Below are positions 1-64,000 of a stretch of DNA of 64,000 nucleotides, piece by piece. Position numbers and translations under genes: made by a program. The notes below the pieces were generated by a model, which ran no database searches, had not been told where the DNA came from, and saw nothing but the letters and a program-made list of their open reading frames with translations. Each line of letters opens with the position of its first letter. Position 1 is the first letter of the stretch. Source of the DNA: Granulosicoccaceae bacterium (GTDB lineage: Bacteria; Pseudomonadota; Gammaproteobacteria; Granulosicoccales; Granulosicoccaceae); the NCBI GenBank assembly GCA_020629835.1, contig JAHDCO010000010.1, positions 1 through 64,000 on the forward strand, in the 5' to 3' direction.

Positions 1-79
1 GTGTTCTGTGTGATTGTGGCGTTTAGCGTTGACTCTACTGTGCGCTCCCACATATGGCCACCTTTACAGAACGCCCATT

Positions 80-1090
80 TTACAGAACGCCCATTTGCTC
101 CAAAGCTTCACTGGCCCGATCAAACCAAACTCTTGAAATCACATTATCTTTTGGCATGGCTAGTCCGAACGCTTCTACACCCGTGTGCTTGTAGCGTAAG
201 TCTAGCAACACTTCAGTAGCAAGTGCTTCTTTGCCGAGCGATTGTAAAGCAAGCGCCTCGCTGTACAGCGCTGTATCGTAGTAGGTTGTGTCCGGGAATT
301 CACGACGCAAACGTTCCATCGTCTCCTGGGCAGCGGCGTAATCCTGTTGATCCATCAGCTGTATATAGCCTTTAAGATATAACGAGTCATCCGCTACGTA
401 ACTGTCCGAGTCAACGGTTAGCAGATAATCAATTTCATCCATAGCCGCAGCATAGTTGCCTGCATCTCGCGCGTTCATGGCGCGCAGGTAAGACCTGAAT
501 TCAGCGCCATCGCCATAGGTTTCCGATTCTTTGATAACCGGTAGTTTGATTGCTGCTCGGCGTTTGTTAACGTCTACCGCAGGGCTATTTTGTATGTACT
601 CGTTGTACTTATCCGACGCACCCCGGTAGTCCTGCATGTGTTCCAGGTCGGCCGCGGCGTAAAAGTTTTGCTCATTTTGGTTTGCCGCATCTGACACTTG
701 CACGATGGTGTCAAAATCAATATCGATATCCGCAAATTTTCGTCCGTCAGTGACGGGTTGAAACGTTACGTTCAGGCGGATGGCTTCGGACGGGTTTAAC
801 GTGATGGGCCCGTAAAAGTCAGAGACAAACTCATCACGATTATCACCGGATACATTCAGTGTGTTAATCGGGTAAATGTCACCACCGCGATTAACCAGCT
901 CAATGGTTTGTGTGCGTGTTGTACCCACGCCGGTCGTTCCGAAGTAATAGTTTTCCGCGCTGACGAATAAGTAGCTACCGTTGGGTCCAGGGCCGGTAGG
1001 TGTGTTATCTGAAGACCCACCGGACTGACAACCCGCAACCGTAGCCGCTGCGATCAGACTTAACAGAAATACATAACGAGTCTTTTGCAT
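80..1090 (-). CDS. TPR-containing lipoprotein, hypothetical
   Basis: Predicted outer-membrane or periplasmic lipoprotein of 336 residues. The start at 1090 is chosen because it gives a clean signal peptide (MQKTRYVFLL onward) ending in a lipobox VAGC. An in-frame ATG 12 codons earlier would overlap the upstream gene. After a Gly/Ser/Pro linker, residues about 40-110 look like an immunoglobulin-type ASH/Hydin beta domain (YFGTTGVGTTRTQTIELVNR). The C-terminal half has alpha-helical repeats resembling TPRs (AGNYAAAMDEIDYLL, QQDYAAAQETMERLRREFP). It lies 25 bp after the HAMP protein gene on the same strand, so the two are probably co-transcribed. TPR lipoproteins often act in envelope assembly, but the substrate here is unknown. 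Confidence 0.8.
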   Translation of the reverse strand: MQKTRYVFLLSLIAAATVAGCQSGGSSDNTPTGPGPNGSYLFVSAENYYFGTTGVGTTRTQTIELVNRGGDIYPINTLNVSGDNRDEFVSDFYGPITLNPSEAIRLNVTFQPVTDGRKFADIDIDFDTIVQVSDAANQNEQNFYAAADLEHMQDYRGASDKYNEYIQNSPAVDVNKRRAAIKLPVIKESETYGDGAEFRSYLRAMNARDAGNYAAAMDEIDYLLTVDSDSYVADDSLYLKGYIQLMDQQDYAAAQETMERLRREFPDTTYYDTALYSEALALQSLGKEALATEVLLDLRYKHTGVEAFGLAMPKDNVISRVWFDRASEALEQMGVL

Positions 1091-1115
1091 GATGAGATTC
1101 CGAGAATCCTTACCG

Positions 1116-1721
1116 TTATGCTGCATTCGCGCTATCGTTTGACGATGCTGCAGAGTCTTCTACCTGAAAATAATTCAGCGCATTCTGTACATTTTCCAGC
1201 ACGTCGGCAGGGTCTGATTCTGCGCCGTCTTCGATCGAGGCCTTGGCGTCAGCGACCTGGTTTCTCACTACGGCAAGCGCCGCTTGCAGTTCATTACTTA
1301 AGTCGCCAAATTCATCGTTATCGCTTTCACGCAAACGAACCGCTAAGTTTCCAGCAGCCACTTCGCGTAATGCTCGACGAATCGCCATGAGCGGGTGACC
1401 CAGCTTGCGGGTGATGAAAATCCCTAAACACACGGTTACGGCCAGATTAATTACCATCATGGCGGCTAACCATTGCACCAGCACGCTTCCCATTGGTGGA
1501 ACGGCTTCATTGACGAGATTCATGTCTTCTGAGGCAAACAACAAGGGGGCAGAACCACTGGTCAGTTCACCGAGCATGTGGTTGTAAAATAAACCCAGCA
1601 GTACGGTGGTGGCGAGCAGATACACCATTGATAGCTTGATTACTCGGCGGATCTCACGAGCTTGGAAGGTTTTGTCGCGAAAAATGGCGACAATAAAGTT
1701 GGAATCGGACGCGCGAGCCAT
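1116..1721 (-). CDS. HAMP-domain membrane protein without output domain
   Basis: Inner-membrane protein of 201 residues. It has an N-terminal cytoplasmic stretch, a membrane helix at about 29-46, a short periplasmic loop (about 47-82), a second helix at about 83-104, then a HAMP-like linker (LGHPLMAIRRALREVAAGNLAVRL with DEFGDLSNELQ). HAMP domains normally relay a signal to a kinase, cyclase or methyl-accepting domain. Here only an acidic tail of about 45 residues follows, with no recognisable output domain, so the protein may signal by contact with a partner. It is the first gene of a pair with the downstream TPR lipoprotein. Confidence 0.8.
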   Translation of the reverse strand: MARASDSNFIVAIFRDKTFQAREIRRVIKLSMVYLLATTVLLGLFYNHMLGELTSGSAPLLFASEDMNLVNEAVPPMGSVLVQWLAAMMVINLAVTVCLGIFITRKLGHPLMAIRRALREVAAGNLAVRLRESDNDEFGDLSNELQAALAVVRNQVADAKASIEDGAESDPADVLENVQNALNYFQVEDSAASSNDSANAA

Positions 1722-1903
1722 GATGGCACCCTAGAACCTGTGTGATACAGGATTTGTCGGCCAGTCGGTAAATTCCTTGATGAGGTGACAATTGACTAAC
1801 ACGCGATATCGGCCACGCTTCTGTGAATCAGTTAACACCTATAATGACGCCCACTTCACTGCCCAGACGAGTGCCTTCGTGATCGTTATTAAGCCGCTAT
1901 TGC

Positions 1904-3406
1904 ATGGTTGAACCCACCGCTATAACCGACAGCCTGGATGCTGGCACGGCGATCTCGCTGGCCGGGCTGATTTATCTTTTTCTGGCAGTCATCGCTGCGG
2001 TGCACGTACTGCTGAACAAAGACAGTGAAGGCGCGGCGATCAGCTGGATGGGCATCATCATTCTGTCGCCGCTTTTCGGAGCGGTACTGTACGGATTATT
2101 TGGGATCAACCGGCTTCGAGGCAAGGCGGAGTCTATTCACAGCGAGCGGGCGATGAGGCGACTTCATCGCTCGCATCGCAGCCAAACAGGTGGTGACGAT
2201 GGTGAAGCGTCTTTGCCGGTACTTCCGTTAGCCGATCTTGTTAAAACGGGCGATGCTCTGCACGGTATGCCGTTGGTTTCTGGTAACCGCGTGCAGCCTT
2301 TAGTAAACGGCGATGAGGCGTATCCAGTGATGTTGTCTGCAATTGATGCGGCTCAGCACAGCGTGTTGCTCTCAAGTTACATATTTCAAAATGATGCATC
2401 TGGCGGTCCGTTCGTCGAGGCTCTTGCAAGAGCCCAACAGCGTGGGGTAACCGTCCGGGTGCTAATCGACGGCGTAGGAGCGCGCTATGGATTTCTTGTT
2501 GCCCGGGCCGATCGTGCACTGAAGAAACTCAATGTACCTACGGCTCGATTTTTATCTGCAACAAGCCCGATGGATTGGCGATTCATAAACCTGCGTAACC
2601 ATCGAAAATTAATGGTAGTGGATAGCACGATTGGGTTTATCGGAGGGTTGAATATTCGCGCAGGTAATGAGATCAGCAAATCTCGCTGGCATTTGACACG
2701 TGACATACATTTTGAGGTTCGTGGCCCTGCGGTAAGTCAACTGTTAGCTGTTTTCCTGGCCGACTGGGAATTCGCTACAGGGGAAAGATTGCGGCTTGAT
2801 CCAACCACTACGGCTAACGAGTCGAACCCAAACGACGGCTGCGATCCTGAACATGATGTAGGGCCTGTATGTTGCAGAACTACCGTAGACGGTCCGGATA
2901 ATAATTACGAAAAATTGCGCTTGACTCTGATGGCTGCCATCAATTCTGCGCAGCATCGTATTGATATCCAAACACCTTACTTTCTACCGAACAATCAGTT
3001 ATTGGGTTGTTTGCGTTTGGCGTCATTGCGCGGTGTTTCAGTGCGGGTGCTGCTACCAGAGAACAATAACCTTATCGTGGTGGAATGGGCGATGCGAGCC
3101 AATGAAAAACGGTGGTTGGAAGCTGGATTGCAAGTCGCATTGGGAGATCACCCGTTTGATCATTCCAAGTTGTTTTTAGTTGATGACGAGTGGGTACTGA
3201 TTGGTTCGAGTAATTGGGACGCCCGTAGCCTTGAATTGAATTTTGAGGTTAACCTGGAGTGCTTTGATGCACAACTTAGCCAGCAAGTCAGCGCTGTGTT
3301 CGATGCAAAATGGAATGAGGGAAAAGTGCTGAGTCAGCACCGAGACAAGGCCATACTGCCTAAGCTGCGCAATAACTTTTGCCGCTTATTTTCCCCGTAT
3401 TTATAG
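1904..3406 (+). CDS. cls: Cardiolipin synthase, phospholipase D family
   Basis: Makes cardiolipin by transferring phosphatidyl groups between two phosphatidylglycerol molecules at the inner membrane. The 500-residue length is normal for bacterial ClsA-type enzymes. Two N-terminal membrane helices (about 18-36 and 46-66) form the PLDc_N region. Two HKD motifs follow: HRKLMVVD (His233, Lys235, Asp240) with GGLN downstream, and HSKLFLVD (His420, Lys422, Asp427) with GSSNWD downstream. Both catalytic sets are intact. The 3' end runs up to an EEP-family gene, and both continue into a guanidinobutyrase gene, suggesting one transcript. The start at 1904 is an ATG giving a normal N terminus. Confidence 0.93.
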   Translation: MVEPTAITDSLDAGTAISLAGLIYLFLAVIAAVHVLLNKDSEGAAISWMGIIILSPLFGAVLYGLFGINRLRGKAESIHSERAMRRLHRSHRSQTGGDDGEASLPVLPLADLVKTGDALHGMPLVSGNRVQPLVNGDEAYPVMLSAIDAAQHSVLLSSYIFQNDASGGPFVEALARAQQRGVTVRVLIDGVGARYGFLVARADRALKKLNVPTARFLSATSPMDWRFINLRNHRKLMVVDSTIGFIGGLNIRAGNEISKSRWHLTRDIHFEVRGPAVSQLLAVFLADWEFATGERLRLDPTTTANESNPNDGCDPEHDVGPVCCRTTVDGPDNNYEKLRLTLMAAINSAQHRIDIQTPYFLPNNQLLGCLRLASLRGVSVRVLLPENNNLIVVEWAMRANEKRWLEAGLQVALGDHPFDHSKLFLVDDEWVLIGSSNWDARSLELNFEVNLECFDAQLSQQVSAVFDAKWNEGKVLSQHRDKAILPKLRNNFCRLFSPYL

Positions 3407-3411
3407 CGATC

Positions 3412-4182
3412 ATGAGCTTGTTAAAACGGTTTCAGCCGCGAACGTTTTCTGCGAATGATCAGCTTATCCACTTCGGTGCCGAGGGTATTGATCGTTTACC
3501 TCGAACGTTGAGGTGTCTGGTATGGAACATGGCGAAAGCACGACACCGGCACTGGTGGAATGACTTTCATACTCTGACACACGACAAAGACTTGGTGCTG
3601 CTGCAAGAAGCGGTAGCTAATGCGCCTTCGGATGCTATTTTTTCAGAGTCTGAGCGCTTCCATTGGCTGATGGTCAGAAGCCATCAGCACCCAGTAACCA
3701 ACGTACTCACGGGCGTAAAAACAGGCGGAGTGGCTAAGCCGATATCAAGTAGAGCATTTATGTCTCCGCACCGAGAGCCATTGGTTAATACGCAAAAAAC
3801 ACTGCTTGCCACGCACTACGCCGTGGATGGCCTGAGTCATAGTTTATTGGTGCTCAATGTCCACGCGATTAACTTTGTGTCTGCTACGAAGTTTAAAGCG
3901 CAAATGACTCAAGTTGAATCGATCGTTGTGACTCATGAGGGTCCAGTGCTTTTAGCAGGAGATTTCAACACCTGGAGCTCACGGCGCCGACTGTACTTTG
4001 AAGCCATTACACGCAACTGCAGTTTGAATCAGGCACAGTGGCACCGACGCTCACAACTTCAGCACTTGCACCAGCACTTAGACCACGTGTATTTTCGCAG
4101 CATGCGGCCTATGCACGTTGAGAGCCTGCAGCATATTCGATCATCCGATCACAAACCGATAGCCGTGACGTTTCGCTTATGA
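3412..4182 (+). CDS. Endonuclease/exonuclease/phosphatase family protein
   Basis: Member of the EEP fold, metal-dependent phosphodiesterases that cleave nucleic acids, phosphoinositides or other phosphoesters. The 256 residues carry the expected order of motifs: LVWNM with a conserved Asn near the start, LLQEA with the metal-binding Glu, NVHAINF, GDFNTWS (the Asp/Asn pair), LDHVYF, and SSDHKPI (the Asp-His catalytic end). ATG 3412 is preferred. An ATG at 3379 is in frame but lies inside cls and adds only 11 hydrophobic residues. The stop overlaps the next start (ATGA, 4179-4182), so it is translationally coupled to the guanidinobutyrase. Next to cls a phospholipid-related substrate is conceivable, but this is inference. 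Confidence 0.88.
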   Translation: MSLLKRFQPRTFSANDQLIHFGAEGIDRLPRTLRCLVWNMAKARHRHWWNDFHTLTHDKDLVLLQEAVANAPSDAIFSESERFHWLMVRSHQHPVTNVLTGVKTGGVAKPISSRAFMSPHREPLVNTQKTLLATHYAVDGLSHSLLVLNVHAINFVSATKFKAQMTQVESIVVTHEGPVLLAGDFNTWSSRRRLYFEAITRNCSLNQAQWHRRSQLQHLHQHLDHVYFRSMRPMHVESLQHIRSSDHKPIAVTFRL

Positions 4183-5126
4183 ACTTTAACCAACCGCTCG
4201 GTGGCAATGAGATGCCACGTTTTGCAGGTCCTGTCACCATGATGAGGCTGCCTTCAGCAACGTCAGCCGAGGGCTTAGACGCAGCGTTCGTCGGTGTGCC
4301 GATGGATATTGGTGCGTCGCATCGCAGCGGCACACGTTTCGGACCACGCCAGATTCGAGCTGAGTCCGCCATGTTAAGACCGTACAACATGGCAACGCGT
4401 GTCTCCCCGTTTGATCACATGCAAGTGGCTGATCTGGGCGATGTTGCTATCAACACGTTTAATCTGGAAAAGAGCATTGAGATCATCGATGCGGCGTTAT
4501 TTGAAATTGTTGCTGCTGGGGCTGTACCGCTAACTATGGGCGGTGATCACACACTGACCTTGCCAGCACTCAGGGCCATGGCAAGACATCACGGGCCGGT
4601 TGGTTTGGTTCATGTGGATGCGCACGCTGACATCAACGAGCATATGTTTGGCGAGAAACTCGCTCACGGAACACCGTTTAGGCGGGCTGTGGAAGAGGGA
4701 TTGCTGGACACCAATCGAGTCGTGCAGATTGGGCTGCGCGGCACCGGATACGCCGATGATGACTTTGACTGGCCTCGGCAGCAGGGCTTTCGCGTGGTAC
4801 AGGCAGAGGACTGCTGGCACAAGTCGTTAACGCCGCTGATGGCAGAGGTTAGGGAGCAGATGGGAGAGGGCCCTGTGTATCTTACCTACGACATCGATAG
4901 CCTTGATCCGGCGTATGCACCAGGTACGGGTACTCTGGAGATTGGGGGGCTGACAACGGTTCAGGCGTTAGAGATTATTCGCGGCCTTCGAGGCGTCAAC
5001 CTGGTGGGTGCAGATTTAGTTGAGGTTTCACCACCGTATGATATGGCCGGAACCACCGCTCTGATTGCTGCAAACTTACTGTATGAAATGTTGTGTGTGT
5101 TGCCTAAGGTGGTGGCCGGTTCCTGA
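4179..5126 (+). CDS. gbuA: Guanidinobutyrase (agmatinase-family ureohydrolase)
   Basis: Mn-dependent ureohydrolase of 315 residues, expected to split 4-guanidinobutyrate into GABA and urea. The metal ligands are all present: His124 in GGDHTLTLP, Asp147/His149/Asp151 in DAHADINE, and Asp238/Asp240 in YDIDSLDP. The N terminus (QPLGGNEMPRF) and later segments (QAEDCWHKSL, GGLTTVQALEII, EVSPPYD) recall Pseudomonas GbuA more than SpeB, and the length fits GbuA (about 319) better than SpeB (306). Agmatinase or guanidinopropionase remain possible because these enzymes differ in few residues. It overlaps the EEP gene by four bases. No LysR-type gbuR is nearby. Confidence 0.82.
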   Translation: MNFNQPLGGNEMPRFAGPVTMMRLPSATSAEGLDAAFVGVPMDIGASHRSGTRFGPRQIRAESAMLRPYNMATRVSPFDHMQVADLGDVAINTFNLEKSIEIIDAALFEIVAAGAVPLTMGGDHTLTLPALRAMARHHGPVGLVHVDAHADINEHMFGEKLAHGTPFRRAVEEGLLDTNRVVQIGLRGTGYADDDFDWPRQQGFRVVQAEDCWHKSLTPLMAEVREQMGEGPVYLTYDIDSLDPAYAPGTGTLEIGGLTTVQALEIIRGLRGVNLVGADLVEVSPPYDMAGTTALIAANLLYEMLCVLPKVVAGS

Positions 5127-5137
5127 TGGTGCGTGTG

Positions 5138-5329
5138 TTACACAAGGCTCATTAAAAACACCACAAAGGCAGCGACTGCGGCGAGCAATAAACCAGCGTT
5201 TAACCACTCTGAGGCTGAGCCTTTGGGACCGTTCTTTATCCAGTCGATGGCGGTCGGCAAAGAGCGGATGATGAAGAAGGCGAAAACACCCATCAATAAA
5301 AAGGGTGCGATGGTGCTTAACATGTCCAT
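5138..5329 (-). CDS. Small two-helix membrane protein
   Basis: Short ORF of 63 residues with two clear hydrophobic segments (LSTIAPFLLMGVFAFFII at about 4-21 and a second at about 43-62) joined by a polar loop. The length, composition and helical hairpin look like a real small inner-membrane protein. I do not recognise a family. It ends 11 bp from the 3' end of the guanidinobutyrase gene on the other strand. The ribosome site is weak (TGAGTACC upstream), so the call rests on protein character. Confidence 0.5.
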   Translation of the reverse strand: MDMLSTIAPFLLMGVFAFFIIRSLPTAIDWIKNGPKGSASEWLNAGLLLAAVAAFVVFLMSLV

Positions 5330-5421
5330 AAAAGGTACTCAGTGCGATCCGGTGTCGTTTAACAAGGCCAGTTGGCTGTTTATTAGCTTATAAGATGGTG
5401 GGGTAGATCCTGGAATTCAAT

Positions 5422-5451
5422 AAAAAAGGGCCGCAAAAGCGACCCTTTTTT
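5422..5451 (-). terminator. Rho-independent terminator for the YccA-type gene
   Basis: On the minus strand the sequence reads GGGTCGC, loop TTTT, GCGGCCC, then TTTTTT. A G-T wobble replaces the mismatch that the plus strand would have, so the hairpin favours minus-strand transcripts. It lies 43 bp after the stop of the Bax-inhibitor gene. Confidence 0.8.
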
Positions 5452-5493
5452 CACTGTCGTTATCGGGCACCAAGTGCCCGATGAACCAAGACT

Positions 5494-6156
5494 TTACTCG
5501 TCGCCCATACCAATCAGCATCAACAAACCCTGGAAGATATTGTAGATGCTTAGGAATAAGCCAACCGTTGCTCGGATGTAGTTGGTTTCGCCGCCGTTGA
5601 TGATTCGACTGGTGTCAAACAGTATGAACCCACTCATGATGAGAACGATAGCTGCGGACAGCGCCATAGACAAAGCCGGGATCTGCAAGAAAATGTTTGC
5701 GATCATGGCGACCAGTGCAACCAACAAGCCGATGAACAAAAAACCACCCATAAAAGAAAAGTCTTTGCGGGTGACCAACACATAAGCGCTTAAGCCCAGG
5801 AATATGGTTCCTGTGCCGCCCATGGCTGTGGCTACGATGGACGATCCGTTAGGGATAGCCAGGTAAGCCTCAATGGTGGGCCCGATGGAGAGGCCTAGCA
5901 GACCGGTGAACGCGAAAACGACGTAAATGCCGGCTGAGGAGTTTTCCACACGTGGTAGAACGAACCACACCAAAGCGAGAGAGGCAAAGAAAGCTATGGT
6001 GCCGACACCGCGGCCTAAATCCAGCGCCATAGAGGCACCGGCCATAGCCGCGCTGAATAACAGCGTCATAGCCAATAACATGTAAGTGTTTCGCAGAACC
6101 TTGTTGGTTGCTAGTACACTTTCATTCGAGCGGACTATAGGTCCTGTGGATTGCAT
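5494..6156 (-). CDS. yccA: Bax inhibitor-1/YccA family membrane protein
   Basis: Polytopic inner-membrane protein of 220 residues with about seven hydrophobic helices, in the BI-1/TMBIM family. E. coli YccA is a substrate and modulator of the FtsH protease, and some homologues conduct calcium. Family-like segments include NKVLRNTYMLLAMTL at the N terminus, the GxxGxxSY-type loop (GLSAYVLVTRKDFSFMGGFL) and the C-terminal FDTSRIINGG with conserved acidic residue, followed by LSIYNIFQGLLMLIG. A good ribosome site (AGGAGA, 9 bp upstream) supports the start. It is a single-gene unit ended by a strong terminator. Confidence 0.92.
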   Translation of the reverse strand: MQSTGPIVRSNESVLATNKVLRNTYMLLAMTLLFSAAMAGASMALDLGRGVGTIAFFASLALVWFVLPRVENSSAGIYVVFAFTGLLGLSIGPTIEAYLAIPNGSSIVATAMGGTGTIFLGLSAYVLVTRKDFSFMGGFLFIGLLVALVAMIANIFLQIPALSMALSAAIVLIMSGFILFDTSRIINGGETNYIRATVGLFLSIYNIFQGLLMLIGMGDE

Positions 6157-6328
6157 GCGGTTTAGTCTCCTAAATCAAATAGTTGCGTTGCATTGTAGAC
6201 CGAAACACCTAAAGAGTTGCATCGGCATTTTCGACTAGTAACGTAGGAATTCATGGCAACAACTTCAAGCATTCCTCAACACTAGTACGTTATTTGTCCA
6301 AAGGTGGCACATCGACTTCACAATTTTG

Positions 6329-6334
6329 TATACT
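6329..6334 (+). promoter_or_regulatory. -10 box of tRNA-Ser promoter
   Basis: TATACT lies 9 bp before the mature 5' end of the tRNA. The -35 region is not clear; the best match at 18 bp spacing is TGGCAC at 6305-6310. Confidence 0.45.
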
Positions 6335-6343
6335 AGCGGGCTC

Positions 6344-6433
6344 GGAGAGGTGGCAGAGTGGTCGAATGCGGCGGTCTTGAAAACCGTTGACGGGTTAAAC
6401 CGTCCGGGGGTTCGAATCCCTCCCTCTCCGCCA
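6344..6433 (+). tRNA. tRNA-Ser (anticodon UGA)
   Basis: The acceptor arm GGAGAGG pairs with CCTCTCC, followed by discriminator G and an encoded CCA (6431-6433). The anticodon loop CTTGAAA gives UGA, which reads UCA-type serine codons. A long variable arm (class II tRNA) lies between the anticodon arm and the T arm, which carries GGTTCGAATCC. Length is 90 nt with CCA. Its 3' end is three bases from the stop codon of the convergent decarboxylase gene. Confidence 0.97.
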
Positions 6434-6436
6434 AAC

Positions 6437-7843
6437 TCAAGATGCAGCCCTTGCGTCACAAAACGCTTTCACCGTTCTTGAAACATCATGCTGCGTCGTT
6501 GCCCATGAGCACACGCTGATCCTGATAACGGGTTCACCAAACCACATCGAGCTTCCCACCCACGCCTCACCTGATGCCTGGACTCTCCGCACAAAAGACT
6601 TCGTAGCCGCGTCATCGCCCACGCGAATCATGACTTGATTGAACACTATATCCGCAACCACCTCGAACCCTGCGGTTTTTAATTCCTGACCAAATTGCGT
6701 CGCTCTGTCATGGAAAGACCCAACCATCTGGTCAACTCCGCTTCGACCCAAATATTTAAGTGTTGCCCAAAGGTCTACCGCGCGAGCCCGACGAGACATC
6801 TCCGGGGTGTAGAGCATGCCGTCGCGGTGTTCGGAGTACATGATGTATGCCCCTGAGTTTTGCAACGCTTTCACCATGGCCTCGGCGTCTGCGCAGAGCG
6901 ATATGCCGCTGTCGTAAGGGGTATTTAATGTTTTATGCCCATCAACACTCCAGGAATCTGCCAACTCAATTCCGTCGGTTAGGTGGCGCAACCGTTGGCA
7001 AGCCGCAGCCCAAAGCCCAAAGGCTCCGTCGATGTGTACCCAGGCACCGGCCGATTTGGCCTGTTCACACGCTTTGCGCAAAGGGTCAAAAGACCCAGAA
7101 TTCACATTTCCGGCTTGCAGAATCAGGATGGTGTTTTGATCCAGCTCAGGAAGGGCTGTAGTAAGTAACCGGCCCTGGGTGTCAACATCTACCCACTCAA
7201 TGCAATCGGTTCCAAAGCCTAATAGAACGACTGCCTTCAGTACGGTGCTGTGTGCGTGACGGCTGGTGACTATTCGAAGCTTCGGGGCTCCGGCTAATCC
7301 GCCTGAGTTGATGTCATAACCTGCACGTTCGCACAATCGCCACCGAGCCGCAGCGAGCCCGCAGACAATCGCCATGGATGTGCCGGATACAAAGCCTGCG
7401 ACTGTTTTTTCAGGTAAACCCAATAGATCGCATAACCAAGCCTGACAGACTTCTTCCAGCACAGCATTGGTCGGTGAGATGGCGTGCAATACGGCGTTCT
7501 GGTCCCAGGTGTCGGCAAGAATGCGAGCGGCTAAACCGGCAGGTACTGTGCCGCCGTTGACCAATCCGAAAAAACGCCCTCCGATTTGTGCCATGGTGCC
7601 TGGTGAGCCAATGGCGTGAAGCTGATCCACAATGTCGAAGGCATCGCCTGAGTGCTCCGGCAAGGCTTCACGGAAACGGTCAAGATCAGTTACCGCCTCT
7701 TTTGTCGGTGCCACCTGTCGATCAAATGTGCCACTGAGGTAAGCACCCCCATGATCCAGCGCGCGACGGATTAAAGCGCCATCTTCGATTAGCGTTTGCA
7801 TCTGTTGCTGGAGGTTTTCAGCAGTTTGTTTGGTCACGGTCAT
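6437..7843 (-). CDS. PLP-dependent group II amino acid decarboxylase family protein
   Basis: Fold-type I PLP enzyme of 468 residues, close in layout to aromatic-L-amino-acid and glutamate decarboxylases. Visible signatures are the cofactor-stacking His (RHAHST, about His198), the Asp that pairs with the pyridine nitrogen (HIDGAFG, Asp272) and the Schiff-base lysine in DGHKTLN (Lys304). The substrate cannot be read from sequence. Some relatives are annotated as aspartate aminotransferase-like. It stands alone, divergent from the COG0523 gene, with its stop nearly touching the 3' end of tRNA-Ser. Confidence 0.88.
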   Translation of the reverse strand: MTVTKQTAENLQQQMQTLIEDGALIRRALDHGGAYLSGTFDRQVAPTKEAVTDLDRFREALPEHSGDAFDIVDQLHAIGSPGTMAQIGGRFFGLVNGGTVPAGLAARILADTWDQNAVLHAISPTNAVLEEVCQAWLCDLLGLPEKTVAGFVSGTSMAIVCGLAAARWRLCERAGYDINSGGLAGAPKLRIVTSRHAHSTVLKAVVLLGFGTDCIEWVDVDTQGRLLTTALPELDQNTILILQAGNVNSGSFDPLRKACEQAKSAGAWVHIDGAFGLWAAACQRLRHLTDGIELADSWSVDGHKTLNTPYDSGISLCADAEAMVKALQNSGAYIMYSEHRDGMLYTPEMSRRARAVDLWATLKYLGRSGVDQMVGSFHDRATQFGQELKTAGFEVVADIVFNQVMIRVGDDAATKSFVRRVQASGEAWVGSSMWFGEPVIRISVCSWATTQHDVSRTVKAFCDARAAS

Positions 7844-7921
7844 GGCCTGGAATTTTTTTGCGAGTGTAACGAAAAGCTCCTGTGCAATTGCGTTTATCTT
7901 TCACGCACGATTGTTTCCTGT

Positions 7922-7943
7922 GAAATGATATAATGTAACGTTG
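7922..7943. promoter_or_regulatory. Candidate Zur operator with -10 box
   Basis: GAAATGATATAATGTAACGTTG is an imperfect palindrome close to the gammaproteobacterial Zur consensus (GAAATGTTATANTATAACATTTC). It includes a TATAAT hexamer at 7929-7934 and sits 9 bp upstream of the COG0523 GTPase start. Zur binding here would block that promoter when zinc is ample. The match was judged by eye. Confidence 0.5.
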
Positions 7944-7951
7944 TCTATTTC

Positions 7952-9187
7952 ATGTTGGCTAAAGAAATCTTGCACACCGAACCGTCTACCAAACTTCCCG
8001 TAACTGTACTGTCCGGTTTTTTAGGCGCCGGTAAAACCACGGTGCTCAGTCATATTTTGAACAATCGGCAGGGGCGCAAAGTCGCGGTCATTGTTAATGA
8101 TATGAGTGAAATCAACATCGACGCTGCGATCGTGAAAAACGAAGTTACGTTGAACCGCAGTGAAGAGAAGCTGGTTGAGATGAGCAACGGCTGTATCTGT
8201 TGTACGTTGCGTGAAGATCTACTCAAAGAAGTAGCGTCGCTTGCAGCTGATAAGCGCTTTGATTATCTGGTCATTGAGTCCACCGGCATATCTGAACCCC
8301 TGCCAGTGGCGGAGACCTTTACGTTTGCCGATGAAGACGGAGTCTCATTGGGTGATGTAGCAAATCTGGACACTATGATCACGGTGGTGGATGCGGTGAA
8401 TTTCGTTAAAGACTACGACGAAGCAAAGTACCTGCAGGAAACCGGCGAGTCGTTAGGGAAAGATGACGAACGAAGCGTTGCTGATTTACTGGTTGATCAG
8501 GTTGAGTTCGCGGACGTTATTCTCATCAGCAAAACTGACTTGGTTGAAGCCGAGGACATCGAACGGTTAACAGCGATCTTAAAAACGCTGAACACCGAAG
8601 CGAAGATACTCCCGATTGAACTTGGCAACGTGGATGTGGACGCGGTATTGAACACGGGGTTGTTTGATTTTGATCGCGCTCGTCAGGCACCGGGCTGGTT
8701 GAAAGAGATGCGCGGGGAGCACATACCAGAAACTGAAGAATACGGAATTGGCAGTTTCACCTACACGGCGCGTCGACCGTTTCATCCTGAAAAATTCTTC
8801 GAATTTCTTCACGACACCGAGTCGTTCGGAAAACTGCTGCGCTCGAAAGGGTACTTCTGGCTGGCGTCGCGCGCTGAGTTTGCGGGTCAGTGGAGCCAAG
8901 CCGGCGGCATTGCACATTATGGTTTTGCAGGCATGTTCTGGAAGGCGGTGCCAGAGGCGAATTGGCCTACCGACCCGGACTACCTTGCGTCTATAAAAAC
9001 GCAGTGGGTTGAGCCGTTTGGGGATATGCGGCAAGAGCTGGTGTTTATCGGTCAATGTCTTGATAAGCACGCCATGATTCGAGCCCTGGATGACTGCCTA
9101 CTCAGCGAACCCGAAGTGCTAAGGGGTAAGGCCTACTGGAAAACGCTTAACGATCCCTTCCCTTCCTGGAAGGAGAATATGCAGTAG
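7952..9187 (+). CDS. COG0523 GTP-binding metallochaperone (ZigA/YciC/CobW type)
   Basis: P-loop GTPase of 411 residues that probably delivers a metal, most likely zinc, to client enzymes during scarcity. The N-terminal G domain shows Walker A (GFLGAGKTT), the family metal site [13 protein letters not shown] (CxCC), a Walker B-like region ending in ESTGISEP, and SKTDLV for guanine binding. The C-terminal CobW_C domain covers about residues 260-400. The length fits the zinc-responsive ZigA/YciC group better than the shorter YjiA. No histidine-rich loop is seen. The Zur-like site just upstream supports a zinc role. No clear Shine-Dalgarno precedes ATG 7952; if the overlapping TATAAT is used, the leader would be about 10 nt. 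Confidence 0.88.
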
Positions 9188-9226
9188 TTGCGAGTGGTGC
9201 CTGCGACAGGAGCCGTTCTGATCAAA

Positions 9227-10672
9227 TCAAAACGTGTGTGTCGCGGAGTAAGCTTGTCGAAACTGCTCGTAGCGCTCATTGAATGCTTCTTGTGTAGAGC
9301 CATCGGGCTCGACTGTTTTAGCAATCGGGGGCGGTGTGCAAACACTGCCAACTGATTCCCCGGTAACGGACAGGCGCGCAAGACGTGCGGCACCGAACCC
9401 TGCGCCCACGTCTCCGGCGTCGGTCAAGTGCAGTGGAATATTCAGCACACTGGCCAGAAGCTGAACCCAGTATTCTGAACGGCTGCCACCACCGATGGCG
9501 TAAGCATCGGTCAATTGGGTACCTGCGCTGGAGAGCGCTACCTGTGAGTCTTTAAACGCGAACGCCACGCCTTGCAATACGGCTCGCGTGAGTTGCTGCG
9601 AATCCGAGCTGTGGGATAACCCCAGGAACGTTCCACGAACATTCGCATCGTTATGTGGCGTTCGCTCGCCCCCCAAGTACGGAAGAAAAAGTTCTCTAAC
9701 CGCAGTTGCGGTTTGTGGATTCAGGGCTTTTGTTAGCTCTTGTGCGGATTGTCCGGTTAACTTTGACAGCCACGTTAGCGAATCTGCCGCCGATAAGATC
9801 ACGCCCATTTGATGCCAGGTATCCGGCACCGCGTGGCAAAACGTATGTACGGCGCTATCTGCGTTTGGGCGATAGCTTTCATTGCTGGCGAAAAGTACAC
9901 CGGAAGTACCCAATGAAACAAACGCATCCCCTGGCGAAACGTTCCCCATGCCACACGCTGATGCCGCGTTATCACCGGCACCGCCGGCTACCACCGTGCC
10001 GGCCGGAATGCCTAAGACTGATGCAACATCTGAGGTAACGGTGCCTGAATTCTCTGAGCCCTCGACCAGCCGCGGCATATGAGATTCATCAAGATCGCAC
10101 GCATTGAGTAATTCGGCAGACCATCGACGGTTGGCAACGTCTAACCAGCCCGTACCGGCCGAATCGGATTGGTCACCGACGTAGTCACCTGTAAGCCAAT
10201 AGCGAGCGAAGTCTTTTGGCAGCAGCACCTTGGCAATTTTTGCGAAAACGTCCGGCTCATGCTTTGCTACCCAAGCAAGCTTAGGCGCGGTAAAGCCAGG
10301 GAACAAAATGTTGCCGGTTAGGTCTCTGGACGTAGCCGTGTCGAGCTCGGCAGCCTCATGCGCGCTGCGGCTGTCGTTCCACAAAATACAAGGCCGTAAG
10401 GCTTCGCCAGCCGCGTTTAGCAGTGTGGCACCGTGTTGCTGTCCGGATAAACCGATTGCCTGTACTCGGCTAAGCGCGTCGGCGTGGTGGTTTTTCAATT
10501 CGGCAAAGGTGTTTTTTATACCCTCAATCCAGCTGTTGGGGTCTTGTTCAGACCAGCCTGGGTGAGGCCGTTCTACGCTCAGCTCGTATGAAGCGGTAGC
10601 CACGATGTTCTGTTGCTCATCAACCAGCAGCGTTTTTACACTGGAGGTGCCAAGATCAATTCCAATAAACAT
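9227..10672 (-). CDS. xylB: Xylulokinase
   Basis: FGGY-family sugar kinase of 481 residues that phosphorylates D-xylulose with ATP to xylulose 5-phosphate. The N terminus IGIDLGTSSVKTLLVD is the first phosphate-binding segment. HPGWSEQDPNSW, the QQHGATLL substrate loop, ILWNDSRS, GAGDNAASACGMG, and C-terminal AIGGGSRSEYW are all typical of XylB. No xylose isomerase, xylose transporter or XylR is visible nearby, so the pathway must be completed elsewhere. A related pentulose or polyol is possible. It is divergent from the DUF4159 gene (57 bp between starts). Confidence 0.88.
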   Translation of the reverse strand: MFIGIDLGTSSVKTLLVDEQQNIVATASYELSVERPHPGWSEQDPNSWIEGIKNTFAELKNHHADALSRVQAIGLSGQQHGATLLNAAGEALRPCILWNDSRSAHEAAELDTATSRDLTGNILFPGFTAPKLAWVAKHEPDVFAKIAKVLLPKDFARYWLTGDYVGDQSDSAGTGWLDVANRRWSAELLNACDLDESHMPRLVEGSENSGTVTSDVASVLGIPAGTVVAGGAGDNAASACGMGNVSPGDAFVSLGTSGVLFASNESYRPNADSAVHTFCHAVPDTWHQMGVILSAADSLTWLSKLTGQSAQELTKALNPQTATAVRELFLPYLGGERTPHNDANVRGTFLGLSHSSDSQQLTRAVLQGVAFAFKDSQVALSSAGTQLTDAYAIGGGSRSEYWVQLLASVLNIPLHLTDAGDVGAGFGAARLARLSVTGESVGSVCTPPPIAKTVEPDGSTQEAFNERYEQFRQAYSATHTF

Positions 10673-10729
10673 GACGTGAAGCGGCTTCGAGGGTTGCTGG
10701 TAGGGGCCCGACAGTCTAGCCTCATCCCC

Positions 10730-11587
10730 ATGAAAGTAAAACGGCTTATCGCATTTGTTGTGTTGCTGCTGGGCTCAGCCCACGCCGCAGCACAATCTAC
10801 ACAGCTTGCCATTTGCACTTCCCCTCAACGGCCGCAGTGCCCGGCGGCGCTGCCCGGAGTGGCGGATGCGGAATTTACCTTTTCGCGCCTGATTTTCGCC
10901 GATAACCAACGCGCCATTGATGCCCTGGGTGATCACATTGGTTACCCGCACTGGCAGGCGGACTGTTCTGAGTCCGAGCCGCATTTCATTGCCGCCATGC
11001 AGCGTTTAACCGATGTGGATACCAACGATGACAGCCAATCGATTTCGTTACTCGATGAGCGCATCTTTGATTTTCCAATGCTGTACGTGGTGGAAGCGGG
11101 CTTTGCATCGTTTACAGATCCTGAAGCTGAGACGCTCAGAGAATATTTGTTGCGTGGCGGCTTTTTATTGGTAGATGATTTTCACGGTCGTTATCAGTGG
11201 CAGCAATTCGAAAACTGGATGGGACGAGTTTTCCCAGACAGAGAGATTGTGGATTTGCCGCCCACTCATGAAATATTCAATGTGCACTTTGCCATTGAAG
11301 AATTCATTCAAATTCCCGGCTTACGCGCTTTGTGTTTAAACCCGGGTGAAACGTGGGAACTACCGATATCAAAAGCGCCGTCGGTGATTGAAAGTAACGC
11401 ATCACGCCAGCGCCCACAATGGCGCGGCATACTGGATGATGACGGCCGCGTGATGGTGGTTATAAACTGGAATATGGACCTGGGTGATGCGTGGGAGCAC
11501 GCCGATATGGAAGAGTACAGTGCGCTATATACCGCGACGGCGTATCGACTGGGCGTGAACTACGTGCTGTATGGCATGACCCACTAG
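10730..11587 (+). CDS. DUF4159 secreted/periplasmic protein
   Basis: Protein of 285 residues with a signal peptide (MKVKRLIAFVVLLLGSAHAAA) followed by a DUF4159 domain. DUF4159 has a ThuA/glutamine-amidotransferase-like fold: here YVVEAGFASFTDPEAETLRE, then LLRGGFLLVDDFHG and a long C-terminal part ending GVNYVLYGMTH. Family function is unknown. Many members sit beside MoxR-type ATPase/VWA operons, which are absent here. ATG 10730 is chosen because it starts the signal peptide; the frame is open further upstream but that part would overlap xylB on the other strand. Confidence 0.82.
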   Translation: MKVKRLIAFVVLLLGSAHAAAQSTQLAICTSPQRPQCPAALPGVADAEFTFSRLIFADNQRAIDALGDHIGYPHWQADCSESEPHFIAAMQRLTDVDTNDDSQSISLLDERIFDFPMLYVVEAGFASFTDPEAETLREYLLRGGFLLVDDFHGRYQWQQFENWMGRVFPDREIVDLPPTHEIFNVHFAIEEFIQIPGLRALCLNPGETWELPISKAPSVIESNASRQRPQWRGILDDDGRVMVVINWNMDLGDAWEHADMEEYSALYTATAYRLGVNYVLYGMTH

Positions 11588-11625
11588 CACGTCCGAGGCG
11601 CATGGCAGTTATCGGCTGAATTACA

Positions 11626-11656
11626 TTGCTTGCCTTAAACGATTTAAGGCAAGCAA
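11626..11656. terminator. Bidirectional hairpin between DUF4159 and gap genes
   Basis: A perfect 14-bp inverted repeat TTGCTTGCCTTAAA / TTTAAGGCAAGCAA with a 3-nt loop CGA lies midway between two convergent genes. There is no strong U tract on either side, so it may act as a stabilising or weak bidirectional terminator. Confidence 0.6.
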
Positions 11657-11676
11657 AGATCGCACAGACGTTCTTG

Positions 11677-13116
11677 CTATGGAACGTTTTTAATATGTAG
11701 ACCTGCCATCAACTGCAATACGCGCAGTACTTGCGTGCTGTAGCCATATTCATTGTCGTACCACACGTACAACACGCACCGATTGCCATCCACAATGGTG
11801 GCCACAGAATCGAAAATCGCAGGTTCTGGTGTTCCAACAAAATCGGTTGAAACCACTTCCGTGGAAAACGAATAGTCAATTTGTTGCTTTAATTCACCGT
11901 GAAACGCTGTCTCGCGCATATAAGCATTCAGGGTTTCGCGATCGGTGCTTTCGGCTAAGTTTAAGTTGCAGACAGCCATCGATACGTTAGGTGTGGGTAC
12001 TCGTATGGCATTACCTGTAAGCTTGCCTTCTAATTCTGGCAGTGCTTTTGAAACGGCTTTGGCCGCGCCAGTTGAAGTCAGTACCATGTTTAAGGGTGCA
12101 CTTCGGCCGCGACGTTCTGCGCTGTGGTAGTTATCGATTAGGTTTTGGTCGTTGGTGTATGAATGCACGGTTTCAACGTGACCGTTTTGAATTCCGAACT
12201 TGTCGTTTATCGCTTTCAATACCGGAGTAATAGCGTTCGTTGTGCAACTGGCCGCGCACACGATCTGATCGCTATCGTTCACGTCACCGTGGTTTACCCC
12301 GTACACAATGTTTTTGATTGAACCACCGGCCGGGGCAGTGAGTAACACGCGTGAGGCGCCTGGTTGCAAGTGGCGCGATAAGGCTTTTTCGTCTTTGAAA
12401 ATACCGGTGTTATCGACGATCAATGCGTTGTTGATCCCGTAGTCACGGTAGTCAATATCTTCAGGCTGGTTTGCGTAAATAACCTTAATAAAGTTACCGT
12501 TCGCAATGATGGCGGAGTTCTCTTCGTCGACAGTAATGTCACCGTTAAACGGTCCGTGAATGGAATCGCGTCGAAGTAAGCTGGCGCGTTTTCTCAGGTC
12601 ACCGTCTCGACCACCTCGTACCACGATGGCCTTGAGCCTAAGCGGGTTAGCCGAGGTTGTTCGTTCAATCAGCAGTCGAGCCATAACGCGTCCTATACGG
12701 CCAAAGCCGTACAGCACGATATCTCGAGGTTCGTCTAACACAGAGACCGTATTCGGGATGTCACTTAACGCTTTGCTGACAAATTCCTGCACAAAATCTT
12801 CGTCGTTCAGACTGCCTATGGCTCTTGCCTTTAAGGTCAATGAACCTAAATCGATGCGGCAAGAGCCGGGAGCTGCAGCAACAATGGCCTTTAATACACT
12901 CATCGTTTCGTTAACAGATACAACATCCTGCACGGTTTGGCGTGCCAGGCGATGAGCTTTGATGATGTCGATGGTGGAAGAACTGATCAACTTTCGCCCG
13001 AATACAGTGATGATCACACCCCGTTGCCGGTACAAGGTGCCAACCATTGGCAACATGCGTTCTGCGGCATCTTGCTCATTGATGTATTGGTTAAAGTGAT
13101 CGTTCGCTGACGTCAT
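11677..13116 (-). CDS. gap: Glyceraldehyde-3-phosphate dehydrogenase, long form
   Basis: Phosphorylating GAPDH of 479 residues. The core has the Rossmann motif YGFGRIGR (about 136-143), the catalytic Cys in AASCTTN (Cys291), the His base region ETVHSYTNDQ and the C-terminal WYDNEYGYS. An N-terminal extension of about 130 residues makes it longer than the usual 330-residue enzyme. This long type is known from Pseudomonas and marine gammaproteobacteria, where it is thought to favour gluconeogenesis, but direction cannot be read here. The gene stands alone, convergent with the DUF4159 gene. Confidence 0.9.
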   Translation of the reverse strand: MTSANDHFNQYINEQDAAERMLPMVGTLYRQRGVIITVFGRKLISSSTIDIIKAHRLARQTVQDVVSVNETMSVLKAIVAAAPGSCRIDLGSLTLKARAIGSLNDEDFVQEFVSKALSDIPNTVSVLDEPRDIVLYGFGRIGRVMARLLIERTTSANPLRLKAIVVRGGRDGDLRKRASLLRRDSIHGPFNGDITVDEENSAIIANGNFIKVIYANQPEDIDYRDYGINNALIVDNTGIFKDEKALSRHLQPGASRVLLTAPAGGSIKNIVYGVNHGDVNDSDQIVCAASCTTNAITPVLKAINDKFGIQNGHVETVHSYTNDQNLIDNYHSAERRGRSAPLNMVLTSTGAAKAVSKALPELEGKLTGNAIRVPTPNVSMAVCNLNLAESTDRETLNAYMRETAFHGELKQQIDYSFSTEVVSTDFVGTPEPAIFDSVATIVDGNRCVLYVWYDNEYGYSTQVLRVLQLMAGLHIKNVP

Positions 13117-13371
13117 GGTCGTTCAACTCGCTGAATAAAGGATTGCAGTATGCGTTATGTCCTGCCGAACCGGCGTGTGATGTGAACCGTGCCGACGCGG
13201 TAGGAAATGTATTTATAGATTGGACTTGTATCGGCCGCTAGGCTGTAAATGCTGAGTATTAAAAAACGGCGTCGAATTTTGTGAACGCGGCGTTATTTTG
13301 AATCCCTGGATGAACCGACACAGCTACACTGTTGGTAGTTGAAAACCTACGGAATACACCGTTCGCCACAC

Positions 13372-15546
13372 ATGGATCCCACGGCTCCACCTACCGATAC
13401 CTTGCCACCGGGCTCACGCCTGCTGAATTATCGCATCGCGCGATTGCTGGGTCGTGGCGGGTTTGGAGTCATCTATTTGGCGGTAGACGTCAATCTGGGC
13501 CACCGCGTTGCCATTAAAGAGTATCTGCCGGCGGATATTGCCGGTCGCGCTCAGAATAGCCGGGTACAACCCAGCCACAACGATCATTCGCAGCTGTATC
13601 AATGGGGTCTTGAGCGATTCGTCAAAGAGGCGAGGAACCTGGTTCGCTTTCGTCACCCGAATATTGTGCGTGTCACGGCTCTGTTCCAGGAGAACAACAC
13701 CGCCTACATGGTCATGGATTTTGAAGAGGGCCTGTCGCTTAGGCAGTACCTTCAGGTCGATCAGAATCGCACGGAAGCAGAACTTAAAAGACTCATCAAA
13801 CCGATTGCGCAAGGTCTGTCGGAAGTGCACCGTCAGGGGTTCATTCACCGAGACATCAAACCCGGAAATTTACTGGTCAGAAAAGATGGTTCTCCGGTGT
13901 TATTGGATTTTGGCTCTGCTCGCTTAGCCAGCCGGCATGCCACGCATGGCTTAACCGCATTGGTGTCCAGCGGGTATGCACCGCTTGAGCAATACAACCC
14001 GGAAAGTGAAGAACAACAAGGCCCCTGGAGCGACATCTACGCACTGGGTGGTGTGCTGTACTTTGGCGTAACCCAGCGCGATCCGGCGGACAGTACGCAG
14101 CGCAGTCTGGCCATCGTCAACGGGCAGGCTGATCCGTTACGATCTGCGTCCGAGCTGGGGCGGGGCGAGTACGCTGATGCGTTTTTGGCAGCGATTGACT
14201 GGGCGCTTTCTGTGCGCATCGCTGATCGGCCTCAAATGCTTGGCGATTGGATTCCCGCGCTGTTTGCCGAGTCGGTCCCACCGGATGCTTCGATAGCCAC
14301 TCAACAGTTATTGGAGCAACAGACACGTTTGGCTGCAGTTCCAAACGTAACCGCGCCAGCTTCCACGTTACTGGGCACTGAGGAAGATTGGACCGACTCA
14401 ATGCAGACCGCCGAACGCCGCGATACCAAAACCGGCGCATCGGGAGTCGCCGCTGCTCCAGTGGCGGAACCTGCAAAGCGCAGTTCGGCAGGCTGGGTGC
14501 TCGGGTTGGTAGCGCTGATCGCGCTCGGCGCGGCCGGTACGTGGGCGTATCAGCAACTGAATTCACGCCTGACGTCGCAGCAAGCCACCGTGGAGGCGCA
14601 GCGACGAGCGGCGGATGAAGCGCTGGCTCGCGCAGAAAGTGCCCGAGAGGAGGCGTTAGCGGCCATCTCCGCGCAGCGAGAACGAGACGCTGAGCAAATT
14701 CGCCTTGGGGCTGAACGCCTGGTGGCCGAACGAGAAGCTGAGCGCGCTGCAGCTGCGGACGAAGCGGCCAGACTGGCTGCCGAGCGTAAGGCTGAAGAAG
14801 CCGCTCAACAAACCGCCCGAGAGGAAGCTTTGGCGGCAGAGCGTCAGCGGGACGATGAGGCGGCTGCTCAATTGGCAGCCGAGCTGGCTGCCAAGGAGGC
14901 GGCGCGGGAGGCGGCCCGAGCGGCGGCCAAAGCGGCGGCCGATGCGGATGCTACCGCCCGGGCAGCGGCAGAAGCGAAGGCCGCCGAGCAACGTCGGGCG
15001 GAACAATTTGCTGCTGCACAACAAGCGTTAGCAGCAGCACGACAACTGGCGTTGCAAAACGATCAACTCGACCAGGCGTTAGATGCACTCCAGATTAATA
15101 ACCTAAATTTGGCCAGGAGCCGATTGAGCAGTGCAGTGGCCCTGGGTGAAGACAACCCAAGGCTAGCGGTTGTTGCTGATGCGGTGAATTCCGCAGAACA
15201 AAATGCGCGTGAGCCGATAAGCGATGAAGAGTTTGAACAGATTGTGGGGCAGTTTCATCAATTGAAAGAGGCCATTGAGCGTGGCAACCTCAGCGCGGTT
15301 CGGCGCCTTGCCGAAGGTGAATCAGAACTGGCTTTGTTCACCCGATTAATTGAACGCTTTGACCAACTGGATGTATCCATATCGGGCATTCGTGCTCGCG
15401 ACGCGGATAAGTCAATCGTAGGAACTTTGCGTATTGATCAGATGACGCGGGATAACGGTAATTTAGCGATACCGTCCAGTAGCTATCGGGAGCGACAGAT
15501 TTTGAGTCGTCGCATCGGAGGGGAGTGGACCCCGATAATTTGGTGA
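13372..15546 (+). CDS. Membrane-anchored Hanks-type Ser/Thr protein kinase
   Basis: Protein of 724 residues. The kinase domain (about 20-280) has the Gly-loop GRGGFG, Lys49 in VAIKE, catalytic Asp161 in HRDIKPGN, and metal-binding Asp179 in LLDFGSA. After a linker, one membrane helix at about 383-403 (GWVLGLVALIALGAAGTWAY) leads into an Ala/Glu/Arg-rich coiled coil of roughly 180 residues, then a small C-terminal domain that should be periplasmic. ATG 13372 is preferred to an in-frame TTG at 13339. No phosphatase or FHA gene is adjacent. Substrates are unknown. The coiled coil could be a sensor stalk or dimerisation device. Confidence 0.9.
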   Translation: MDPTAPPTDTLPPGSRLLNYRIARLLGRGGFGVIYLAVDVNLGHRVAIKEYLPADIAGRAQNSRVQPSHNDHSQLYQWGLERFVKEARNLVRFRHPNIVRVTALFQENNTAYMVMDFEEGLSLRQYLQVDQNRTEAELKRLIKPIAQGLSEVHRQGFIHRDIKPGNLLVRKDGSPVLLDFGSARLASRHATHGLTALVSSGYAPLEQYNPESEEQQGPWSDIYALGGVLYFGVTQRDPADSTQRSLAIVNGQADPLRSASELGRGEYADAFLAAIDWALSVRIADRPQMLGDWIPALFAESVPPDASIATQQLLEQQTRLAAVPNVTAPASTLLGTEEDWTDSMQTAERRDTKTGASGVAAAPVAEPAKRSSAGWVLGLVALIALGAAGTWAYQQLNSRLTSQQATVEAQRRAADEALARAESAREEALAAISAQRERDAEQIRLGAERLVAEREAERAAAADEAARLAAERKAEEAAQQTAREEALAAERQRDDEAAAQLAAELAAKEAAREAARAAAKAAADADATARAAAEAKAAEQRRAEQFAAAQQALAAARQLALQNDQLDQALDALQINNLNLARSRLSSAVALGEDNPRLAVVADAVNSAEQNAREPISDEEFEQIVGQFHQLKEAIERGNLSAVRRLAEGESELALFTRLIERFDQLDVSISGIRARDADKSIVGTLRIDQMTRDNGNLAIPSSSYRERQILSRRIGGEWTPIIW

Positions 15547-15560
15547 TCGAATAAAGCGGC

Positions 15561-16316
15561 TTAGTCTGCGCCGGTGACAAAATAATCGCGAGGCGACTTC
15601 AGGGTTTCTAAATCCATCAGTACGCGCTGGTGTAGCTGGTAAGCATCCACATCATCACAGACAGCGCTGTTGCTACCATCGCATTGATCGTAGTTCACAT
15701 GCCCTCTGGCTTTCGCTTTCGCTGCAGCCGCTTCCAGTTGTGCAAAGCCCAGTTCACCGTAGTTACGCAGCGTGGTCTGAGACATTTGCAGATCACAGGC
15801 GGATTCTGCAATTTCTATTTCCTGCTCCATGCGCGCGCGTCCTTTGAGCGCACCCGTTTCTGACTTGATAACGCTTTGTACGTATCGATGCCATGACGCT
15901 TCCAGAAACAGGGCATCAGCCACGGCTGCAGCCATTCCATCTCTGAAGTTTCGAGACTGGGAGGCGCAGTCGCATCCGAGCCGGTCGCAATACGCAGGTT
16001 GAGGCGATTGTTCTGGTGTGGCAAGCCAACTGGGGTGCATGCCCAGTGGTGTTTCGGAACGAGTGGCCGCAGCCAGGCTGGGTTCTTTTCCCTTTGACAC
16101 GTCTTTTGCGCATGGCGTGTCCTGGAAGACTTGACCGCCACCAGCCACAGGGCATTTATAGATGGCTGCTTGTGCGTCCTGTGGCGCTGCCCAGAAGAAC
16201 AAAACCGTGGCTAATACCACTCTCAGGGTTTGTGTTGTCACTCGCGCCAGGTGGTTCGACAGGCTAGCCGCATTCTCACCACTGTGCTCTCGTTGCCGAT
16301 CAATACCACTGTCCAT
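15561..16316 (-). CDS. DUF4124-domain periplasmic protein
   Basis: Has a hydrophobic segment ending in AAPQDAQA, then AIYKC and VFQDTPCA, the two halves of a DUF4124 domain, which is common in gammaproteobacterial envelope proteins of unknown role. The rest is Cys-rich in places (CDRLGCDCASQ) and ends with short helices. From ATG 16316 it has 251 residues, but 25 of them precede the signal-like sequence. A GTG at 16241 would begin directly at the signal peptide and is an equally good start. It is convergent with the kinase gene (14 bp between stops). Confidence 0.75.
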   Translation of the reverse strand: MDSGIDRQREHSGENAASLSNHLARVTTQTLRVVLATVLFFWAAPQDAQAAIYKCPVAGGGQVFQDTPCAKDVSKGKEPSLAAATRSETPLGMHPSWLATPEQSPQPAYCDRLGCDCASQSRNFRDGMAAAVADALFLEASWHRYVQSVIKSETGALKGRARMEQEIEIAESACDLQMSQTTLRNYGELGFAQLEAAAAKAKARGHVNYDQCDGSNSAVCDDVDAYQLHQRVLMDLETLKSPRDYFVTGAD

Positions 16317-16406
16317 GGCATCATTATCGGCCGGTGACTGGAAATCCTGTACCTCACATTTGATGGTAGGGTCCGTAGCTTAGCCATTATTAGGACTGTT
16401 TCACTG

Positions 16407-16775
16407 ATGCCAAAAAAGCGCCTTGCGATAGAGATGGGTATGGGTACCGACCTGCACGGCCAGGACTACACCAAAGCTGCGGTTCGCGCACTGAAAGATG
16501 CCCTGTGGCACAACTCGTTATCCATTGCCCCGGCGTTGGGATACCCACGCGAATCGATGCTGGTAGAAGTTGAAATTGGCGTGGCGCAGCCGGATCGCGT
16601 TGACTGCGCGGCTGTGGCAAAAGTGTTGCCGTATGGCTCGGCATCGGTTAAAGCGGTTCCCGGAGGTTTGGACATCGAAAACGATGAAGGCACAAACACC
16701 ACGGTCATCGCCAATGCAGCTGCTGTTGTGTACTTAGACATCGACTTTGAAAAAGCCAGCGGAGATGACGCATGA
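16407..16775 (+). CDS. Lin0512 family protein, copy 1
   Basis: Protein of 122 residues in the small conserved Lin0512 family (function unknown). Signature segments are LAIEMGMGTDLHGQDYTKAA near the N terminus, ALKDALWHNSLS, and a C-terminal beta region (TTVIANAAAVVYLD). The MGxGTDLxGxDxTKAA segment also appears in copy 2. The two genes overlap by four bases (ATGA), which implies co-translation and possibly a hetero-oligomer. Confidence 0.85.
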   Translation: MPKKRLAIEMGMGTDLHGQDYTKAAVRALKDALWHNSLSIAPALGYPRESMLVEVEIGVAQPDRVDCAAVAKVLPYGSASVKAVPGGLDIENDEGTNTTVIANAAAVVYLDIDFEKASGDDA

Positions 16776-17143
16776 GCATCAAGCGCATTATTCTGGAGAT
16801 GGGTACGGGCAACGATTTATACGGAGAGGATTACACCAAAGCGGCCGTTAGAGCGGTACAAGATGCCTTACATCACAGCTCTTTAACGTTGTTCCGCTCA
16901 TTGGGTATCGACAGAGAGTCGATGGTTATCACCGTCACTATTGGTGTGCAAAAACCCGAGCAGGTTGACACCACGGAAGTGGCCAAACAAGTGCCATTTG
17001 GAACGGTAGAGGTTGTGGTTGAACACGGTGGGCTTAACGTTGTTGACCCGGAACAGGACACAGTAACGGTTATCGCGGCCGCGGGTGTCGCGGCTCGTTT
17101 GGATTTACCGGAAGGTCGATTCACGTTGCCGGTACCGGGTTAA
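16772..17143 (+). CDS. Lin0512 family protein, copy 2
   Basis: Protein of 123 residues, a clear paralogue of the gene just upstream: LEMGTGNDLYGEDYTKAAVR, ALHHSSLTLFRSLG, and a matching C-terminal half ending in VIAAAGVAARLDLP. By eye the two share roughly half of their residues. The start overlaps the upstream stop (ATGA). A bidirectional terminator follows 30 bp later. No enzyme activity is known for the family. Confidence 0.85.
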   Translation: MSIKRIILEMGTGNDLYGEDYTKAAVRAVQDALHHSSLTLFRSLGIDRESMVITVTIGVQKPEQVDTTEVAKQVPFGTVEVVVEHGGLNVVDPEQDTVTVIAAAGVAARLDLPEGRFTLPVPG

Positions 17144-17172
17144 GCGGTACAAATACAGTACTAATCTATAAA

Positions 17173-17208
17173 AAAAGGCCAACACGATTAAATTCGTGTT
17201 GGCCTTTT
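17173..17208. terminator. Bidirectional Rho-independent terminator
   Basis: A perfect 15-bp stem AAAAGGCCAACACGA / TCGTGTTGGCCTTTT with a six-base loop lies between the convergent Lin0512 pair and the aminotransferase gene. The minus strand has an extended T tract (TTTTTT), the plus strand TTTT. Confidence 0.9.
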
Positions 17209-17249
17209 GCTGTGCGCCACCCGACGGTTTGCGTATTGCCGGATGTGCT

Positions 17250-18437
17250 TTATAAAACGGCTGCTATGGCTGCTGCTAACGCGTCCATATCGGACTCCTC
17301 ATCGGGCAGGCCGGCAACATTGATACGTCCGTCACCCACGATGTAAATCCCGTTATCAGCGCGGAGTTTCTCGATCTGTTCTGCGTTAAGCGGCAAGCGA
17401 CTGAACATGCCCTTTTGGTGAGCGATGAAGTCGAAACGATCTGAGTTTGTACGCCGTCGCAGGGCGTCTGAAAATGCGTGTCGTAACGAAATCATTCGCA
17501 CGCGCATCGCTTCCAGCTCTTCTCGCCAATTGGCGTTATAGGAATCATCAACCAGAACCATTTCCACCACGTGTGCACCGTGATCCGGTGGCATGGAATA
17601 GTTAGACCGAATGAGTCCGGATAAGTTGGCTAATGCGGTATCGGCTTCCGCGGCATTGCGTCCGACCAGTAGTGCCGCACCCACGCGTTCGCGATACAGG
17701 CCGAGGTTCTTCGAGCAACTGGCAGCAATCAGCATTTCAGGCAGTTTGTCGGCCATTGAGCGAATAGCCCATGCATCTTCTTCAAGCCCATCACCAAATC
17801 CCTGGTACGCGACATCAACGAATGGCATCAGCGATTGGTCGATGAGTAACTGGGTGACCTGATCCCACTGCTCATGGGTCAGATCAGCACCCGTCGGGTT
17901 ATGACAGCAGCCGTGCAGCAAAACAATATCCCCGGGTTTTGCTGCTTTGAGCGCATCGATCATGGCATCAAAACTTACGCTGCTGTTATCGGCATCGTAG
18001 TACGGGTAAGTGGCTAGCTTAGCGCCTGCCGCGGATAACAAGGGCAGGTGGTTTGGCCATGTGGGGTCGGATACCCAAATGGTGGCGTCGGGTCTTGCAC
18101 TGGTGATGAGGTCTGCCAGTATGCGCAACGCGCCGCTACCACCGGGTGCCTGTGCACTTCGAATTCTAGACTTATCGGCTTCGCTACCAAACACGGTTTC
18201 TATCATGCGCTGGTTGAACGCAGGGCTACCCAATGGTCCAACGTAGGCTTTGGTGTCTTGTTCTTCGAGCAACTGGCCTTCAGCCGATTTCACCGCTTTC
18301 ATGACTGGGGTGGCCCCGTTGGCGTCTTTATAAATGCCAACGCCCAAATCCAGTTTGTCGGTTCGGGGGTCTTCACGGTAGGCCATCATTAATTTCAGGA
18401 TGGCATCGGGTTGTTTTGCCGGTAGCGTTTCAAACAT
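17250..18437 (-). CDS. Aromatic amino acid / aspartate aminotransferase
   Basis: Class I (Ia subgroup) PLP aminotransferase of 395 residues, like TyrB/PhhC/AspC. Seen are LDLGVGIYKD near the N terminus, YVGPLGSPAFNQ, the GCCHNPTGADLT loop, the PLP lysine in SCSKNLGLYRERVG, and a C-terminal RINVAGL with the carboxylate-binding Arg. The TyrB/PhhC type usually handles aromatic acids and aspartate with 2-oxoglutarate. It sits 73 bp downstream of a PheC-like binding protein on the same strand, which fits handling of aromatic compounds. Confidence 0.88.
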   Translation of the reverse strand: MFETLPAKQPDAILKLMMAYREDPRTDKLDLGVGIYKDANGATPVMKAVKSAEGQLLEEQDTKAYVGPLGSPAFNQRMIETVFGSEADKSRIRSAQAPGGSGALRILADLITSARPDATIWVSDPTWPNHLPLLSAAGAKLATYPYYDADNSSVSFDAMIDALKAAKPGDIVLLHGCCHNPTGADLTHEQWDQVTQLLIDQSLMPFVDVAYQGFGDGLEEDAWAIRSMADKLPEMLIAASCSKNLGLYRERVGAALLVGRNAAEADTALANLSGLIRSNYSMPPDHGAHVVEMVLVDDSYNANWREELEAMRVRMISLRHAFSDALRRRTNSDRFDFIAHQKGMFSRLPLNAEQIEKLRADNGIYIVGDGRINVAGLPDEESDMDALAAAIAAVL

Positions 18438-18510
18438 GGGTGTGCCCTGCGGTCACGTGCAAGTTGTTATTAGAAAGTGTTGAGTAAAACGAATTTGGAG
18501 GTACAGCAGC

Positions 18511-19299
18511 TCAGTTACTGAGCTGCCATTTTTTACCGAGTTCATCAAAGAAGCCACGCTCTTGCTTCAGTTTGATCCAGGTGTTTATGTAGTTGATCCA
18601 CACTTGATCATCCTGGGGTAGCAGCATTGCGATGGGGGTACGCGCTCGTGGCTGTTCAACCGGTACCACCATCATCTGTGGGTACTGCGCAACAAGTTTG
18701 TAGGCTTCGACGTTCGATGTGATGTGTGCATCGGCACGACCGGCTAATACTTCCTGGAAATCACGTGCAGGCGCTTCAATGATTTTGTGTTGAGCGTTAG
18801 GAAAGAAGTCTTTAACTTGCTGTTCCTGGGTGGTGCCCAAGGTGGCTGCAACGGTAACGTCAGCGTTATCGAGGTCTGCCCAATCGGTGAATTTGTCAGC
18901 GTTTTTGCTGAGCGTTAATGGCACGGTAGCTAACGAGAAATAACTGTTGGAGTATCCAGCGGCTTTTGCACGCCCGGCGCTGATGGAAGCACTACCGGTC
19001 ATGTGGTACTTGCCAGCGACAACGCCATTGACCAACGTTTTCCAATCAGTGGGTACAAACTCAAGCTCAACTTCCAGATCTTTGGCGAGTTCAGTCATGA
19101 CATCAATGTCGTAGCCTTTGTAAGTGTTTGTGGCTGGGTCTTTGATACTCATTGGGTTCCAGTCACCGGTGGTTCCTACTTTGAGCTTGCCGCTGGAGAG
19201 GATGTCTTCTAAAGCGGAATCGGCAACGGCAGGACTCAGCACGCTAACGCTAAGCGCGAGCGCCGCGGCTAGAGGCTTAAAAAAGGACGATAAGGACAT
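18511..19299 (-). CDS. PheC-like periplasmic solute-binding protein
   Basis: Periplasmic binding protein of 262 residues (SBP family 3) with a signal peptide ending AVADSALED. Several segments (SGKLKVGTTGDWNPMS, YDIDVMTELA, PTDWKTLV) resemble cyclohexadienyl dehydratase PheC as much as amino acid binding proteins. The carboxylate-binding Arg is present (Arg110 in SAGRAKA). The Asp that normally holds the ligand amino group is Ser195 (ITSNVEAY), while the aligned position of the PheC catalytic Glu is Glu198. It is divergent from the ABC ATPase and permease genes, so transport is the simplest role. The ligand may not be a standard amino acid. Confidence 0.8.
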   Translation of the reverse strand: MSLSSFFKPLAAALALSVSVLSPAVADSALEDILSSGKLKVGTTGDWNPMSIKDPATNTYKGYDIDVMTELAKDLEVELEFVPTDWKTLVNGVVAGKYHMTGSASISAGRAKAAGYSNSYFSLATVPLTLSKNADKFTDWADLDNADVTVAATLGTTQEQQVKDFFPNAQHKIIEAPARDFQEVLAGRADAHITSNVEAYKLVAQYPQMMVVPVEQPRARTPIAMLLPQDDQVWINYINTWIKLKQERGFFDELGKKWQLSN

Positions 19300-19401
19300 G
19301 ATTGAACACTCAGGTGTTGTGAATTTGCCCTTAGTATACCGCCTGCGTGAAATTACGCTCAGGCCTAAGAGTTTAGAGAGCGGTGAGCGTAGAATGGCCT
19401 G

Positions 19402-20175
19402 ATGACAAGCATCAAAACGGCGACTGCCAGCGAATCTGCACCCCTTATCGAAATGCGTGACGTGGTAAAGCGCTACGGCGACTTTGAGGCTCTTGGGGGC
19501 GTCTCGATATCGGTTAACAGTGGTCAGAGAGTGGTGGTTTGTGGGCCTTCAGGTTCCGGCAAGTCAACGCTGATTCGGTGTCTGAATCAACTTGAAAAAC
19601 ATGACGCAGGCGAGATTTTTATTGATGGTCAGCGCTTAAGCCAGCTCAGCGCATCGGGACTTCGAAAAATTCGAGCCGACGTTGGCATGGTGTTCCAGCA
19701 GTTCAATCTCTTTCCGCACCTGACGGTGTTGGAGAACTTAACGCTGGGGCCGATGCGCACTCGAAAACTCTCTGAAGACGCGGCTAGAAAGTTAGCGCTG
19801 GACCATCTTGAGAAAGTGCACATTCCGGAGCAGGCGAATAAGTACCCACGACAGTTGTCCGGCGGTCAGCAGCAGCGCGTGGCCATTGCGCGCAGCTTGT
19901 GCATGGAACCCAAAATCTTGCTGTTTGATGAACCCACCTCAGCACTGGATCCGGAAATGATCGTGGAAGTGTTGGATGTCATGGTGGAGCTAGCCAGCAC
20001 CGGGATTACCATGCTGGTGGTGACCCACGAGATGGGTTTTGCCAATCAGGTAGCCGATACCATTGTGTTCATGGACGGTGGCAAAATTGTGGAATCAAAC
20101 GATCCTGAAACGTTTTTTTCCAATCCTGCCAGTGAACGTGGGCGCGCATTTTTAAAGAAAATCCTTCGCCACTGA
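19402..20175 (+). CDS. Polar amino acid-type ABC transporter ATPase
   Basis: ABC ATPase of 257 residues in the GlnQ/HisP group. Walker A GPSGSGKST, Q-loop MVFQQFNLFPHLT, signature LSGGQQQR, Walker B ILLFDEPTSALD and the H-loop VVTHEMGF are all intact. It energises the permease encoded 62 bp downstream and probably works with the divergent PheC-like binding protein (102 bp between starts), giving a complete three-part importer. Confidence 0.92.
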   Translation: MTSIKTATASESAPLIEMRDVVKRYGDFEALGGVSISVNSGQRVVVCGPSGSGKSTLIRCLNQLEKHDAGEIFIDGQRLSQLSASGLRKIRADVGMVFQQFNLFPHLTVLENLTLGPMRTRKLSEDAARKLALDHLEKVHIPEQANKYPRQLSGGQQQRVAIARSLCMEPKILLFDEPTSALDPEMIVEVLDVMVELASTGITMLVVTHEMGFANQVADTIVFMDGGKIVESNDPETFFSNPASERGRAFLKKILRH

Positions 20176-20237
20176 GGCGCAGGTTTGCGTTCCCTTATGA
20201 CCCGCACTAAAGCCCTAAAGGCAAACCAGAGTTGAAT

Positions 20238-21017
20238 ATGTCTAAGCGATTGTCATCGATCATAGGGTGGGGCGTCTTTGTTGGTTTAGTGCTCATCGCC
20301 TGGTCGTTTTTGCGTACGCTGAACTGGGATGATTTGGCGTGGTACGTCGTGTCACCCAGTACCGAATCCGGCCGACAAAATTTAGCCTTCCTGATGGGCG
20401 GTGTGAAGTACACATTGCTCATGTCAATCACAGCGATCTGCATTTCAATTGTGCTGGGCTTGATCATCGCGTTACCCGGCTTATCACCATCGCCTAACGT
20501 TCGCATGATCAATCGGGTGTACGTGGAATTGGTGCGTGCTGTGCCCATACTGGTGCTGATTTTTTGGGTGTACTACGGGCTGCCCATCCTGCATGACGAC
20601 ATCAACATCAACGTGTTCTGGGCGGGTGTTATTGCGCTAGCGTTATCCGACAGTGCGTTTGAAGCAGAGATTTTCAGAGCCGGTATCCAGTCAATCGATA
20701 AGGGCCAACTCGAAGCGGCAGACAGTATTGGCTTGGGATACTTTGGCCGGTTGCGCTACGTCATATTGCCTCAAGCCATTCGCCGTATCCTGCCGCCCTT
20801 GGGTAATCAGCTGGTTTACATGCTGAAGATGTCGTCGCTGGTATCGGTTATTGGTATGGAAGAACTCACCCGCCGAGCGAATGAATTGGTGGTCTCCACT
20901 TACCGCCCGTTGGAGATTTATACGGTGCTGGTACTGGAGTATCTGGTGTTGATTTTGATCGTATCGGCAGGTGTGCGCTGGCTTGAAAGAAAGCTTCAGG
21001 CTAACGAGTCGGTGTAG
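20238..21017 (+). CDS. Polar amino acid-type ABC transporter permease
   Basis: HisM-type inner-membrane permease of 259 residues with an N-terminal helix, a large core of about five helices, and the EAA loop ATPase contact (EAADSIGLGYFGRLRYVILPQAIRR region). ATG 20238 is chosen; a TTG two codons upstream is also in frame. Only one permease gene is present, so the channel is probably a homodimer. It follows the ATPase gene on the same strand. Confidence 0.92.
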   Translation: MSKRLSSIIGWGVFVGLVLIAWSFLRTLNWDDLAWYVVSPSTESGRQNLAFLMGGVKYTLLMSITAICISIVLGLIIALPGLSPSPNVRMINRVYVELVRAVPILVLIFWVYYGLPILHDDININVFWAGVIALALSDSAFEAEIFRAGIQSIDKGQLEAADSIGLGYFGRLRYVILPQAIRRILPPLGNQLVYMLKMSSLVSVIGMEELTRRANELVVSTYRPLEIYTVLVLEYLVLILIVSAGVRWLERKLQANESV

Positions 21018-21388
21018 TCACTGGTCTGTGTACCCATGTGCTCAAGGCGATAAAAAAAGCCGAGAGCATAGCTCCCGGCTTCCTCAGGTGATCCGTTGGC
21101 ATTAGCCCCGGTGTCGTTGCAGGCAATCTCTGACGTGAGGACTGCTGCGTACCATTCTTCGCGATGGCTTACGAATGTTAACGACTGTGTTGGGCAATGC
21201 TTTTTATGCGCATCCACTGAACTGCGCAACGTGTGGCATTCATAGGCACAAAAATGCGGAGCGGTTGATTCCTAAGCCCGTTAATGATGACTCGCCCGCA
21301 GATACCTAAAAGCCAGCGTTTGTGCGGTTGTAGCTGTTTTTCAACAAAGCTGTGCAGTGCATCAAACCGACGGTTTAAACGCTCGTGA
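21018..21388 (-). other. 371-bp stretch without a convincing gene
   Basis: Lies between the permease and the acidic membrane protein genes, which converge. It contains a strong minus-strand terminator at the permease end. Open frames in it are short, overlap flanking genes and lack good ribosome sites. A possible minus-strand promoter (TTGCGC, 17 bp, TAAAAA around 21200-21230) would give an RNA of about 150 nt ending at the terminator. The DNA may instead be just the 3' untranslated region of the acidic protein gene. Confidence 0.4.
21052..21081 (-). terminator. Rho-independent terminator on the minus strand
   Basis: On the minus strand AAGCCGGGAGC, loop TAT, GCTCTCGGCTT is followed by TTTTT. 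A G-T pair in the middle forms only on this strand, so it ends minus-strand transcripts about 310 bp beyond the acidic protein gene. Confidence 0.85.
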
Positions 21389-23287
21389 TTAAGCGGATAA
21401 ACTACTGAGTCTTTCCACCGCACCACGAGCATTAACTGCCCGTACTTTGGCCACTTCGCGATAGCCGCGATTTGACAAAGCTTGCGCGTACCACCGGTTG
21501 GCTAGAAACAACGGCACGAGTAATGTACCCACCACGGCAAGCGCCGCAAAGCCGATGGGCCACAGGGCGGCGTTACCGGCGGCGGCTGTCGGTGCGTCGA
21601 GCCATTGGATACCGGTAATCAGTAAGCCGGTAGCCAATACGGCCCACAAAATTAGGTACATCAGTGCGGTGCCCGGCAAACGCTTGACCAACAGCCAGGG
21701 CAGCGTGAAAAACATGGCTGCCCAGCTGAGCCCGTCTTTTACTGCGCGTGTGTCCTTGGAGTTTCGAAACACCCGGAAAACGGCTCCGCGACCGTCCAGT
21801 AACGAGGAAGCGGTCTCTTCGCCGCGTAAACTCGAAGGCCCCAGTTCAGCGCCAGAGCCTGGTTTGATAGCGTCGATTGCACCGGCCCCCGCTGCCGAGT
21901 AATCGGTTGACACCGGCGTCTGCGCGGAAGGTGCCTTTAGTTGGCTCGCCGTTGCGGGCAGGACCGGCAAAGCGTTATCAATGGCATCGGCCGCTGGAAC
22001 ATCGGTGGGCAACCAGGTATCCGCCTGCCGTTCCAGATCTTCGGTTAGCGAGTCTTTTTCGGGGATAACTGAATCAAGGTCGTCGTATACAACCGGCTGC
22101 GTTGGTTGCAGGGTGTTATCCAGAAACGCCATATCGTCGCTGTTGCTGGCGTCTGGCTCATGATGCGTGTGGACCTGACCGGTTAAATCGAGCTCGGTGT
22201 TGTCCAGCGTTTGGCCAGAGGTGTCCTGCGTTGTGAATTTTGCTTTTTCTGTCTGATTTGATTCTGCTTGATCTGATTCTATGGTGAGATCCGCATCCGG
22301 GAAGCTTGTTAAAAATCCGGATTCCGGCAGTTGAGTATCATCGGGGCCTGCGTCAGGCGCAGAGTCAGAATCTTCGTCAGCGTCCGAGGGCAGCGAACCA
22401 TCTGCGGTCAATGTCGCTTCAAAGGCGTTCGCTTCATCTTCGAAGGTGTACGGTTTGACGTCTTCAAAGGGCTTATCAACGGCGTTGGTGGCAGGTTCAT
22501 CCTCGGCGGCGTTGTCTTCTGCATCTTGCTCTGCTCGCTTACGGATTCGTTCTGAGGCCATCGCCGCCAGAGAGGAGATTTCAGGGTCGATCGCAGAATA
22601 GCCCTCAGACCCAGACGTACTTGCCGAGCTAAACCCATCGGGTAAGGCAGAAGGCGGTGTTTTGCCGAGGTCCATCGCCGGTTGCGTAGCGCCGGGTTTG
22701 GGGTCTTCCTCTGCGGCTTCCTCTTCCGCTTCCAGGGCTTTACTTAAAGCGCTTGCATCCAGTTCCAGCAAAAAGTCTTCGGACAAATCCTCGGCCGAGT
22801 CGGAATTGGAATCGGTAAATCCGCGGTTCGTTGATTGAACCACTTCATTCGCACCGAGACCTTTGTCCGACGTGCCAGCATCAAATACGTCAAAGTCTAT
22901 TGACCCGTCCGCATCATGATCCGAGGCTTTTTTCTGATCCGATTCGCCGGGTTTTGAGCCAGCGGATTTTTCACCCGCAAAGTAGGGTTTGATTGTTTCT
23001 GTGGGTTCAAAATCCAGGCTGGTCCCTGATTCCTGCCCGGATGCTGGTTCAGGTTCGGCTGTGTCCGCTTCCGTGTTGTCGTTGCTTTGGCTGCTGGGAA
23101 TAAACGGCAATGGCTCCCCATTCGCCTGAAGCTCAAGCAACTCCTCGACACGAAGATTTTTATAAAGAAAGCGCGCTTCGTCGTGATCATCACGGGCCAG
23201 GGCGCAGGCACGATTCCACAGCTCTTGATTACGACGGTCGCTGTTCAGCTCATCCGAGGCGAATTGATAGAGTTCTTCGTCGATCAT
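21389..23287 (-). CDS. Large acidic protein with C-terminal membrane domain
   Basis: Protein of 632 residues. The first 50 are a compact helical segment (LYQFASDELNSDRRNQELWN, then ARDDHDEARFLYKNLRVEELL). Residues about 60-480 are low-complexity, rich in Asp, Glu, Ser and Thr, and look disordered. The last 110 residues hold membrane helices (MFFTLPWLLVKRLPGTALMY, then two more) and end in ANRWYAQALSNRGY, which resembles the end of DUF2628 proteins. The cytoplasmic acidic part could bind basic partners. Function is unknown. A minus-strand terminator lies far downstream. Confidence 0.75.
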   Translation of the reverse strand: MIDEELYQFASDELNSDRRNQELWNRACALARDDHDEARFLYKNLRVEELLELQANGEPLPFIPSSQSNDNTEADTAEPEPASGQESGTSLDFEPTETIKPYFAGEKSAGSKPGESDQKKASDHDADGSIDFDVFDAGTSDKGLGANEVVQSTNRGFTDSNSDSAEDLSEDFLLELDASALSKALEAEEEAAEEDPKPGATQPAMDLGKTPPSALPDGFSSASTSGSEGYSAIDPEISSLAAMASERIRKRAEQDAEDNAAEDEPATNAVDKPFEDVKPYTFEDEANAFEATLTADGSLPSDADEDSDSAPDAGPDDTQLPESGFLTSFPDADLTIESDQAESNQTEKAKFTTQDTSGQTLDNTELDLTGQVHTHHEPDASNSDDMAFLDNTLQPTQPVVYDDLDSVIPEKDSLTEDLERQADTWLPTDVPAADAIDNALPVLPATASQLKAPSAQTPVSTDYSAAGAGAIDAIKPGSGAELGPSSLRGEETASSLLDGRGAVFRVFRNSKDTRAVKDGLSWAAMFFTLPWLLVKRLPGTALMYLILWAVLATGLLITGIQWLDAPTAAAGNAALWPIGFAALAVVGTLLVPLFLANRWYAQALSNRGYREVAKVRAVNARGAVERLSSLSA

Positions 23288-23436
23288 TGGGCGGAATTGT
23301 CTGTATTCATCTGTGAGAGTTTATGTCTACTGGTTCACGCACTCAAGGCGAAGTAGCAACCTTTTTCAGTAAGCGCTCTGGATTGTGATTTATACGGCAG
23401 CAAACTCGTTGTTTCAGCGCTAACCTCTGGCCCGTT

Positions 23437-23445
23437 AAGGGAGGA
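23437..23445 (+). promoter_or_regulatory. Ribosome binding site fixing a TTG start
   Basis: AAGGGAGGA lies 7 bp before TTG 23453, the start of the OmpA-like lipoprotein. It decides the start, because no ATG lies between it and the signal peptide. Confidence 0.75.
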
Positions 23446-23452
23446 TAGTACG

Positions 23453-24496
23453 TTGAGAACAGGGACAGCGCTGCTGATGTTAGCCACCAGCCTACTCGGT
23501 GGTTGCGCGTTATTACCATTGCCACAGCATCCGGCATCGGCCGAGCCGATTTCAGCCGGACAGCAAACATCGACATCCCCTGCAGACCTTTCAAGGCTCA
23601 ACGCACGCCAGAACCCCGCGTCGCCAAGCGATTTTTCCAAATCAGAATTCATTGCAGACGATTTCCTCAGTGCCATCGTACGCATTCCAACCTTCGTGCC
23701 AGGTGAAACGCTGTTCTCGGCCACGTTGCCCCGTACACGTTACGGCGAAATACTCATGTCTCGGCTACGAGATGCAGGCTTTGGGATTGTGCTGGGCCCG
23801 AATCCCGCGCTTCCGCAGCTCTCCTACGATGTCGAGCTGCCCAGAGGGCAAGGCGACGATTTGCACACCTTTTACGTCAGCCTGGGAGATGTGCACCTTA
23901 AACGCAGTTATGAAATTGTGATTGACCGCATTGCGCCGGTGACTGAGATGCTGATTGCCGGTGTCGACATCGGTAGCTTAAGACCGATGTCTTTAGCAAC
24001 CTCCGGTTCTCTGTCTTCCACCGTGCCACCGACGGCGGCTATGGATGTGCCCTCTCTGCGAGCTCGTATAGCTGGCGATTCAACATGGGATCCGCTTGAA
24101 CCGAATATGTACGAATCAAGGGAGTCCGTATACGATCCGTTGTTCGCTCATGCAGACGTTGAGTACCAGAAGCTCAGCTCGCAAGTGCTGGTATTTCCCA
24201 ATGACTCACTGGTGCTAGGCGAGCAGAATAAACAGTACTTGCGCAATCTGGCGACTGACTTCCAAGCCGAAAGCGACGTTGTCCGGGTGATCGGGTGTTC
24301 ACACGGCCGGACACAAATCGATGACGGTAACCAAAAGTTAGCGCGGGGCAGAGCTGCGCGAGTTCGTGAGGAGTTGTTGCTGGCCGGTGTCAACAGCCAT
24401 GCGATTTTGCACGAGGCCTGTTGGGCCAATGTGCACTTTGACGAAATGATGCCCAGGCGTGGCGTTGTCATCATGCACCTGCGAGGGCGCACTTAA
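23453..24496 (+). CDS. OmpA-like domain lipoprotein
   Basis: Lipoprotein of 347 residues. The signal peptide ends in a lipobox LLGGC (Cys at about 18). A TTG start is used, supported by a strong ribosome site. The middle region is unassigned. The last 110 residues resemble an OmpA C-terminal peptidoglycan-binding domain: VLVFPNDSLVLGEQNKQYLR, VIGCSHGRTQIDDGNQKLARGRA and the Arg-rich helix RVREELLLAGV. It probably links the outer membrane or a complex to the cell wall. The divergent neighbour (165 bp between starts) is the acidic membrane protein. Confidence 0.8.
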   Translation: MRTGTALLMLATSLLGGCALLPLPQHPASAEPISAGQQTSTSPADLSRLNARQNPASPSDFSKSEFIADDFLSAIVRIPTFVPGETLFSATLPRTRYGEILMSRLRDAGFGIVLGPNPALPQLSYDVELPRGQGDDLHTFYVSLGDVHLKRSYEIVIDRIAPVTEMLIAGVDIGSLRPMSLATSGSLSSTVPPTAAMDVPSLRARIAGDSTWDPLEPNMYESRESVYDPLFAHADVEYQKLSSQVLVFPNDSLVLGEQNKQYLRNLATDFQAESDVVRVIGCSHGRTQIDDGNQKLARGRAARVREELLLAGVNSHAILHEACWANVHFDEMMPRRGVVIMHLRGRT

Positions 24497-24523
24497 TCAG
24501 CGATTGAGGAGCGGTTTGTGAGA

Positions 24524-24850
24524 CTAATGCCCGGTGCTGGGGTGCAGTCGATAAAAACCATGCTCATCGCGCCGAAATTCGTTGGCAATAGCGGGATGCC
24601 GCAGCGGCTTATCCGAATGATCGGGCAGTAGATTCTGCTCTGACACATAAGCTTCGTAGGTGGATTTATCGTTCTCAGCGTATAGATGGTAGAACGGTTG
24701 ATCCTTTGCTGGACGAATATCCTCAGGTATGGCCTCGTACCATTCTTCGCTGTTAGAGAACTCAAGATCCACATCGAAGATTACTCCCCGAAATGGGAAT
24801 ACCCGGTGTTTGACGATTTGACCTAATCTGAATTTCGCGGTTCGCTGCAT
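24524..24850 (-). CDS. hspQ: Heat shock protein HspQ
   Basis: Small protein of 108 residues. The family core is FRLGQIVKHRVFPFRGVIFD, then SNSEEWYEAIPEDIRPAKDQ and PFYHLYAENDKSTYEAYVSE. In enterobacteria HspQ (YccV) is a heat-induced modulator of the Lon protease and of DnaA turnover. ATG 24850 starts just before this core. A longer open frame upstream has no family similarity and would overlap the divergent gene. A sigma-32 promoter was looked for and is not clear. The gene is convergent with the OmpA-like lipoprotein (27 bp between). Confidence 0.92.
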   Translation of the reverse strand: MQRTAKFRLGQIVKHRVFPFRGVIFDVDLEFSNSEEWYEAIPEDIRPAKDQPFYHLYAENDKSTYEAYVSEQNLLPDHSDKPLRHPAIANEFRRDEHGFYRLHPSTGH

Positions 24851-24962
24851 GGCAACTAGTGTATCGGGTTTCAGCTCAGTTGTTGATGCATCCGTGTTAC
24901 CTGGAGTTAAGCCGCCTTTAGGTATACTTCGAGCTTCTACTATTAAATTTATCAAGGCGCAC

Positions 24963-25940
24963 ATGACCGCTCTTTCTTTACGTTCTGGGGCCAGTATGCC
25001 CGCTGTGGGTTTGGGACTTTGGAAGATTCCAAAAGATCAGACGGCTGATGCTGTGGTGGAAGCCATTCGCGTCGGTTACCGTCATCTGGATTCTGCGTGC
25101 GATTACGGCAATGAAATTGAGGTTGGTCAGGGAATCGCACGGGCGATCGAAGAAGGGCTGTGCACTCGAGAAGATCTGTGGGTAACGTCTAAGCTTTGGA
25201 ACACGGATCATGCGCCAGAACATGTGGAACCTGCCCTCAATAAAACGCTGAGTGATTTGGGTTTGGACTACGTAGATCTTTACCTTATTCACTTTCCCAT
25301 AGCGTTAGCGCACGTACCCAACGATGTACGCTATCCGCCAGAGTGGTTGCATGAGCCGGATGCTGCTAACCCGGTGATGAAATTTGCCAACGTGCCCTTA
25401 GCCGATACCTGGAAAGGTATGGAAGCCATGGTGGATGCGGGTAAAGCGAAGCACATCGGCGTTTGTAATTACGGGGTATCTTTAATGCGCGACTTAACCA
25501 ACTATGCGCGCGTACAACCTTCTGTGTTGCAAATAGAATCTCATCCTTATCTAACGCAGGAAAAGCTTATTCGCTTTTGCCAGAGCAATGACATTGCAGT
25601 GACCGCGTTCTCACCATTGGCTGCGTTGTCTTACGTTGAGCTGGACATGGCGGGCATGGCCGATTCGGTTCTTACAGAACCCGCCGTTGTAAGCATTGCA
25701 GAGCGAGTGGGTAAAACGCCTGCGCAGGTCGTGTTGGCCTGGGGTGTTCAGCGCAACACGGCCATCATTCCAAAGACATCCAAGCCTGAACGTTTAGTCG
25801 AAAACCTGGATGTGTTTGACGTGGCTCTGACCGATGATGATATGCAGGCAATCAGCGCGTTGAATGCCAACCGCCGCTTTAATGATCCAGGCGTTTTCTG
25901 CGAGCTGGCGTTCAATACACCGTGCCCGATTTACGAGTGA
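24963..25940 (+). CDS. Aldo/keto reductase
   Basis: NADPH-dependent carbonyl reductase of 325 residues with a TIM-barrel fold. The catalytic tetrad is visible: Asp and Tyr in HLDSACDYGNE, Lys in VTSKLW, His in LIHFP. The cofactor motif IPKTSKPERLVEN is near the C terminus. The N terminus after ATG 24963 (MPAVGLGLWKIP) is typical of the AKR superfamily. The physiological substrate is unknown. Its last 10 bases overlap the end of the convergent thioesterase gene. Confidence 0.9.
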   Translation: MTALSLRSGASMPAVGLGLWKIPKDQTADAVVEAIRVGYRHLDSACDYGNEIEVGQGIARAIEEGLCTREDLWVTSKLWNTDHAPEHVEPALNKTLSDLGLDYVDLYLIHFPIALAHVPNDVRYPPEWLHEPDAANPVMKFANVPLADTWKGMEAMVDAGKAKHIGVCNYGVSLMRDLTNYARVQPSVLQIESHPYLTQEKLIRFCQSNDIAVTAFSPLAALSYVELDMAGMADSVLTEPAVVSIAERVGKTPAQVVLAWGVQRNTAIIPKTSKPERLVENLDVFDVALTDDDMQAISALNANRRFNDPGVFCELAFNTPCPIYE

Positions 25941-26746
25941 TTCGGTTGTATCAGTAGCGTCTGTAGTGCGCGACCGACCGGGCCATGTTCGTCATATAAC
26001 TGGGAATCCGACATACCTATACCGTTGGGTTCCCAGTGACAGGTGGAATCCGTACCCAACCATTGCCCTTGTGGTGCGCGATGCAGTAACACCGTTAAGT
26101 CGGTATTCATAAACGTTGCGTCTTGCGGATCGGCAAGTCTTCCAAACGCGTTGCCACAGTCCGCTAAAGGGCAAATGGCCTGAAACGCACTGGGTGTTTC
26201 AGCTTCAAACAGCGGTACGGTTTTTAGCCAGGCGCGCGTTCGCCCGGGCCCCGCATTTTCACCACTGGGGTAACGCGTTTGCACACCGCGGCCATTAAAC
26301 GCCGGCAAACCGTGCAAAGTGTGTTGTATGGGAAATGCGCCGGGTGCCGCCTCGTCAGGCGACCCCATGAGCGAATCAGTGTGATGCGACCCTGGTGCAG
26401 CGGGTAGTTTAAGTTTGTGGTTGCTGGGCGTCATAAATAACCCATCGGCGCTGAGTACGGGTTTACCCTCGCGGGAAATTAACGTGGCTTCCACCCGGCT
26501 AACCGTGCGACCTTGTCGAATAATGGAGGTATCGATACGAAAACCCGCAAACGGAATGGGGCGGGTAAGTGCCACGGTGATTCGTGTCAGTTGTTGTTCG
26601 GGTAAGCACTGTTCCATTGCGCGAGCCAGCAGCCCGGTGGGTGGCCCGGCATGACAATGATCCTCGTGCCAGGGGCCACGGCAATGCTCTGACGGTGTGT
26701 ACCAGTCAGAGCCTGTGGCCTGGGCCTCGAAGAACGCATCGGTCAT
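25931..26746 (-). CDS. Thioesterase family protein (double hotdog)
   Basis: Protein of 271 residues resembling acyl-CoA thioesterases of the TesB-like, 4HBT_3 group: GPWHEDHCHAGPPTGLLARA near the N terminus, ITVALTRPIPFAGF, and a C-terminal half with DPQDATFMNTDLTVLLHR and MSDSQLYDEHGPVGRALQTL. Such enzymes hydrolyse acyl-CoA thioesters. It is the last gene of the liv operon, its start overlapping livM by four bases (ATGA). That links it to use of a substrate degraded through CoA esters. Confidence 0.82.
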   Translation of the reverse strand: MTDAFFEAQATGSDWYTPSEHCRGPWHEDHCHAGPPTGLLARAMEQCLPEQQLTRITVALTRPIPFAGFRIDTSIIRQGRTVSRVEATLISREGKPVLSADGLFMTPSNHKLKLPAAPGSHHTDSLMGSPDEAAPGAFPIQHTLHGLPAFNGRGVQTRYPSGENAGPGRTRAWLKTVPLFEAETPSAFQAICPLADCGNAFGRLADPQDATFMNTDLTVLLHRAPQGQWLGTDSTCHWEPNGIGMSDSQLYDEHGPVGRALQTLLIQPNHS

Positions 26747-28104
26747 TGGCGATTGGTTTCAGGTATCAATCCGTTGGGACTAAACCGCATCACCATCAGT
26801 AACACCGTTCCCATAATGATCAAGCGCATGTGTGAGGCGTTCTCCAGCATGTGCTCACGTAAGGTGTGACCATCACCCATCCAGGCGGTGCCGTGATCGA
26901 TAACCCACTGACCCAGCGGTTCAGCTTGTACCCAACCGAACCAAACGATGAACGCGCCGAGCACGCTGCCAATGTTGTTTCCTGAACCACCGATAATAAC
27001 CATGACCCAAATCAGGAACGTGTAGCGAAGCGGGTTATAAGTTCCTGGCGTTAGCTGTCCTTCCAATGTGGTCATCATGGCGCCGGCAATACCCACGACC
27101 GCAGAGCCCATCACAAACACTTGCAGGTGGCGGCGGGTAACGTCTTTACCCATGGCATTAGCAGCGTCTTCGTTGTCGCGTATCGCACGCATCATACGAC
27201 CCCACGGTGCTCGCTGTGCCCGATACGCCAGCCATAACACCAGCAGCAACACAGACAAAAACAAACCGGTGTAACACAGCTTTACGAACAGCGATGATGC
27301 CTCAATGAGTTTCTGTTGCAACTCAGCAGCGCGAGCGGTTGCATCAACGGGAAGCTCTGCTGCGTAAAAGTTGGTTACACGCTCAACAAACCAGGGCGTT
27401 TGTTGCAATTCAATCTCATAGGGTACGGGGCGTGGTAAGCCAGAGACGTTTTTTACACCACGCGATAACCAGTCCTCGTTCTTCAGCATGGCAACGATAA
27501 TTTCAGCGATGCCAAGCGTTGCGATGGCTAAATAGTCAGAACGCAATCCAAGCGAAATTTTACCGATCAGCCAAGCAGCGCCTGCGGCAAACAAGCCGCC
27601 GACTAACCAGGAAAACAGTATCGGTGCACCCAGGCCACCCAGGAAACCTGTGCGTGCCGGGTCAAACGATTCAATGGCGTCCACAGCCGGTGCATAAAAG
27701 TAACGGATGAAAAAGAAACCACCCACAATTAACACCACAGTACCCACACTACGCAAACGCCCGGCAGGAATGTATCGTCTAAGCGCATTGACGGCGATGA
27801 CGACCGCGATCAGTGCTAACAGTGAAAAGAATAAGGAAACACCACCTGCCTGCCATGCCCCTTTCACAGGCGGAGTGGAAACCAGCATGGCGGCTAAGCC
27901 ACCGAGCGCTGTGAAGCCAACGATGCCTGCATTGAATAGGCCGGCATAACCCCACTGGATGTTAACGCCTAAAGCCATGACCGCAGAGATCAGGCACATA
28001 TTGATGATGGTAAAAGACAACGTCCATGACTGCATCACGCCAACCGCGATCAAGCAAGCCGCCATCGCAGAAAAGCCCAGTAAGCCTCGAGTTAATTGGT
28101 TCAT
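26743..28104 (-). CDS. livM: Branched-chain amino acid-type ABC permease (LivM)
   Basis: Inner-membrane permease of 453 residues. The typical LivM parts are INMCLISAVMALGVNIQWGY, LGLRSDYLAIATLGIAEI, the EAA-like loop with MMRAIRDNEDAANAMGKD, and a C-terminal set of helices. ATG 28104 overlaps the last base of the livH stop (TGATG) and is preferred to an upstream ATG at 28143 inside livH. It is longer than E. coli LivM (425) because of an extra loop around residues 210-260. It pairs with LivH. Confidence 0.92.
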   Translation of the reverse strand: MNQLTRGLLGFSAMAACLIAVGVMQSWTLSFTIINMCLISAVMALGVNIQWGYAGLFNAGIVGFTALGGLAAMLVSTPPVKGAWQAGGVSLFFSLLALIAVVIAVNALRRYIPAGRLRSVGTVVLIVGGFFFIRYFYAPAVDAIESFDPARTGFLGGLGAPILFSWLVGGLFAAGAAWLIGKISLGLRSDYLAIATLGIAEIIVAMLKNEDWLSRGVKNVSGLPRPVPYEIELQQTPWFVERVTNFYAAELPVDATARAAELQQKLIEASSLFVKLCYTGLFLSVLLLVLWLAYRAQRAPWGRMMRAIRDNEDAANAMGKDVTRRHLQVFVMGSAVVGIAGAMMTTLEGQLTPGTYNPLRYTFLIWVMVIIGGSGNNIGSVLGAFIVWFGWVQAEPLGQWVIDHGTAWMGDGHTLREHMLENASHMRLIIMGTVLLMVMRFSPNGLIPETNRQ

Positions 28105-29114
28105 CAGATGGTCTTCCCACGAAGGATACCGGTAGGTCGCCACAGCAACACCACCACCAAAATCATAAACGACACGGCAAACTTATAATCGGTGGATAGC
28201 AACTGCACCAACCCTTCAGGACGTTCGCCCGCTACATAACCGATCAGTTTTTTGTAAGCGTACGTCAGTAATATCTCCGAGAACGCCACAATAAAACCGC
28301 CGAGTATGGCTCCCAACGGTTTTCCCACCCCTCCGACGATGGCGGCTGCGAACATCGGCAGCAATAACTGAAAGTAGGTGAAGGGTTTGAAGCTTTTGTC
28401 CAATCCGTACAACACACCAGCTAACGTAGTGAGGGCCGCTACAATCAACCACGTAATCATCACGACACGTTTGGGATCAATGCCAGACAGTAACGCCAGG
28501 TCTTCATTGTCTGAGTAGGCCCGCATGGCTTTACCCGTGCGTGTACGTTGCAGGAAGTAAAACAACATCAACATAGCGACAATGGCAATAACCACACTCA
28601 GGCCTTGAGTGAGTTTGATGGTTAAACCTTCATCAAGACCGGTCGCTTTTTTGAAGTCTCTTGCACGCACAAGAAAGCGCATGCCGTCGGAGAACTGCTG
28701 ATCGTTTGGCCCGATGATAAAACGCACTAAGCCGTTGGTAACAAACATTACCCCAACCGACGCAATGACAAACACCACCGGTGCACTTTTCTGTTCTCGA
28801 TAGTGTTTGTAAACCAACTTATCGAATATCAGCACAAGGGCCGCTGTCATGGCGATACCGACGGGTAGTGCAAGCAGCGCAGTGGGCAGTGGACCTAGCG
28901 AGACCCCCATGGATTGCAACCACCACGTCGCCAGAATGGTAAACATGCACCCAAACGCCATGGTGTCACCATGAGCGAAATTGGAAAACCGCAAAACGGC
29001 ATAAACCAGCGTGATGCCCAACGCGCCTAAGGCCAATTGAGAGCCGTAGGTTATGCCCGGAACCAGGATGAAGTTTGCGAAAAGTACCAGCGCATTAATA
29101 GTATCTGTTGACAC
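28104..29114 (-). CDS. livH: Branched-chain amino acid-type ABC permease (LivH)
   Basis: Inner-membrane permease of 336 residues with about eight helices. LivH features are ITLVYAVLRFSNFAHGDTMA near the N terminus, the ATPase-contact loop MRAYSDNEDLALLSGID, and AAIVGGVGKPLGAILGG. It starts 3 bp after livF ends and overlaps livM. With LivM it forms the channel of a high-affinity importer for branched-chain amino acids or other small organic acids and amides. Confidence 0.93.
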   Translation of the reverse strand: MSTDTINALVLFANFILVPGITYGSQLALGALGITLVYAVLRFSNFAHGDTMAFGCMFTILATWWLQSMGVSLGPLPTALLALPVGIAMTAALVLIFDKLVYKHYREQKSAPVVFVIASVGVMFVTNGLVRFIIGPNDQQFSDGMRFLVRARDFKKATGLDEGLTIKLTQGLSVVIAIVAMLMLFYFLQRTRTGKAMRAYSDNEDLALLSGIDPKRVVMITWLIVAALTTLAGVLYGLDKSFKPFTYFQLLLPMFAAAIVGGVGKPLGAILGGFIVAFSEILLTYAYKKLIGYVAGERPEGLVQLLSTDYKFAVSFMILVVVLLWRPTGILRGKTI

Positions 29115-29117
29115 GGA

Positions 29118-29822
29118 TCAGCCCCCCAAAAACGTTTTGCGCACTTCGGCATCAGCCAGCAAAGCCGCGCCCGTGTCTGTGTACTTGTTTTGTCCAGTGA
29201 CCAGCACATAGCCGGTGTCAGCAATCTCTAAGGCTTGACGGGCATTTTGTTCCACCATCAATACAGCGATGCCGGTGTTACGCACTTCCATGATGCGATC
29301 GAACAATTCGTCCATCACAATCGGTGACACGCCGGCGGTGGGTTCGTCCAGCATCAATACACTCGGCTGCGTCATCAGTGCGCGGCCTACAGCCACTTGT
29401 TGTCGTTGCCCCCCGGATAATTCACCAGCGGGTTGGCGCCGCTTTTCACCAAAGATCGGAAACAGTTCATACACCTGATCAATGGTTTTCTGAAAATCAT
29501 CGGTTCGTGTGAACGCACCCATTTGCAGGTTCTCTTCCACACTCATGCTGACGAACACGTTATTGGTTTGCGGCACGAAGCCCATACCCCGTGTCACACG
29601 TTCCTGAGGGCTTAATGAGGAGATGTCTTCACCACCGAGTGTTACTGACCCTTCGCTGAGTTCCAACATGCCGAACAGCGCTTTCATCGCAGTGGATTTG
29701 CCTGCTCCGTTGGGGCCAACAATCACCGCGATTTCACCTCGGTCAACTTCGATGGTGCATTCGTTCAGGATACGCGTTTTGCCGTACCCGCCCACCATAC
29801 TTTCGCCTTTTAACAGACTCAT
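29118..29822 (-). CDS. livF: Branched-chain amino acid-type ABC ATPase (LivF)
   Basis: ATPase of 234 residues. Walker A VGPNGAGKST, signature LSGGQRQQ, Walker B VLMLDEPTAGVSP and the H-loop-like MVEQNARQAL (Glu-Gln form typical for LivF) are present. The start overlaps the livG stop by four bases, consistent with coupled expression of the two ATPases. Confidence 0.93.
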   Translation of the reverse strand: MSLLKGESMVGGYGKTRILNECTIEVDRGEIAVIVGPNGAGKSTAMKALFGMLELSEGSVTLGGEDISSLSPQERVTRGMGFVPQTNNVFVSMSVEENLQMGAFTRTDDFQKTIDQVYELFPIFGEKRRQPAGELSGGQRQQVAVGRALMTQPSVLMLDEPTAGVSPIVMDELFDRIMEVRNTGIAVLMVEQNARQALEIADTGYVLVTGQNKYTDTGAALLADAEVRKTFLGG

Positions 29823-30607
29823 GAGCTACTTACCGATTGCCTGGCCACCTTACGTCCGCCACCTAAGTACGCTTCAATGACACCTTCATCCTGTTGTACC
29901 GCTTCTGCAGTCCCTGTGGCCAACACCTCACCTTCGGCCATCACAATAACCGGATCACACAGCCGGCTGATGAATGCCATATCGTGTTCAATCATGCAGA
30001 AGGTGTATCCGCGTTCCTGGTTCAGGCGTTGAATGGCGTCGCCGATAGAATTGAGTAGTGTCCGGTTAACGCCGGCACCGACTTCATCAAGGAAGACGAT
30101 CTTGGCGTCTACCATCATGGTGCGGCCAAGCTCTAGTAGTTTTTTTTGCCCACCGGATAAATTTCCTGCTAACTCGTGCTGAACATGCTTGATGTTTAGA
30201 AAGTCAACAATGTCATCCACGCGGTCGCTAATAGCCTGTTCGCGCTCAATGGCGCGCTTTGGAAATAAACACGCGTTCCATAAGGATTCACCGGGTTGAT
30301 CACCGGGCACCATCATGAGGTTGTCGCGAACGGTCAGTGTGCTGAATTCATGCGCAATTTGAAACGTGCGAAGCAGGCCGCGGGAAAACAGCTGATGTGG
30401 CTTGAGTCCGGTGATGCGTTCACCGTCCAGAAACACATCGCCTTCAGTCGGAGCAAACGCGCCGGCTATGCAATTAAACAGGGTGGTTTTTCCAGCACCA
30501 TTGGGGCCAATTAAACCTGTGATGGTACCTTCTTCAATGGTCAAACTCACACCGTTTACAGCGCGAACGCCGCCGAAGTGTTTGACCAGGTTTTTCACTT
30601 CAATCAT
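29819..30607 (-). CDS. livG: Branched-chain amino acid-type ABC ATPase (LivG)
   Basis: ATPase of 262 residues. Walker A GPNGAGKTT, LivG-type RTFQIAHEFSTLTV, signature LSGGQKKLL, Walker B IVFLDEVGAGVN and C-terminal MIEHDMAFIS are present. In Walker B the usual DEP is DEV, which is seen in some LivG members. First of the four transporter genes, it starts 11 bp after ygiQ ends. Confidence 0.92.
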   Translation of the reverse strand: MIEVKNLVKHFGGVRAVNGVSLTIEEGTITGLIGPNGAGKTTLFNCIAGAFAPTEGDVFLDGERITGLKPHQLFSRGLLRTFQIAHEFSTLTVRDNLMMVPGDQPGESLWNACLFPKRAIEREQAISDRVDDIVDFLNIKHVQHELAGNLSGGQKKLLELGRTMMVDAKIVFLDEVGAGVNRTLLNSIGDAIQRLNQERGYTFCMIEHDMAFISRLCDPVIVMAEGEVLATGTAEAVQQDEGVIEAYLGGGRKVARQSVSSS

Positions 30608-30618
30608 GTGCGTCCCGC

Positions 30619-32868
30619 TTATTTATGTTTGCGCGGTGGTAAACCGGTGTGCTGAGTGAGTATCGGTTTTACAGGGCGCTTGGAACCGGCTTTCCTCCGA
30701 TCGTTTGCCCCGGTGCTGTTTTTACGTCGAGCTGACTGGTAGCTGCCATCGGTTCTGGGTTGATACTTCGGAATAAGCTGGTGCTCGCCATTGCCAATCA
30801 AGTCGGCTCGGCCCATTCGCTTTAAGGCTTCACGCAACATGGGCCAGTTGTTAGGATCGTGATAACGCAAAAACGCTTTGTGTAGCTGTCGCTGCTCCGG
30901 CGACTTTGCAACGAACACTTCCTCGCCATCCTTAGAACGAATCTTTTTTAACGGGTTTTTACCCGAGTGATACATCGCCGTAGCGGTCGCCATTGGAGAC
31001 GGGTAAAAATTCTGCACTTGGTCTGCGCGAAAATCGTTCTTCTTTAACCACAGGGCTAAATTCATCATGTCCTCATCACGCGTCCCGGGATGTGCGGCGA
31101 TGAAGTACGGAATCAAGTACTGCTCTTTACCGGCTTTCTTCGAGAACTTTTCAAACAGGCGTTTAAATTCATCATAAGCGCCAATGCCGGGTTTCATCAT
31201 CTTGTCCAGCGCGGCCGTCTCGGTGTGTTCGGGAGCAATTTTTAAGTAGCCACCCACATGGTGAGTTACCAGTTCTTCGACATATTCAGGGGATTCGACC
31301 GCTAAGTCATATCGCAAGCCCGATGCGATGAGTATCTTTTTAACGCCAGGCAGTGCACGTGCGCGTTTGTATAAGCTGATAAGCGGGGAATGATCCGTGT
31401 TTAAATTTTTACAGATTGTCGGGTATACACAGGACGGCAGCCGACAGTTGGATTCGATTTCTTTTGACTTGCACGCCAGACGGTACATGTTAGCGGTGGG
31501 CCCGCCAAGGTCGGACACCACACCGGTAAAACCGGGCACGGTATCGCGCATTGTCTCAATTTCACGAATGATGGAATCTTCAGACCGATTTTGAATTTTA
31601 CGACCTTCGTGTTCTGTGATCGAACAGAATGTGCAACCGCCGAAACAACCGCGCATGATGTTTACCGAAAATCGAATCATTTCGTAAGCAGGGATACGCG
31701 CACCTTCATAGCGCGGGTGCGGTACTCGCGCAAACGGTTGATCGAATACGTAATCCATTTCTTCGGTGGATAACGGTACTGGCGGTGGATTAACCCATAA
31801 CTTACGGCCGCCCTGGTTTTGCACTAACGCCCTGGCATTACCCGGATTGGTTTCCAAATGCAGCACGCGATTCGCGTGTGCGTACAACACCGGATCGTTT
31901 TTAACCATTTCAAACGAAGGCAAACGCAGCACGGTGGTTGCCCGAACATCCGCATTGAGTTGTCGACGCTGTTCGGCTGGAATGAACTTCAGTACCGTAT
32001 CTTTGCTTGTTGCATTGCCTTCAGCCGCTGGCCCCGAACCGTTTTTCGTTGCATTGTCAGTCGAAGCGCTGTTGCAATCGGCGTCGCTGTTCTCTTCAAC
32101 CATTTCATAGGGGTTTATGTGCTTTTCGACTCGCCCCGGCTTATCTACTTTACTGCTGTCTATCACGGTCCAGTTGGCCGGCAACTCGTCTACGAAATAA
32201 GCGGTGCCGCGCAGATCGGTTAGCGAATCAATCGGGTTACCGGCCGCTAGACGATGCGCCACGTCAACGATGGCTCTTTCGCCGTTACCGTAAACCAGCA
32301 GGTCTGCGTGCGAATCAGCCAGGATCGAGCGGCGGACTTCATCTTGCCAGTAATCGTAATGGGCGATGCGTCGCAAGCTTGCTTCAATACCGCCAAGCAC
32401 AATGGGCACATCCGAAAACGCTTCGCGACAACGTTGTGAGTACACAACGGACGCTCGGTCAGGGCGTTTGCCGCCTTCGTCGTTGGGGGAGTAGGCGTCA
32501 TCGTTACGGATCTTTCGATCGGCCGTGTAACGGTTGATCATTGAATCCATGTTGCCAGCGGTAATGCCGAAAAACAGGTTCGGTTTGCCTAAGGCAGCGA
32601 ACGGCTCGCATGATTTCCATTCAGGCTGTGCAATGATGCCCACACGAAACCCATGTGCTTCCAGCAATCGGCCGCAAATGGCCATGCCAAAGCTTGGATG
32701 GTCGACATAAGCATCACCGGTAACAATGACAATGTCGCAACTGTCCCACCCCAACTCGTCCATTTCGGCGCGTGTGGTGGGTAGCATGGGCGCTCGTCCG
32801 AAGCATTCAGCCCAGTAGGCTGGGTACTCGTACAGGAGCCTGGTGCGGGGTATGGGAGGGAGTTGCAT
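30619..32868 (-). CDS. ygiQ: YgiQ family radical SAM protein
   Basis: Large radical SAM protein of 749 residues, the normal size for YgiQ (UPF0313). The N-terminal cobalamin-like region has [20 protein letters not shown]. The 4Fe-4S site is [10 protein letters not shown] (CxxxCxxC) around residue 395, followed by a typical TIM-barrel ([25 protein letters not shown]). The reaction is unknown; the family is widespread in bacteria. The C-terminal 50 residues are basic and probably flexible. The gene ends 11 bp before livG, so the liv operon may be read from the same promoter. Confidence 0.93.
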
Positions 32869-33036
32869 AGACGTGAACGCTGACGACGTAACCCTCTATT
32901 GTATCCAAGGCTTGCCTGCTTGCGGGTTCGAAACGTCCAAACACTGCACAAACACCTAGTATTTAGGCAAGCCAATTGCTGTGGTCTGGTGTTGGTATCT
33001 TCCCGTAACGGGGTTTACAAAACAGGTCATCTTCCT

Positions 33037-34530
33037 ATGAATCTATTGCTCAAAATCATATTGCCCGTGTTGGTTTTGATGGGCAGTGCATTCGCAGCCA
33101 AGAAGATGCTGGAATCCAGCCCTGAGGCCGGGCGCCGAAGTTTCCCCCCACCTGTACAGTCGGTGGAAGCCACTAAGCTGGATACCACCGACTACCAGAT
33201 TCTTTTACAAAGCCGAGGCACAGTTGAGCCCACCAACGCCACAACGCTCGTACCCGAGGTGGCAGGATCGGTGGTCAGCGTGTCCGAAAATCTGGTACCC
33301 GGTGGCCGCTTTGCCGCCGGTGACGTACTGGTGGAGCTGGACAAACGTGATTTCGAAATTGCGCTCACCCAAGCCACCGCGCAGCTAGCGCAGGCGCGAG
33401 CCGCGCTGCAGCAAGAGCGCGCCCAGGCGGAGGTGGCAGCACGAGATTGGGCATCTTTGCGAGGGAACACAAAAGCATCGGCGTTGACTCTTCGAGAGCC
33501 GCAGGTTGCAGCTGCCCTGGCCAATGTTCGCTCAGCCACGGCACAGGTAGCACGAGCTCAATTGGATTTTGATCGAGCCGTACTCGTTGCACCATACGAC
33601 GGGCTGGTGCTGGAAGCCGATGTGGATGTCGGTCAGTTTGTTAATCGCGGGACGGCGATCGGTCGAATTTATTCGGTGGCGGCGGTGGATGTTCGGCTTC
33701 CAATATCCAATCGACAGGTCGACTGGCTGGACCTGGAATCCGAAGGAGCGTCCAACAAGCCGCCGGTTATCTTAAAAGCATCCATTGGCGCCACTCAGCA
33801 TACCTGGGCAGGCTATATCGAACGCGTTGAAGGTTTTGACGCCGCCACCCAACAGCTGAACGTCATTGCCCGTGTTTATGATCCTGAAGAAGCGTCATCT
33901 ATGCCGCTGCGCGTGGGTCAATACGTGAATGCCGAAATTGCCGGTAAGACCTTAAACGATGTGTTTGTCATTCCCCGCCAGGCTCTGCGTGCAAACGATG
34001 AAGTGATAACCGTAACCCCGGAGTCCACGCTGGAAAGACAGTTGGTAAGCGTCGCCTGGGGTGACACCGATCAAGTGGCGGTGACCGAAGGGCTACAGGT
34101 GGGGTCGGTGTTAGTTACCACACCGCTGAGTAGTGTGGTTAACGGTAGTCCCGCACGAGCGATCATTGATGGCGTTGAACCGCCTCCTGCGGCGCGTGGC
34201 GGAGATCGACGTTCAGGGTCCCGTACGGAAGGTGGCCGTCCTGCGGGTGCAGGCGCGGGTGCCCCCGCATCCGAACGCGGCAATGGTGAAGGCCGTGGAG
34301 CCGGTCGCGGTGAAGGACGTGGCGAAGGACGTGGCGAAGGACGTGGCGAAGGACGTGGCGAAGGACGTGGCGAAGGTCGCGGTGAAGGTCAAGGTCCAGC
34401 GCGTGGTGAGGGTCAGCGCGATAGGGGAGATTCTAATAACCGCCCTGCTGCGTCCAGATCAGAGTCTGACGCCAGCGCAACGTCAGCAAAAGAACCCACG
34501 CTCGTTAACACGAATCAAGACCGCACTTAA
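33037..34530 (+). CDS. RND efflux periplasmic adaptor (MFP) with Gly/Glu/Arg repeat tail
   Basis: Membrane fusion protein of 497 residues linking an inner-membrane RND pump to an outer-membrane channel. ATG 33037 starts an N-terminal anchor (MNLLLKIILPVLVLMGSAFA). Lipoyl-type halves (TLVPEVAGSVVSVSENL and RAVLVAPYDGLVLEADV) flank an Ala/Gln-rich helical hairpin at about 110-165. Beta-barrel and membrane-proximal parts follow to about residue 385. The last 100 residues are unlike the family: a GEGR-repeat tail with an in-frame 12-bp tandem DNA repeat, then a Ser/Asn-rich end. It is followed 24 bp later by the pump gene. No TolC-type gene is present nearby. Confidence 0.9.
   Translation: MNLLLKIILPVLVLMGSAFAAKKMLESSPEAGRRSFPPPVQSVEATKLDTTDYQILLQSRGTVEPTNATTLVPEVAGSVVSVSENLVPGGRFAAGDVLVELDKRDFEIALTQATAQLAQARAALQQERAQAEVAARDWASLRGNTKASALTLREPQVAAALANVRSATAQVARAQLDFDRAVLVAPYDGLVLEADVDVGQFVNRGTAIGRIYSVAAVDVRLPISNRQVDWLDLESEGASNKPPVILKASIGATQHTWAGYIERVEGFDAATQQLNVIARVYDPEEASSMPLRVGQYVNAEIAGKTLNDVFVIPRQALRANDEVITVTPESTLERQLVSVAWGDTDQVAVTEGLQVGSVLVTTPLSSVVNGSPARAIIDGVEPPPAARGGDRRSGSRTEGGRPAGAGAGAPASERGNGEGRGAGRGEGRGEGRGEGRGEGRGEGRGEGRGEGQGPARGEGQRDRGDSNNRPAASRSESDASATSAKEPTLVNTNQDRT
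34309..34392 (+). repeat. 12-bp in-frame tandem repeat in the adaptor gene
   Basis: Seven units of GGCGAAGGACGT or near variants run head to tail; four of them (34321-34368) are identical. Each encodes Gly-Glu-Gly-Arg. Perfect short units like this are prone to slippage, but loss or gain of a unit keeps the reading frame. Confidence 0.95.
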
Positions 34531-34554
34531 AAACCCTACTACCGGAGTACGACT

Positions 34555-37500
34555 ATGCACTCACTGGTTCGATGGTTTACCAATAACCCGGTAGCTGCCA
34601 ATCTGCTGATGATCTTCATTGTGGCCGCCGGTGCGGTTACCTTGTCATCGCGATTGCCACTGGAAGTATTCCCATCATTCGAACTTAATCGAATCACCAT
34701 TCAAGTGCCTTATCGCGGTGCGACACCGGTTGAGGTTGAGCAAGGCATCACGATAAAGGTGGAAGAGGCTATTCAGGGCCTGGAAGGTATCGATTCGATT
34801 ACCTCAAATGCGGCTGAAGGTTTGGGCACCATCTCGGTTGGGCTGGAATCTAATGCGGACAGCGAAAAGTTGTTGGACGAGGTTCGGCAACGAGTCGATC
34901 AAATCGGTGATTTTCCTGTGGATGCGGAGAGCCCGAGTGTGTATATCCCTGCAAGAAGCCGTGAGGTCATCAGTGTCATTGTGTCCGGTGCATTGCCCGA
35001 GCAGGAGTTGGTCAGTATTGCATCCCGCGTTCGGGATGATTTGGAAGCTCTGCCTACGGTTTCCTCAGTACAGGTATCCGGTGCCCGAGATTTTGAATTG
35101 GCGATCGAAGTTTCAGAAAACACGCTAACGCAATATCAGTTAACACTTGCCGATGTTTCACGTGCCATATCCAACAGTTCGTTGGAGCTTTCGGCCGGGG
35201 CGATTCGTACCGCGAGCGGCGAGGTACTGCTAAGAACAGCAGGCCAGGCGTATTCGGCCGAAGATTTTGCTGCGGTGGTTTTGCAAACCCGAGCTGATGG
35301 CACACGATTAACACTGGGTGATGTAGCGACCATTTCGGATGGGTTTGACGAGGATCGTTTGGATCAACGCTACAACGGTCAAAGCAGTGTGGAAGTTGAC
35401 GTTTATCGAACTGGTCTGCAAAGCGCTATTGAAGTCGCCGAAGAAGTTAAAACCTATTTGTTGGAAGCTGAAGAGACGCTGCCTTATGGGGTAACGCTGG
35501 GCTATTGGCGTGACTCGTCTCGTGTTGTAAAAGCTCGTCTGAATACACTGCTGGAAAGTGCGATGTTTGGCGGCTTGCTGATCATTTTGCTGTTATCGCT
35601 GTTTCTTCGGTTTTGGGTGGCGGTGTGGGTGTTCGTTGGCGTTCCCGTCTCCATTTTGGGCGGCATTGCCATGATGCCTGTGTTGGGCGTTTCTTTAAAT
35701 TTACTGAGCTTATTCGCGTTTATTTTGGTGCTCGGTATTGTCGTTGACGATGCCATAGTGACAGGGGAAAACATCTTCACCCATATGAAGCGCAATCCCA
35801 ACCGAATAGAAGCCGCGATAGAGGGTACCAATGAGGTGGCGATACCCGTCACCTTCGGCGTGTTAACAACGGTAGCTGCGTTCATACCCTTGCTGATGAT
35901 AGAAGGCGCTCGAGGGCAGATATTTGCACAAATTCCGTTAATTGTTATCCCGGTGTTGTTGTTCTCGATTATTGAATCAAAGTTTATTCTGCCGTCCCAT
36001 CTTAGCCATTTGAATTTCCATTCGAAGAAAAAACCGAACATATTTGCGCGCATGCAACACAAAGTGGCGGACGGATTTGAATGGTGTATTCACCATATTT
36101 ATCGGCCCGCGTTAGCGGCGTGTTTAAGCTTTCGGTATGCCACGCTTGCTTGTTTTATTGGGGTGGCCATGATTGTGTTTGCGATGGTTAGTGCCGGGCA
36201 TGTTAGTTTTATATTCTTCCCGCGTGTTCAAAGTGAGACTGCTGTTGCGTCCCTGGAAATGCCGGAGGGCACACCGTTTGAAGTTACGCAGCGGCACATA
36301 CAGCGCATAACGGATGTGGTTAGCGACCTGCAGGAAGAGTACGTTGACCCAGACACGAATGAAAGTGTCATTGAAAACATCATGTCTATTGCTGGCAGTT
36401 CCGGTGGCGGGTCAAGAGCCAGTCATCGGGGGCGAGTGATGTTTGAAATCATGCCCCCCGAAGAGCGCACCGTCGATGTCACCAGTCGTGAGCTGGTATC
36501 TGAATTGCGGCAGCGTATCGGCTCCATTCCCGGTGCTAAAAACCTGACGTACCGTGCGGAGATTGGACGAGGTGGTAGCCCCATCGATGTGCAAATTTCC
36601 GGATTTGATTTTGATGAACTTAAAGAAGCCTCGGCATTGATGAAGGCGCGCCTGCAAACGTTTGAAGGGGTCAGTGATGTGAGTGATACGTTTGAGGGTG
36701 GTAAGCAAGAAATTCAGCTCACACTGACGCCTAACGGCGAGCAGTTAGGGTTAACCCTGAGTGATGTCGCAGGGCAGGTTAGGAACGCCTTTTTAGGCAC
36801 GCAAGTGCAAAGCTTCCAGCGAGGCCGCAATGACGTTCAAGTGGTGGTCCGATACCCGCAGGAAGGGCGTGTATCAATCACGAATGTTGAGCAAATGTTG
36901 TTGGTAACACCAACCGGTGATCGCGTTCCGCTCTACAGTGTGGCGAACGTATCCCTGGGGCAGGGGTTTTCGGTTATCAAGCGAGTGGATCGTCGGCGTA
37001 CCGTTAACGTGCAGGCCGATGTCGATAAAACGGCTGCGAATGTCGAAGGCATAAAAGCCGGCTTGGTCTCGTACGCGGATGAATTGACACAAACCTTTCC
37101 TGATTTACGATTCTCGTTGGAAGGTGAAGCTCGAGAACAGAGTGACTCGTTTGGGAGTTTGAAAACAGGCATTATCTTCGTGCTGTTGGTCATCTATACC
37201 TTGCTTGCCATTCCGTTCCGGAGTTATGTGCAGCCGATTATGGTGATGCTGGTCATTCCGTTCGGAATTGTGGGCGGTATATTGGGCCATGTGGTTATGG
37301 GTATGAGCCTGAGTATCATGAGCTACATGGGCATGTTGGCTCTGTGTGGTGTTGTGGTGAATGACTCTCTGGTATTGGTAGATTATGTAAACAAACGCCG
37401 CGATGAAGGTATGCCATTATTTGATGCCGTACGAACCGCTGGCGTTGCGCGTTTTCGAGCGGTGATATTGACATCTTTAACAACGTTCTTTGGGCTGGTA

Positions 37501-37701
37501 CCGTTGATCTTTGAAACCAGTACCCAGGCTCAATTTCTGATTCCCATGGCGGTGTCTTTAGGGTTTGGAATTTTATTCGCTACGGTCGTTACCTTACTCT
37601 TTATTCCGGTGATGTATTTGATCTTCTCGGACTTAGGCGCAGCCTACAAAAAAGCCGATCAATGGGTAGGCGGTGGTCGAACAGTTGCAAACCGAAGTTA
37701 G
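34555..37701 (+). CDS. RND efflux pump (AcrB/MexB superfamily)
   Basis: Inner-membrane proton-driven exporter of 1048 residues, full family length, with 12 predicted helices and two large periplasmic loops. The N terminus WFTNNPVAANLLMI and the TM4 proton-relay motif VLGIVVDDAIVTGENI with paired Asp are typical. The C-terminal half repeats the layout (MSYMGMLALCGVVVNDSLVL). It resembles the HAE1/AcrB-like group common in marine bacteria. A Shine-Dalgarno CGGAG lies before ATG 34555. It forms an operon with the adaptor and with the MMPL gene that overlaps its end. Confidence 0.93.
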   Translation: MHSLVRWFTNNPVAANLLMIFIVAAGAVTLSSRLPLEVFPSFELNRITIQVPYRGATPVEVEQGITIKVEEAIQGLEGIDSITSNAAEGLGTISVGLESNADSEKLLDEVRQRVDQIGDFPVDAESPSVYIPARSREVISVIVSGALPEQELVSIASRVRDDLEALPTVSSVQVSGARDFELAIEVSENTLTQYQLTLADVSRAISNSSLELSAGAIRTASGEVLLRTAGQAYSAEDFAAVVLQTRADGTRLTLGDVATISDGFDEDRLDQRYNGQSSVEVDVYRTGLQSAIEVAEEVKTYLLEAEETLPYGVTLGYWRDSSRVVKARLNTLLESAMFGGLLIILLLSLFLRFWVAVWVFVGVPVSILGGIAMMPVLGVSLNLLSLFAFILVLGIVVDDAIVTGENIFTHMKRNPNRIEAAIEGTNEVAIPVTFGVLTTVAAFIPLLMIEGARGQIFAQIPLIVIPVLLFSIIESKFILPSHLSHLNFHSKKKPNIFARMQHKVADGFEWCIHHIYRPALAACLSFRYATLACFIGVAMIVFAMVSAGHVSFIFFPRVQSETAVASLEMPEGTPFEVTQRHIQRITDVVSDLQEEYVDPDTNESVIENIMSIAGSSGGGSRASHRGRVMFEIMPPEERTVDVTSRELVSELRQRIGSIPGAKNLTYRAEIGRGGSPIDVQISGFDFDELKEASALMKARLQTFEGVSDVSDTFEGGKQEIQLTLTPNGEQLGLTLSDVAGQVRNAFLGTQVQSFQRGRNDVQVVVRYPQEGRVSITNVEQMLLVTPTGDRVPLYSVANVSLGQGFSVIKRVDRRRTVNVQADVDKTAANVEGIKAGLVSYADELTQTFPDLRFSLEGEAREQSDSFGSLKTGIIFVLLVIYTLLAIPFRSYVQPIMVMLVIPFGIVGGILGHVVMGMSLSIMSYMGMLALCGVVVNDSLVLVDYVNKRRDEGMPLFDAVRTAGVARFRAVILTSLTTFFGLVPLIFETSTQAQFLIPMAVSLGFGILFATVVTLLFIPVMYLIFSDLGAAYKKADQWVGGGRTVANRS

Positions 37702-39859
37702 TGCAAAACGAGCCAGGCTAAACGCGCCCGCGTTTGGTTTATTGTTTGTCCTGATTGTTCTACTGGCAGGCTTGGTAAAGCTAAGCGTTAACGCCGATCC
37801 TGCACATTTGGTTGCCTCAGATTCTGAACGGTACCGGGCCTATCAATATCTGTTAGATCGATTTCCTGGGGAACAACACCAGGTGTTTATCTTCACTGAA
37901 GCCGATGCGTTTAGCGCAGAGCATTTAGCGCTTTACCAAGCGCTGCAAGAACCCCTGGCCAACTTTTCCGCGGTTCGGAATGTGAGTTCCTTATTTTCTG
38001 TACCGACGCTCGAGCGAGCCCTGCAGCGAATTATTAGTGACCCCGAGCAAGCGCAAGTGTCCGGGTTGGCCGACGACGTCAGCGCATTGTTGCAACGTGC
38101 CGACTTCCTGCCGTCACGGTTTGTGTCACGTGACGAAGATGCATTGGTTATGAGTGTGATGCTTAAAGCGTCCGCCGATGCACAGCAGGCGCTTTCGGAC
38201 ATAAACGGACTGTTGGCTAACCACTACAGCGCAGAACATGACATTAGCTGGTCTTTGGCAGGCACGCCGGTTGTCGAAGCGGCATTGGCATCAGACGTTA
38301 TGGCAGAGATGGGTAGAGTGCTGCTGCTCAGCGTGGTTTTGGGTAGTTTGGTCGCTGCCTGGATGCTGCGCGACGTTCGCCTTTTAATCATGTCACTGGT
38401 TGTGCCGACGTCTGCTGTACTCGCAACGCTTGGGGCGATGGGTTGGGTGGGATTACCGTTAACGCTGTTATCGCAAACGGTGTTGGTGGTCGTGTTTTTA
38501 GTGGTATTCGCGGACACTTTACATGCACTGCGTGGCAATCGAACGCATCGATCGCTGCTAATGGTATGTGGGTTAACCAGTGTGACAACTGGCGCTGCTG
38601 CGCTTTCGTTGCTTTTTGCTCATTCCTCGGTCATTCAAGAGTTCGGGGTAACGTTGTTATTGGGTATTGCGGTTGGTTTTTTGGTCTGGTGCTTGTGGCT
38701 GTATTCGGGCTTAACCGTTAAAACAGACAAGTCTGGAGAAGCATTTTCTCAACCGTGGGCGTTGCAAACTGGCGTCAGTAAGAGCCGCTTAACAGTTGGT
38801 ATGTTGGCGATGTTTGTCGCTTTGTTGGTTCCTACCGTATGGCTGGAAACCGGGTTTTCCTGGCACGAAAATTTGCCTGCGTCCCAATCGGCTGGGCAAG
38901 CGTTGCACTTGGCAGAAAATCGCTTTAATGGATATTTACCGTTTCAGATCGTAGTCACCGAACGTCAGCGGGCGGAAAGCCCTGAAACGTTTTTACAGGA
39001 CGTCACTCAGTTTCAAACAGCGATTAATGCCGATGATTCTTTTACCGATGTCGGCCTGCATCGCTGGTATTCCATTGTCGACGTCGCGGCCTTGGCGCCT
39101 GGGTTTAACGCGTTGCAGCGTGTTAATACGGTGCCGAACGCTGTTAAGCGAGCGCTTTGGTACCCCAGCTCACAGGGTAACTTTCCAAGGCAGGCGGTGC
39201 TTTTCGCGCCGGTGCCCATGCAAGCGTTGATGGCAGCTGATGGGAACCTGTTGACCGAAATGGATGTTTGGTTGCAGCAACACGGAAAAGCGGTTCAGAT
39301 CGACGTCGGTACCGTAACTGGTATGCCAGCTTTGGTGAAAGAAGGGTCTGTGGGGCTGGTTAATGAAGCGTGGCAGAGCTTATTGATCACGTTGTTGATA
39401 CTGATGTGTGTGGTGGCAATTGCGTTACGCTCGCTGAAATTAGGGCTGCTGGCCGCGATACCGGTGGGTTTTGCTGTCACAACCTACGCCACGGCCCTCG
39501 TGGTTTTAGGAGAACCGCTACGCCATTCAGGCGTTGTGTTGCTGACGTTGGTCGTGGGTTTATCTGTGGATTATTCGTTGCACCTGATAATGAGCGCTCA
39601 AAGCACCCGTGTAGATGGGAAGCCGTCGGATGGAGCGCAAATTTCGCGTTTAGCGGTAAGGAATGTAGAGGAATGTTTGCCCGTTCTGTGGGTATCCGTT
39701 ATGGTGTCGGTAGTTGGGTTTTCAGCACTATTGTTCAGTGATATACCTAGCCTATCAATTCTGGGGTGGACAACCGCAACGGCGGTGGCTGCAGGGTTTG
39801 CGGCATCGGTTCTGTGTTTGCCTACCTTTTTGGTTAAACCAGCATCAGTGACGAGGTAA
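37673..39859 (+). CDS. MMPL/RND-superfamily exporter
   Basis: Second exporter, 728 residues, with two homologous halves of about six helices each and large soluble loops. Each half has the acidic proton-relay position: VVFADTLHALRGN in the first and GLSVDYSLHL in the second, as in the MMPL/hopanoid-exporter group. MMPL proteins export lipids or lipid-linked compounds. The GTG start at 37673 overlaps the pump gene by 29 bases; TTG 37685 is an alternative. The lipoprotein gene follows six bases after it, so the two are likely partners. Confidence 0.85.
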   Translation: MVEQLQTEVSAKRARLNAPAFGLLFVLIVLLAGLVKLSVNADPAHLVASDSERYRAYQYLLDRFPGEQHQVFIFTEADAFSAEHLALYQALQEPLANFSAVRNVSSLFSVPTLERALQRIISDPEQAQVSGLADDVSALLQRADFLPSRFVSRDEDALVMSVMLKASADAQQALSDINGLLANHYSAEHDISWSLAGTPVVEAALASDVMAEMGRVLLLSVVLGSLVAAWMLRDVRLLIMSLVVPTSAVLATLGAMGWVGLPLTLLSQTVLVVVFLVVFADTLHALRGNRTHRSLLMVCGLTSVTTGAAALSLLFAHSSVIQEFGVTLLLGIAVGFLVWCLWLYSGLTVKTDKSGEAFSQPWALQTGVSKSRLTVGMLAMFVALLVPTVWLETGFSWHENLPASQSAGQALHLAENRFNGYLPFQIVVTERQRAESPETFLQDVTQFQTAINADDSFTDVGLHRWYSIVDVAALAPGFNALQRVNTVPNAVKRALWYPSSQGNFPRQAVLFAPVPMQALMAADGNLLTEMDVWLQQHGKAVQIDVGTVTGMPALVKEGSVGLVNEAWQSLLITLLILMCVVAIALRSLKLGLLAAIPVGFAVTTYATALVVLGEPLRHSGVVLLTLVVGLSVDYSLHLIMSAQSTRVDGKPSDGAQISRLAVRNVEECLPVLWVSVMVSVVGFSALLFSDIPSLSILGWTTATAVAAGFAASVLCLPTFLVKPASVTR

Positions 39860-39865
39860 CAGAAA

Positions 39866-40969
39866 ATGCGTTCCAATCTTCCTTTATCGGCCGTTGCACT
39901 GGCCTGCACGCTTGCTTTAGCCGGTTGCGGCGGTGGCAGCAGTAGTAGCGATTCAGGCGACGATTCCACTCCCACAGATATGACCGGAGGCACTGGCGGC
40001 TCAGGCGGTGGTGATGACTCGGGCAACGCGGGTGGTGGCGATGTGAGTACTGAACCGTTTTTCACAGAAGATGAAGGGGTCGGTTTTGCGAGTGGCTTGG
40101 GGCGCAGTCTCTCTGGTGTGTTCGAACGATCGTTGTCTGCTGCCACACTCGGGCTCGGTGGCGGTGGTTCATTCGACGACGGCGGTGATGATCAGTCGGA
40201 TTTCAACTTTGACGATCTGGACGGGCTTGATGGTCTGGACGGTTTGGATGGGTTCGATGGATTTGACGATTACGATGACGGGTTTGATGACGGCGATGAT
40301 GACCCGGTTTTCAATGACCAGACGGGCACTGAAATGTGTGACAGCGGATCCATCTCGTACTCGTTTGACGCCAACGACCAAGGCGATTTACTGAACGGAT
40401 CGGTGGTATTCAATAATTGTGTGGAAGCTGGGCAAACAGCCACCGGCTCCATGTCAATTAGCTCGTCTTCCACAGCTGGCGGTACACAAACAATATCGGT
40501 TCAATTTGATGACTTTGCCACAACAGGTTCGGAAGGCAACACCAGCGTCAATGGTGCAGTCAATGTCACGGCGACGGCCGATGGAAACAGCGGATCGATC
40601 AGTGGCACATCGTTTGTCATGGTGGCTGATGGCGAAACCGTGTCTATGTCTGATTTCAATATGTCGTATTCGTTGAATGAAGACACAGGTATTCAAACGG
40701 TTGACGGGCAGGCCACGATTGATACGTCTTCAGACGGCAGTATTTCTTTTGCTATCAGTCCGGCTCTGAGCGGACCTGAAGATGGAAACCCGCAGACAGG
40801 CAGTGTCACTATGAGCCACTCCGACGGCAGTTCGTTGACCATCAACGCGGATACAGGTAACCCTGATACCTACATGTACAGCGTGACCGACGGGGGATCA
40901 GTCTCGACCGGCATTGGTAACTGGGATGACGACGGGTTTGTCCTGCCGCAGAATCCCGCCCTGCAGTAA
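39866..40969 (+). CDS. Asp/Gly-rich lipoprotein A, sister of the lipoprotein at 41219
   Basis: Lipoprotein of 367 residues with a signal peptide ending LALAGC. A Gly/Ser/Asp-rich linker follows, then an LDG/FDG tandem stretch (about residues 118-145) with many Asp residues, which may bind Ca2+. The C-terminal half is beta-rich: MCDSGSISYSF, LNGSVVFNNC, then GSVTMSHSDGSSLTINAD and YSVTDGG. The same pattern recurs in the next large gene, so the two are divergent paralogues. I do not recognise a known family. GAGGTAAC before ATG 39866 is a good ribosome site. Confidence 0.85.
   Translation: MRSNLPLSAVALACTLALAGCGGGSSSSDSGDDSTPTDMTGGTGGSGGGDDSGNAGGGDVSTEPFFTEDEGVGFASGLGRSLSGVFERSLSAATLGLGGGGSFDDGGDDQSDFNFDDLDGLDGLDGLDGFDGFDDYDDGFDDGDDDPVFNDQTGTEMCDSGSISYSFDANDQGDLLNGSVVFNNCVEAGQTATGSMSISSSSTAGGTQTISVQFDDFATTGSEGNTSVNGAVNVTATADGNSGSISGTSFVMVADGETVSMSDFNMSYSLNEDTGIQTVDGQATIDTSSDGSISFAISPALSGPEDGNPQTGSVTMSHSDGSSLTINADTGNPDTYMYSVTDGGSVSTGIGNWDDDGFVLPQNPALQ
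40217..40270 (+). repeat. 9-bp degenerate repeat encoding LDG/FDG units
   Basis: Six consecutive nine-base units encode Leu-Asp-Gly (four times), Phe-Asp-Gly and Phe-Asp-Asp inside lipoprotein A. Codons vary between units (CTG GAC GGG, CTT GAT GGT), so selection is on the protein pattern rather than recent slippage. Confidence 0.85.
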
Positions 40970-41014
40970 CGGTTATGCGCAGTAGGGCCTTACAAACGTA
41001 GGACCATGTAAACA

Positions 41015-41128
41015 ATGACTCGCTGGCGTTATGGACGACGCCGGCGCTACCGGGCGCTTTCGGGCGCGATAGCCGCTGTGGCGATTATCATCGCCTGTGT
41101 TTTTGCGAAACAGATCACAAACCGGTGA
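41015..41128 (+). CDS. Possible 37-residue single-pass membrane microprotein
   Basis: A short ORF between the two sister lipoprotein genes encodes an Arg-rich N terminus (MTRWRYGRRRRYRALSG), then a hydrophobic helix AIAAVAIIIACVFA and a short polar end. The charge pattern predicts one membrane helix with N-in topology. AGGA lies 11 bp before the ATG. Length is too small to judge by composition alone; no family is known to me. Confidence 0.35.
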   Translation: MTRWRYGRRRRYRALSGAIAAVAIIIACVFAKQITNR

Positions 41129-41218
41129 GTCTGGTGCGCCACCTCTACCAAAGAACTCTGAACGACGCCGTTAATTGCATTGGGGTATGGATCCGTGCAA
41201 CCACAGGTGTGTTCAAAG

Positions 41219-42340
41219 ATGAAGGCTCAACCGCTACTCGCAAACGTGGTCGTCGTAACGACGGTTTTGGCGCTGGGCGGCTGTAATACTGAGGCTGGTG
41301 ACGACCCGATTACGGGCGAAAACTCATTAGTTAAAGAACTTCTCACACCCGTGTACGACGCCGACGGCAACAACCTGACGGCGATCAATCAAACTAATTT
41401 TCCACTACCTCCAGCTGAGCCCACCGTGAGCGCAGCGCTTCCTGACACGAATGCGTTAGGCGGCGATACTGACTCAGACAGCGATAACGACAGCGACCCC
41501 GATGCACCGGAAACCGGTGGTTTAGGTAATGCGGCGGATCTTGATCGCGACAACTACTACGATGATGACAGCACGGTCGTAGCCACGACTGATCCATTGG
41601 GTGTGCGTATGGGTAGCTTATTGCACGCGGTGGGCGGTACGGTTGCAGAAGCCTATGCACACGCATCCGGTAGCACCGTTTTCTCGGATGGCACCGAAGC
41701 CATAACCAAACGAATTGCGGAAAAATCAGCCTGTGACTCCGGCACGATCGATGCCGATTTCGTTATGAATGGCGCTGCATTAAATAACGGTTCTTTGGAA
41801 TACGCAGATTGCAGCTACAACGGTACCCTGCTAAACGGATTAATGATTTTCTCAACCCCAAATGCGGCAGCTTCAGACACCATCGTGGTTGAAATTATCA
41901 GCGTTTCTGCGGTGTTAGCTGAAGGGGAAGTGCAGTTAAGCGGATCGCTGGCGATGGCATTTAACGGTAACGCGTTTGCCGTGCTAAGTGAGAATGTAAC
42001 AACGTCTGGTGCAGATTTCGAACACCGCTGGGAAGCCACGAATTTAACCGGTGGGTTGATATTGGGCGGTGAGCGTGAGTTGTCGGGACGCACGCGTTTG
42101 GTTGACGTGACGCAAGGTGGCACGATTGATTTATCGTTCAGTTCGGTTGCTGCCGTTACCGGGTCTGATTATCCAAATTTTGGTACCCAAACTCACGAGC
42201 ACTCAGACGGTTCGCGTGTGCAGTTTGATTACGATGCCGGTGATGCCACCATGTTTGACATAACGGTGACACGGCAGGATGGCAGCACGTCCACGTACTC
42301 CCGAGACTGGTCTTCAGTACAAACACGTATCCCGTTTTAG
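41219..42340 (+). CDS. Lipoprotein B, sister of the lipoprotein at 39866
   Basis: Lipoprotein of 373 residues; the signal peptide from ATG 41219 ends in a lipobox LALGGC. An acidic linker (TDSDSDNDSDPDAPETGG) follows. The C-terminal half repeats the layout of lipoprotein A: ACDSGTIDADF, NNGSLEYADC, then HEHSDGSRVQFDYDAGDA and ITVTRQDGS. Paired Cys residues are at matching positions. The last four bases overlap the convergent HTTM-DCC1 gene. An upstream TTG frame adds 13 residues without a ribosome site. Function is unknown; a role with the upstream MMPL exporter is inferred from position. Confidence 0.82.
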   Translation: MKAQPLLANVVVVTTVLALGGCNTEAGDDPITGENSLVKELLTPVYDADGNNLTAINQTNFPLPPAEPTVSAALPDTNALGGDTDSDSDNDSDPDAPETGGLGNAADLDRDNYYDDDSTVVATTDPLGVRMGSLLHAVGGTVAEAYAHASGSTVFSDGTEAITKRIAEKSACDSGTIDADFVMNGAALNNGSLEYADCSYNGTLLNGLMIFSTPNAAASDTIVVEIISVSAVLAEGEVQLSGSLAMAFNGNAFAVLSENVTTSGADFEHRWEATNLTGGLILGGERELSGRTRLVDVTQGGTIDLSFSSVAAVTGSDYPNFGTQTHEHSDGSRVQFDYDAGDATMFDITVTRQDGSTSTYSRDWSSVQTRIPF

Positions 42341-44202
42341 TCCGGCTTAAACTCTGCAAAGCACCAGTGACGCCAAAGCTGCTTTCGATCTCTTTTTCGC
42401 GGCGTACCGGTCGTGTTAGTCGTCAGGCTGACGTTCCAGATTTCAAACGTGGCAAGCTGGTGACTGGCGCCATGTTCTGTGTTCCGATTCTGACGGTTAC
42501 ATAAGTAGCTTCCGTACCCCTTGCGCACAACGTTATTGCTGTGGGCAGCAACGTGTCCCAAGTATTTACGCCAGCGGTAACCATCAAACGTCGAAGCCAA
42601 GTACTCCGGTGGCTCCCAGTCAGAATCCGCTTCAGTCGCGGGGTACAGGTTAATGTCTTCGCCGCTACGAAGCTTGCCGGGAACTTGCAAAAAAGAGGTG
42701 GCCGTCAGTGGGAACGGTGCGAACATATTCCAGTACTGATCCAGGCGTACCGCACGAATGCTGTGTTCGATAAATGCGGGTTGAAATCGGCTAAGGCCAG
42801 GTAAGTGCGTAATGTTGAAGACGGTAACCGCTACCAGAAAATAAGCTGCCACAACCGAACCTAATGGTGTGGGTTTCAAACGAATGCTGCGCCACGGTAA
42901 AGCCCACGCCGTGATGTTTCCCATGGTGCCCCGATTCACGGCAACCCATCCGTAAACTGCGTTACCCGCCGCCATAAGTGGCTTGATGCTCATGACCCAG
43001 CTAATCGGTTTGAAGGGCCAGCGTTGCGCGAATAACAACCGCATGGCGTGCCAATGGATATGCGGCTGATTGTGTTCGTCAGTAATGACCCATGAATTGT
43101 GTTTTTGCATGATGGCAAAAACAGCCGGATTACTTTGGGCCGTTAGAATCGGTACGTCAGAGTCGAGCAACAGTTCTCTGAGTACCAGACACATTTTTAA
43201 ACAAAAACCACAATCTTCATCGTAATAGATACAGATACGCTTGATGCGTTGACGGCGATTGGATGCCTGGTATCGTCGGTGTAGCCACATCCATACAGCA
43301 GACGGCAGCAAAAGAGACAACGCCATAAAATCTATTAATGGGAATAAGCCAATATGCATCATGAGCAAGAAACCCACATGCAACGAGGCTAATAGCGCCA
43401 GCCCAATTAAGCGAAAGGATGGCCAGCGAAATGGAACGAGCACTAAGAATGGTGCGATAAATTCCACTGCCAAAACGTACACCGTGGCAACGGTTAGAAC
43501 GCCGGGAAACGCTCTGGCCCAAATCCCGATGGGCGTTGCCAACTGATCAAGGCTAACCGCGTAGAAAGCCGCATCGAATCTTACCGTCCAAGCGTCACCG
43601 GTTTTGAGCAACGCTGTGAACACGTACAGATAAAGCACCTGCAATATGACGGCGATGGTTGCCATCGAAAAATACAACTGAGGTTCACCTGCGCGAAACC
43701 GTGGGGCATTGGGCTGATTTTTACGTTCTGGTTGTAACGCTGCGTCAATGCTCCAGCGAGCATTCAGGGGCAGAAACATCGCCCAAAAACACATCACAGC
43801 CAGCAGCTGATCGCCGCCTTGCAGAATCAATGGATTTCGGTTGATGAGCGATGCGAGCAGGCAAAAAGACGCAATGATCATAAAGCGGGTTTGATACCCG
43901 ACTAATAAACCCACCGCGAATATGGCTGCCAGGAAAAACAACAACGCTTGCCATAGGGGTTCACCCGATGCTGCGTGCAAAGACCAGTGCAAAGGGTTGG
44001 CGAGTTGCAACCACAGCTCTCGGGGCAGCACCCCACTGTCGGTATAAAACGCGCTTAACGATTGAACCCTGAGTGCCAAGTCCCACAGCAGTAAGATCGA
44101 CAACAGAACCCGGAACAGGGCGATTGAGCGCAGATCAAGACTGAAGACCGTTTTTAGTGCGCCAAACCAATGTGGGTCGCTTGCGGGTTTTGCGCCGGTC
44201 AC
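42337..44202 (-). CDS. HTTM-DCC1 fusion protein
   Basis: Protein of 621 residues that joins two families. The N-terminal 300 residues are an HTTM (horizontally transferred transmembrane) domain related to vitamin K-dependent carboxylases, with several helices and segments RSIALFRVLLSILLLWDL and INRNPLILQGGDQLLAVMCF. Residues about 320-440 are a DCC1/DUF393 thioredoxin-like domain with YYDEDCGFCLKMC, holding the CxxC (CGFC) redox site. A final helix and soluble tail of about 150 residues follow. The substrate is unknown; redox coupling to a membrane reaction is plausible. It follows the 114-residue gene (3 bp between) on the same strand. Confidence 0.85.
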   Translation of the reverse strand: MTGAKPASDPHWFGALKTVFSLDLRSIALFRVLLSILLLWDLALRVQSLSAFYTDSGVLPRELWLQLANPLHWSLHAASGEPLWQALLFFLAAIFAVGLLVGYQTRFMIIASFCLLASLINRNPLILQGGDQLLAVMCFWAMFLPLNARWSIDAALQPERKNQPNAPRFRAGEPQLYFSMATIAVILQVLYLYVFTALLKTGDAWTVRFDAAFYAVSLDQLATPIGIWARAFPGVLTVATVYVLAVEFIAPFLVLVPFRWPSFRLIGLALLASLHVGFLLMMHIGLFPLIDFMALSLLLPSAVWMWLHRRYQASNRRQRIKRICIYYDEDCGFCLKMCLVLRELLLDSDVPILTAQSNPAVFAIMQKHNSWVITDEHNQPHIHWHAMRLLFAQRWPFKPISWVMSIKPLMAAGNAVYGWVAVNRGTMGNITAWALPWRSIRLKPTPLGSVVAAYFLVAVTVFNITHLPGLSRFQPAFIEHSIRAVRLDQYWNMFAPFPLTATSFLQVPGKLRSGEDINLYPATEADSDWEPPEYLASTFDGYRWRKYLGHVAAHSNNVVRKGYGSYLCNRQNRNTEHGASHQLATFEIWNVSLTTNTTGTPRKRDRKQLWRHWCFAEFKPD

Positions 44203-44205
44203 GGA

Positions 44206-44550
44206 TTACGCCGGTCCCAAAACACCGAATCGCACCCACTGGGCCGGCCCGCGTGTGGGCTGTACCAGTGCACGCTCAGCGATATAGTCCGCTTCTTTGA
44301 CCACGGCGTTCTGATGCATGAGCTGCCCACGAACGATTCGCACTTTGACCCCTGGCGCCAAACTGGGCAGGCGTCGGCTCATGACCGAATCGTATCGAGC
44401 CAGGGAGTTCTCAAGCATGGCTTTTAAGTTGGCGCGGCGCTGCGCCAAGGTGTACGGGTCGAGGTCCTGAAGAGAGCCTTGTACTTCTTCCACATCATCA
44501 GCCGGCAGGGCTGTGCGCGCTTGAGTGGTGGCTGTGGATTTGTCTGTCAT
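44206..44550 (-). CDS. Hypothetical protein with KOW-like segment
   Basis: Protein of 114 residues, first gene before the HTTM-DCC1 fusion. The N-terminal half is helical and charged (YTLAQRRANLKAMLENSLAR). The C-terminal half has PGVKVRIVRGQLMHQNAVV, reminiscent of a KOW beta motif. I do not recognise the family. The short gap to the downstream gene implies a shared transcript. It is divergent from soxB. Confidence 0.6.
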   Translation of the reverse strand: MTDKSTATTQARTALPADDVEEVQGSLQDLDPYTLAQRRANLKAMLENSLARYDSVMSRRLPSLAPGVKVRIVRGQLMHQNAVVKEADYIAERALVQPTRGPAQWVRFGVLGPA

Positions 44551-44728
44551 TACGGGTGCAGTTTTGCAGTTTTTAGGCCGCCTTGCTACGCAGCTGGCTC
44601 ACAGGTAATGATTGCTTGCTTTACCTATGGCTTATCGATTGTCGGCTGAACGACATCCACTGCTCAAAAGCCGAATTGGGTTGGCTTTGGTGCGGCTTTA
44701 AGCGACTCGCCAAACGCTGCTTTACCGC

Positions 44729-44734
44729 TATACT
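44729..44734 (+). promoter_or_regulatory. -10 box of the sox operon
   Basis: TATACT lies 27 bp before the soxB ATG, with GTGGGG as a ribosome site in between (44750-44754). No convincing -35 hexamer is seen at 16-18 bp spacing, which would fit an activator-dependent promoter. Confidence 0.4.
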
Positions 44735-44761
44735 TCGGCCACATCTACGTGGGGCAATTAC

Positions 44762-46015
44762 ATGGCTCGTTACTCTGGCTTCGGCCTGGTTAAACACGCG
44801 GCACAGTACCAAGAAAACTGGCAGCGGATGTGGCGTAACCCGAAACCCAAATCGCACTATGATTTTATCGTGGTAGGCGGTGGTGGACATGGTTTAGCCA
44901 CAGCCTACTACCTGGCCAAACTGCACGATGAGTGCAACGTTGCTGTGCTCGAAAAAGGCTGGATCGGTGGAGGCAACACCGGACGCAACACCACCATCGT
45001 TCGATCGAATTACCTGTGGGATGAAGCCGCGCAGTTATACGAACACGCCCTGAAGCTATGGGAAGGTTTATCGCAGGACCTGAACTACAACGTCATGTTC
45101 AGCCAGCGTGGTGTTCTAAATCTCGGCCACAATTTACAAGACATGCGGGATATCGAACGACGTGTGCACGCTAACCGGCTGAATGGCGTGGACGGTGAAG
45201 TACTGGATGCCCAGGGGTGCAAGGAAATCGTACCCATGATGGATTGTTCAGCCAACACTCGTTATCCAATCATGGGCGCATCGTGGCAACCTCGCGCCGG
45301 TGTTGCTCGGCACGATGCGGTGGCCTGGGGATTTGCACGCGGAGCCGACGAGCTTGGTGTGGATATCCTGCAGCAGTGTGAAGTCACTGACTTTCTGATC
45401 GAAGATGGTGCGGCAGTGGGGGTTAACACCAAACAACACGGTGTCATCAAAGCTGATCGAATTGGTTGTGTGGCAGCGGGGAATTCCAGTGTGCTGGCGG
45501 CCATGGCAGGTTTTCAAATGCCTTTGGAATCGCACCCGTTACAAGCGTTTGTTTCGGAACCACTAAAACCGGTGTTGGATACTGTGGTGATGTCAAATGC
45601 AGTGCATGGTTATATCTCTCAATCAGATAAAGGTGACCTCGTCATTGGTGCCGGCATCGATGGCTATGTGGGGTATGGGCAACGAGGGTCTTACCCGGTC
45701 ATTGAGCACACAGCGCAAGCCATCCTAGAGCTTTTCCCTGCATTCAGTCGGGTACCGATGAATCGTCAGTGGGGAGGAATCGTGGATACCACCCCGGATG
45801 CGTGTCCCATTATTTCGGCAACGCCGGTTGAGAATTTATTTTTTAATTGCGGTTGGGGCACCGGTGGGTTTAAAGCAACACCGGGATCAGGCCATGTCTT
45901 CGCGGATTTGCTGGCCAAAGGCTATCCGAACGAATTAGCTGAAGCGTTCACAATGAACCGTTTCTTTAATGGTGCGCTGATTGACGAGCACGGCGCAGCT
46001 GGAGTGGCACACTGA
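44762..46015 (+). CDS. soxB: Sarcosine oxidase, beta subunit
   Basis: Flavoprotein of 417 residues, beta chain of heterotetrameric sarcosine oxidase, which oxidises sarcosine to glycine with transfer of the methyl carbon to tetrahydrofolate. The FAD-binding site is [18 protein letters not shown] (about 35-52). The segment [10 protein letters not shown] with His184 is where family members attach FMN covalently. The C terminus has [16 protein letters not shown] and [16 protein letters not shown]. First gene of soxBDAG. The soxD start is one base beyond its stop. Confidence 0.94.
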
Positions 46016-46016
46016 T

Positions 46017-46400
46017 ATGTTTTTAATCTATTGCCCGTACTGCAAAGAAGATCGTGAAGAAGAAGAGTTTCACGCCAGCGGACAAGCGCATCTGCCGCGT
46101 CCACTCGACCCGGATAACATGACTGATGAGCAGTGGGGCGAGTACCTGAATTTTCGTAAGAACCCGCGTGGAACACATCGTGAGTTGTGGCATCACAGCG
46201 CAGGTTGTGGGAAGTACTTCAACGTGCTTCGTGACACGGTGACGTACAAAATACACGGCACCTATAAAGCCGGTGAGTGGATGGAGTTACCGGACGAGGT
46301 GGAAGAGTCGTTGCACGCTACCGCAGCGAATCTTGCCCTGGAGCCAACGGCCAGCACGGTAACCGAAAGTTCCGCCAGTGGAACTGAGGAGTCCTCGTAA
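46017..46400 (+). CDS. soxD: Sarcosine oxidase, delta subunit
   Basis: Zinc-binding small subunit of 127 residues. Conserved CPYCKEDREEEEF and HHSAGCGKYF hold the Cys/His zinc ligands. FxxxRDTVTY matches the family. ATG 46017 gives a standard N terminus (MFLIYCPYC); the frame is open upstream but inside soxB. The C-terminal 30 residues are a Ser/Thr/Ala tail that is not usual for the family. The stop overlaps the soxA start by one base. Confidence 0.93.
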   Translation: MFLIYCPYCKEDREEEEFHASGQAHLPRPLDPDNMTDEQWGEYLNFRKNPRGTHRELWHHSAGCGKYFNVLRDTVTYKIHGTYKAGEWMELPDEVEESLHATAANLALEPTASTVTESSASGTEESS

Positions 46401-49400
46401 TGGCAACAGCTAAGCATTCAAAACCTCAAGCACGACGGCTGGAAACAGGCGGCACGATCGATCGCAGTCAACCATTACGTTTTACCTACAACGGTAAAGC
46501 TATGGTGGGTTACGCAGGAGACACCGTGGCGTCTGCGTTACTGGCAAACGGTGTTGATGTCGTCGGGCGCAGTTTCAAGTACGCCCGACCGCGAGGCATT
46601 ATGACCGCCGGCATTGATGAACCCAATGCCGTGCTTCAGTTGGGCGGCACTCGCAGTACACAAACACCCAATGTGCGAGCAACCGAACAGATGTTGTATG
46701 ACGGATTGGTGTGCAGCAGTGTGAATGGGTGGCCAAGCACAGACTTCGATGCCATGGGGCTGCTAGGCAAGGTCGGTGGTGAGGTTATGGGGCCGGGGTT
46801 TTACTACAAAACCTTTATGTACCCCGCGTCATTCTGGATGACTTACGAAGCGGTTATTCGAAAAGCGGCCGGTTTGGGCCGTAGCCCAACCATGCCAGAT
46901 CCTGAAACTTACGATCACATGAACCACCACACGGACGTCATGGTTGTAGGGGCAGGGCCTGCAGGTTTGTGTGCAGCGCTTGCTGCTGCAAAAACCGGCG
47001 TGGATGTCCTGCTGGTGGATTTGCAGCCCGAGGCAGGTGGTGAGTTAACGGCGCATCAAAGCGATGAGCTGATTGATGGTGTTGCTGCTCGTGACTGGGT
47101 CAATCAAACACTCAGCACCTTGCAAGCGCTACCCAATGTCACGGTGTTATTAAACACTTTGGTCAATGGGTGCCACGATCACAATTTCTTAACCGCCGTT
47201 CAGCGGTTGCAAGATCATATTGCACCAAAACAAAGGCAAAGCACGGCACGTCAACGCTTACATAAAATTCGAGCACACCAGGTCATTTTGGCAACCGGTG
47301 CGCTTGAGCGACCGTTGGTATTTGCAAACAACGATTTACCCGGTTGCTTTGTTGCCGGTGCCATCGTGACTTATGTAAAACGTTATGCGGTGGCGCCAGG
47401 TGAACGTTTGGTGGTTTGCACCAGTAACGACGCTGGCTATGAGGCGGCGATGGCATGGCACGAGGCCGGTAAAGAGGTTGTTGCAGTGCTCGATGCTCGT
47501 GAATCGGTTTCCGGAGCTGCGTTTGATGCTGCGACACGTGCAGGAATACCCGTGTTGCCAGGCCACGTAATGTTTGAAGCAAAAGGGAAAAAACGCGTCA
47601 AAGCAGTGTGTGTCGGTATGGTGAATTCGGCAAACACGATGGTGCTGGGCAGCGTAAAAGAACTTGAATGCGACACGGTTGCCACGTCTGGTGGATTTAG
47701 TCCGGTGGTGCATCTGGCCAGTCATACGGGTACACGACCTGTTTGGAAAGAGTCAGCGCTCGGCTTTGTGCCGGGGGATTCAGCAGAAGCGTTGCACACC
47801 TGTGGCAGTGTTACCGGTGAACATAAACTTCGTGATTGTCTTGCAACGGGTATAAACACTGGACAAACTGCGGCTGCAGCGTGCGGTGCAGAAAACACCG
47901 CAGCAGCGATGGCGGTGCCCACGTGTGAAACGGCGGAGGTGTGCGATGCAGAAGCGTTGTATCTCATCCCGCATAAACAAACCCCAACGCGTGCACCAAA
48001 ACAGTTTGTGGATTTACAAAACGACGTGACTGCGGCGGCTATTCTGACAGCCACAAGAGAAGGCTTTGAGAACATTGAGCACGTAAAGCGTTATACCGCG
48101 TTGGGTTTCGGAACCGATCAGGGTAAAACCGGTAACGTTAATGGCCTTGCCATCGTTGCTCACGCACTAGGTAAGAGTATTCAGGAAACAGGCACAACCA
48201 CGTTCCGACCCAACTACGCACCGGTGAGTTTTGGTGCTGTGGCGGGTGCTCACGTTGGGCCGTTGTTCGATCCAAAACGTTTTACTGCAATGCAGGAACA
48301 GCACGTTGAACTCGGTGCTGCGTTTGAAGATGTCGGGCAATGGAAACGCCCCTGGTATTTTCCTCAAGGTGATGAAACCATGGATGCTGCGGTTCGTCGC
48401 GAGTGCGAAGCTACGCGTACCAGCGTTGGAATTCTGGATGCGTCTACGCTGGGTAAGATCGATATACAAGGGCCGGATGCCCGAGAGTTTTTAGGCCGCG
48501 TTTACACAAATTCGTGGGCAAAGCTTGCGCCCGGTCGCTGCCGCTATGGGCTGATGTGCGGTGAAGACGGCATGGTGTTCGATGACGGGGTAACTGCCTG
48601 TTTAGCCGAGAATCATTTTCATATGACCACCACGACCGGTGGTGCCGCCCGCGTACTTAACTGGCTGGAAATCTATCATCAAACCGATTGGCCCGAGTTG
48701 GATGTGTTCTTTAACAGTGTGACCGATCACTGGAGCACCATGACGATATCCGGGCCCAACAGTCGCGCCTTACTTGCCACCTTGTGCAACGATATTGACT
48801 TATCGGCTGATGCGTTCGGGTTTATGGATTGGAAGGCCGGCACGGTTGCCAATGTTCCCGCGCGTGTATTTCGAATATCGTTCACCGGTGAACTGAGTTT
48901 CGAAATCAATGTCCCGGCACATTACGGCGCACACGTGTGGGCAGCCTTAATGGAAGCGGGTAAAGCGTTTGGGATTACGCCGTACGGAACGGAAACCATG
49001 CACGTACTGCGAGCAGAAAAAGGCTTCATCATCGTGGGTCAAGACACCGATGGCTCGGTCACGCCAATGGATCTTGATCATGGTTGGGCTGTGCATCCGC
49101 AAAAGCCATTCAGTTTTATTGGTAAGCGGGGCATGGCAAGAGAGGATTGTGTTCGCCCGATGCGAAAGCAACTCGTCGGGCTAAAAACCAAAGACCCATC
49201 GGTTGTACTACCTGAAGGTGCGCAAGCAGTAGAACTGGGCGTGATGCTAGAACCTCCGGTACCGATGATTGGGCACGTAACATCCAGTTATTACAGTATG
49301 GCTGCCGGGCGCAGCATTGCGTTAGCGTTAATAAAAGATGGTTTAAACCGATACGGCGATACGATTGCATTCCCGTTGCTTGATGATCGCATCGTGCACG

Positions 49401-49456
49401 CCGAGATTTGTAAGCCGGTGTTTTATGATGTTAACAACGACGCGCAAAAGGCCTAA
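46400..49456 (+). CDS. soxA: Sarcosine oxidase, alpha subunit
   Basis: Large subunit of 1018 residues, normal length. The N-terminal Fer2-like region is LRFTYNGKAMVGYAGDT, then a Rossmann NAD site MVVGAGPAGLCAALAAA (about 175-192), a second dinucleotide region, and a C-terminal folate-binding GCV_T domain from about 640 (RTSVGILDASTLGKIDIQGP, GPNSRALLATL, TGELSFEINVP). It carries NAD+ and tetrahydrofolate in the complex. It lies between soxD and soxG with no gaps. Confidence 0.94.
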   Translation: MATAKHSKPQARRLETGGTIDRSQPLRFTYNGKAMVGYAGDTVASALLANGVDVVGRSFKYARPRGIMTAGIDEPNAVLQLGGTRSTQTPNVRATEQMLYDGLVCSSVNGWPSTDFDAMGLLGKVGGEVMGPGFYYKTFMYPASFWMTYEAVIRKAAGLGRSPTMPDPETYDHMNHHTDVMVVGAGPAGLCAALAAAKTGVDVLLVDLQPEAGGELTAHQSDELIDGVAARDWVNQTLSTLQALPNVTVLLNTLVNGCHDHNFLTAVQRLQDHIAPKQRQSTARQRLHKIRAHQVILATGALERPLVFANNDLPGCFVAGAIVTYVKRYAVAPGERLVVCTSNDAGYEAAMAWHEAGKEVVAVLDARESVSGAAFDAATRAGIPVLPGHVMFEAKGKKRVKAVCVGMVNSANTMVLGSVKELECDTVATSGGFSPVVHLASHTGTRPVWKESALGFVPGDSAEALHTCGSVTGEHKLRDCLATGINTGQTAAAACGAENTAAAMAVPTCETAEVCDAEALYLIPHKQTPTRAPKQFVDLQNDVTAAAILTATREGFENIEHVKRYTALGFGTDQGKTGNVNGLAIVAHALGKSIQETGTTTFRPNYAPVSFGAVAGAHVGPLFDPKRFTAMQEQHVELGAAFEDVGQWKRPWYFPQGDETMDAAVRRECEATRTSVGILDASTLGKIDIQGPDAREFLGRVYTNSWAKLAPGRCRYGLMCGEDGMVFDDGVTACLAENHFHMTTTTGGAARVLNWLEIYHQTDWPELDVFFNSVTDHWSTMTISGPNSRALLATLCNDIDLSADAFGFMDWKAGTVANVPARVFRISFTGELSFEINVPAHYGAHVWAALMEAGKAFGITPYGTETMHVLRAEKGFIIVGQDTDGSVTPMDLDHGWAVHPQKPFSFIGKRGMAREDCVRPMRKQLVGLKTKDPSVVLPEGAQAVELGVMLEPPVPMIGHVTSSYYSMAAGRSIALALIKDGLNRYGDTIAFPLLDDRIVHAEICKPVFYDVNNDAQKA

Positions 49457-49458
49457 CG

Positions 49459-50130
49459 ATGAGCGATAACGAAACGATAGCGGTCATGAATCAATACGCT
49501 GGTGATGCGGTTGCCGCACGCACGCCGTTGCACCATGTGGGCTTATCGGAGCTAGCCGAGGTAACTGATAATCGCGATGCAAGTGTGGAGTTGCAAGAAG
49601 CAGCCGTTACTGGCCAGCTGATATTGCGCATTCGCGGCGATTTACACGCTGCGAGTGAGGCCATTAATGACGTCATTGGAGTTCAACTGCCCAATGAACT
49701 GCAGTTTCATGAAGTCACATCAGAGCGGGGACATGTTCTTATTGCCTGGATGTCTCCGGATGAGTGGCGTATTCACTGTGGTCTCGATGATGCCTATCAG
49801 TTGGAAGAAGATCTTCGATCCGCTTTATCGGGTATCACGGATACCACCATGGCGATCGTCAACGCCTCCGGCGGTTTTTCAGTGCTGAACTTGTCTGGCG
49901 CGGACGTGGTGCCGTTGCTTAAGAAAAGTACAGGCTACGATGTTCGCGAAGCCAACTTCCCCGTGGGTAAAGTGGTCGGGACGACCTTCGCCAAAGCTAC
50001 AGTGACCCTGTTAAAAACCCGTGATAATCAATGGCAAATCTGGGTGAGGCGTAGCTTTGCCGACTACGTTTGGTTATGGTTGCAGGACGCCGCCCGTGAA
50101 TACGGATTGAAAATTCTTACCGAGGAATAA
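49459..50130 (+). CDS. soxG: Sarcosine oxidase, gamma subunit
   Basis: Subunit of 223 residues, completing the tetramer. Family-like parts are TPLHHVGLSELAEV near the N terminus, SPDEWRIHCG, the LSGADVVPLLKKSTGYDV region and WQIWVRRSFADYVWLWL at the C terminus. It starts 2 bp after soxA ends. A GyrI-SRPBCC gene follows 2 bp later. No glyA, purU or folD is adjacent, unlike many sox clusters. Confidence 0.92.
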   Translation: MSDNETIAVMNQYAGDAVAARTPLHHVGLSELAEVTDNRDASVELQEAAVTGQLILRIRGDLHAASEAINDVIGVQLPNELQFHEVTSERGHVLIAWMSPDEWRIHCGLDDAYQLEEDLRSALSGITDTTMAIVNASGGFSVLNLSGADVVPLLKKSTGYDVREANFPVGKVVGTTFAKATVTLLKTRDNQWQIWVRRSFADYVWLWLQDAAREYGLKILTEE

Positions 50131-50132
50131 CC

Positions 50133-51068
50133 ATGCCGGCTTTTCATGTCACTGCAGAAACCTTAATTGATGCGCCAATTGAGCGGGTACATGAAATCAT
50201 CGGAGACTTCACCACGTGGCCGCATTGGTCACCCTGGCTTTGTTTAGAGCCAGACGCGAAGATTGAGTATCAGGGCGAGGCGGGAACGCTGAACCACGGT
50301 TACCAGTGGGAAGGGCAAAAAGTCGGTGCCGGCAATATGGTATGGGTTAGTCTGACTCCTACCGCACTGGATGCGAACCTCGAATTCTTAAAGCCGTTCA
50401 AATCGAAAGCCAAGGTCGGCTTCAAGCTGCAGTCAGACGGGCCTCAGACTCGCGTTGAATGGTGGATGGACAGCTCGCTACCGTTCTTCCTGTTTTTTAT
50501 GGTGCGCACCATGAAAGGCATGATTCGCATGGATTACGCTCGTGGGTTAGCCCTTCTCAAAGATTGGGTTGAGACCGGCCAGATACCCGCATCCATGCAC
50601 GCCGAAGGCGTTGTCGATATGCCATCGGTTCGCTACGTCGGCGTTGATCGTTCGGTGGGTTTGGACGATATCGCCACCGATATGGATTCGGCGTTCACAG
50701 ATTTGATGCAACAAATGCGTGAGTCCGATCTTACTGAGGCGGGTGTGCCGTTTGCGATTTATCGCAAAATGGATATGGTGAAAAACGCTACGGATTACAC
50801 CGCGGCGCTGCCGGTGGCTAAATCGGAAAGTGAGTCGGTGGAAGGCAATCTCGTGCAACGCGAAATCCCGGCAGGTAAGGCGTATAAGGTGGTACACGAG
50901 GGGCCGTACCGGCACCTTGGAAATGCATGGTCTTTAGCCATGTCCGACATCCGGCATGCAAAAATGAAGGCGTCCAAACAGCACAAACCGTTTGAGCGCT
51001 ACATGAACGACCCCGGTCACACAGACGATAACGATCTCGTCACAGAAATCTACGTGCCGCTACGCTGA
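50133..51068 (+). CDS. SRPBCC (START-like) and GyrI-like two-domain protein
   Basis: Protein of 311 residues joining an N-terminal SRPBCC ligand-binding domain (about 1-150; IDAPIERVHEIIGDFTTWPHW, then the long C-terminal helix) and a C-terminal GyrI-like/effector-binding domain (about 165-311; VPFAIYRKMD, AGKAYKVVHEGPYRHLGNAW, ENDL-type end VTEIYVPL). Both folds bind small hydrophobic or drug-like ligands. GAGGA precedes the ATG. Its start is 2 bp after soxG, so it should be expressed with sarcosine oxidase; the reason is unknown. Confidence 0.82.
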   Translation: MPAFHVTAETLIDAPIERVHEIIGDFTTWPHWSPWLCLEPDAKIEYQGEAGTLNHGYQWEGQKVGAGNMVWVSLTPTALDANLEFLKPFKSKAKVGFKLQSDGPQTRVEWWMDSSLPFFLFFMVRTMKGMIRMDYARGLALLKDWVETGQIPASMHAEGVVDMPSVRYVGVDRSVGLDDIATDMDSAFTDLMQQMRESDLTEAGVPFAIYRKMDMVKNATDYTAALPVAKSESESVEGNLVQREIPAGKAYKVVHEGPYRHLGNAWSLAMSDIRHAKMKASKQHKPFERYMNDPGHTDDNDLVTEIYVPLR

Positions 51069-51125
51069 CGGTCGAAGAGCCCGTATTTTCGGCAACCTGG
51101 AGTCGTGGGCGTCGTTTTGAGGTGT

Positions 51126-51154
51126 TTGGGGCGAGCGCTAAGGTGCGGTATCAT
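51126..51154 (+). promoter_or_regulatory. Sigma-70 promoter of the binding protein gene
   Basis: TTGGGG (51126-51131), a 17-bp spacer, and TATCAT (51149-51154) match the sigma-70 consensus in 4 and 5 of 6 positions. GGAG at 51172-51175 is the ribosome site, 6 bp before ATG 51182. The gene can therefore be read apart from sox. Confidence 0.65.
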
Positions 51155-51181
51155 AGCGCCCACACGAACCCGGAGATTTTC

Positions 51182-52387
51182 ATGATTAACAAAACATTCG
51201 CTCGCACTGTATTAGGTGCCAGCCTGGTGGCGGCATTGTCGGCAAGCCCAGCGGCCTTCTCACAAGATTCTGTCAAAGTGGGCGTTATGCTCGGTTTTAC
51301 AGGCCCAATTGAATCACTCACACCTTCGATGGCTGCAGGCGCAGAGTTGGCATTCAAAGAAGCCAGCGACAGCGGCATGCTGCTCGATGGTATGACCATA
51401 GAGTCAGTTCGTGCAGACAGCACGTGCGTGGATTCAGCAGCCGCAACGGCAGCGGCTGAGCGATTGGTTACCGCGGAAAACATCGTTGCACTGATGGGCG
51501 CGGATTGCTCTGGTGTCACCATCGCAGTGACCAACAACGTAGCTGTTCCTAATGGTTTGCCACTGGTATCGCCGTCAGCCACATCACCTGCGTTAACCAC
51601 CATTGAAGATAATGGTTTGTTTTTCCGTACAGCACCTTCTGATGCACGTCAGGGTGAAGTATTGGCAGACGTTCTGACCGATCGTGGTATCGAGGACGTT
51701 GCCGTCACTTACACCAACAATGACTACGGTAAAGGCCTGGCCGATTCGTTTTCTGCCGCTTACAAAGCCAAGGGTGGAAAAGTCATGATCACCGCAGCTC
51801 ACGAAGATGGCAAAGCGGACTACTCGGCTGAAGTTGCTGCATTATCCGCTGGCGGCAGCGATACACTGGTTGTACTGGGCTACGTTGACCAGGGTGGTAA
51901 GGGCATCATCCAGGGCGCCATCGACACGGATGCGTTCAGCAACTTTGTTGGTGGTGACGGCATGGTTGGCGATTCATTGATTGAAGCTATCGGTGAAGAC
52001 CTTAACGGTGCGGTATTTACACTACCGGGTGTTGATTCTGCGGGTGCCGATGCGTTGCCTGCCGTACTGGAAGCCGGTGGTGTAGAAACAGGTCCTTTCG
52101 TACCTGAATCCTACGATGCCGCTGCGTTGATCGTGTTAGCGATGCAGAAAGGTGGTAAGGCTGACCGTGCCACCATCGCAGCAAACATCATGGCAGTAGC
52201 CAATGGTCCGGGTGAGGAAATCCTGCCTGGTGAACTGGCGAAAGGCTTAGAGATTTTGGCTAACGGTGGCGACATCGACTACGTTGGTGCAACTAACGTT
52301 AATCTGACAGACGTTGGTGAATCTGCTGGTTCTTATAAAGAGCAGGAAGTAAAAGACGGCAAATTCGAAGTAGTTAACTTCCGATAA
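51182..52387 (+). CDS. livK: Branched-chain amino acid-type solute-binding protein (LivK)
   Basis: Periplasmic binding protein of 401 residues (PBP type I). A signal peptide ends near ASPAAFSQDS; the mature part starts VKVGVMLGFTGPIESL, typical for LivJ/LivK relatives. Two lobes are seen, with SPSATSPALT and VTYTNNDYGKGLADSF as ligand-side loops. ATG 51182 is fixed by GGAG and the signal peptide. It is a single gene with promoter and strong terminator. No permease is adjacent; the livGFHM set in this window lacks a binding protein and is a possible partner. The ligand is unknown. Confidence 0.92.
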   Translation: MINKTFARTVLGASLVAALSASPAAFSQDSVKVGVMLGFTGPIESLTPSMAAGAELAFKEASDSGMLLDGMTIESVRADSTCVDSAAATAAAERLVTAENIVALMGADCSGVTIAVTNNVAVPNGLPLVSPSATSPALTTIEDNGLFFRTAPSDARQGEVLADVLTDRGIEDVAVTYTNNDYGKGLADSFSAAYKAKGGKVMITAAHEDGKADYSAEVAALSAGGSDTLVVLGYVDQGGKGIIQGAIDTDAFSNFVGGDGMVGDSLIEAIGEDLNGAVFTLPGVDSAGADALPAVLEAGGVETGPFVPESYDAAALIVLAMQKGGKADRATIAANIMAVANGPGEEILPGELAKGLEILANGGDIDYVGATNVNLTDVGESAGSYKEQEVKDGKFEVVNFR

Positions 52388-52444
52388 GTTTGTCTGATGT
52401 CAAACGGCCCCTAAGGCGGTTTGACTTAAGTAGTCTGTCTTGAA

Positions 52445-52475
52445 AAGGGGCCGCTCAATGAGTGGCCCTTTTTTT
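52445..52475 (+). terminator. Rho-independent terminator after livK
   Basis: AAGGGGCCGCTC, loop AAT, GAGTGGCCCTTT forms a 12-bp stem with two G-T pairs, followed by TTTT. It ends the livK transcript 58 bp after the stop codon. Confidence 0.92.
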
Positions 52476-52543
52476 GTGCCTGCAAAATGCGTAGTCGGCT
52501 GTTAAGCACGGCCGTTAAGCACGTCTGCTAAGTGGGTCAGTAG

Positions 52544-54007
52544 TCAATGCGATGCTAAACGCAAAATGCTTAACAGGTGTTGCGGATACTGGTGAATGGG
52601 CTCAAACAATTCCAGGGTGGTATCAGGCATTACACCTCTTCCTTCCACCACGTTTCCTTCGGGGTCGCGATACACTTGATGCGACAGGGCTAAGCTCCAA
52701 CCGTTTGGCAACGATTTTTCCAACATGTCTGAAAAAGATCCGTTGGTGGCGGTGCCAATAGTCTTAACCCCGGGTATAGCGCTCATCGCCAGGGTGAACT
52801 CTTCGGCAGCACTGGTGGTTACCGCAGACGTGACCACGGTAACCTGACCGTTGTAGCGCGTGCGTGAGTTGGCTGTTAAAAACACATCCTCCCAGTCGCG
52901 TTGTTTACTGGCATACACCTGGCGCTGATGGGTGAGTATCGACGGCTGGCTGGCCTCAGTGTCTGGTAATTGTTCAGACATACGGGCCGGCTTGAACGAG
53001 GGTGGAATGAAGCGGCTTGCAATTTCAAACGCTACACCGGCAAATCCACCGCGCGCCAGTGACACATCAATGACCAGGCTTGATGTATCAGCTAAATCCT
53101 TGAGTACTTGGTCCATCGCATCCGCTGCGATGGCGATGTCCTGTTGAATATCGATACCATCACCGTAAAGGATAAATTGGTGAATGGATAAATAACCAAC
53201 ATCGCCTCGTCTACCCCATACGATGTGCCCATTCGCGGCTGTGCCGAGTTGCTCGCCATCCGGTGCGTTAAATAACGCAGCGTGCGCATCGCTGCGCATT
53301 TGCTGAACCACATTTCGTCGAAAACGGGCGAAGCTAATGTCCGTGTTCTCCGATTCGAACATGGCTCGCACCTCTGGATCCAAATCCCGGACTACCCGCT
53401 GACTGGTGCGCCGGGTTTCTCCGTCAAGCGTTGCTTGCAAACCTAAGTGACTGTCCTCAAAGCCAGCCAATAACGTGTTTAGAGCATTGAATAAGGTTTC
53501 ATCACTGCCGTCTAGGCTGACTGCTTCAATAGCGGTTTGCGTACGTTCACTCCAGTCTCGTATATCATGCAATTCAAAAAAGGGATAGTAGTCTTGCATG
53601 GTGCCCGATACGGCCTTCACGACATCAGTGGGTGTGTCGCGTAGTTGATTGCCGCATAGCGTTTGCATTGCAGGCGCTGGGTGCAGGGTAAAGTGAAATC
53701 CATAGCGCTGACCATCGCCGACCTGCACGGTGTTATCGTCGCTGGCGTAACGCACGAACGGTAGTTCATAAGCCAACTCTTGTAAGCTGACATCTTCTTC
53801 GTAACAGCCTTGAGAGGTTACGTTATTTAAGGTTAGGTGCTCACGGTTTAACTCAATCGCATAACCGAACCCATCGGTTTGCCAGGTACCTTGTAATTTC
53901 TGAATGTCATCTCGACTCCAGCGATCGGGTGTTAGTGCTGCACAGCTTGTAATACAGGTACTGACTAACAGGGAGCACATCACTGTGCGGAGTTTTTTGT
54001 TGTACAT
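52544..54007 (-). CDS. S41 family peptidase lipoprotein
   Basis: Lipoprotein of 487 residues with a C-terminal S41 (tail-specific) protease domain. The signal peptide CSLLVSTCITSC ends in a lipobox with Cys at about 22. The core has the family part VVTSAVTTSAAEEFTLAMSA with the Ser nucleophile, then GTATNGSFSD and LPNGWSLALSHQ; PEGNVVEGRGVMPD is typical of S41 ends. No PDZ domain is clear. ATG 54007 is chosen because GGAG lies upstream of it, rather than ATG 54022, which overlaps the preceding gene. It follows the MipA-like gene on the same strand. Confidence 0.85.
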   Translation of the reverse strand: MYNKKLRTVMCSLLVSTCITSCAALTPDRWSRDDIQKLQGTWQTDGFGYAIELNREHLTLNNVTSQGCYEEDVSLQELAYELPFVRYASDDNTVQVGDGQRYGFHFTLHPAPAMQTLCGNQLRDTPTDVVKAVSGTMQDYYPFFELHDIRDWSERTQTAIEAVSLDGSDETLFNALNTLLAGFEDSHLGLQATLDGETRRTSQRVVRDLDPEVRAMFESENTDISFARFRRNVVQQMRSDAHAALFNAPDGEQLGTAANGHIVWGRRGDVGYLSIHQFILYGDGIDIQQDIAIAADAMDQVLKDLADTSSLVIDVSLARGGFAGVAFEIASRFIPPSFKPARMSEQLPDTEASQPSILTHQRQVYASKQRDWEDVFLTANSRTRYNGQVTVVTSAVTTSAAEEFTLAMSAIPGVKTIGTATNGSFSDMLEKSLPNGWSLALSHQVYRDPEGNVVEGRGVMPDTTLELFEPIHQYPQHLLSILRLASH

Positions 54008-54009
54008 GG

Positions 54010-54744
54010 TTAGTAGCTCCATATCCAGCCGATGACAGCTGAATATTCGTGGGTGTCGTTTACGAGAGGGCTGCGTTTATGGGAGCTTGGATAGGCTTCC
54101 CAATCTGCTTGAAAAACCCATGCGAAAGAGTCAGTCATCGGGCGCACATACTGAACGGACAGGCCATAGGTTGTTGTGGCATCTGCCGTAAACGTAAGGC
54201 CGGTGTCATTCACATCGGTCGCGTTCACGCCATAACGATGCTGCATGACGCGTTGGTCTCGGTAGTTAAGGCTGTGCGCAATATTGAGCTCTCCACCAAT
54301 CGCAGGGTATGAAATTTCAGCGCCGAGCCCGATCCTGTGACCCTTGTGCGTAGAGGCAATATCCTGTGTAACGCTCGCTTCAAGTACCCACGGAAAGACG
54401 CCCACTTGCACACCCAGTTCCACGTTAATCGCGCTATCGCGATTGATGCCAGAAGGGTAGGCGTCGTTTTTCTCTATCTCCAAACTGTCCGCATCTGACA
54501 CGCTGATTGAGAACGTAATGTCGTCACGAAAACCGGATTCGTAGGAAATCTCATCAATGCCGATGTGGAATCCGTAACCCTCCCATGCAATATAAGGAAG
54601 CAGCTGCACCTCGGATTCGATAGCGCTGCGTGTGTCCGTACTGGCGCTGATTACAGGGCCAAACTGCCATTCAGCAAGCGCTTCGGAGGAAGACAGTACT
54701 CCACACGCCGTCACTATCCATAAGGGGTAACCCGGTTGTGCCAT
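54010..54744 (-). CDS. MipA/OmpV-like outer-membrane protein
   Basis: Protein of 244 residues. From ATG 54744 a signal-like stretch (MAQPGYPLWIVTACGVLSSS) is followed by alternating beta segments: LLPYIAWEGYGFHIGID, GLGAEISYPAIGGELNIAHS, YGLSVQYVRP, and a final strand ending AVIGWIWSY with a C-terminal aromatic, typical of outer-membrane barrels. The layout fits MipA/OmpV. A longer open frame reaches 54813. It comes just before the S41 peptidase gene, which starts 2 bases after its stop, and is divergent from the AraC regulator. Confidence 0.75.
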   Translation of the reverse strand: MAQPGYPLWIVTACGVLSSSEALAEWQFGPVISASTDTRSAIESEVQLLPYIAWEGYGFHIGIDEISYESGFRDDITFSISVSDADSLEIEKNDAYPSGINRDSAINVELGVQVGVFPWVLEASVTQDIASTHKGHRIGLGAEISYPAIGGELNIAHSLNYRDQRVMQHRYGVNATDVNDTGLTFTADATTTYGLSVQYVRPMTDSFAWVFQADWEAYPSSHKRSPLVNDTHEYSAVIGWIWSY

Positions 54745-54825
54745 AAAATTAACGCCTTGTTTGCGTACAGCGCAATCGGTTTGCTGACTTACGCTGAGTG
54801 ATGAACCTGGCACGAAGAGTAGCTA

Positions 54826-54847
54826 TGGACACGTGTTGACGTGTCCA
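54826..54847. promoter_or_regulatory. Candidate operator, inverted repeat
   Basis: TGGACACG, six bases TGTTGA, CGTGTCCA is a perfect 8-bp palindrome in the space between the MipA-like gene and the AraC regulator. It could be a binding site for that or another dimeric regulator. The site is single and was found by eye. Confidence 0.35.
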
Positions 54848-54910
54848 GACCGGCAGGGGAGGACAGTACAGGCCCGCAGCAACAGGACATGGCTGCGTAT
54901 ACTGGCTTGT

Positions 54911-56101
54911 ATGCCATCAGATAATTCCATAGCCGTCGTTTTTGAAGCGTTGTTGTTCGGGCAATGCCTGTTGGTGATGACGCAGTTGTTGTTGCATTGG
55001 AAAAACAAGCATTGGCACAAACCGTTGTTGGTCTTTTTTTTCGGTTTGTTAGTTACGCAGCTCAGTAGCTTGATGCAAGTGTTGGAATACCCGCACCCTG
55101 TGTCACTGCTTTCTATCGCTGGCAGTTACCTCGCCATTGCCGCGTTATGGCTGTATGTTCGAGCGGTTACCGACCCTGAACATCCCGTTCCAATAACCCA
55201 ATGGGGTTGGCACGGTATACCGGTTCTTTTAAGCATCTTGTGCGTTATACCGTTTGCCTTAGCACCTGATGGTGTACAAGCAGAACTGATGTTGAATGGC
55301 GATGTAGATACCGATCAGAAATACCAGATTGTTGTTCCTTGGGTGATATCGCATTTGAGCTGGATTGTAATTGCACCGGTATATTTGACGTTAGTGTTTT
55401 TTCGTATCAAACGGTATCGCTTCCGATTGTATGAGCTGTATTCATCGGTAGAACATCGGGAACTGAACTGGCTCAGCGTTCTGTTGGTGTTGCTGGTGGT
55501 GTTCTGGTGTTTTGCAGCGATTGATGCCCTGTCGTACATCGGCAAAGAAATGCCTGTACCGCGCTGGGTGCATGGGCTGCTAGATGCGTTAATTATCTGG
55601 GTGCCGGCCCTGTGGGGTATTCAACAAAAACCGAGTTTTGATCAAACCGATATACCGCCAGTTGTATCGGCCAGCGATGAACACGACGGTAACGAACACA
55701 ACGGTAAGGCTTCAACGGTTCCAGAGGCGCGTTACGCACATTCGGCGATGACTGAAGATCATCGTGCCCGAATTGAAAGCAAGCTGCGCCATTTGATGGA
55801 AACTGAACAAAGTTACAAAGATGCAGCTTTATCTCTGGCTTCGCTGGCTTCGCAACTCAGTACCAGTCCTCACTATCTATCCCAGACGTTAAACACGAAC
55901 CTTAACGAGACGTTTTTTGAGTACGTTAACAGGCTACGAGCTGAAGAAGCTGCCCAGTTACTGCTCACGACAGATATGAGTGTGACGGACATCGCCGCCA
56001 GTAGTGGTTTTAATGCACGTTCAGCGTTTTACACCGCGTTTAAAAAGCGCTTTGAATGTACGCCTTCTGTTTACAGAAAGCAGTCTGCCTCGTCTACTTA
56101 A
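54911..56101 (+). CDS. Membrane-bound AraC family regulator
   Basis: Transcription regulator of 396 residues. The N-terminal 230 residues have about seven hydrophobic helices (VFEALLFGQCLLVMTQLLLHW onward), a linker follows, and the C-terminal 100 residues form the AraC/XylS HTH: SLASLASQLSTSPHYLSQTL is helix-turn-helix 1 and VTDIAASSGFNARSAFYTAF is the second, with the final Arg-rich part. Membrane-bound AraC regulators of this type sense signals at the membrane. ATG 54911 begins the helices. A TATACT at 54898 just before it suggests a very short leader. It is divergent from the MipA/S41 genes, the likely targets. Confidence 0.87.
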   Translation: MPSDNSIAVVFEALLFGQCLLVMTQLLLHWKNKHWHKPLLVFFFGLLVTQLSSLMQVLEYPHPVSLLSIAGSYLAIAALWLYVRAVTDPEHPVPITQWGWHGIPVLLSILCVIPFALAPDGVQAELMLNGDVDTDQKYQIVVPWVISHLSWIVIAPVYLTLVFFRIKRYRFRLYELYSSVEHRELNWLSVLLVLLVVFWCFAAIDALSYIGKEMPVPRWVHGLLDALIIWVPALWGIQQKPSFDQTDIPPVVSASDEHDGNEHNGKASTVPEARYAHSAMTEDHRARIESKLRHLMETEQSYKDAALSLASLASQLSTSPHYLSQTLNTNLNETFFEYVNRLRAEEAAQLLLTTDMSVTDIAASSGFNARSAFYTAFKKRFECTPSVYRKQSASST

Positions 56102-56883
56102 CCGATGCGGCCATAAAACGTCATACGAGCGGATTCAGATAAAGCGACGCCGGGTTCTGAATTGTAAGCCAGCACGGCAAGCATACGAGTGGTGATACCT
56201 ACGGTTGGCGTAACCCGATGTAATGCATTACGGCCTCTGAAAAGTACAAGGCTACCGGCATCCATACTTAGCGATTGCACGGGATACTGCTGATCGAGAA
56301 TTGCGTTGACCGTATCGAAGTTCCAGTCATCAGCATTTCCCTTATCATGCGTTCGTACGTTTGGCACATATTCAAACACGCCCCCAGCCTCAGGTTTTTG
56401 AATCAACAGCGTAATAGCGAAGGATGAGTTATCAAAATGCCAACCGAGCTCTTGCCCTTCGCCAGCGTAGTGCAGGTTAATAGACGACAAAGGATCGGCG
56501 TATTCATACAACTCGGCTTCTCCTAAGACGTTTGCCAAAAACGTTTTAAACACTTCAGATTTATAGAGCGTGTGTAAATACGAAGTCGTGGGTATTTGAT
56601 CGGTGGTTATACAGCCTTTAGACGACACCACAGGCCGGTTTCGGGCATGTTGGCTGGGGTATTCCGCATCGTATTGAGTCAGGTATACATTGTGAGAACT
56701 CTGTGTGTAGTACGCCTTGGATTGATGGCGTCGTCCTTCGTTCTGTAACACGTCTACTGCGTGTGGCGTTAAAAAATCAGGCAGTACGATGACACCATCC
56801 TGATCCAGGCTGCTGCGGCATTGGTTGCAAAACGCTTCGGTGTGAATTCGCCAGCGCTCGGTATTTATGATGTCTTCTAGCAT
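56098..56883 (-). CDS. HalD/BesD-like Fe(II)/2-oxoglutarate oxygenase with HxD motif
   Basis: Non-heme iron enzyme of 261 residues. The metal set is His149 and Asp151 in GWHFDNSSFAITLL and His222 in NALHRVTP; Arg233 (TTRMLAVLAY) would hold 2-oxoglutarate. The family includes BesD-type radical halogenases, where the Asp is Gly so that chloride binds iron. Here Asp is kept, so hydroxylation of a free amino acid or similar small molecule is more likely. Its stop overlaps the AraC gene end by four bases on the opposite strand. The upstream gene is 230 bp away and divergent. Confidence 0.82.
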   Translation of the reverse strand: MLEDIINTERWRIHTEAFCNQCRSSLDQDGVIVLPDFLTPHAVDVLQNEGRRHQSKAYYTQSSHNVYLTQYDAEYPSQHARNRPVVSSKGCITTDQIPTTSYLHTLYKSEVFKTFLANVLGEAELYEYADPLSSINLHYAGEGQELGWHFDNSSFAITLLIQKPEAGGVFEYVPNVRTHDKGNADDWNFDTVNAILDQQYPVQSLSMDAGSLVLFRGRNALHRVTPTVGITTRMLAVLAYNSEPGVALSESARMTFYGRIG

Positions 56884-57112
56884 GGCTTCTGTTTGGTCAG
56901 ACCTATGAGGCGTCTACGCGCAGTTAACCGTGTAATTCACTGCACAATTGACTGCGTACTTGATTCGGCAAACACTCTTTACGTTGATCGAATTGTACGT
57001 ATCTTGATCGGCCGGTTGTTAAATTAACGCCCTGCGATGACGCGTCGCGTTGACGCATCGGGGCGCGGCGGGCACACTCAAGCCGGTTCTCATTGTCAAT
57101 TCAGGCGTGTTT

Positions 57113-57805
57113 ATGGGCGACTGGCTGATCGCCATCGATTTGTATTGCGAAAGGCACCACAGTGGTTTCTGGGCCGAACCCTTAAACGCGATAAGTAATG
57201 TCAGTTTCTTTCTGGCTGCGTGCTGGGGGTTGTACCTTGCAAGACGCTGCAGCGTATCGATAAGTACTTACGCACTGTGTGGTTTAGCCGCTGCTATTGG
57301 AGTGGGCTCGGCACTGTTTCATATCGCGCCGTCGTTACTGACCCAATGGGTGGATGTTTTGCCCATTTGGCTATTCACCGCAAGCTGTGCCGTGTTGCTG
57401 GTGTGGCATTGGAGTGACCGGCATCGAGGTAAGACGCTGCGGATCGTGGGCATGCTGATTGCCGCATTGGTTATTTTCTTTTCGATTTTCAGCCACTGGA
57501 TTAGTGCAACGCCTTTGGGTGCGGAAGCCGCGGCATGGAATGGTTCTATTCAGTACCTGCCGGCGGCCTTGTTGTTGTTTGCCTTCGCCCTGTATGCGAT
57601 GTTGAGCGGTCGGGACGCGAGATACGCACTGCTGGTTGCGCTGGGCCTCTTTTTAGCTGCGTTGGTATTCCGGACGGTTGATTTGATGCTGTGTGAGCAA
57701 ATATCGACGGGCACCCACTTTTTGTGGCACATCGCAAATGGCGGTGTAGTGGCGGCATTGTTGACAGCGTGTTGCATCTCTAATGATTGCGCAATACGTG
57801 AGTAA
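57113..57805 (+). CDS. Alkaline ceramidase family (CREST) membrane protein
   Basis: Seven-helix membrane protein of 230 residues. The family parts IDLYCERHHSGFWAEPLNAISN at the N terminus, SALFHIAPSLLTQWVDVLPI and THFLWHIANG are present. Residues matching the zinc and catalytic set of human alkaline ceramidases are Ser66, His70, Asp81, His202 and His206; the spacings 4, 11 and 4 are the same as S77-H81-D92 and H217-H221 in ACER3. ATG 57113 is preferred over the earlier start. In bacteria the substrate is not known; many host species lack sphingolipids. A MarR gene starts 18 bp later. Confidence 0.85.
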   Translation: MGDWLIAIDLYCERHHSGFWAEPLNAISNVSFFLAACWGLYLARRCSVSISTYALCGLAAAIGVGSALFHIAPSLLTQWVDVLPIWLFTASCAVLLVWHWSDRHRGKTLRIVGMLIAALVIFFSIFSHWISATPLGAEAAAWNGSIQYLPAALLLFAFALYAMLSGRDARYALLVALGLFLAALVFRTVDLMLCEQISTGTHFLWHIANGGVVAALLTACCISNDCAIRE

Positions 57806-57822
57806 TCAAGTATCATGCAAGC

Positions 57823-58263
57823 ATGAGTAATGAAGACACACAATTTGTCTGGACCCTGTTAGCTGCCGCATCGGGTATCGAGTCGCGCTTAAACCGAGTA
57901 CTGTCTAATGTGCTTGGTGTGAGCTTTACCGAATACCGATTGCTTCGTCAGTTGAAAGAAAACCACAACGGTGCCGCCACGCGTGTGGATTTAGCGGCAG
58001 CGGTGCGCTTAACACCGTCGGCGATCACACGTGCCCTGAAACCTCTTGAAAAAATTGGCTACGTAAAAACAGAGAAAGGCGAACGTGATGCGCGGCAAAG
58101 CCTAGCGACCTTAACAAAGGCGGGGGAGCAATTGGTTGATAACGGCGAGCGGTTGATGAGTGAAGAAATTGAAGCGTTATTCATTGATACAGATGGAAAG
58201 GTGTCTGCAACTGGGTTGAGTGAAGAGATGTCCAGAACACTTAACCGTTTGGCGTCGATATAA
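57823..58263 (+). CDS. MarR family transcriptional regulator
   Basis: Winged-helix regulator of 146 residues. The HTH has RVDLAAAVRLTPSAITRALKPL, the wing GYVKTEKGERDARQSLATLTKAG, and the dimer helices flank it. MarR proteins usually repress and respond to aromatic or other small molecules. It lies between the ceramidase homologue and a LysE exporter on the same strand, which makes the exporter a likely target. Confidence 0.9.
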   Translation: MSNEDTQFVWTLLAAASGIESRLNRVLSNVLGVSFTEYRLLRQLKENHNGAATRVDLAAAVRLTPSAITRALKPLEKIGYVKTEKGERDARQSLATLTKAGEQLVDNGERLMSEEIEALFIDTDGKVSATGLSEEMSRTLNRLASI

Positions 58264-58335
58264 CATTCGCTTCTGTTACCGCCTTTAAGATTATCTTTAC
58301 ACTTCGCATAGCTAACGACCACCAGAGGCTCAAAC

Positions 58336-58935
58336 ATGTTTGAAGCGTTTATCGCGTTTAACGTTGCGCTACTTGCCGCTGTGGCGAGCCCGGGGCCAGC
58401 CTTACTGGTGGCCCTGCAGACTTCAGTGAGTGCGGGCAGACAAGCCGGTATGGCTGTGGGCTTGGGACTTGCCACCATGGCGTCACTGTGGACACTCATG
58501 GCTTTATTGGGTCTGGACGCCGTGTTCGCGATGTTTCCTTGGGCTTACGGCGTCATCAAACTCGTGGGTGCTTTGTATCTGCTGTACGTTGCCTGGACTT
58601 TGTGGACCGGCGCTACCCAGTCAGTTGAATCAACACAGAAGGATTCGTCGCATCGGTTTTTACAAGGGCTTTTGATTAATGCGCTTAATCCTAAATCGGT
58701 GCTGTTTGCAGCGGCGGTACTGGTTGTGATTTTTCCTTCAAACATGCGCTGGCAGGACAACTTAGCGGTTGTTGCAAACCATTTTGTTGTGGAGGTGATT
58801 TTTTACGCGCTGCTCGCAGTTTGCATGAATACACAAAGACTAAGTCGAGCGTATCTATCAGCGAAAAGCACCCTGGATCGCTTTGCTGCGGTGGTGCTTG
58901 GTGGCTTAGGGATTCGACTTTTAGCCGGGGACTAA
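58336..58935 (+). CDS. LysE family translocator
   Basis: Inner-membrane exporter of 199 residues with about six helices. The family N terminus FIAFNVALLAAVASPGPALL and GRQAGMAVGLGLA are seen, and LINALNPKSVLFAAAV lies in the middle. LysE/RhtB proteins export amino acids or their derivatives. It follows the MarR gene by 72 bp, and the metallophosphatase gene begins 6 bp after it. Confidence 0.9.
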   Translation: MFEAFIAFNVALLAAVASPGPALLVALQTSVSAGRQAGMAVGLGLATMASLWTLMALLGLDAVFAMFPWAYGVIKLVGALYLLYVAWTLWTGATQSVESTQKDSSHRFLQGLLINALNPKSVLFAAAVLVVIFPSNMRWQDNLAVVANHFVVEVIFYALLAVCMNTQRLSRAYLSAKSTLDRFAAVVLGGLGIRLLAGD

Positions 58936-58941
58936 CACGTT

Positions 58942-59676
58942 ATGCGAATGGCAGCGATTGGTGATGTACACGGCAACCGTGCCGCATTAGACGCGGCTTT
59001 ACATGCGATAGATCAGTTAGGTGTTGATCTTATCGTTAATCTGGGTGATCACTTCAGCGGCCCATTGGATGCAAAGGGTACGGCTGAACGATTAATGTCA
59101 CGTGAGATGGTCAGCATTCTAGGCAACCACGATCGATACCTGATTGAGCAGTCACCCGATGATATGCACGCGTCAGATCAATGGGCCTACCAACAGTTGG
59201 AGCCAGAACACAAGAAATGGTTAAGCTTGTTGCCGGCAACGGGTCAGTTTGATGATGTGTTTTTGTGTCATGCCACGCCCCAGTGTGACAGCACCTACTG
59301 GATGGAGACGGTGGCTGATGACGGCACGGTCAGTATGGCCAGTCAATCGCATATAGAGCAGTGCGGCGAGGGTGTTGATGCCGCGCTTTTACTTTGTGCA
59401 CACACGCACCTATCCAGAATCTGCCGGTTAAAGGACGGCCGCCTATTAGTTAATCCGGGTAGTGTAGGTTGCCCGGCCTACGATGATGTGAACCCGGTTT
59501 ACCATGTGATGCAAACTGGTAATCCTGATGCAAGTTTTGCGTTACTCCAGAGTCAAAAAGGGCAATGGAGCGCGCAAATACATCATGTCCGTTACGATGC
59601 AACCGAAATGGCTGCGTTGGCGCAAAAAGCAAATCGGCAGGGGTGGGCGAATGCTGTATCGACTGGCTGGTTATAG
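58942..59676 (+). CDS. Metallophosphoesterase family protein (YfcE-like)
   Basis: Calcineurin-type phosphatase of 244 residues. Metal motifs in order: GDVHGN, GDHFSG, GNHDRY, CHATPQCDS and AHTHLS; then LVNPGSVG. The layout resembles YfcE/PrpE-like phosphodiesterases; the usual GDxxD is GDH here, but all other ligands are present. Substrate is unknown. The gene starts 6 bp after lysE, so the two are probably co-transcribed. Confidence 0.85.
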   Translation: MRMAAIGDVHGNRAALDAALHAIDQLGVDLIVNLGDHFSGPLDAKGTAERLMSREMVSILGNHDRYLIEQSPDDMHASDQWAYQQLEPEHKKWLSLLPATGQFDDVFLCHATPQCDSTYWMETVADDGTVSMASQSHIEQCGEGVDAALLLCAHTHLSRICRLKDGRLLVNPGSVGCPAYDDVNPVYHVMQTGNPDASFALLQSQKGQWSAQIHHVRYDATEMAALAQKANRQGWANAVSTGWL

Positions 59677-59838
59677 GACTAAAGTATCTAGTTGTAGACA
59701 TTGCATCTTAGAGACAGTATCGGATTACGTTAAAACTATTTGGTCGCTTTCGGCCATAAGCAGACGTTTATCTCAAGGTTGGGACAAATGTTTAATCCAA
59801 TAAAGCCCGTATTAATTAATTTGAGGAGTTAGTAACTT

Positions 59839-60480
59839 TTGCCAGCCTTAGATAGCTTAATCAATGCGTTTATAACGCTTTTTGTCACAGCAGACCCTGT
59901 CGGTAATGCACCTCTCTTTCTAGCATTGACTGCTGGACTTTCTGCATCTACGAGGCGATCGGTTGCTATTAAGGGTTCATTTATTTCATTCGCAGTACTC
60001 ACCTTATTCGCGATTACAGGGACAGCGATTCTTGATGCTGTCGGGATTACGATTGATGCCTTTCGTATTGCAGGGGGGCTCCTTTTGTTTGTTACTGCCT
60101 TTGAGATGATTTACGGTCAGCGTCAGGAAAGAAGAGAAGAAACTACTACTTCTGTTTCAGACCACGCTGCGAATATAGCGGTATTTCCATTGGCTATTCC
60201 GTTGCTCGCAGGGCCAGGTACAATCTCCGCGACTATATTACTCTCCTCACAGCTCTCGGCAGATAATGCCGGCAACGAATGGAGTGCTACTTTTGCCCTA
60301 GTTGCGGTTATTGCTGTGCTGATGATACTAACGGCTGTGATTCTCGTGGCTGCTGAGTTGCTGGATAAGTACATCAGCAACACGGCGAAATTAGTGGTCA
60401 CGAGGCTGCTCGGGGTCCTTCTGGCAGCCCTGTCCGTACAGTACATAGCAGATGGAGTGCTGGCCTTTTCTAACCATTAG
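59839..60480 (+). CDS. MarC family integral membrane protein
   Basis: Inner-membrane protein of 213 residues with about six helices. The family parts are FITLFVTADPVGNAPLFLAL near the N terminus, RIAGGLLLFVTAFEMIYG and VFPLAIPLLAGPGTISA. Function is unresolved; an early link to multidrug resistance was not confirmed. TTG 59839 is the start, supported by GAGGAG 10 bp before. The codon and base use is more AT-rich than in neighbours, and the 160 bp upstream is too, a possible sign of transfer. Confidence 0.9.
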   Translation: MPALDSLINAFITLFVTADPVGNAPLFLALTAGLSASTRRSVAIKGSFISFAVLTLFAITGTAILDAVGITIDAFRIAGGLLLFVTAFEMIYGQRQERREETTTSVSDHAANIAVFPLAIPLLAGPGTISATILLSSQLSADNAGNEWSATFALVAVIAVLMILTAVILVAAELLDKYISNTAKLVVTRLLGVLLAALSVQYIADGVLAFSNH

Positions 60481-60598
60481 TTAGACAGTAATTATCGTAT
60501 TATGCTACGGCCGCAAAGGGGCACTCAGCAGTAATCAAAAACTCGATAAGAGCGCTCAGTCCGTTCTTCAGAACATCAGTTTTAACAGATCAGTTGAT

Positions 60599-61063
60599 CT
60601 AGCTAATCGGCAGCTCGGTCGTATTTTTAATTTCTTCCAGAACGAAACTGGCCGACACATCGCTCATGGGTACGTGAGTAATGAGCTTTTGATAGAAGGT
60701 GTCATAGCCTTTAACGGACTCAACACGTACCTGCAACACATAGTCGAGATCACCGCTCATACGCCACGCGGTTACGATTTCGGGCAAGTTTAAAACCGTG
60801 TCTTTAAAAGCTGCGAGCCATTGTGATTCATGCTGGTTAGTGCGAATCAACATCAAGGCAATTAACGATAAGCCAAGCTGCTCAGCGTCCAGTAAGGCGA
60901 CTTTGGCCTTAATGACACCGGATTCTTCCAGTGTTTTGACGCGTCGCCAACAGGCGTTTCTGGATAAGGACACCCGCTCGGCCAGCTCATCGACGCTGAG
61001 TGTGGCGTCTTTTTGCAGCGCATCCAGAATGATGCGGTTCTTTTTGTCAGAAATAAGGCTCAT
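60599..61063 (-). CDS. Lrp/AsnC family transcriptional regulator
   Basis: Regulator of 154 residues. The HTH lies at about 7-55 (ILDALQKDATLSVDELAERV, SLSRNACWRRVKTLEESG), then the RAM ligand-binding domain with ALMLIRTNQHESQWLAAF and AWRMSGDLDYVLQVRV. These proteins sense amino acids and act as dimers or octamers. It is divergent from the DUF6356 gene. No obvious target beyond itself is adjacent. Confidence 0.92.
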   Translation of the reverse strand: MSLISDKKNRIILDALQKDATLSVDELAERVSLSRNACWRRVKTLEESGVIKAKVALLDAEQLGLSLIALMLIRTNQHESQWLAAFKDTVLNLPEIVTAWRMSGDLDYVLQVRVESVKGYDTFYQKLITHVPMSDVSASFVLEEIKNTTELPIS

Positions 61064-61170
61064 TTATGGGATTTTATACCAATAAATGAGCCATAAACTG
61101 TGCGATTTGGTGAAATATCTCAACGCAGAAAAGGCACCATGTGAGCCTACTCACACCATGACTCTGCACC

Positions 61171-61431
61171 ATGAAGCACGCATTAACCCAAGCCTCTTCG
61201 ATATACAAAAAAGGCTTTACTACGTTATTTACGGCCCACCCACAGGCGATAGGGGAAAGTTACTTCCAACACCAACGAGCGGCTTTTAGATTCGCCGGTG
61301 GATTTTTTATGCTGATGTGTGCAGCGCTCTTGCACGGCTTAATTCCAGCGCTGTGTTCGCATACAGCCAGAGACAAAATCGCGCAGCTGCATGAGCAGCT
61401 ACAGGCGCGATCCTCCATACAGGACGACTAA
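61171..61431 (+). CDS. DUF6356 family small membrane protein
   Basis: Protein of 86 residues with the family pattern FTAHPQAIGESYFQHQRAAF, then a hydrophobic helix FAGGFFMLMCAALLHGLIPALC, and a charged end. DUF6356 proteins are widespread in proteobacteria, of unknown function. Its stop is one base before the GTG start of the next gene, so the two are coupled. Confidence 0.78.
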   Translation: MKHALTQASSIYKKGFTTLFTAHPQAIGESYFQHQRAAFRFAGGFFMLMCAALLHGLIPALCSHTARDKIAQLHEQLQARSSIQDD

Positions 61432-61432
61432 G

Positions 61433-62197
61433 GTGTGTCGCTTAGCCGCGTGGCTTGGTCACAGCACCGTACTGGAAGATGTCATTGTTAAACCAGCGCA
61501 TTCCTTAGTTACCCAAAGTCTGCATGCCAATGAGGCTAAATTAGCGGTGAACGGTGACGGATTTGGTTTTGCCTGGTACGACGAACGCGGAAAAGTGGGT
61601 GTGTATAAAGATGTGCAGCCGGCGTGGTCCGACAGCAACTTACCGAGCTTAACGGCCATGATTCAATCCCCACTGTTTATGGCGCACGTTCGGGCATCAA
61701 CTTATGGTGAAGTGTCTCGCAGTAATTGCCATCCTTTCACCTACGGGCGTTGGAGCTTTATACACAACGGACAAATTGGTGATTTTGCCAAACATAAGCG
61801 AACGCTTGAAAACACATTGCCGGACGCGCTCTATGCGCGCAGATCCGGTAATACCGATTCAGAATTACTTTTCCTGATGCTTATTGCAAACGGTTTAGAG
61901 GCCGACCCGTTATGCGCTTGTGCAGAAACCGTAACTCAACTCATAAAGCACGTCGGTAAAACCAGGAAACCCACCCGAATTGCTGCGTTGATGAGCAACG
62001 GCCAACAGCTCTATGCGTTACGTTATTCGTCTGATGCTAAGAGCCCGACGTTGTATATCAGCCGAGCCGGTGAAGGGAACACCACATTGGCATCAGAACC
62101 GTTGCATACGAACGCCGATAATTGGCAACTGATCGAAGATAGCACCTTGACAGTGATTACGTCTGCCGACGTACGGTGTTACGCGCTCAATGCGTAG
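61433..62197 (+). CDS. Class II glutamine amidotransferase (YafJ/EgtC-like)
   Basis: N-terminal nucleophile hydrolase of 254 residues. GTG 61433 is chosen because the next codon is Cys: MCRLAAWLG places the catalytic Cys at position 2, as the family needs after removal of Met. An ATG at 61391 would bury it. Seen are NGDGFGFAWYDE, FMAHVRASTYGEVSRSNCHPF, the HNGQIGDF loop and NTDSELLFL. EgtC removes glutamate in ergothioneine synthesis and YafJ's role is unknown; no egtB or egtD is nearby. The stop lies inside a 15-bp inverted repeat. Confidence 0.88.
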   Translation: MCRLAAWLGHSTVLEDVIVKPAHSLVTQSLHANEAKLAVNGDGFGFAWYDERGKVGVYKDVQPAWSDSNLPSLTAMIQSPLFMAHVRASTYGEVSRSNCHPFTYGRWSFIHNGQIGDFAKHKRTLENTLPDALYARRSGNTDSELLFLMLIANGLEADPLCACAETVTQLIKHVGKTRKPTRIAALMSNGQQLYALRYSSDAKSPTLYISRAGEGNTTLASEPLHTNADNWQLIEDSTLTVITSADVRCYALNA

Positions 62198-62210
62198 CGC
62201 GTAACACCGT
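62173..62210. terminator. 15-bp inverted repeat spanning a stop codon
   Basis: ACGGTGTTACGCGCT, loop CAATGCGT, AGCGCGTAACACCGT is perfect. It contains the stop codon of the amidotransferase gene and lies 14 bp before the convergent pyruvate carboxylase stop. It is likely a bidirectional terminator, though U tracts are weak. Confidence 0.6.
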
Positions 62211-62224
62211 TTAGATAGCGCTCT

Positions 62225-64000
62225 TTAGCCCGCGGATAGCCGGACCATCAAATCCTTTGCATCAATTTGATCACCGGTGCTAACCAGCAATTCATCCACA
62301 GTGCCGTCGGCATCGGCGTAAATAGCGGTTTCCATTTTCATCGCTTCGATCGACAGCAGCACGTCCCCGGCAGCGACGCTTTGACCTTTCACCACGTTCA
62401 CCGTAGACACCACACCCGGCATGGGTGCGCCGACTTGCAATGGATCATCAGCATCGGCTTTTGGTCGTGCAGCGAAGCCTTCGGCACCGTGAATGCGGTC
62501 AGGCACTTGAATTGAGCGAGGTTGTCCATTGAGTTCAAAGAACACACGCACAAGGCCTTTATCGTTGGTTTCACCGCGTGCCACGCAGCGAATAACCAGC
62601 GTTTTACCTTGTTCGATTTCAACCAGGATCTCATCACCTACATTCACACCGTAATAGTACACACCGGTTGGCAGCACGCTGGTGGGTCCGTAGTTTTCCT
62701 GAGCGTTTTGAAATTCCGTGAAGACCTTTGGGTACATCAGGTACGCAGCCAGATCCTGGTCGGTAACGTCACGCGCAATTTCTTCAGCCAACTGAGCCCT
62801 TGTAGCGTCTAAATCAGTGGGTTCCATCTCGGCACTGGCACGACCGGTAAACGCTTTTTCACCTTTCAGAACTTTCGCTTGCAACTCTTCCGGCCAACCG
62901 TTCGGCACCTGGCTGAGTTCGTTCTTCATCAGCGCCACCACAGAATCCGGGAAGGCGATTTCCTTGTTTGGGTCGCCTACGTCTTCGATGGTGAGATCCT
63001 GACTGACCATCATTAACGCCATATCGCCCACAACTTTCGATGACGGCGTGACTTTGACGATATCACCGAGTAAATCGTTAACGTCCCGGTACGCTCTAGC
63101 AACTTCATGCCATCGAGAAGCAAGGCCCAAGGATCTGGCTTGCTCTTTGAGGTTTGTGAACTGACCGCCGGGCATTTCGTGTAAGTACACTTCCGACGCC
63201 GGGCTCTTCAGATCGCTTTCGAACGCGGCGTACTGTTCGCGAACCGCCTCCCAGTACAACGAAATGCGTTGCACAGCATCTAGGTTGATGTTGGGATCGC
63301 GCTCATGGCCTTGAAGTGCTGCTACTAACGAGCCCAGGCTTGGTTGTGACGTTGTGCCGGAAAAGGCATCCATTGCGGCGTCAACCGCATCAACACCCGA
63401 ATCGATTGCAGCAAGGACCGTAGCTGCACTGATGCCTGACGTATCGTGCGTGTGATAGTGAATCGGAAGTGAGGTCGCTTCACGCATCGCTGGAAACAGT
63501 TCTCGGGCGGCGTTGGGTTTCATGAGCCCGCCCATGTCTTTGATGGCAATGATGTGTGCGCCTGCAGCATCCAATTGCTCGGCTAACTTGAGATAGTAAT
63601 CCAGCGTGTACTGTTTCTGCTTCGGATCCATCATGTCGCCGGTGTAGCAAATAGCGGCTTCGCACAGCTTATCCTCAGCAATAACCGCGTCCATGGATAC
63701 ACGCATGTTATCCACCCAGTTAAAGCAATCGAATACGCGGAATAAATCCACACCACCTGCGGCTGCCTGTTTAACGAAGTACTGCACGACGTTGTCCGGG
63801 TAGTTTGTGTAACCCACGCCATTGGCCCCGCGGATTAAGCATTGCAACAAGATGTTTGGCGCACGCTCACGAATCATGGCCAACCGTTCCCACGGATCTT
63901 CGGTTAAAAAGCGCATGCTGACGTCAAATGTGGCACCACCCCAGCACTCTAAAGACAGTAGATTCGGCAGTGATCGCGCATAACTTTCGGCCACGTGCGT
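62225..64000 (-). CDS. pyc: Pyruvate carboxylase, C-terminal half (cut by window end)
   Basis: ATP- and biotin-dependent enzyme making oxaloacetate from pyruvate; 591 residues are seen, and the frame stays open to the last base. The carboxyltransferase domain has LECWGGATFDVSMRFL, LIRGANGVGYTNYPDN, FRVFDCFNWVDNMR and the metal-binding HYHTHDTSG. The carboxylation/PYC_OADA middle and a C-terminal biotinyl domain follow, with EAMKMET holding the biotin lysine. The ATP-grasp half must lie beyond position 64000 if the gene is the usual 1150-residue form; a two-subunit pyruvate carboxylase (PycB) or oxaloacetate decarboxylase alpha is the alternative. Confidence 0.88.
   Translation of the reverse strand, partial: THVAESYARSLPNLLSLECWGGATFDVSMRFLTEDPWERLAMIRERAPNILLQCLIRGANGVGYTNYPDNVVQYFVKQAAAGGVDLFRVFDCFNWVDNMRVSMDAVIAEDKLCEAAICYTGDMMDPKQKQYTLDYYLKLAEQLDAAGAHIIAIKDMGGLMKPNAARELFPAMREATSLPIHYHTHDTSGISAATVLAAIDSGVDAVDAAMDAFSGTTSQPSLGSLVAALQGHERDPNINLDAVQRISLYWEAVREQYAAFESDLKSPASEVYLHEMPGGQFTNLKEQARSLGLASRWHEVARAYRDVNDLLGDIVKVTPSSKVVGDMALMMVSQDLTIEDVGDPNKEIAFPDSVVALMKNELSQVPNGWPEELQAKVLKGEKAFTGRASAEMEPTDLDATRAQLAEEIARDVTDQDLAAYLMYPKVFTEFQNAQENYGPTSVLPTGVYYYGVNVGDEILVEIEQGKTLVIRCVARGETNDKGLVRVFFELNGQPRSIQVPDRIHGAEGFAARPKADADDPLQVGAPMPGVVSTVNVVKGQSVAAGDVLLSIEAMKMETAIYADADGTVDELLVSTGDQIDAKDLMVRLSAG

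Follow-up and report, generated by a model that had tools for sequence, protein, structure and literature searches.

One standing question is how hydrophobic molecules pass from the inner membrane to the outer one; few partners are known for the MMPL transporters of Gram-negative bacteria. The locus described here spans positions 33037-42340 in a window of 64,000 nucleotides of contig JAHDCO010000010.1, from a marine Granulosicoccaceae bacterium. Behind an RND adaptor and pump come an MMPL exporter and two lipoproteins, LP1 and LP2 (Table 1). A sequence-only reading had taken these genes together, and proposed from their order that the exporter may deliver a lipid or lipoprotein, with the lipoproteins as outer-membrane acceptors. 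All five genes are found in the order it gave, and the junction of pump and exporter is indeed gapless, as the MMPL start overlaps the pump by 29 nt. The question is which of these genes form a unit, and what such a unit might do.

Table 1. Features of the locus, with positions in the window, strand and basis of assignment
Feature	Position	Strand	Basis and remarks
RND periplasmic adaptor	33037..34530	+	TIGR01730 RND_mfp 6.7e-40; neighbouring core locus, judged outside the unit
RND pump (ACR_tran)	34555..37701	+	ACR_tran 5.6e-177; neighbouring core locus, judged outside the unit
MMPL/HpnN-like RND-superfamily transporter, 728 aa	37673..39859	+	Pfam MMPL 1.8e-9, hydropathy
MMPL Asp281 (FADTLH, TM4), putative proton relay	38513..38515	+	Alignment; invariant in 7 lipoprotein-linked MMPLs
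MMPL Asp633 (GLSVDYSLH, TM10), putative proton relay	39569..39571	+	Alignment; invariant in 7 lipoprotein-linked MMPLs
LP1 lipoprotein, 367 aa	39866..40969	+	Starts 6 nt past the MMPL stop
LP1 lipid-anchor Cys21, lipobox LAGC	39926-39928	+	Read from sequence
LP1 predicted helix 68-97	40067..40156	+	AlphaFold model mac234a2e9dd0
LP1 Asp/Gly-rich linker, variable	40175..40312	+	Sequence, tandem-repeat rows, alignment
LP1 C-terminal domain, 14 predicted strands	40313..40933	+	C158, C185, HSDGS motif, W353 conserved; pLDDT about 80-95
Micro-ORF, 37 codons	41015..41128	+	Between LP1 and LP2; not conserved; overlaps terminator-like stem 41080-41095
LP2 lipoprotein, 373 aa	41219..42340	+	About 250 nt past LP1
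LP2 lipid-anchor Cys22, lipobox LGGC	41282-41284	+	Read from sequence
LP2 predicted helix 117-151	41567..41671	+	AlphaFold model md58015d66dca, low confidence
LP2 C-terminal domain, 14 predicted strands in LP1 order	41705..42316	+	C172, C198

The two lipoproteins and their shared domain

LP1 and LP2 each carry the signal peptide, lipobox and cysteine by which bacterial lipoproteins are recognized in sequence; for LP2, a longer frame from 41180 with a TTG start is less likely. The late layout that the two had been noted to share points to homology and not to chance: BLASTP finds 26% identity (E=9e-12) across 212 C-terminal residues, and LP2 is recovered at E=2.9e-12 by a profile of LP1-type domains only, with no LP2 row. 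The cysteines C158 and C185 of LP1 align with C172 and C198 of LP2, and the H-S-D-x-S motif and the final tryptophan align throughout. On these comparisons, the C-terminal ~205 residues of both proteins are homologous.

Unrelated C-terminal folds would speak against this kinship, and the AlphaFold models, computed from alignments of 15 (LP1) and 14 (LP2) sequences, instead predict one fold, with a single helix and the same 14 β strands in each protein. These strands pair one to one across the LP1-LP2 alignment, though slightly displaced midway along LP2, whose model has low overall confidence (53), rising to 80-90 in the last strands. Because the input alignments overlap, the two models are not independent, and the claim of homology is therefore carried by sequence. 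In both models the sheet is up-and-down and its strands are amphipathic (p=0.0005 for LP1, 0.0145 for LP2), a feature that would fit a lipid-binding face but is no evidence for one, since any barrel or sandwich should show it. Foldseek returned no significant match for the lipoproteins (best E 0.006). The VIA fold matches are weak and comprise porins, VDAC, ApoB, OspA and ORP/Osh domains; among those that handle lipids are the ORD of ORP8 and Osh6 (Z 7.6 and 7.2, helix included) and ApoB (Z 10.5), the top score, up to 10.5, being common to porins and ApoB. Such a mixture reads as an "up-and-down β meander" of the predicted fold and not as a family. LolA and LolB are not among the Foldseek or VIA matches, an absence that excludes nothing.

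The domain could not be named through Pfam or NCBIfam either. No Pfam family, LolA, LolB, DUF3261 and MmpS included, matches any of 19 family and 15 class-wide members at E≤0.01, and NCBIfam gives three weak matches, to one or two members each (best 0.0016). A PDB search by sequence yields nothing for the lipoproteins at E≤0.1. Judged by these profiles, the domain is a family lacking a curated name, one that matches no curated Lol-type family, and its presence across Gammaproteobacteria merits a family entry in any case.

LP1 has glycine at +2 and +3 after the lipid-anchor cysteine and LP2 has asparagine at +2, while the LP2 of a relative, G021, has Asp-Asn. In E. coli, Asp-Asn after the lipoprotein cysteine is an inner-membrane signal, and by the E. 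coli rule LP1 and LP2 would reach the outer membrane and the G021 protein would not. This +2 sorting rule is weak outside Enterobacteriaceae (PMC6469965). The linker of LP1 includes an Asp/Gly repeat at 40208-40270 (DGLDGLDGLDGFDGFD), which is missing in the closest relative, that of G021.

The transporter and its pairing with lipoproteins

The transporter belongs to a known class, MMPL of the HpnN/MmpL-like kind. Its Pfam MMPL match (37.4 bits against a cut-off of 20.5) places it in the RND superfamily, and hydropathy alone indicates 12 transmembrane segments in a 1+5/1+5 arrangement with two periplasmic loops of ~165 residues; these loops are short, and hydropathy gives no AcrB-type docking domain. 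More specific models stay below their cut-offs: TIGR00921 (HAE3) reaches 102.6 of 351.9 bits (1.5e-29), and the HpnN models TIGR03480 and NF052374 reach 30.5 of 751.85 and 19.9 of 1100 bits, respectively. The best PDB match of a profile of the MMPL clade is HpnN (2.2e-18), followed by MmpL4 and MmpL3, with MmpL5 also among the matches; the hopanoid transporter HpnN is thus the closest solved relative, with matches covering only part of the protein.

A survey of 95 related genomes, with contexts of up to 20 kb, found seven genomes, of three genera, in which an MMPL gene is immediately followed by a co-oriented gene for such a lipoprotein (G000, G021, G025, G008, G032, G004 and G028). They represent four gene contexts: four of the seven cases form one syntenic locus, that of the pump (G000, G021, G025, G008), and G032, G004 and G028 contribute one context each. 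The lipoprotein-linked transporters are 23-46% identical to that of the window. When 29 MMPL proteins are placed in a maximum-likelihood tree, all seven unite in one clade (support 99/98). Pairing is conserved in 7/7 members of the clade. Adjacency by chance would be expected in ~0.003 genomes, a rough estimate to be read with the shared ancestry of the seven cases, which are not independent. No such lipoprotein lies within 1.5 kb of the best MMPL relatives from outside the family or of the other MMPLs of the survey that were checked, and the pairing is therefore specific to this clade. If such transporters occurred mostly without lipoproteins, the association would lose its meaning; within the clade they are found with them, and outside it neither half implies the other. 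In the class-wide survey, the clade profile detects an MMPL at E≤1e-40 in 77 of 369 genomes. Because relatives carry the pair at several unrelated places in their genomes, it is probably real, a conserved unit of two parts and a small, testable system.

Some members of this group deserve separate mention. The gene behind the G025 transporter (L069 4870-5397) encodes 175 residues without a signal peptide and is probably a decayed copy. The sister of the clade is the MMPL of G017 (support 90/86), which has no lipoprotein; upstream of it (L086 9332-11503) lies a gene read from its sequence as KAS III/type III PKS-like (7764-8831), a neighbour that may hint at a substrate of polyketide- or lipid-like nature.

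A proposed hand-over of a hydrophobic substrate, and other readings

A joint function of transporter and lipoproteins is plausible. The reading that we prefer, with a probability of about 0.42, is that they constitute a two-component envelope transport unit in which a lipid-like substrate would be handed from the MMPL protein to the lipoprotein. What the analysis establishes is that the two domains are homologous, that the pairing is conserved and does not depend on the pump, and that the transporter is of the MMPL class with conserved aspartates; the rest of this reading is inferred. The transporter, proton-driven as are those of the HpnN/MmpL type, would extract from the inner membrane a substrate that is lipid-like, or hydrophobic in some other way, and pass it to its partner, as suggested by the transporter class, its short loops and the presence of a lipoprotein beside it. 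Transport would be directed outward and the hand-over direct: the lipid-anchored lipoprotein would reach out on its flexible linker, and its helix and curved 14-strand sheet would form the surface that receives or carries the substrate, most likely at the outer membrane. The two lipoproteins would be diverged copies, perhaps serving two substrates or two steps. Against the hand-over stand the lack of a lipid-synthesis gene in the unit, the Asp-Asn of the G021 LP2, the frequent occurrence of the lipoprotein domain without an MMPL, the want of a significant fold match, and the origin of four of the seven pairs from one syntenic locus. A bolder version, in which the HpnN-like transporter passes a lipid to an outer-membrane 14-strand acceptor or carrier independently of LolA-type shuttles, and which would amount to a new lipid route, seems unlikely.

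Several known systems resemble the proposed unit in part. In aryl polyene clusters, ApeM, an RND-family transporter, and its Lol-like partners ApeL and ApeN have been proposed to bring a lipid-linked product to the outer membrane (PMC8253772). The present pair likewise joins an RND-family transporter to a partner protein with a proposed hand-over, but it comes with neither a LolA-like or DUF3261 protein nor biosynthetic genes, and its lipoprotein is of another, unnamed family. In bacterial sterol transport, the HpnN-like MMPL (PF03176) inner-membrane protein BstA is served by periplasmic and outer-membrane-associated lipid-binding partners, BstB and BstC (PMC10942540). The likeness again lies in an HpnN-like MMPL inner-membrane transporter with a partner; however, BstB resembles PhnD and BstC is a T-component protein, whereas the lipoproteins here match no Pfam family, and no sterol genes are present among the profiled neighbours at the locus. 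The curved β-sheet and helix predicted for the lipoproteins, on the periplasmic face of a membrane, recall LolA and LolB, to which they have no Pfam match. A literature search covering few subscription journals found no published description of an MMPL-lipoprotein pair.

The lipoproteins could also be accessory subunits of the transporter, sitting at its periplasmic face and gating or stabilizing it; the MMPL would then be a pump that expels or exports a small hydrophobic compound instead of supplying lipid to the outer membrane. In mycobacteria, MmpL transporters have a small partner, MmpS, encoded beside them, and an equivalent role, as of MmpS to MmpL4/5, would agree with the strict downstream adjacency, with the single lipoprotein that suffices in G032, G028 and G008, with the aspartate at +2 of the G021 LP2, and with the MmpL4 and MmpL5 structures among the matches of the clade profile. 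The partner here is a lipoprotein with a predicted 14-strand domain, a probable difference from MmpS. Considering that this domain forms a widespread family of stand-alone lipoproteins, and that LP1 has glycine at +2/+3 and a long flexible linker, we regard this explanation as doubtful.

Somewhat less probable still is that these are general surface lipoproteins merely co-transcribed with a transporter that works alone. Within Granulosicoccaceae, lipoprotein loci without an MMPL gene outnumber those with one (11 vs 7). A match to the domain at E≤0.001 occurs in 28 of 369 genomes of Gammaproteobacteria, and the class-wide members that were read are mostly stand-alone lipoproteins some 330 residues long; none of the contexts examined has an MMPL nearby. 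A profile-to-profile comparison, using a class-wide alignment devoid of the window sequence, relates them to the family at E=2e-30. Yet co-transcription alone does not readily explain why the pairing has been kept through four contexts and the deep divergence of both partners (23-46% for the MMPLs). Since the lipoproteins mostly occur without an MMPL, and only one MMPL clade is paired, the domain is a general envelope module recruited by that clade, and lipid transfer is therefore not a property of the lipoprotein family as such.

Finally, the lipoprotein, or its acyl chains, might itself be the cargo that the transporter moves to the outer membrane or surface. The exporter does adjoin this candidate cargo, and the unit holds no gene for another substrate; but the same lipoproteins occur where there is no such MMPL, and with their ordinary lipoboxes the standard Lol route should serve them, which makes this alternative improbable.

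The adjoining pump locus and other occurrences of the domain

Adaptor and pump are ordinary RND parts. Among 20 further adaptor-pump loci of the family, two (L192 and L207) stop at the contig edge right after the pump, which leaves 18 informative, and none of these 18 has an MMPL or lipoprotein gene behind the pump. Most such loci in the genus of the window retain a divergent radical-SAM gene on one flank, and many also keep an HTTM/DCC1 gene on the opposite flank. In several, the pump is followed by a gene some 160-180 codons long; in the two that were checked it is a 4HBT thioesterase (G009) and its homologue (G003), and relatives of the G009 protein are present elsewhere in G021, G025 and G008, with none found in G000. 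The MMPL-lipoprotein block is therefore an accessory one, acquired by or lost from an adaptor-pump locus that is older and independent of it. Among the four syntenic genomes (that of the window and those of loci L068, L069 and L070), the pump is 82-84% and the radical-SAM protein 88-89% identical, as against 41-49% for the MMPL and 26-35% for LP2. Either the block evolves much faster than the genes around it or it has been exchanged, and a change of substrate, a relaxation of constraint or selection at the surface would each fit.

A single five-part export machine of adaptor, pump, MMPL and lipoproteins, which the overlapping or closely spaced pump and MMPL genes of G000, G021, G025 and G008 might suggest, is very improbable, given the 18 relatives that keep adaptor and pump without the rest, the pairs that have no pump alongside (G032, G004) or have it apart on the other strand (G028), and the disparity in identity between pump and MMPL among the four genomes. 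The membership of adaptor and pump, assumed by the earlier reading, is accordingly not sustained, and no tripartite RND efflux system comprising adaptor and pump in one unit with the MMPL was found. That reading had also closed the system with a micro-ORF. The frame exists, but between the lipoproteins and not after them; as the matching gaps of two relatives (G021 and G004) hold no similar frame and it overlaps a terminator-like stem, it was rejected as a gene, and its place in the system is not supported. At its end the adaptor has a long tail of GRGEGRGEG repeats (34284-34388), built of tandem units of 12, 24 and 36 bases.

A collection of plasmids holds no relative of LP1, and a scan of contigs for the lipoprotein family returned 11 loci, all in Granulosicoccaceae MAGs. 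In genus g4 (L076, L077, L078, L079), the lipoprotein gene is flanked by genes for a CoA-transferase III and a Rieske ring-hydroxylating oxygenase, or has a desaturase-like gene in its vicinity. G021 has, on contig C32 (L084 9391-10515), an orphan LP2-type lipoprotein that adjoins uvrA, with no MMPL. The genome of the window itself encodes on contig C110 (L002 1438-3336) a larger protein with apparently two copies of the domain, recognized by eye and by a weak profile match; it shows C..GG and FNNC motifs, DGSSLTI near its end and a possible fibronectin-III-like start, and matches no Pfam family. In genomes of the family such as G023, G018 and G024, the last strands of the domain, with the HSDGS part, match up to eight times per genome, for the most part within larger proteins some 400-700 residues long.
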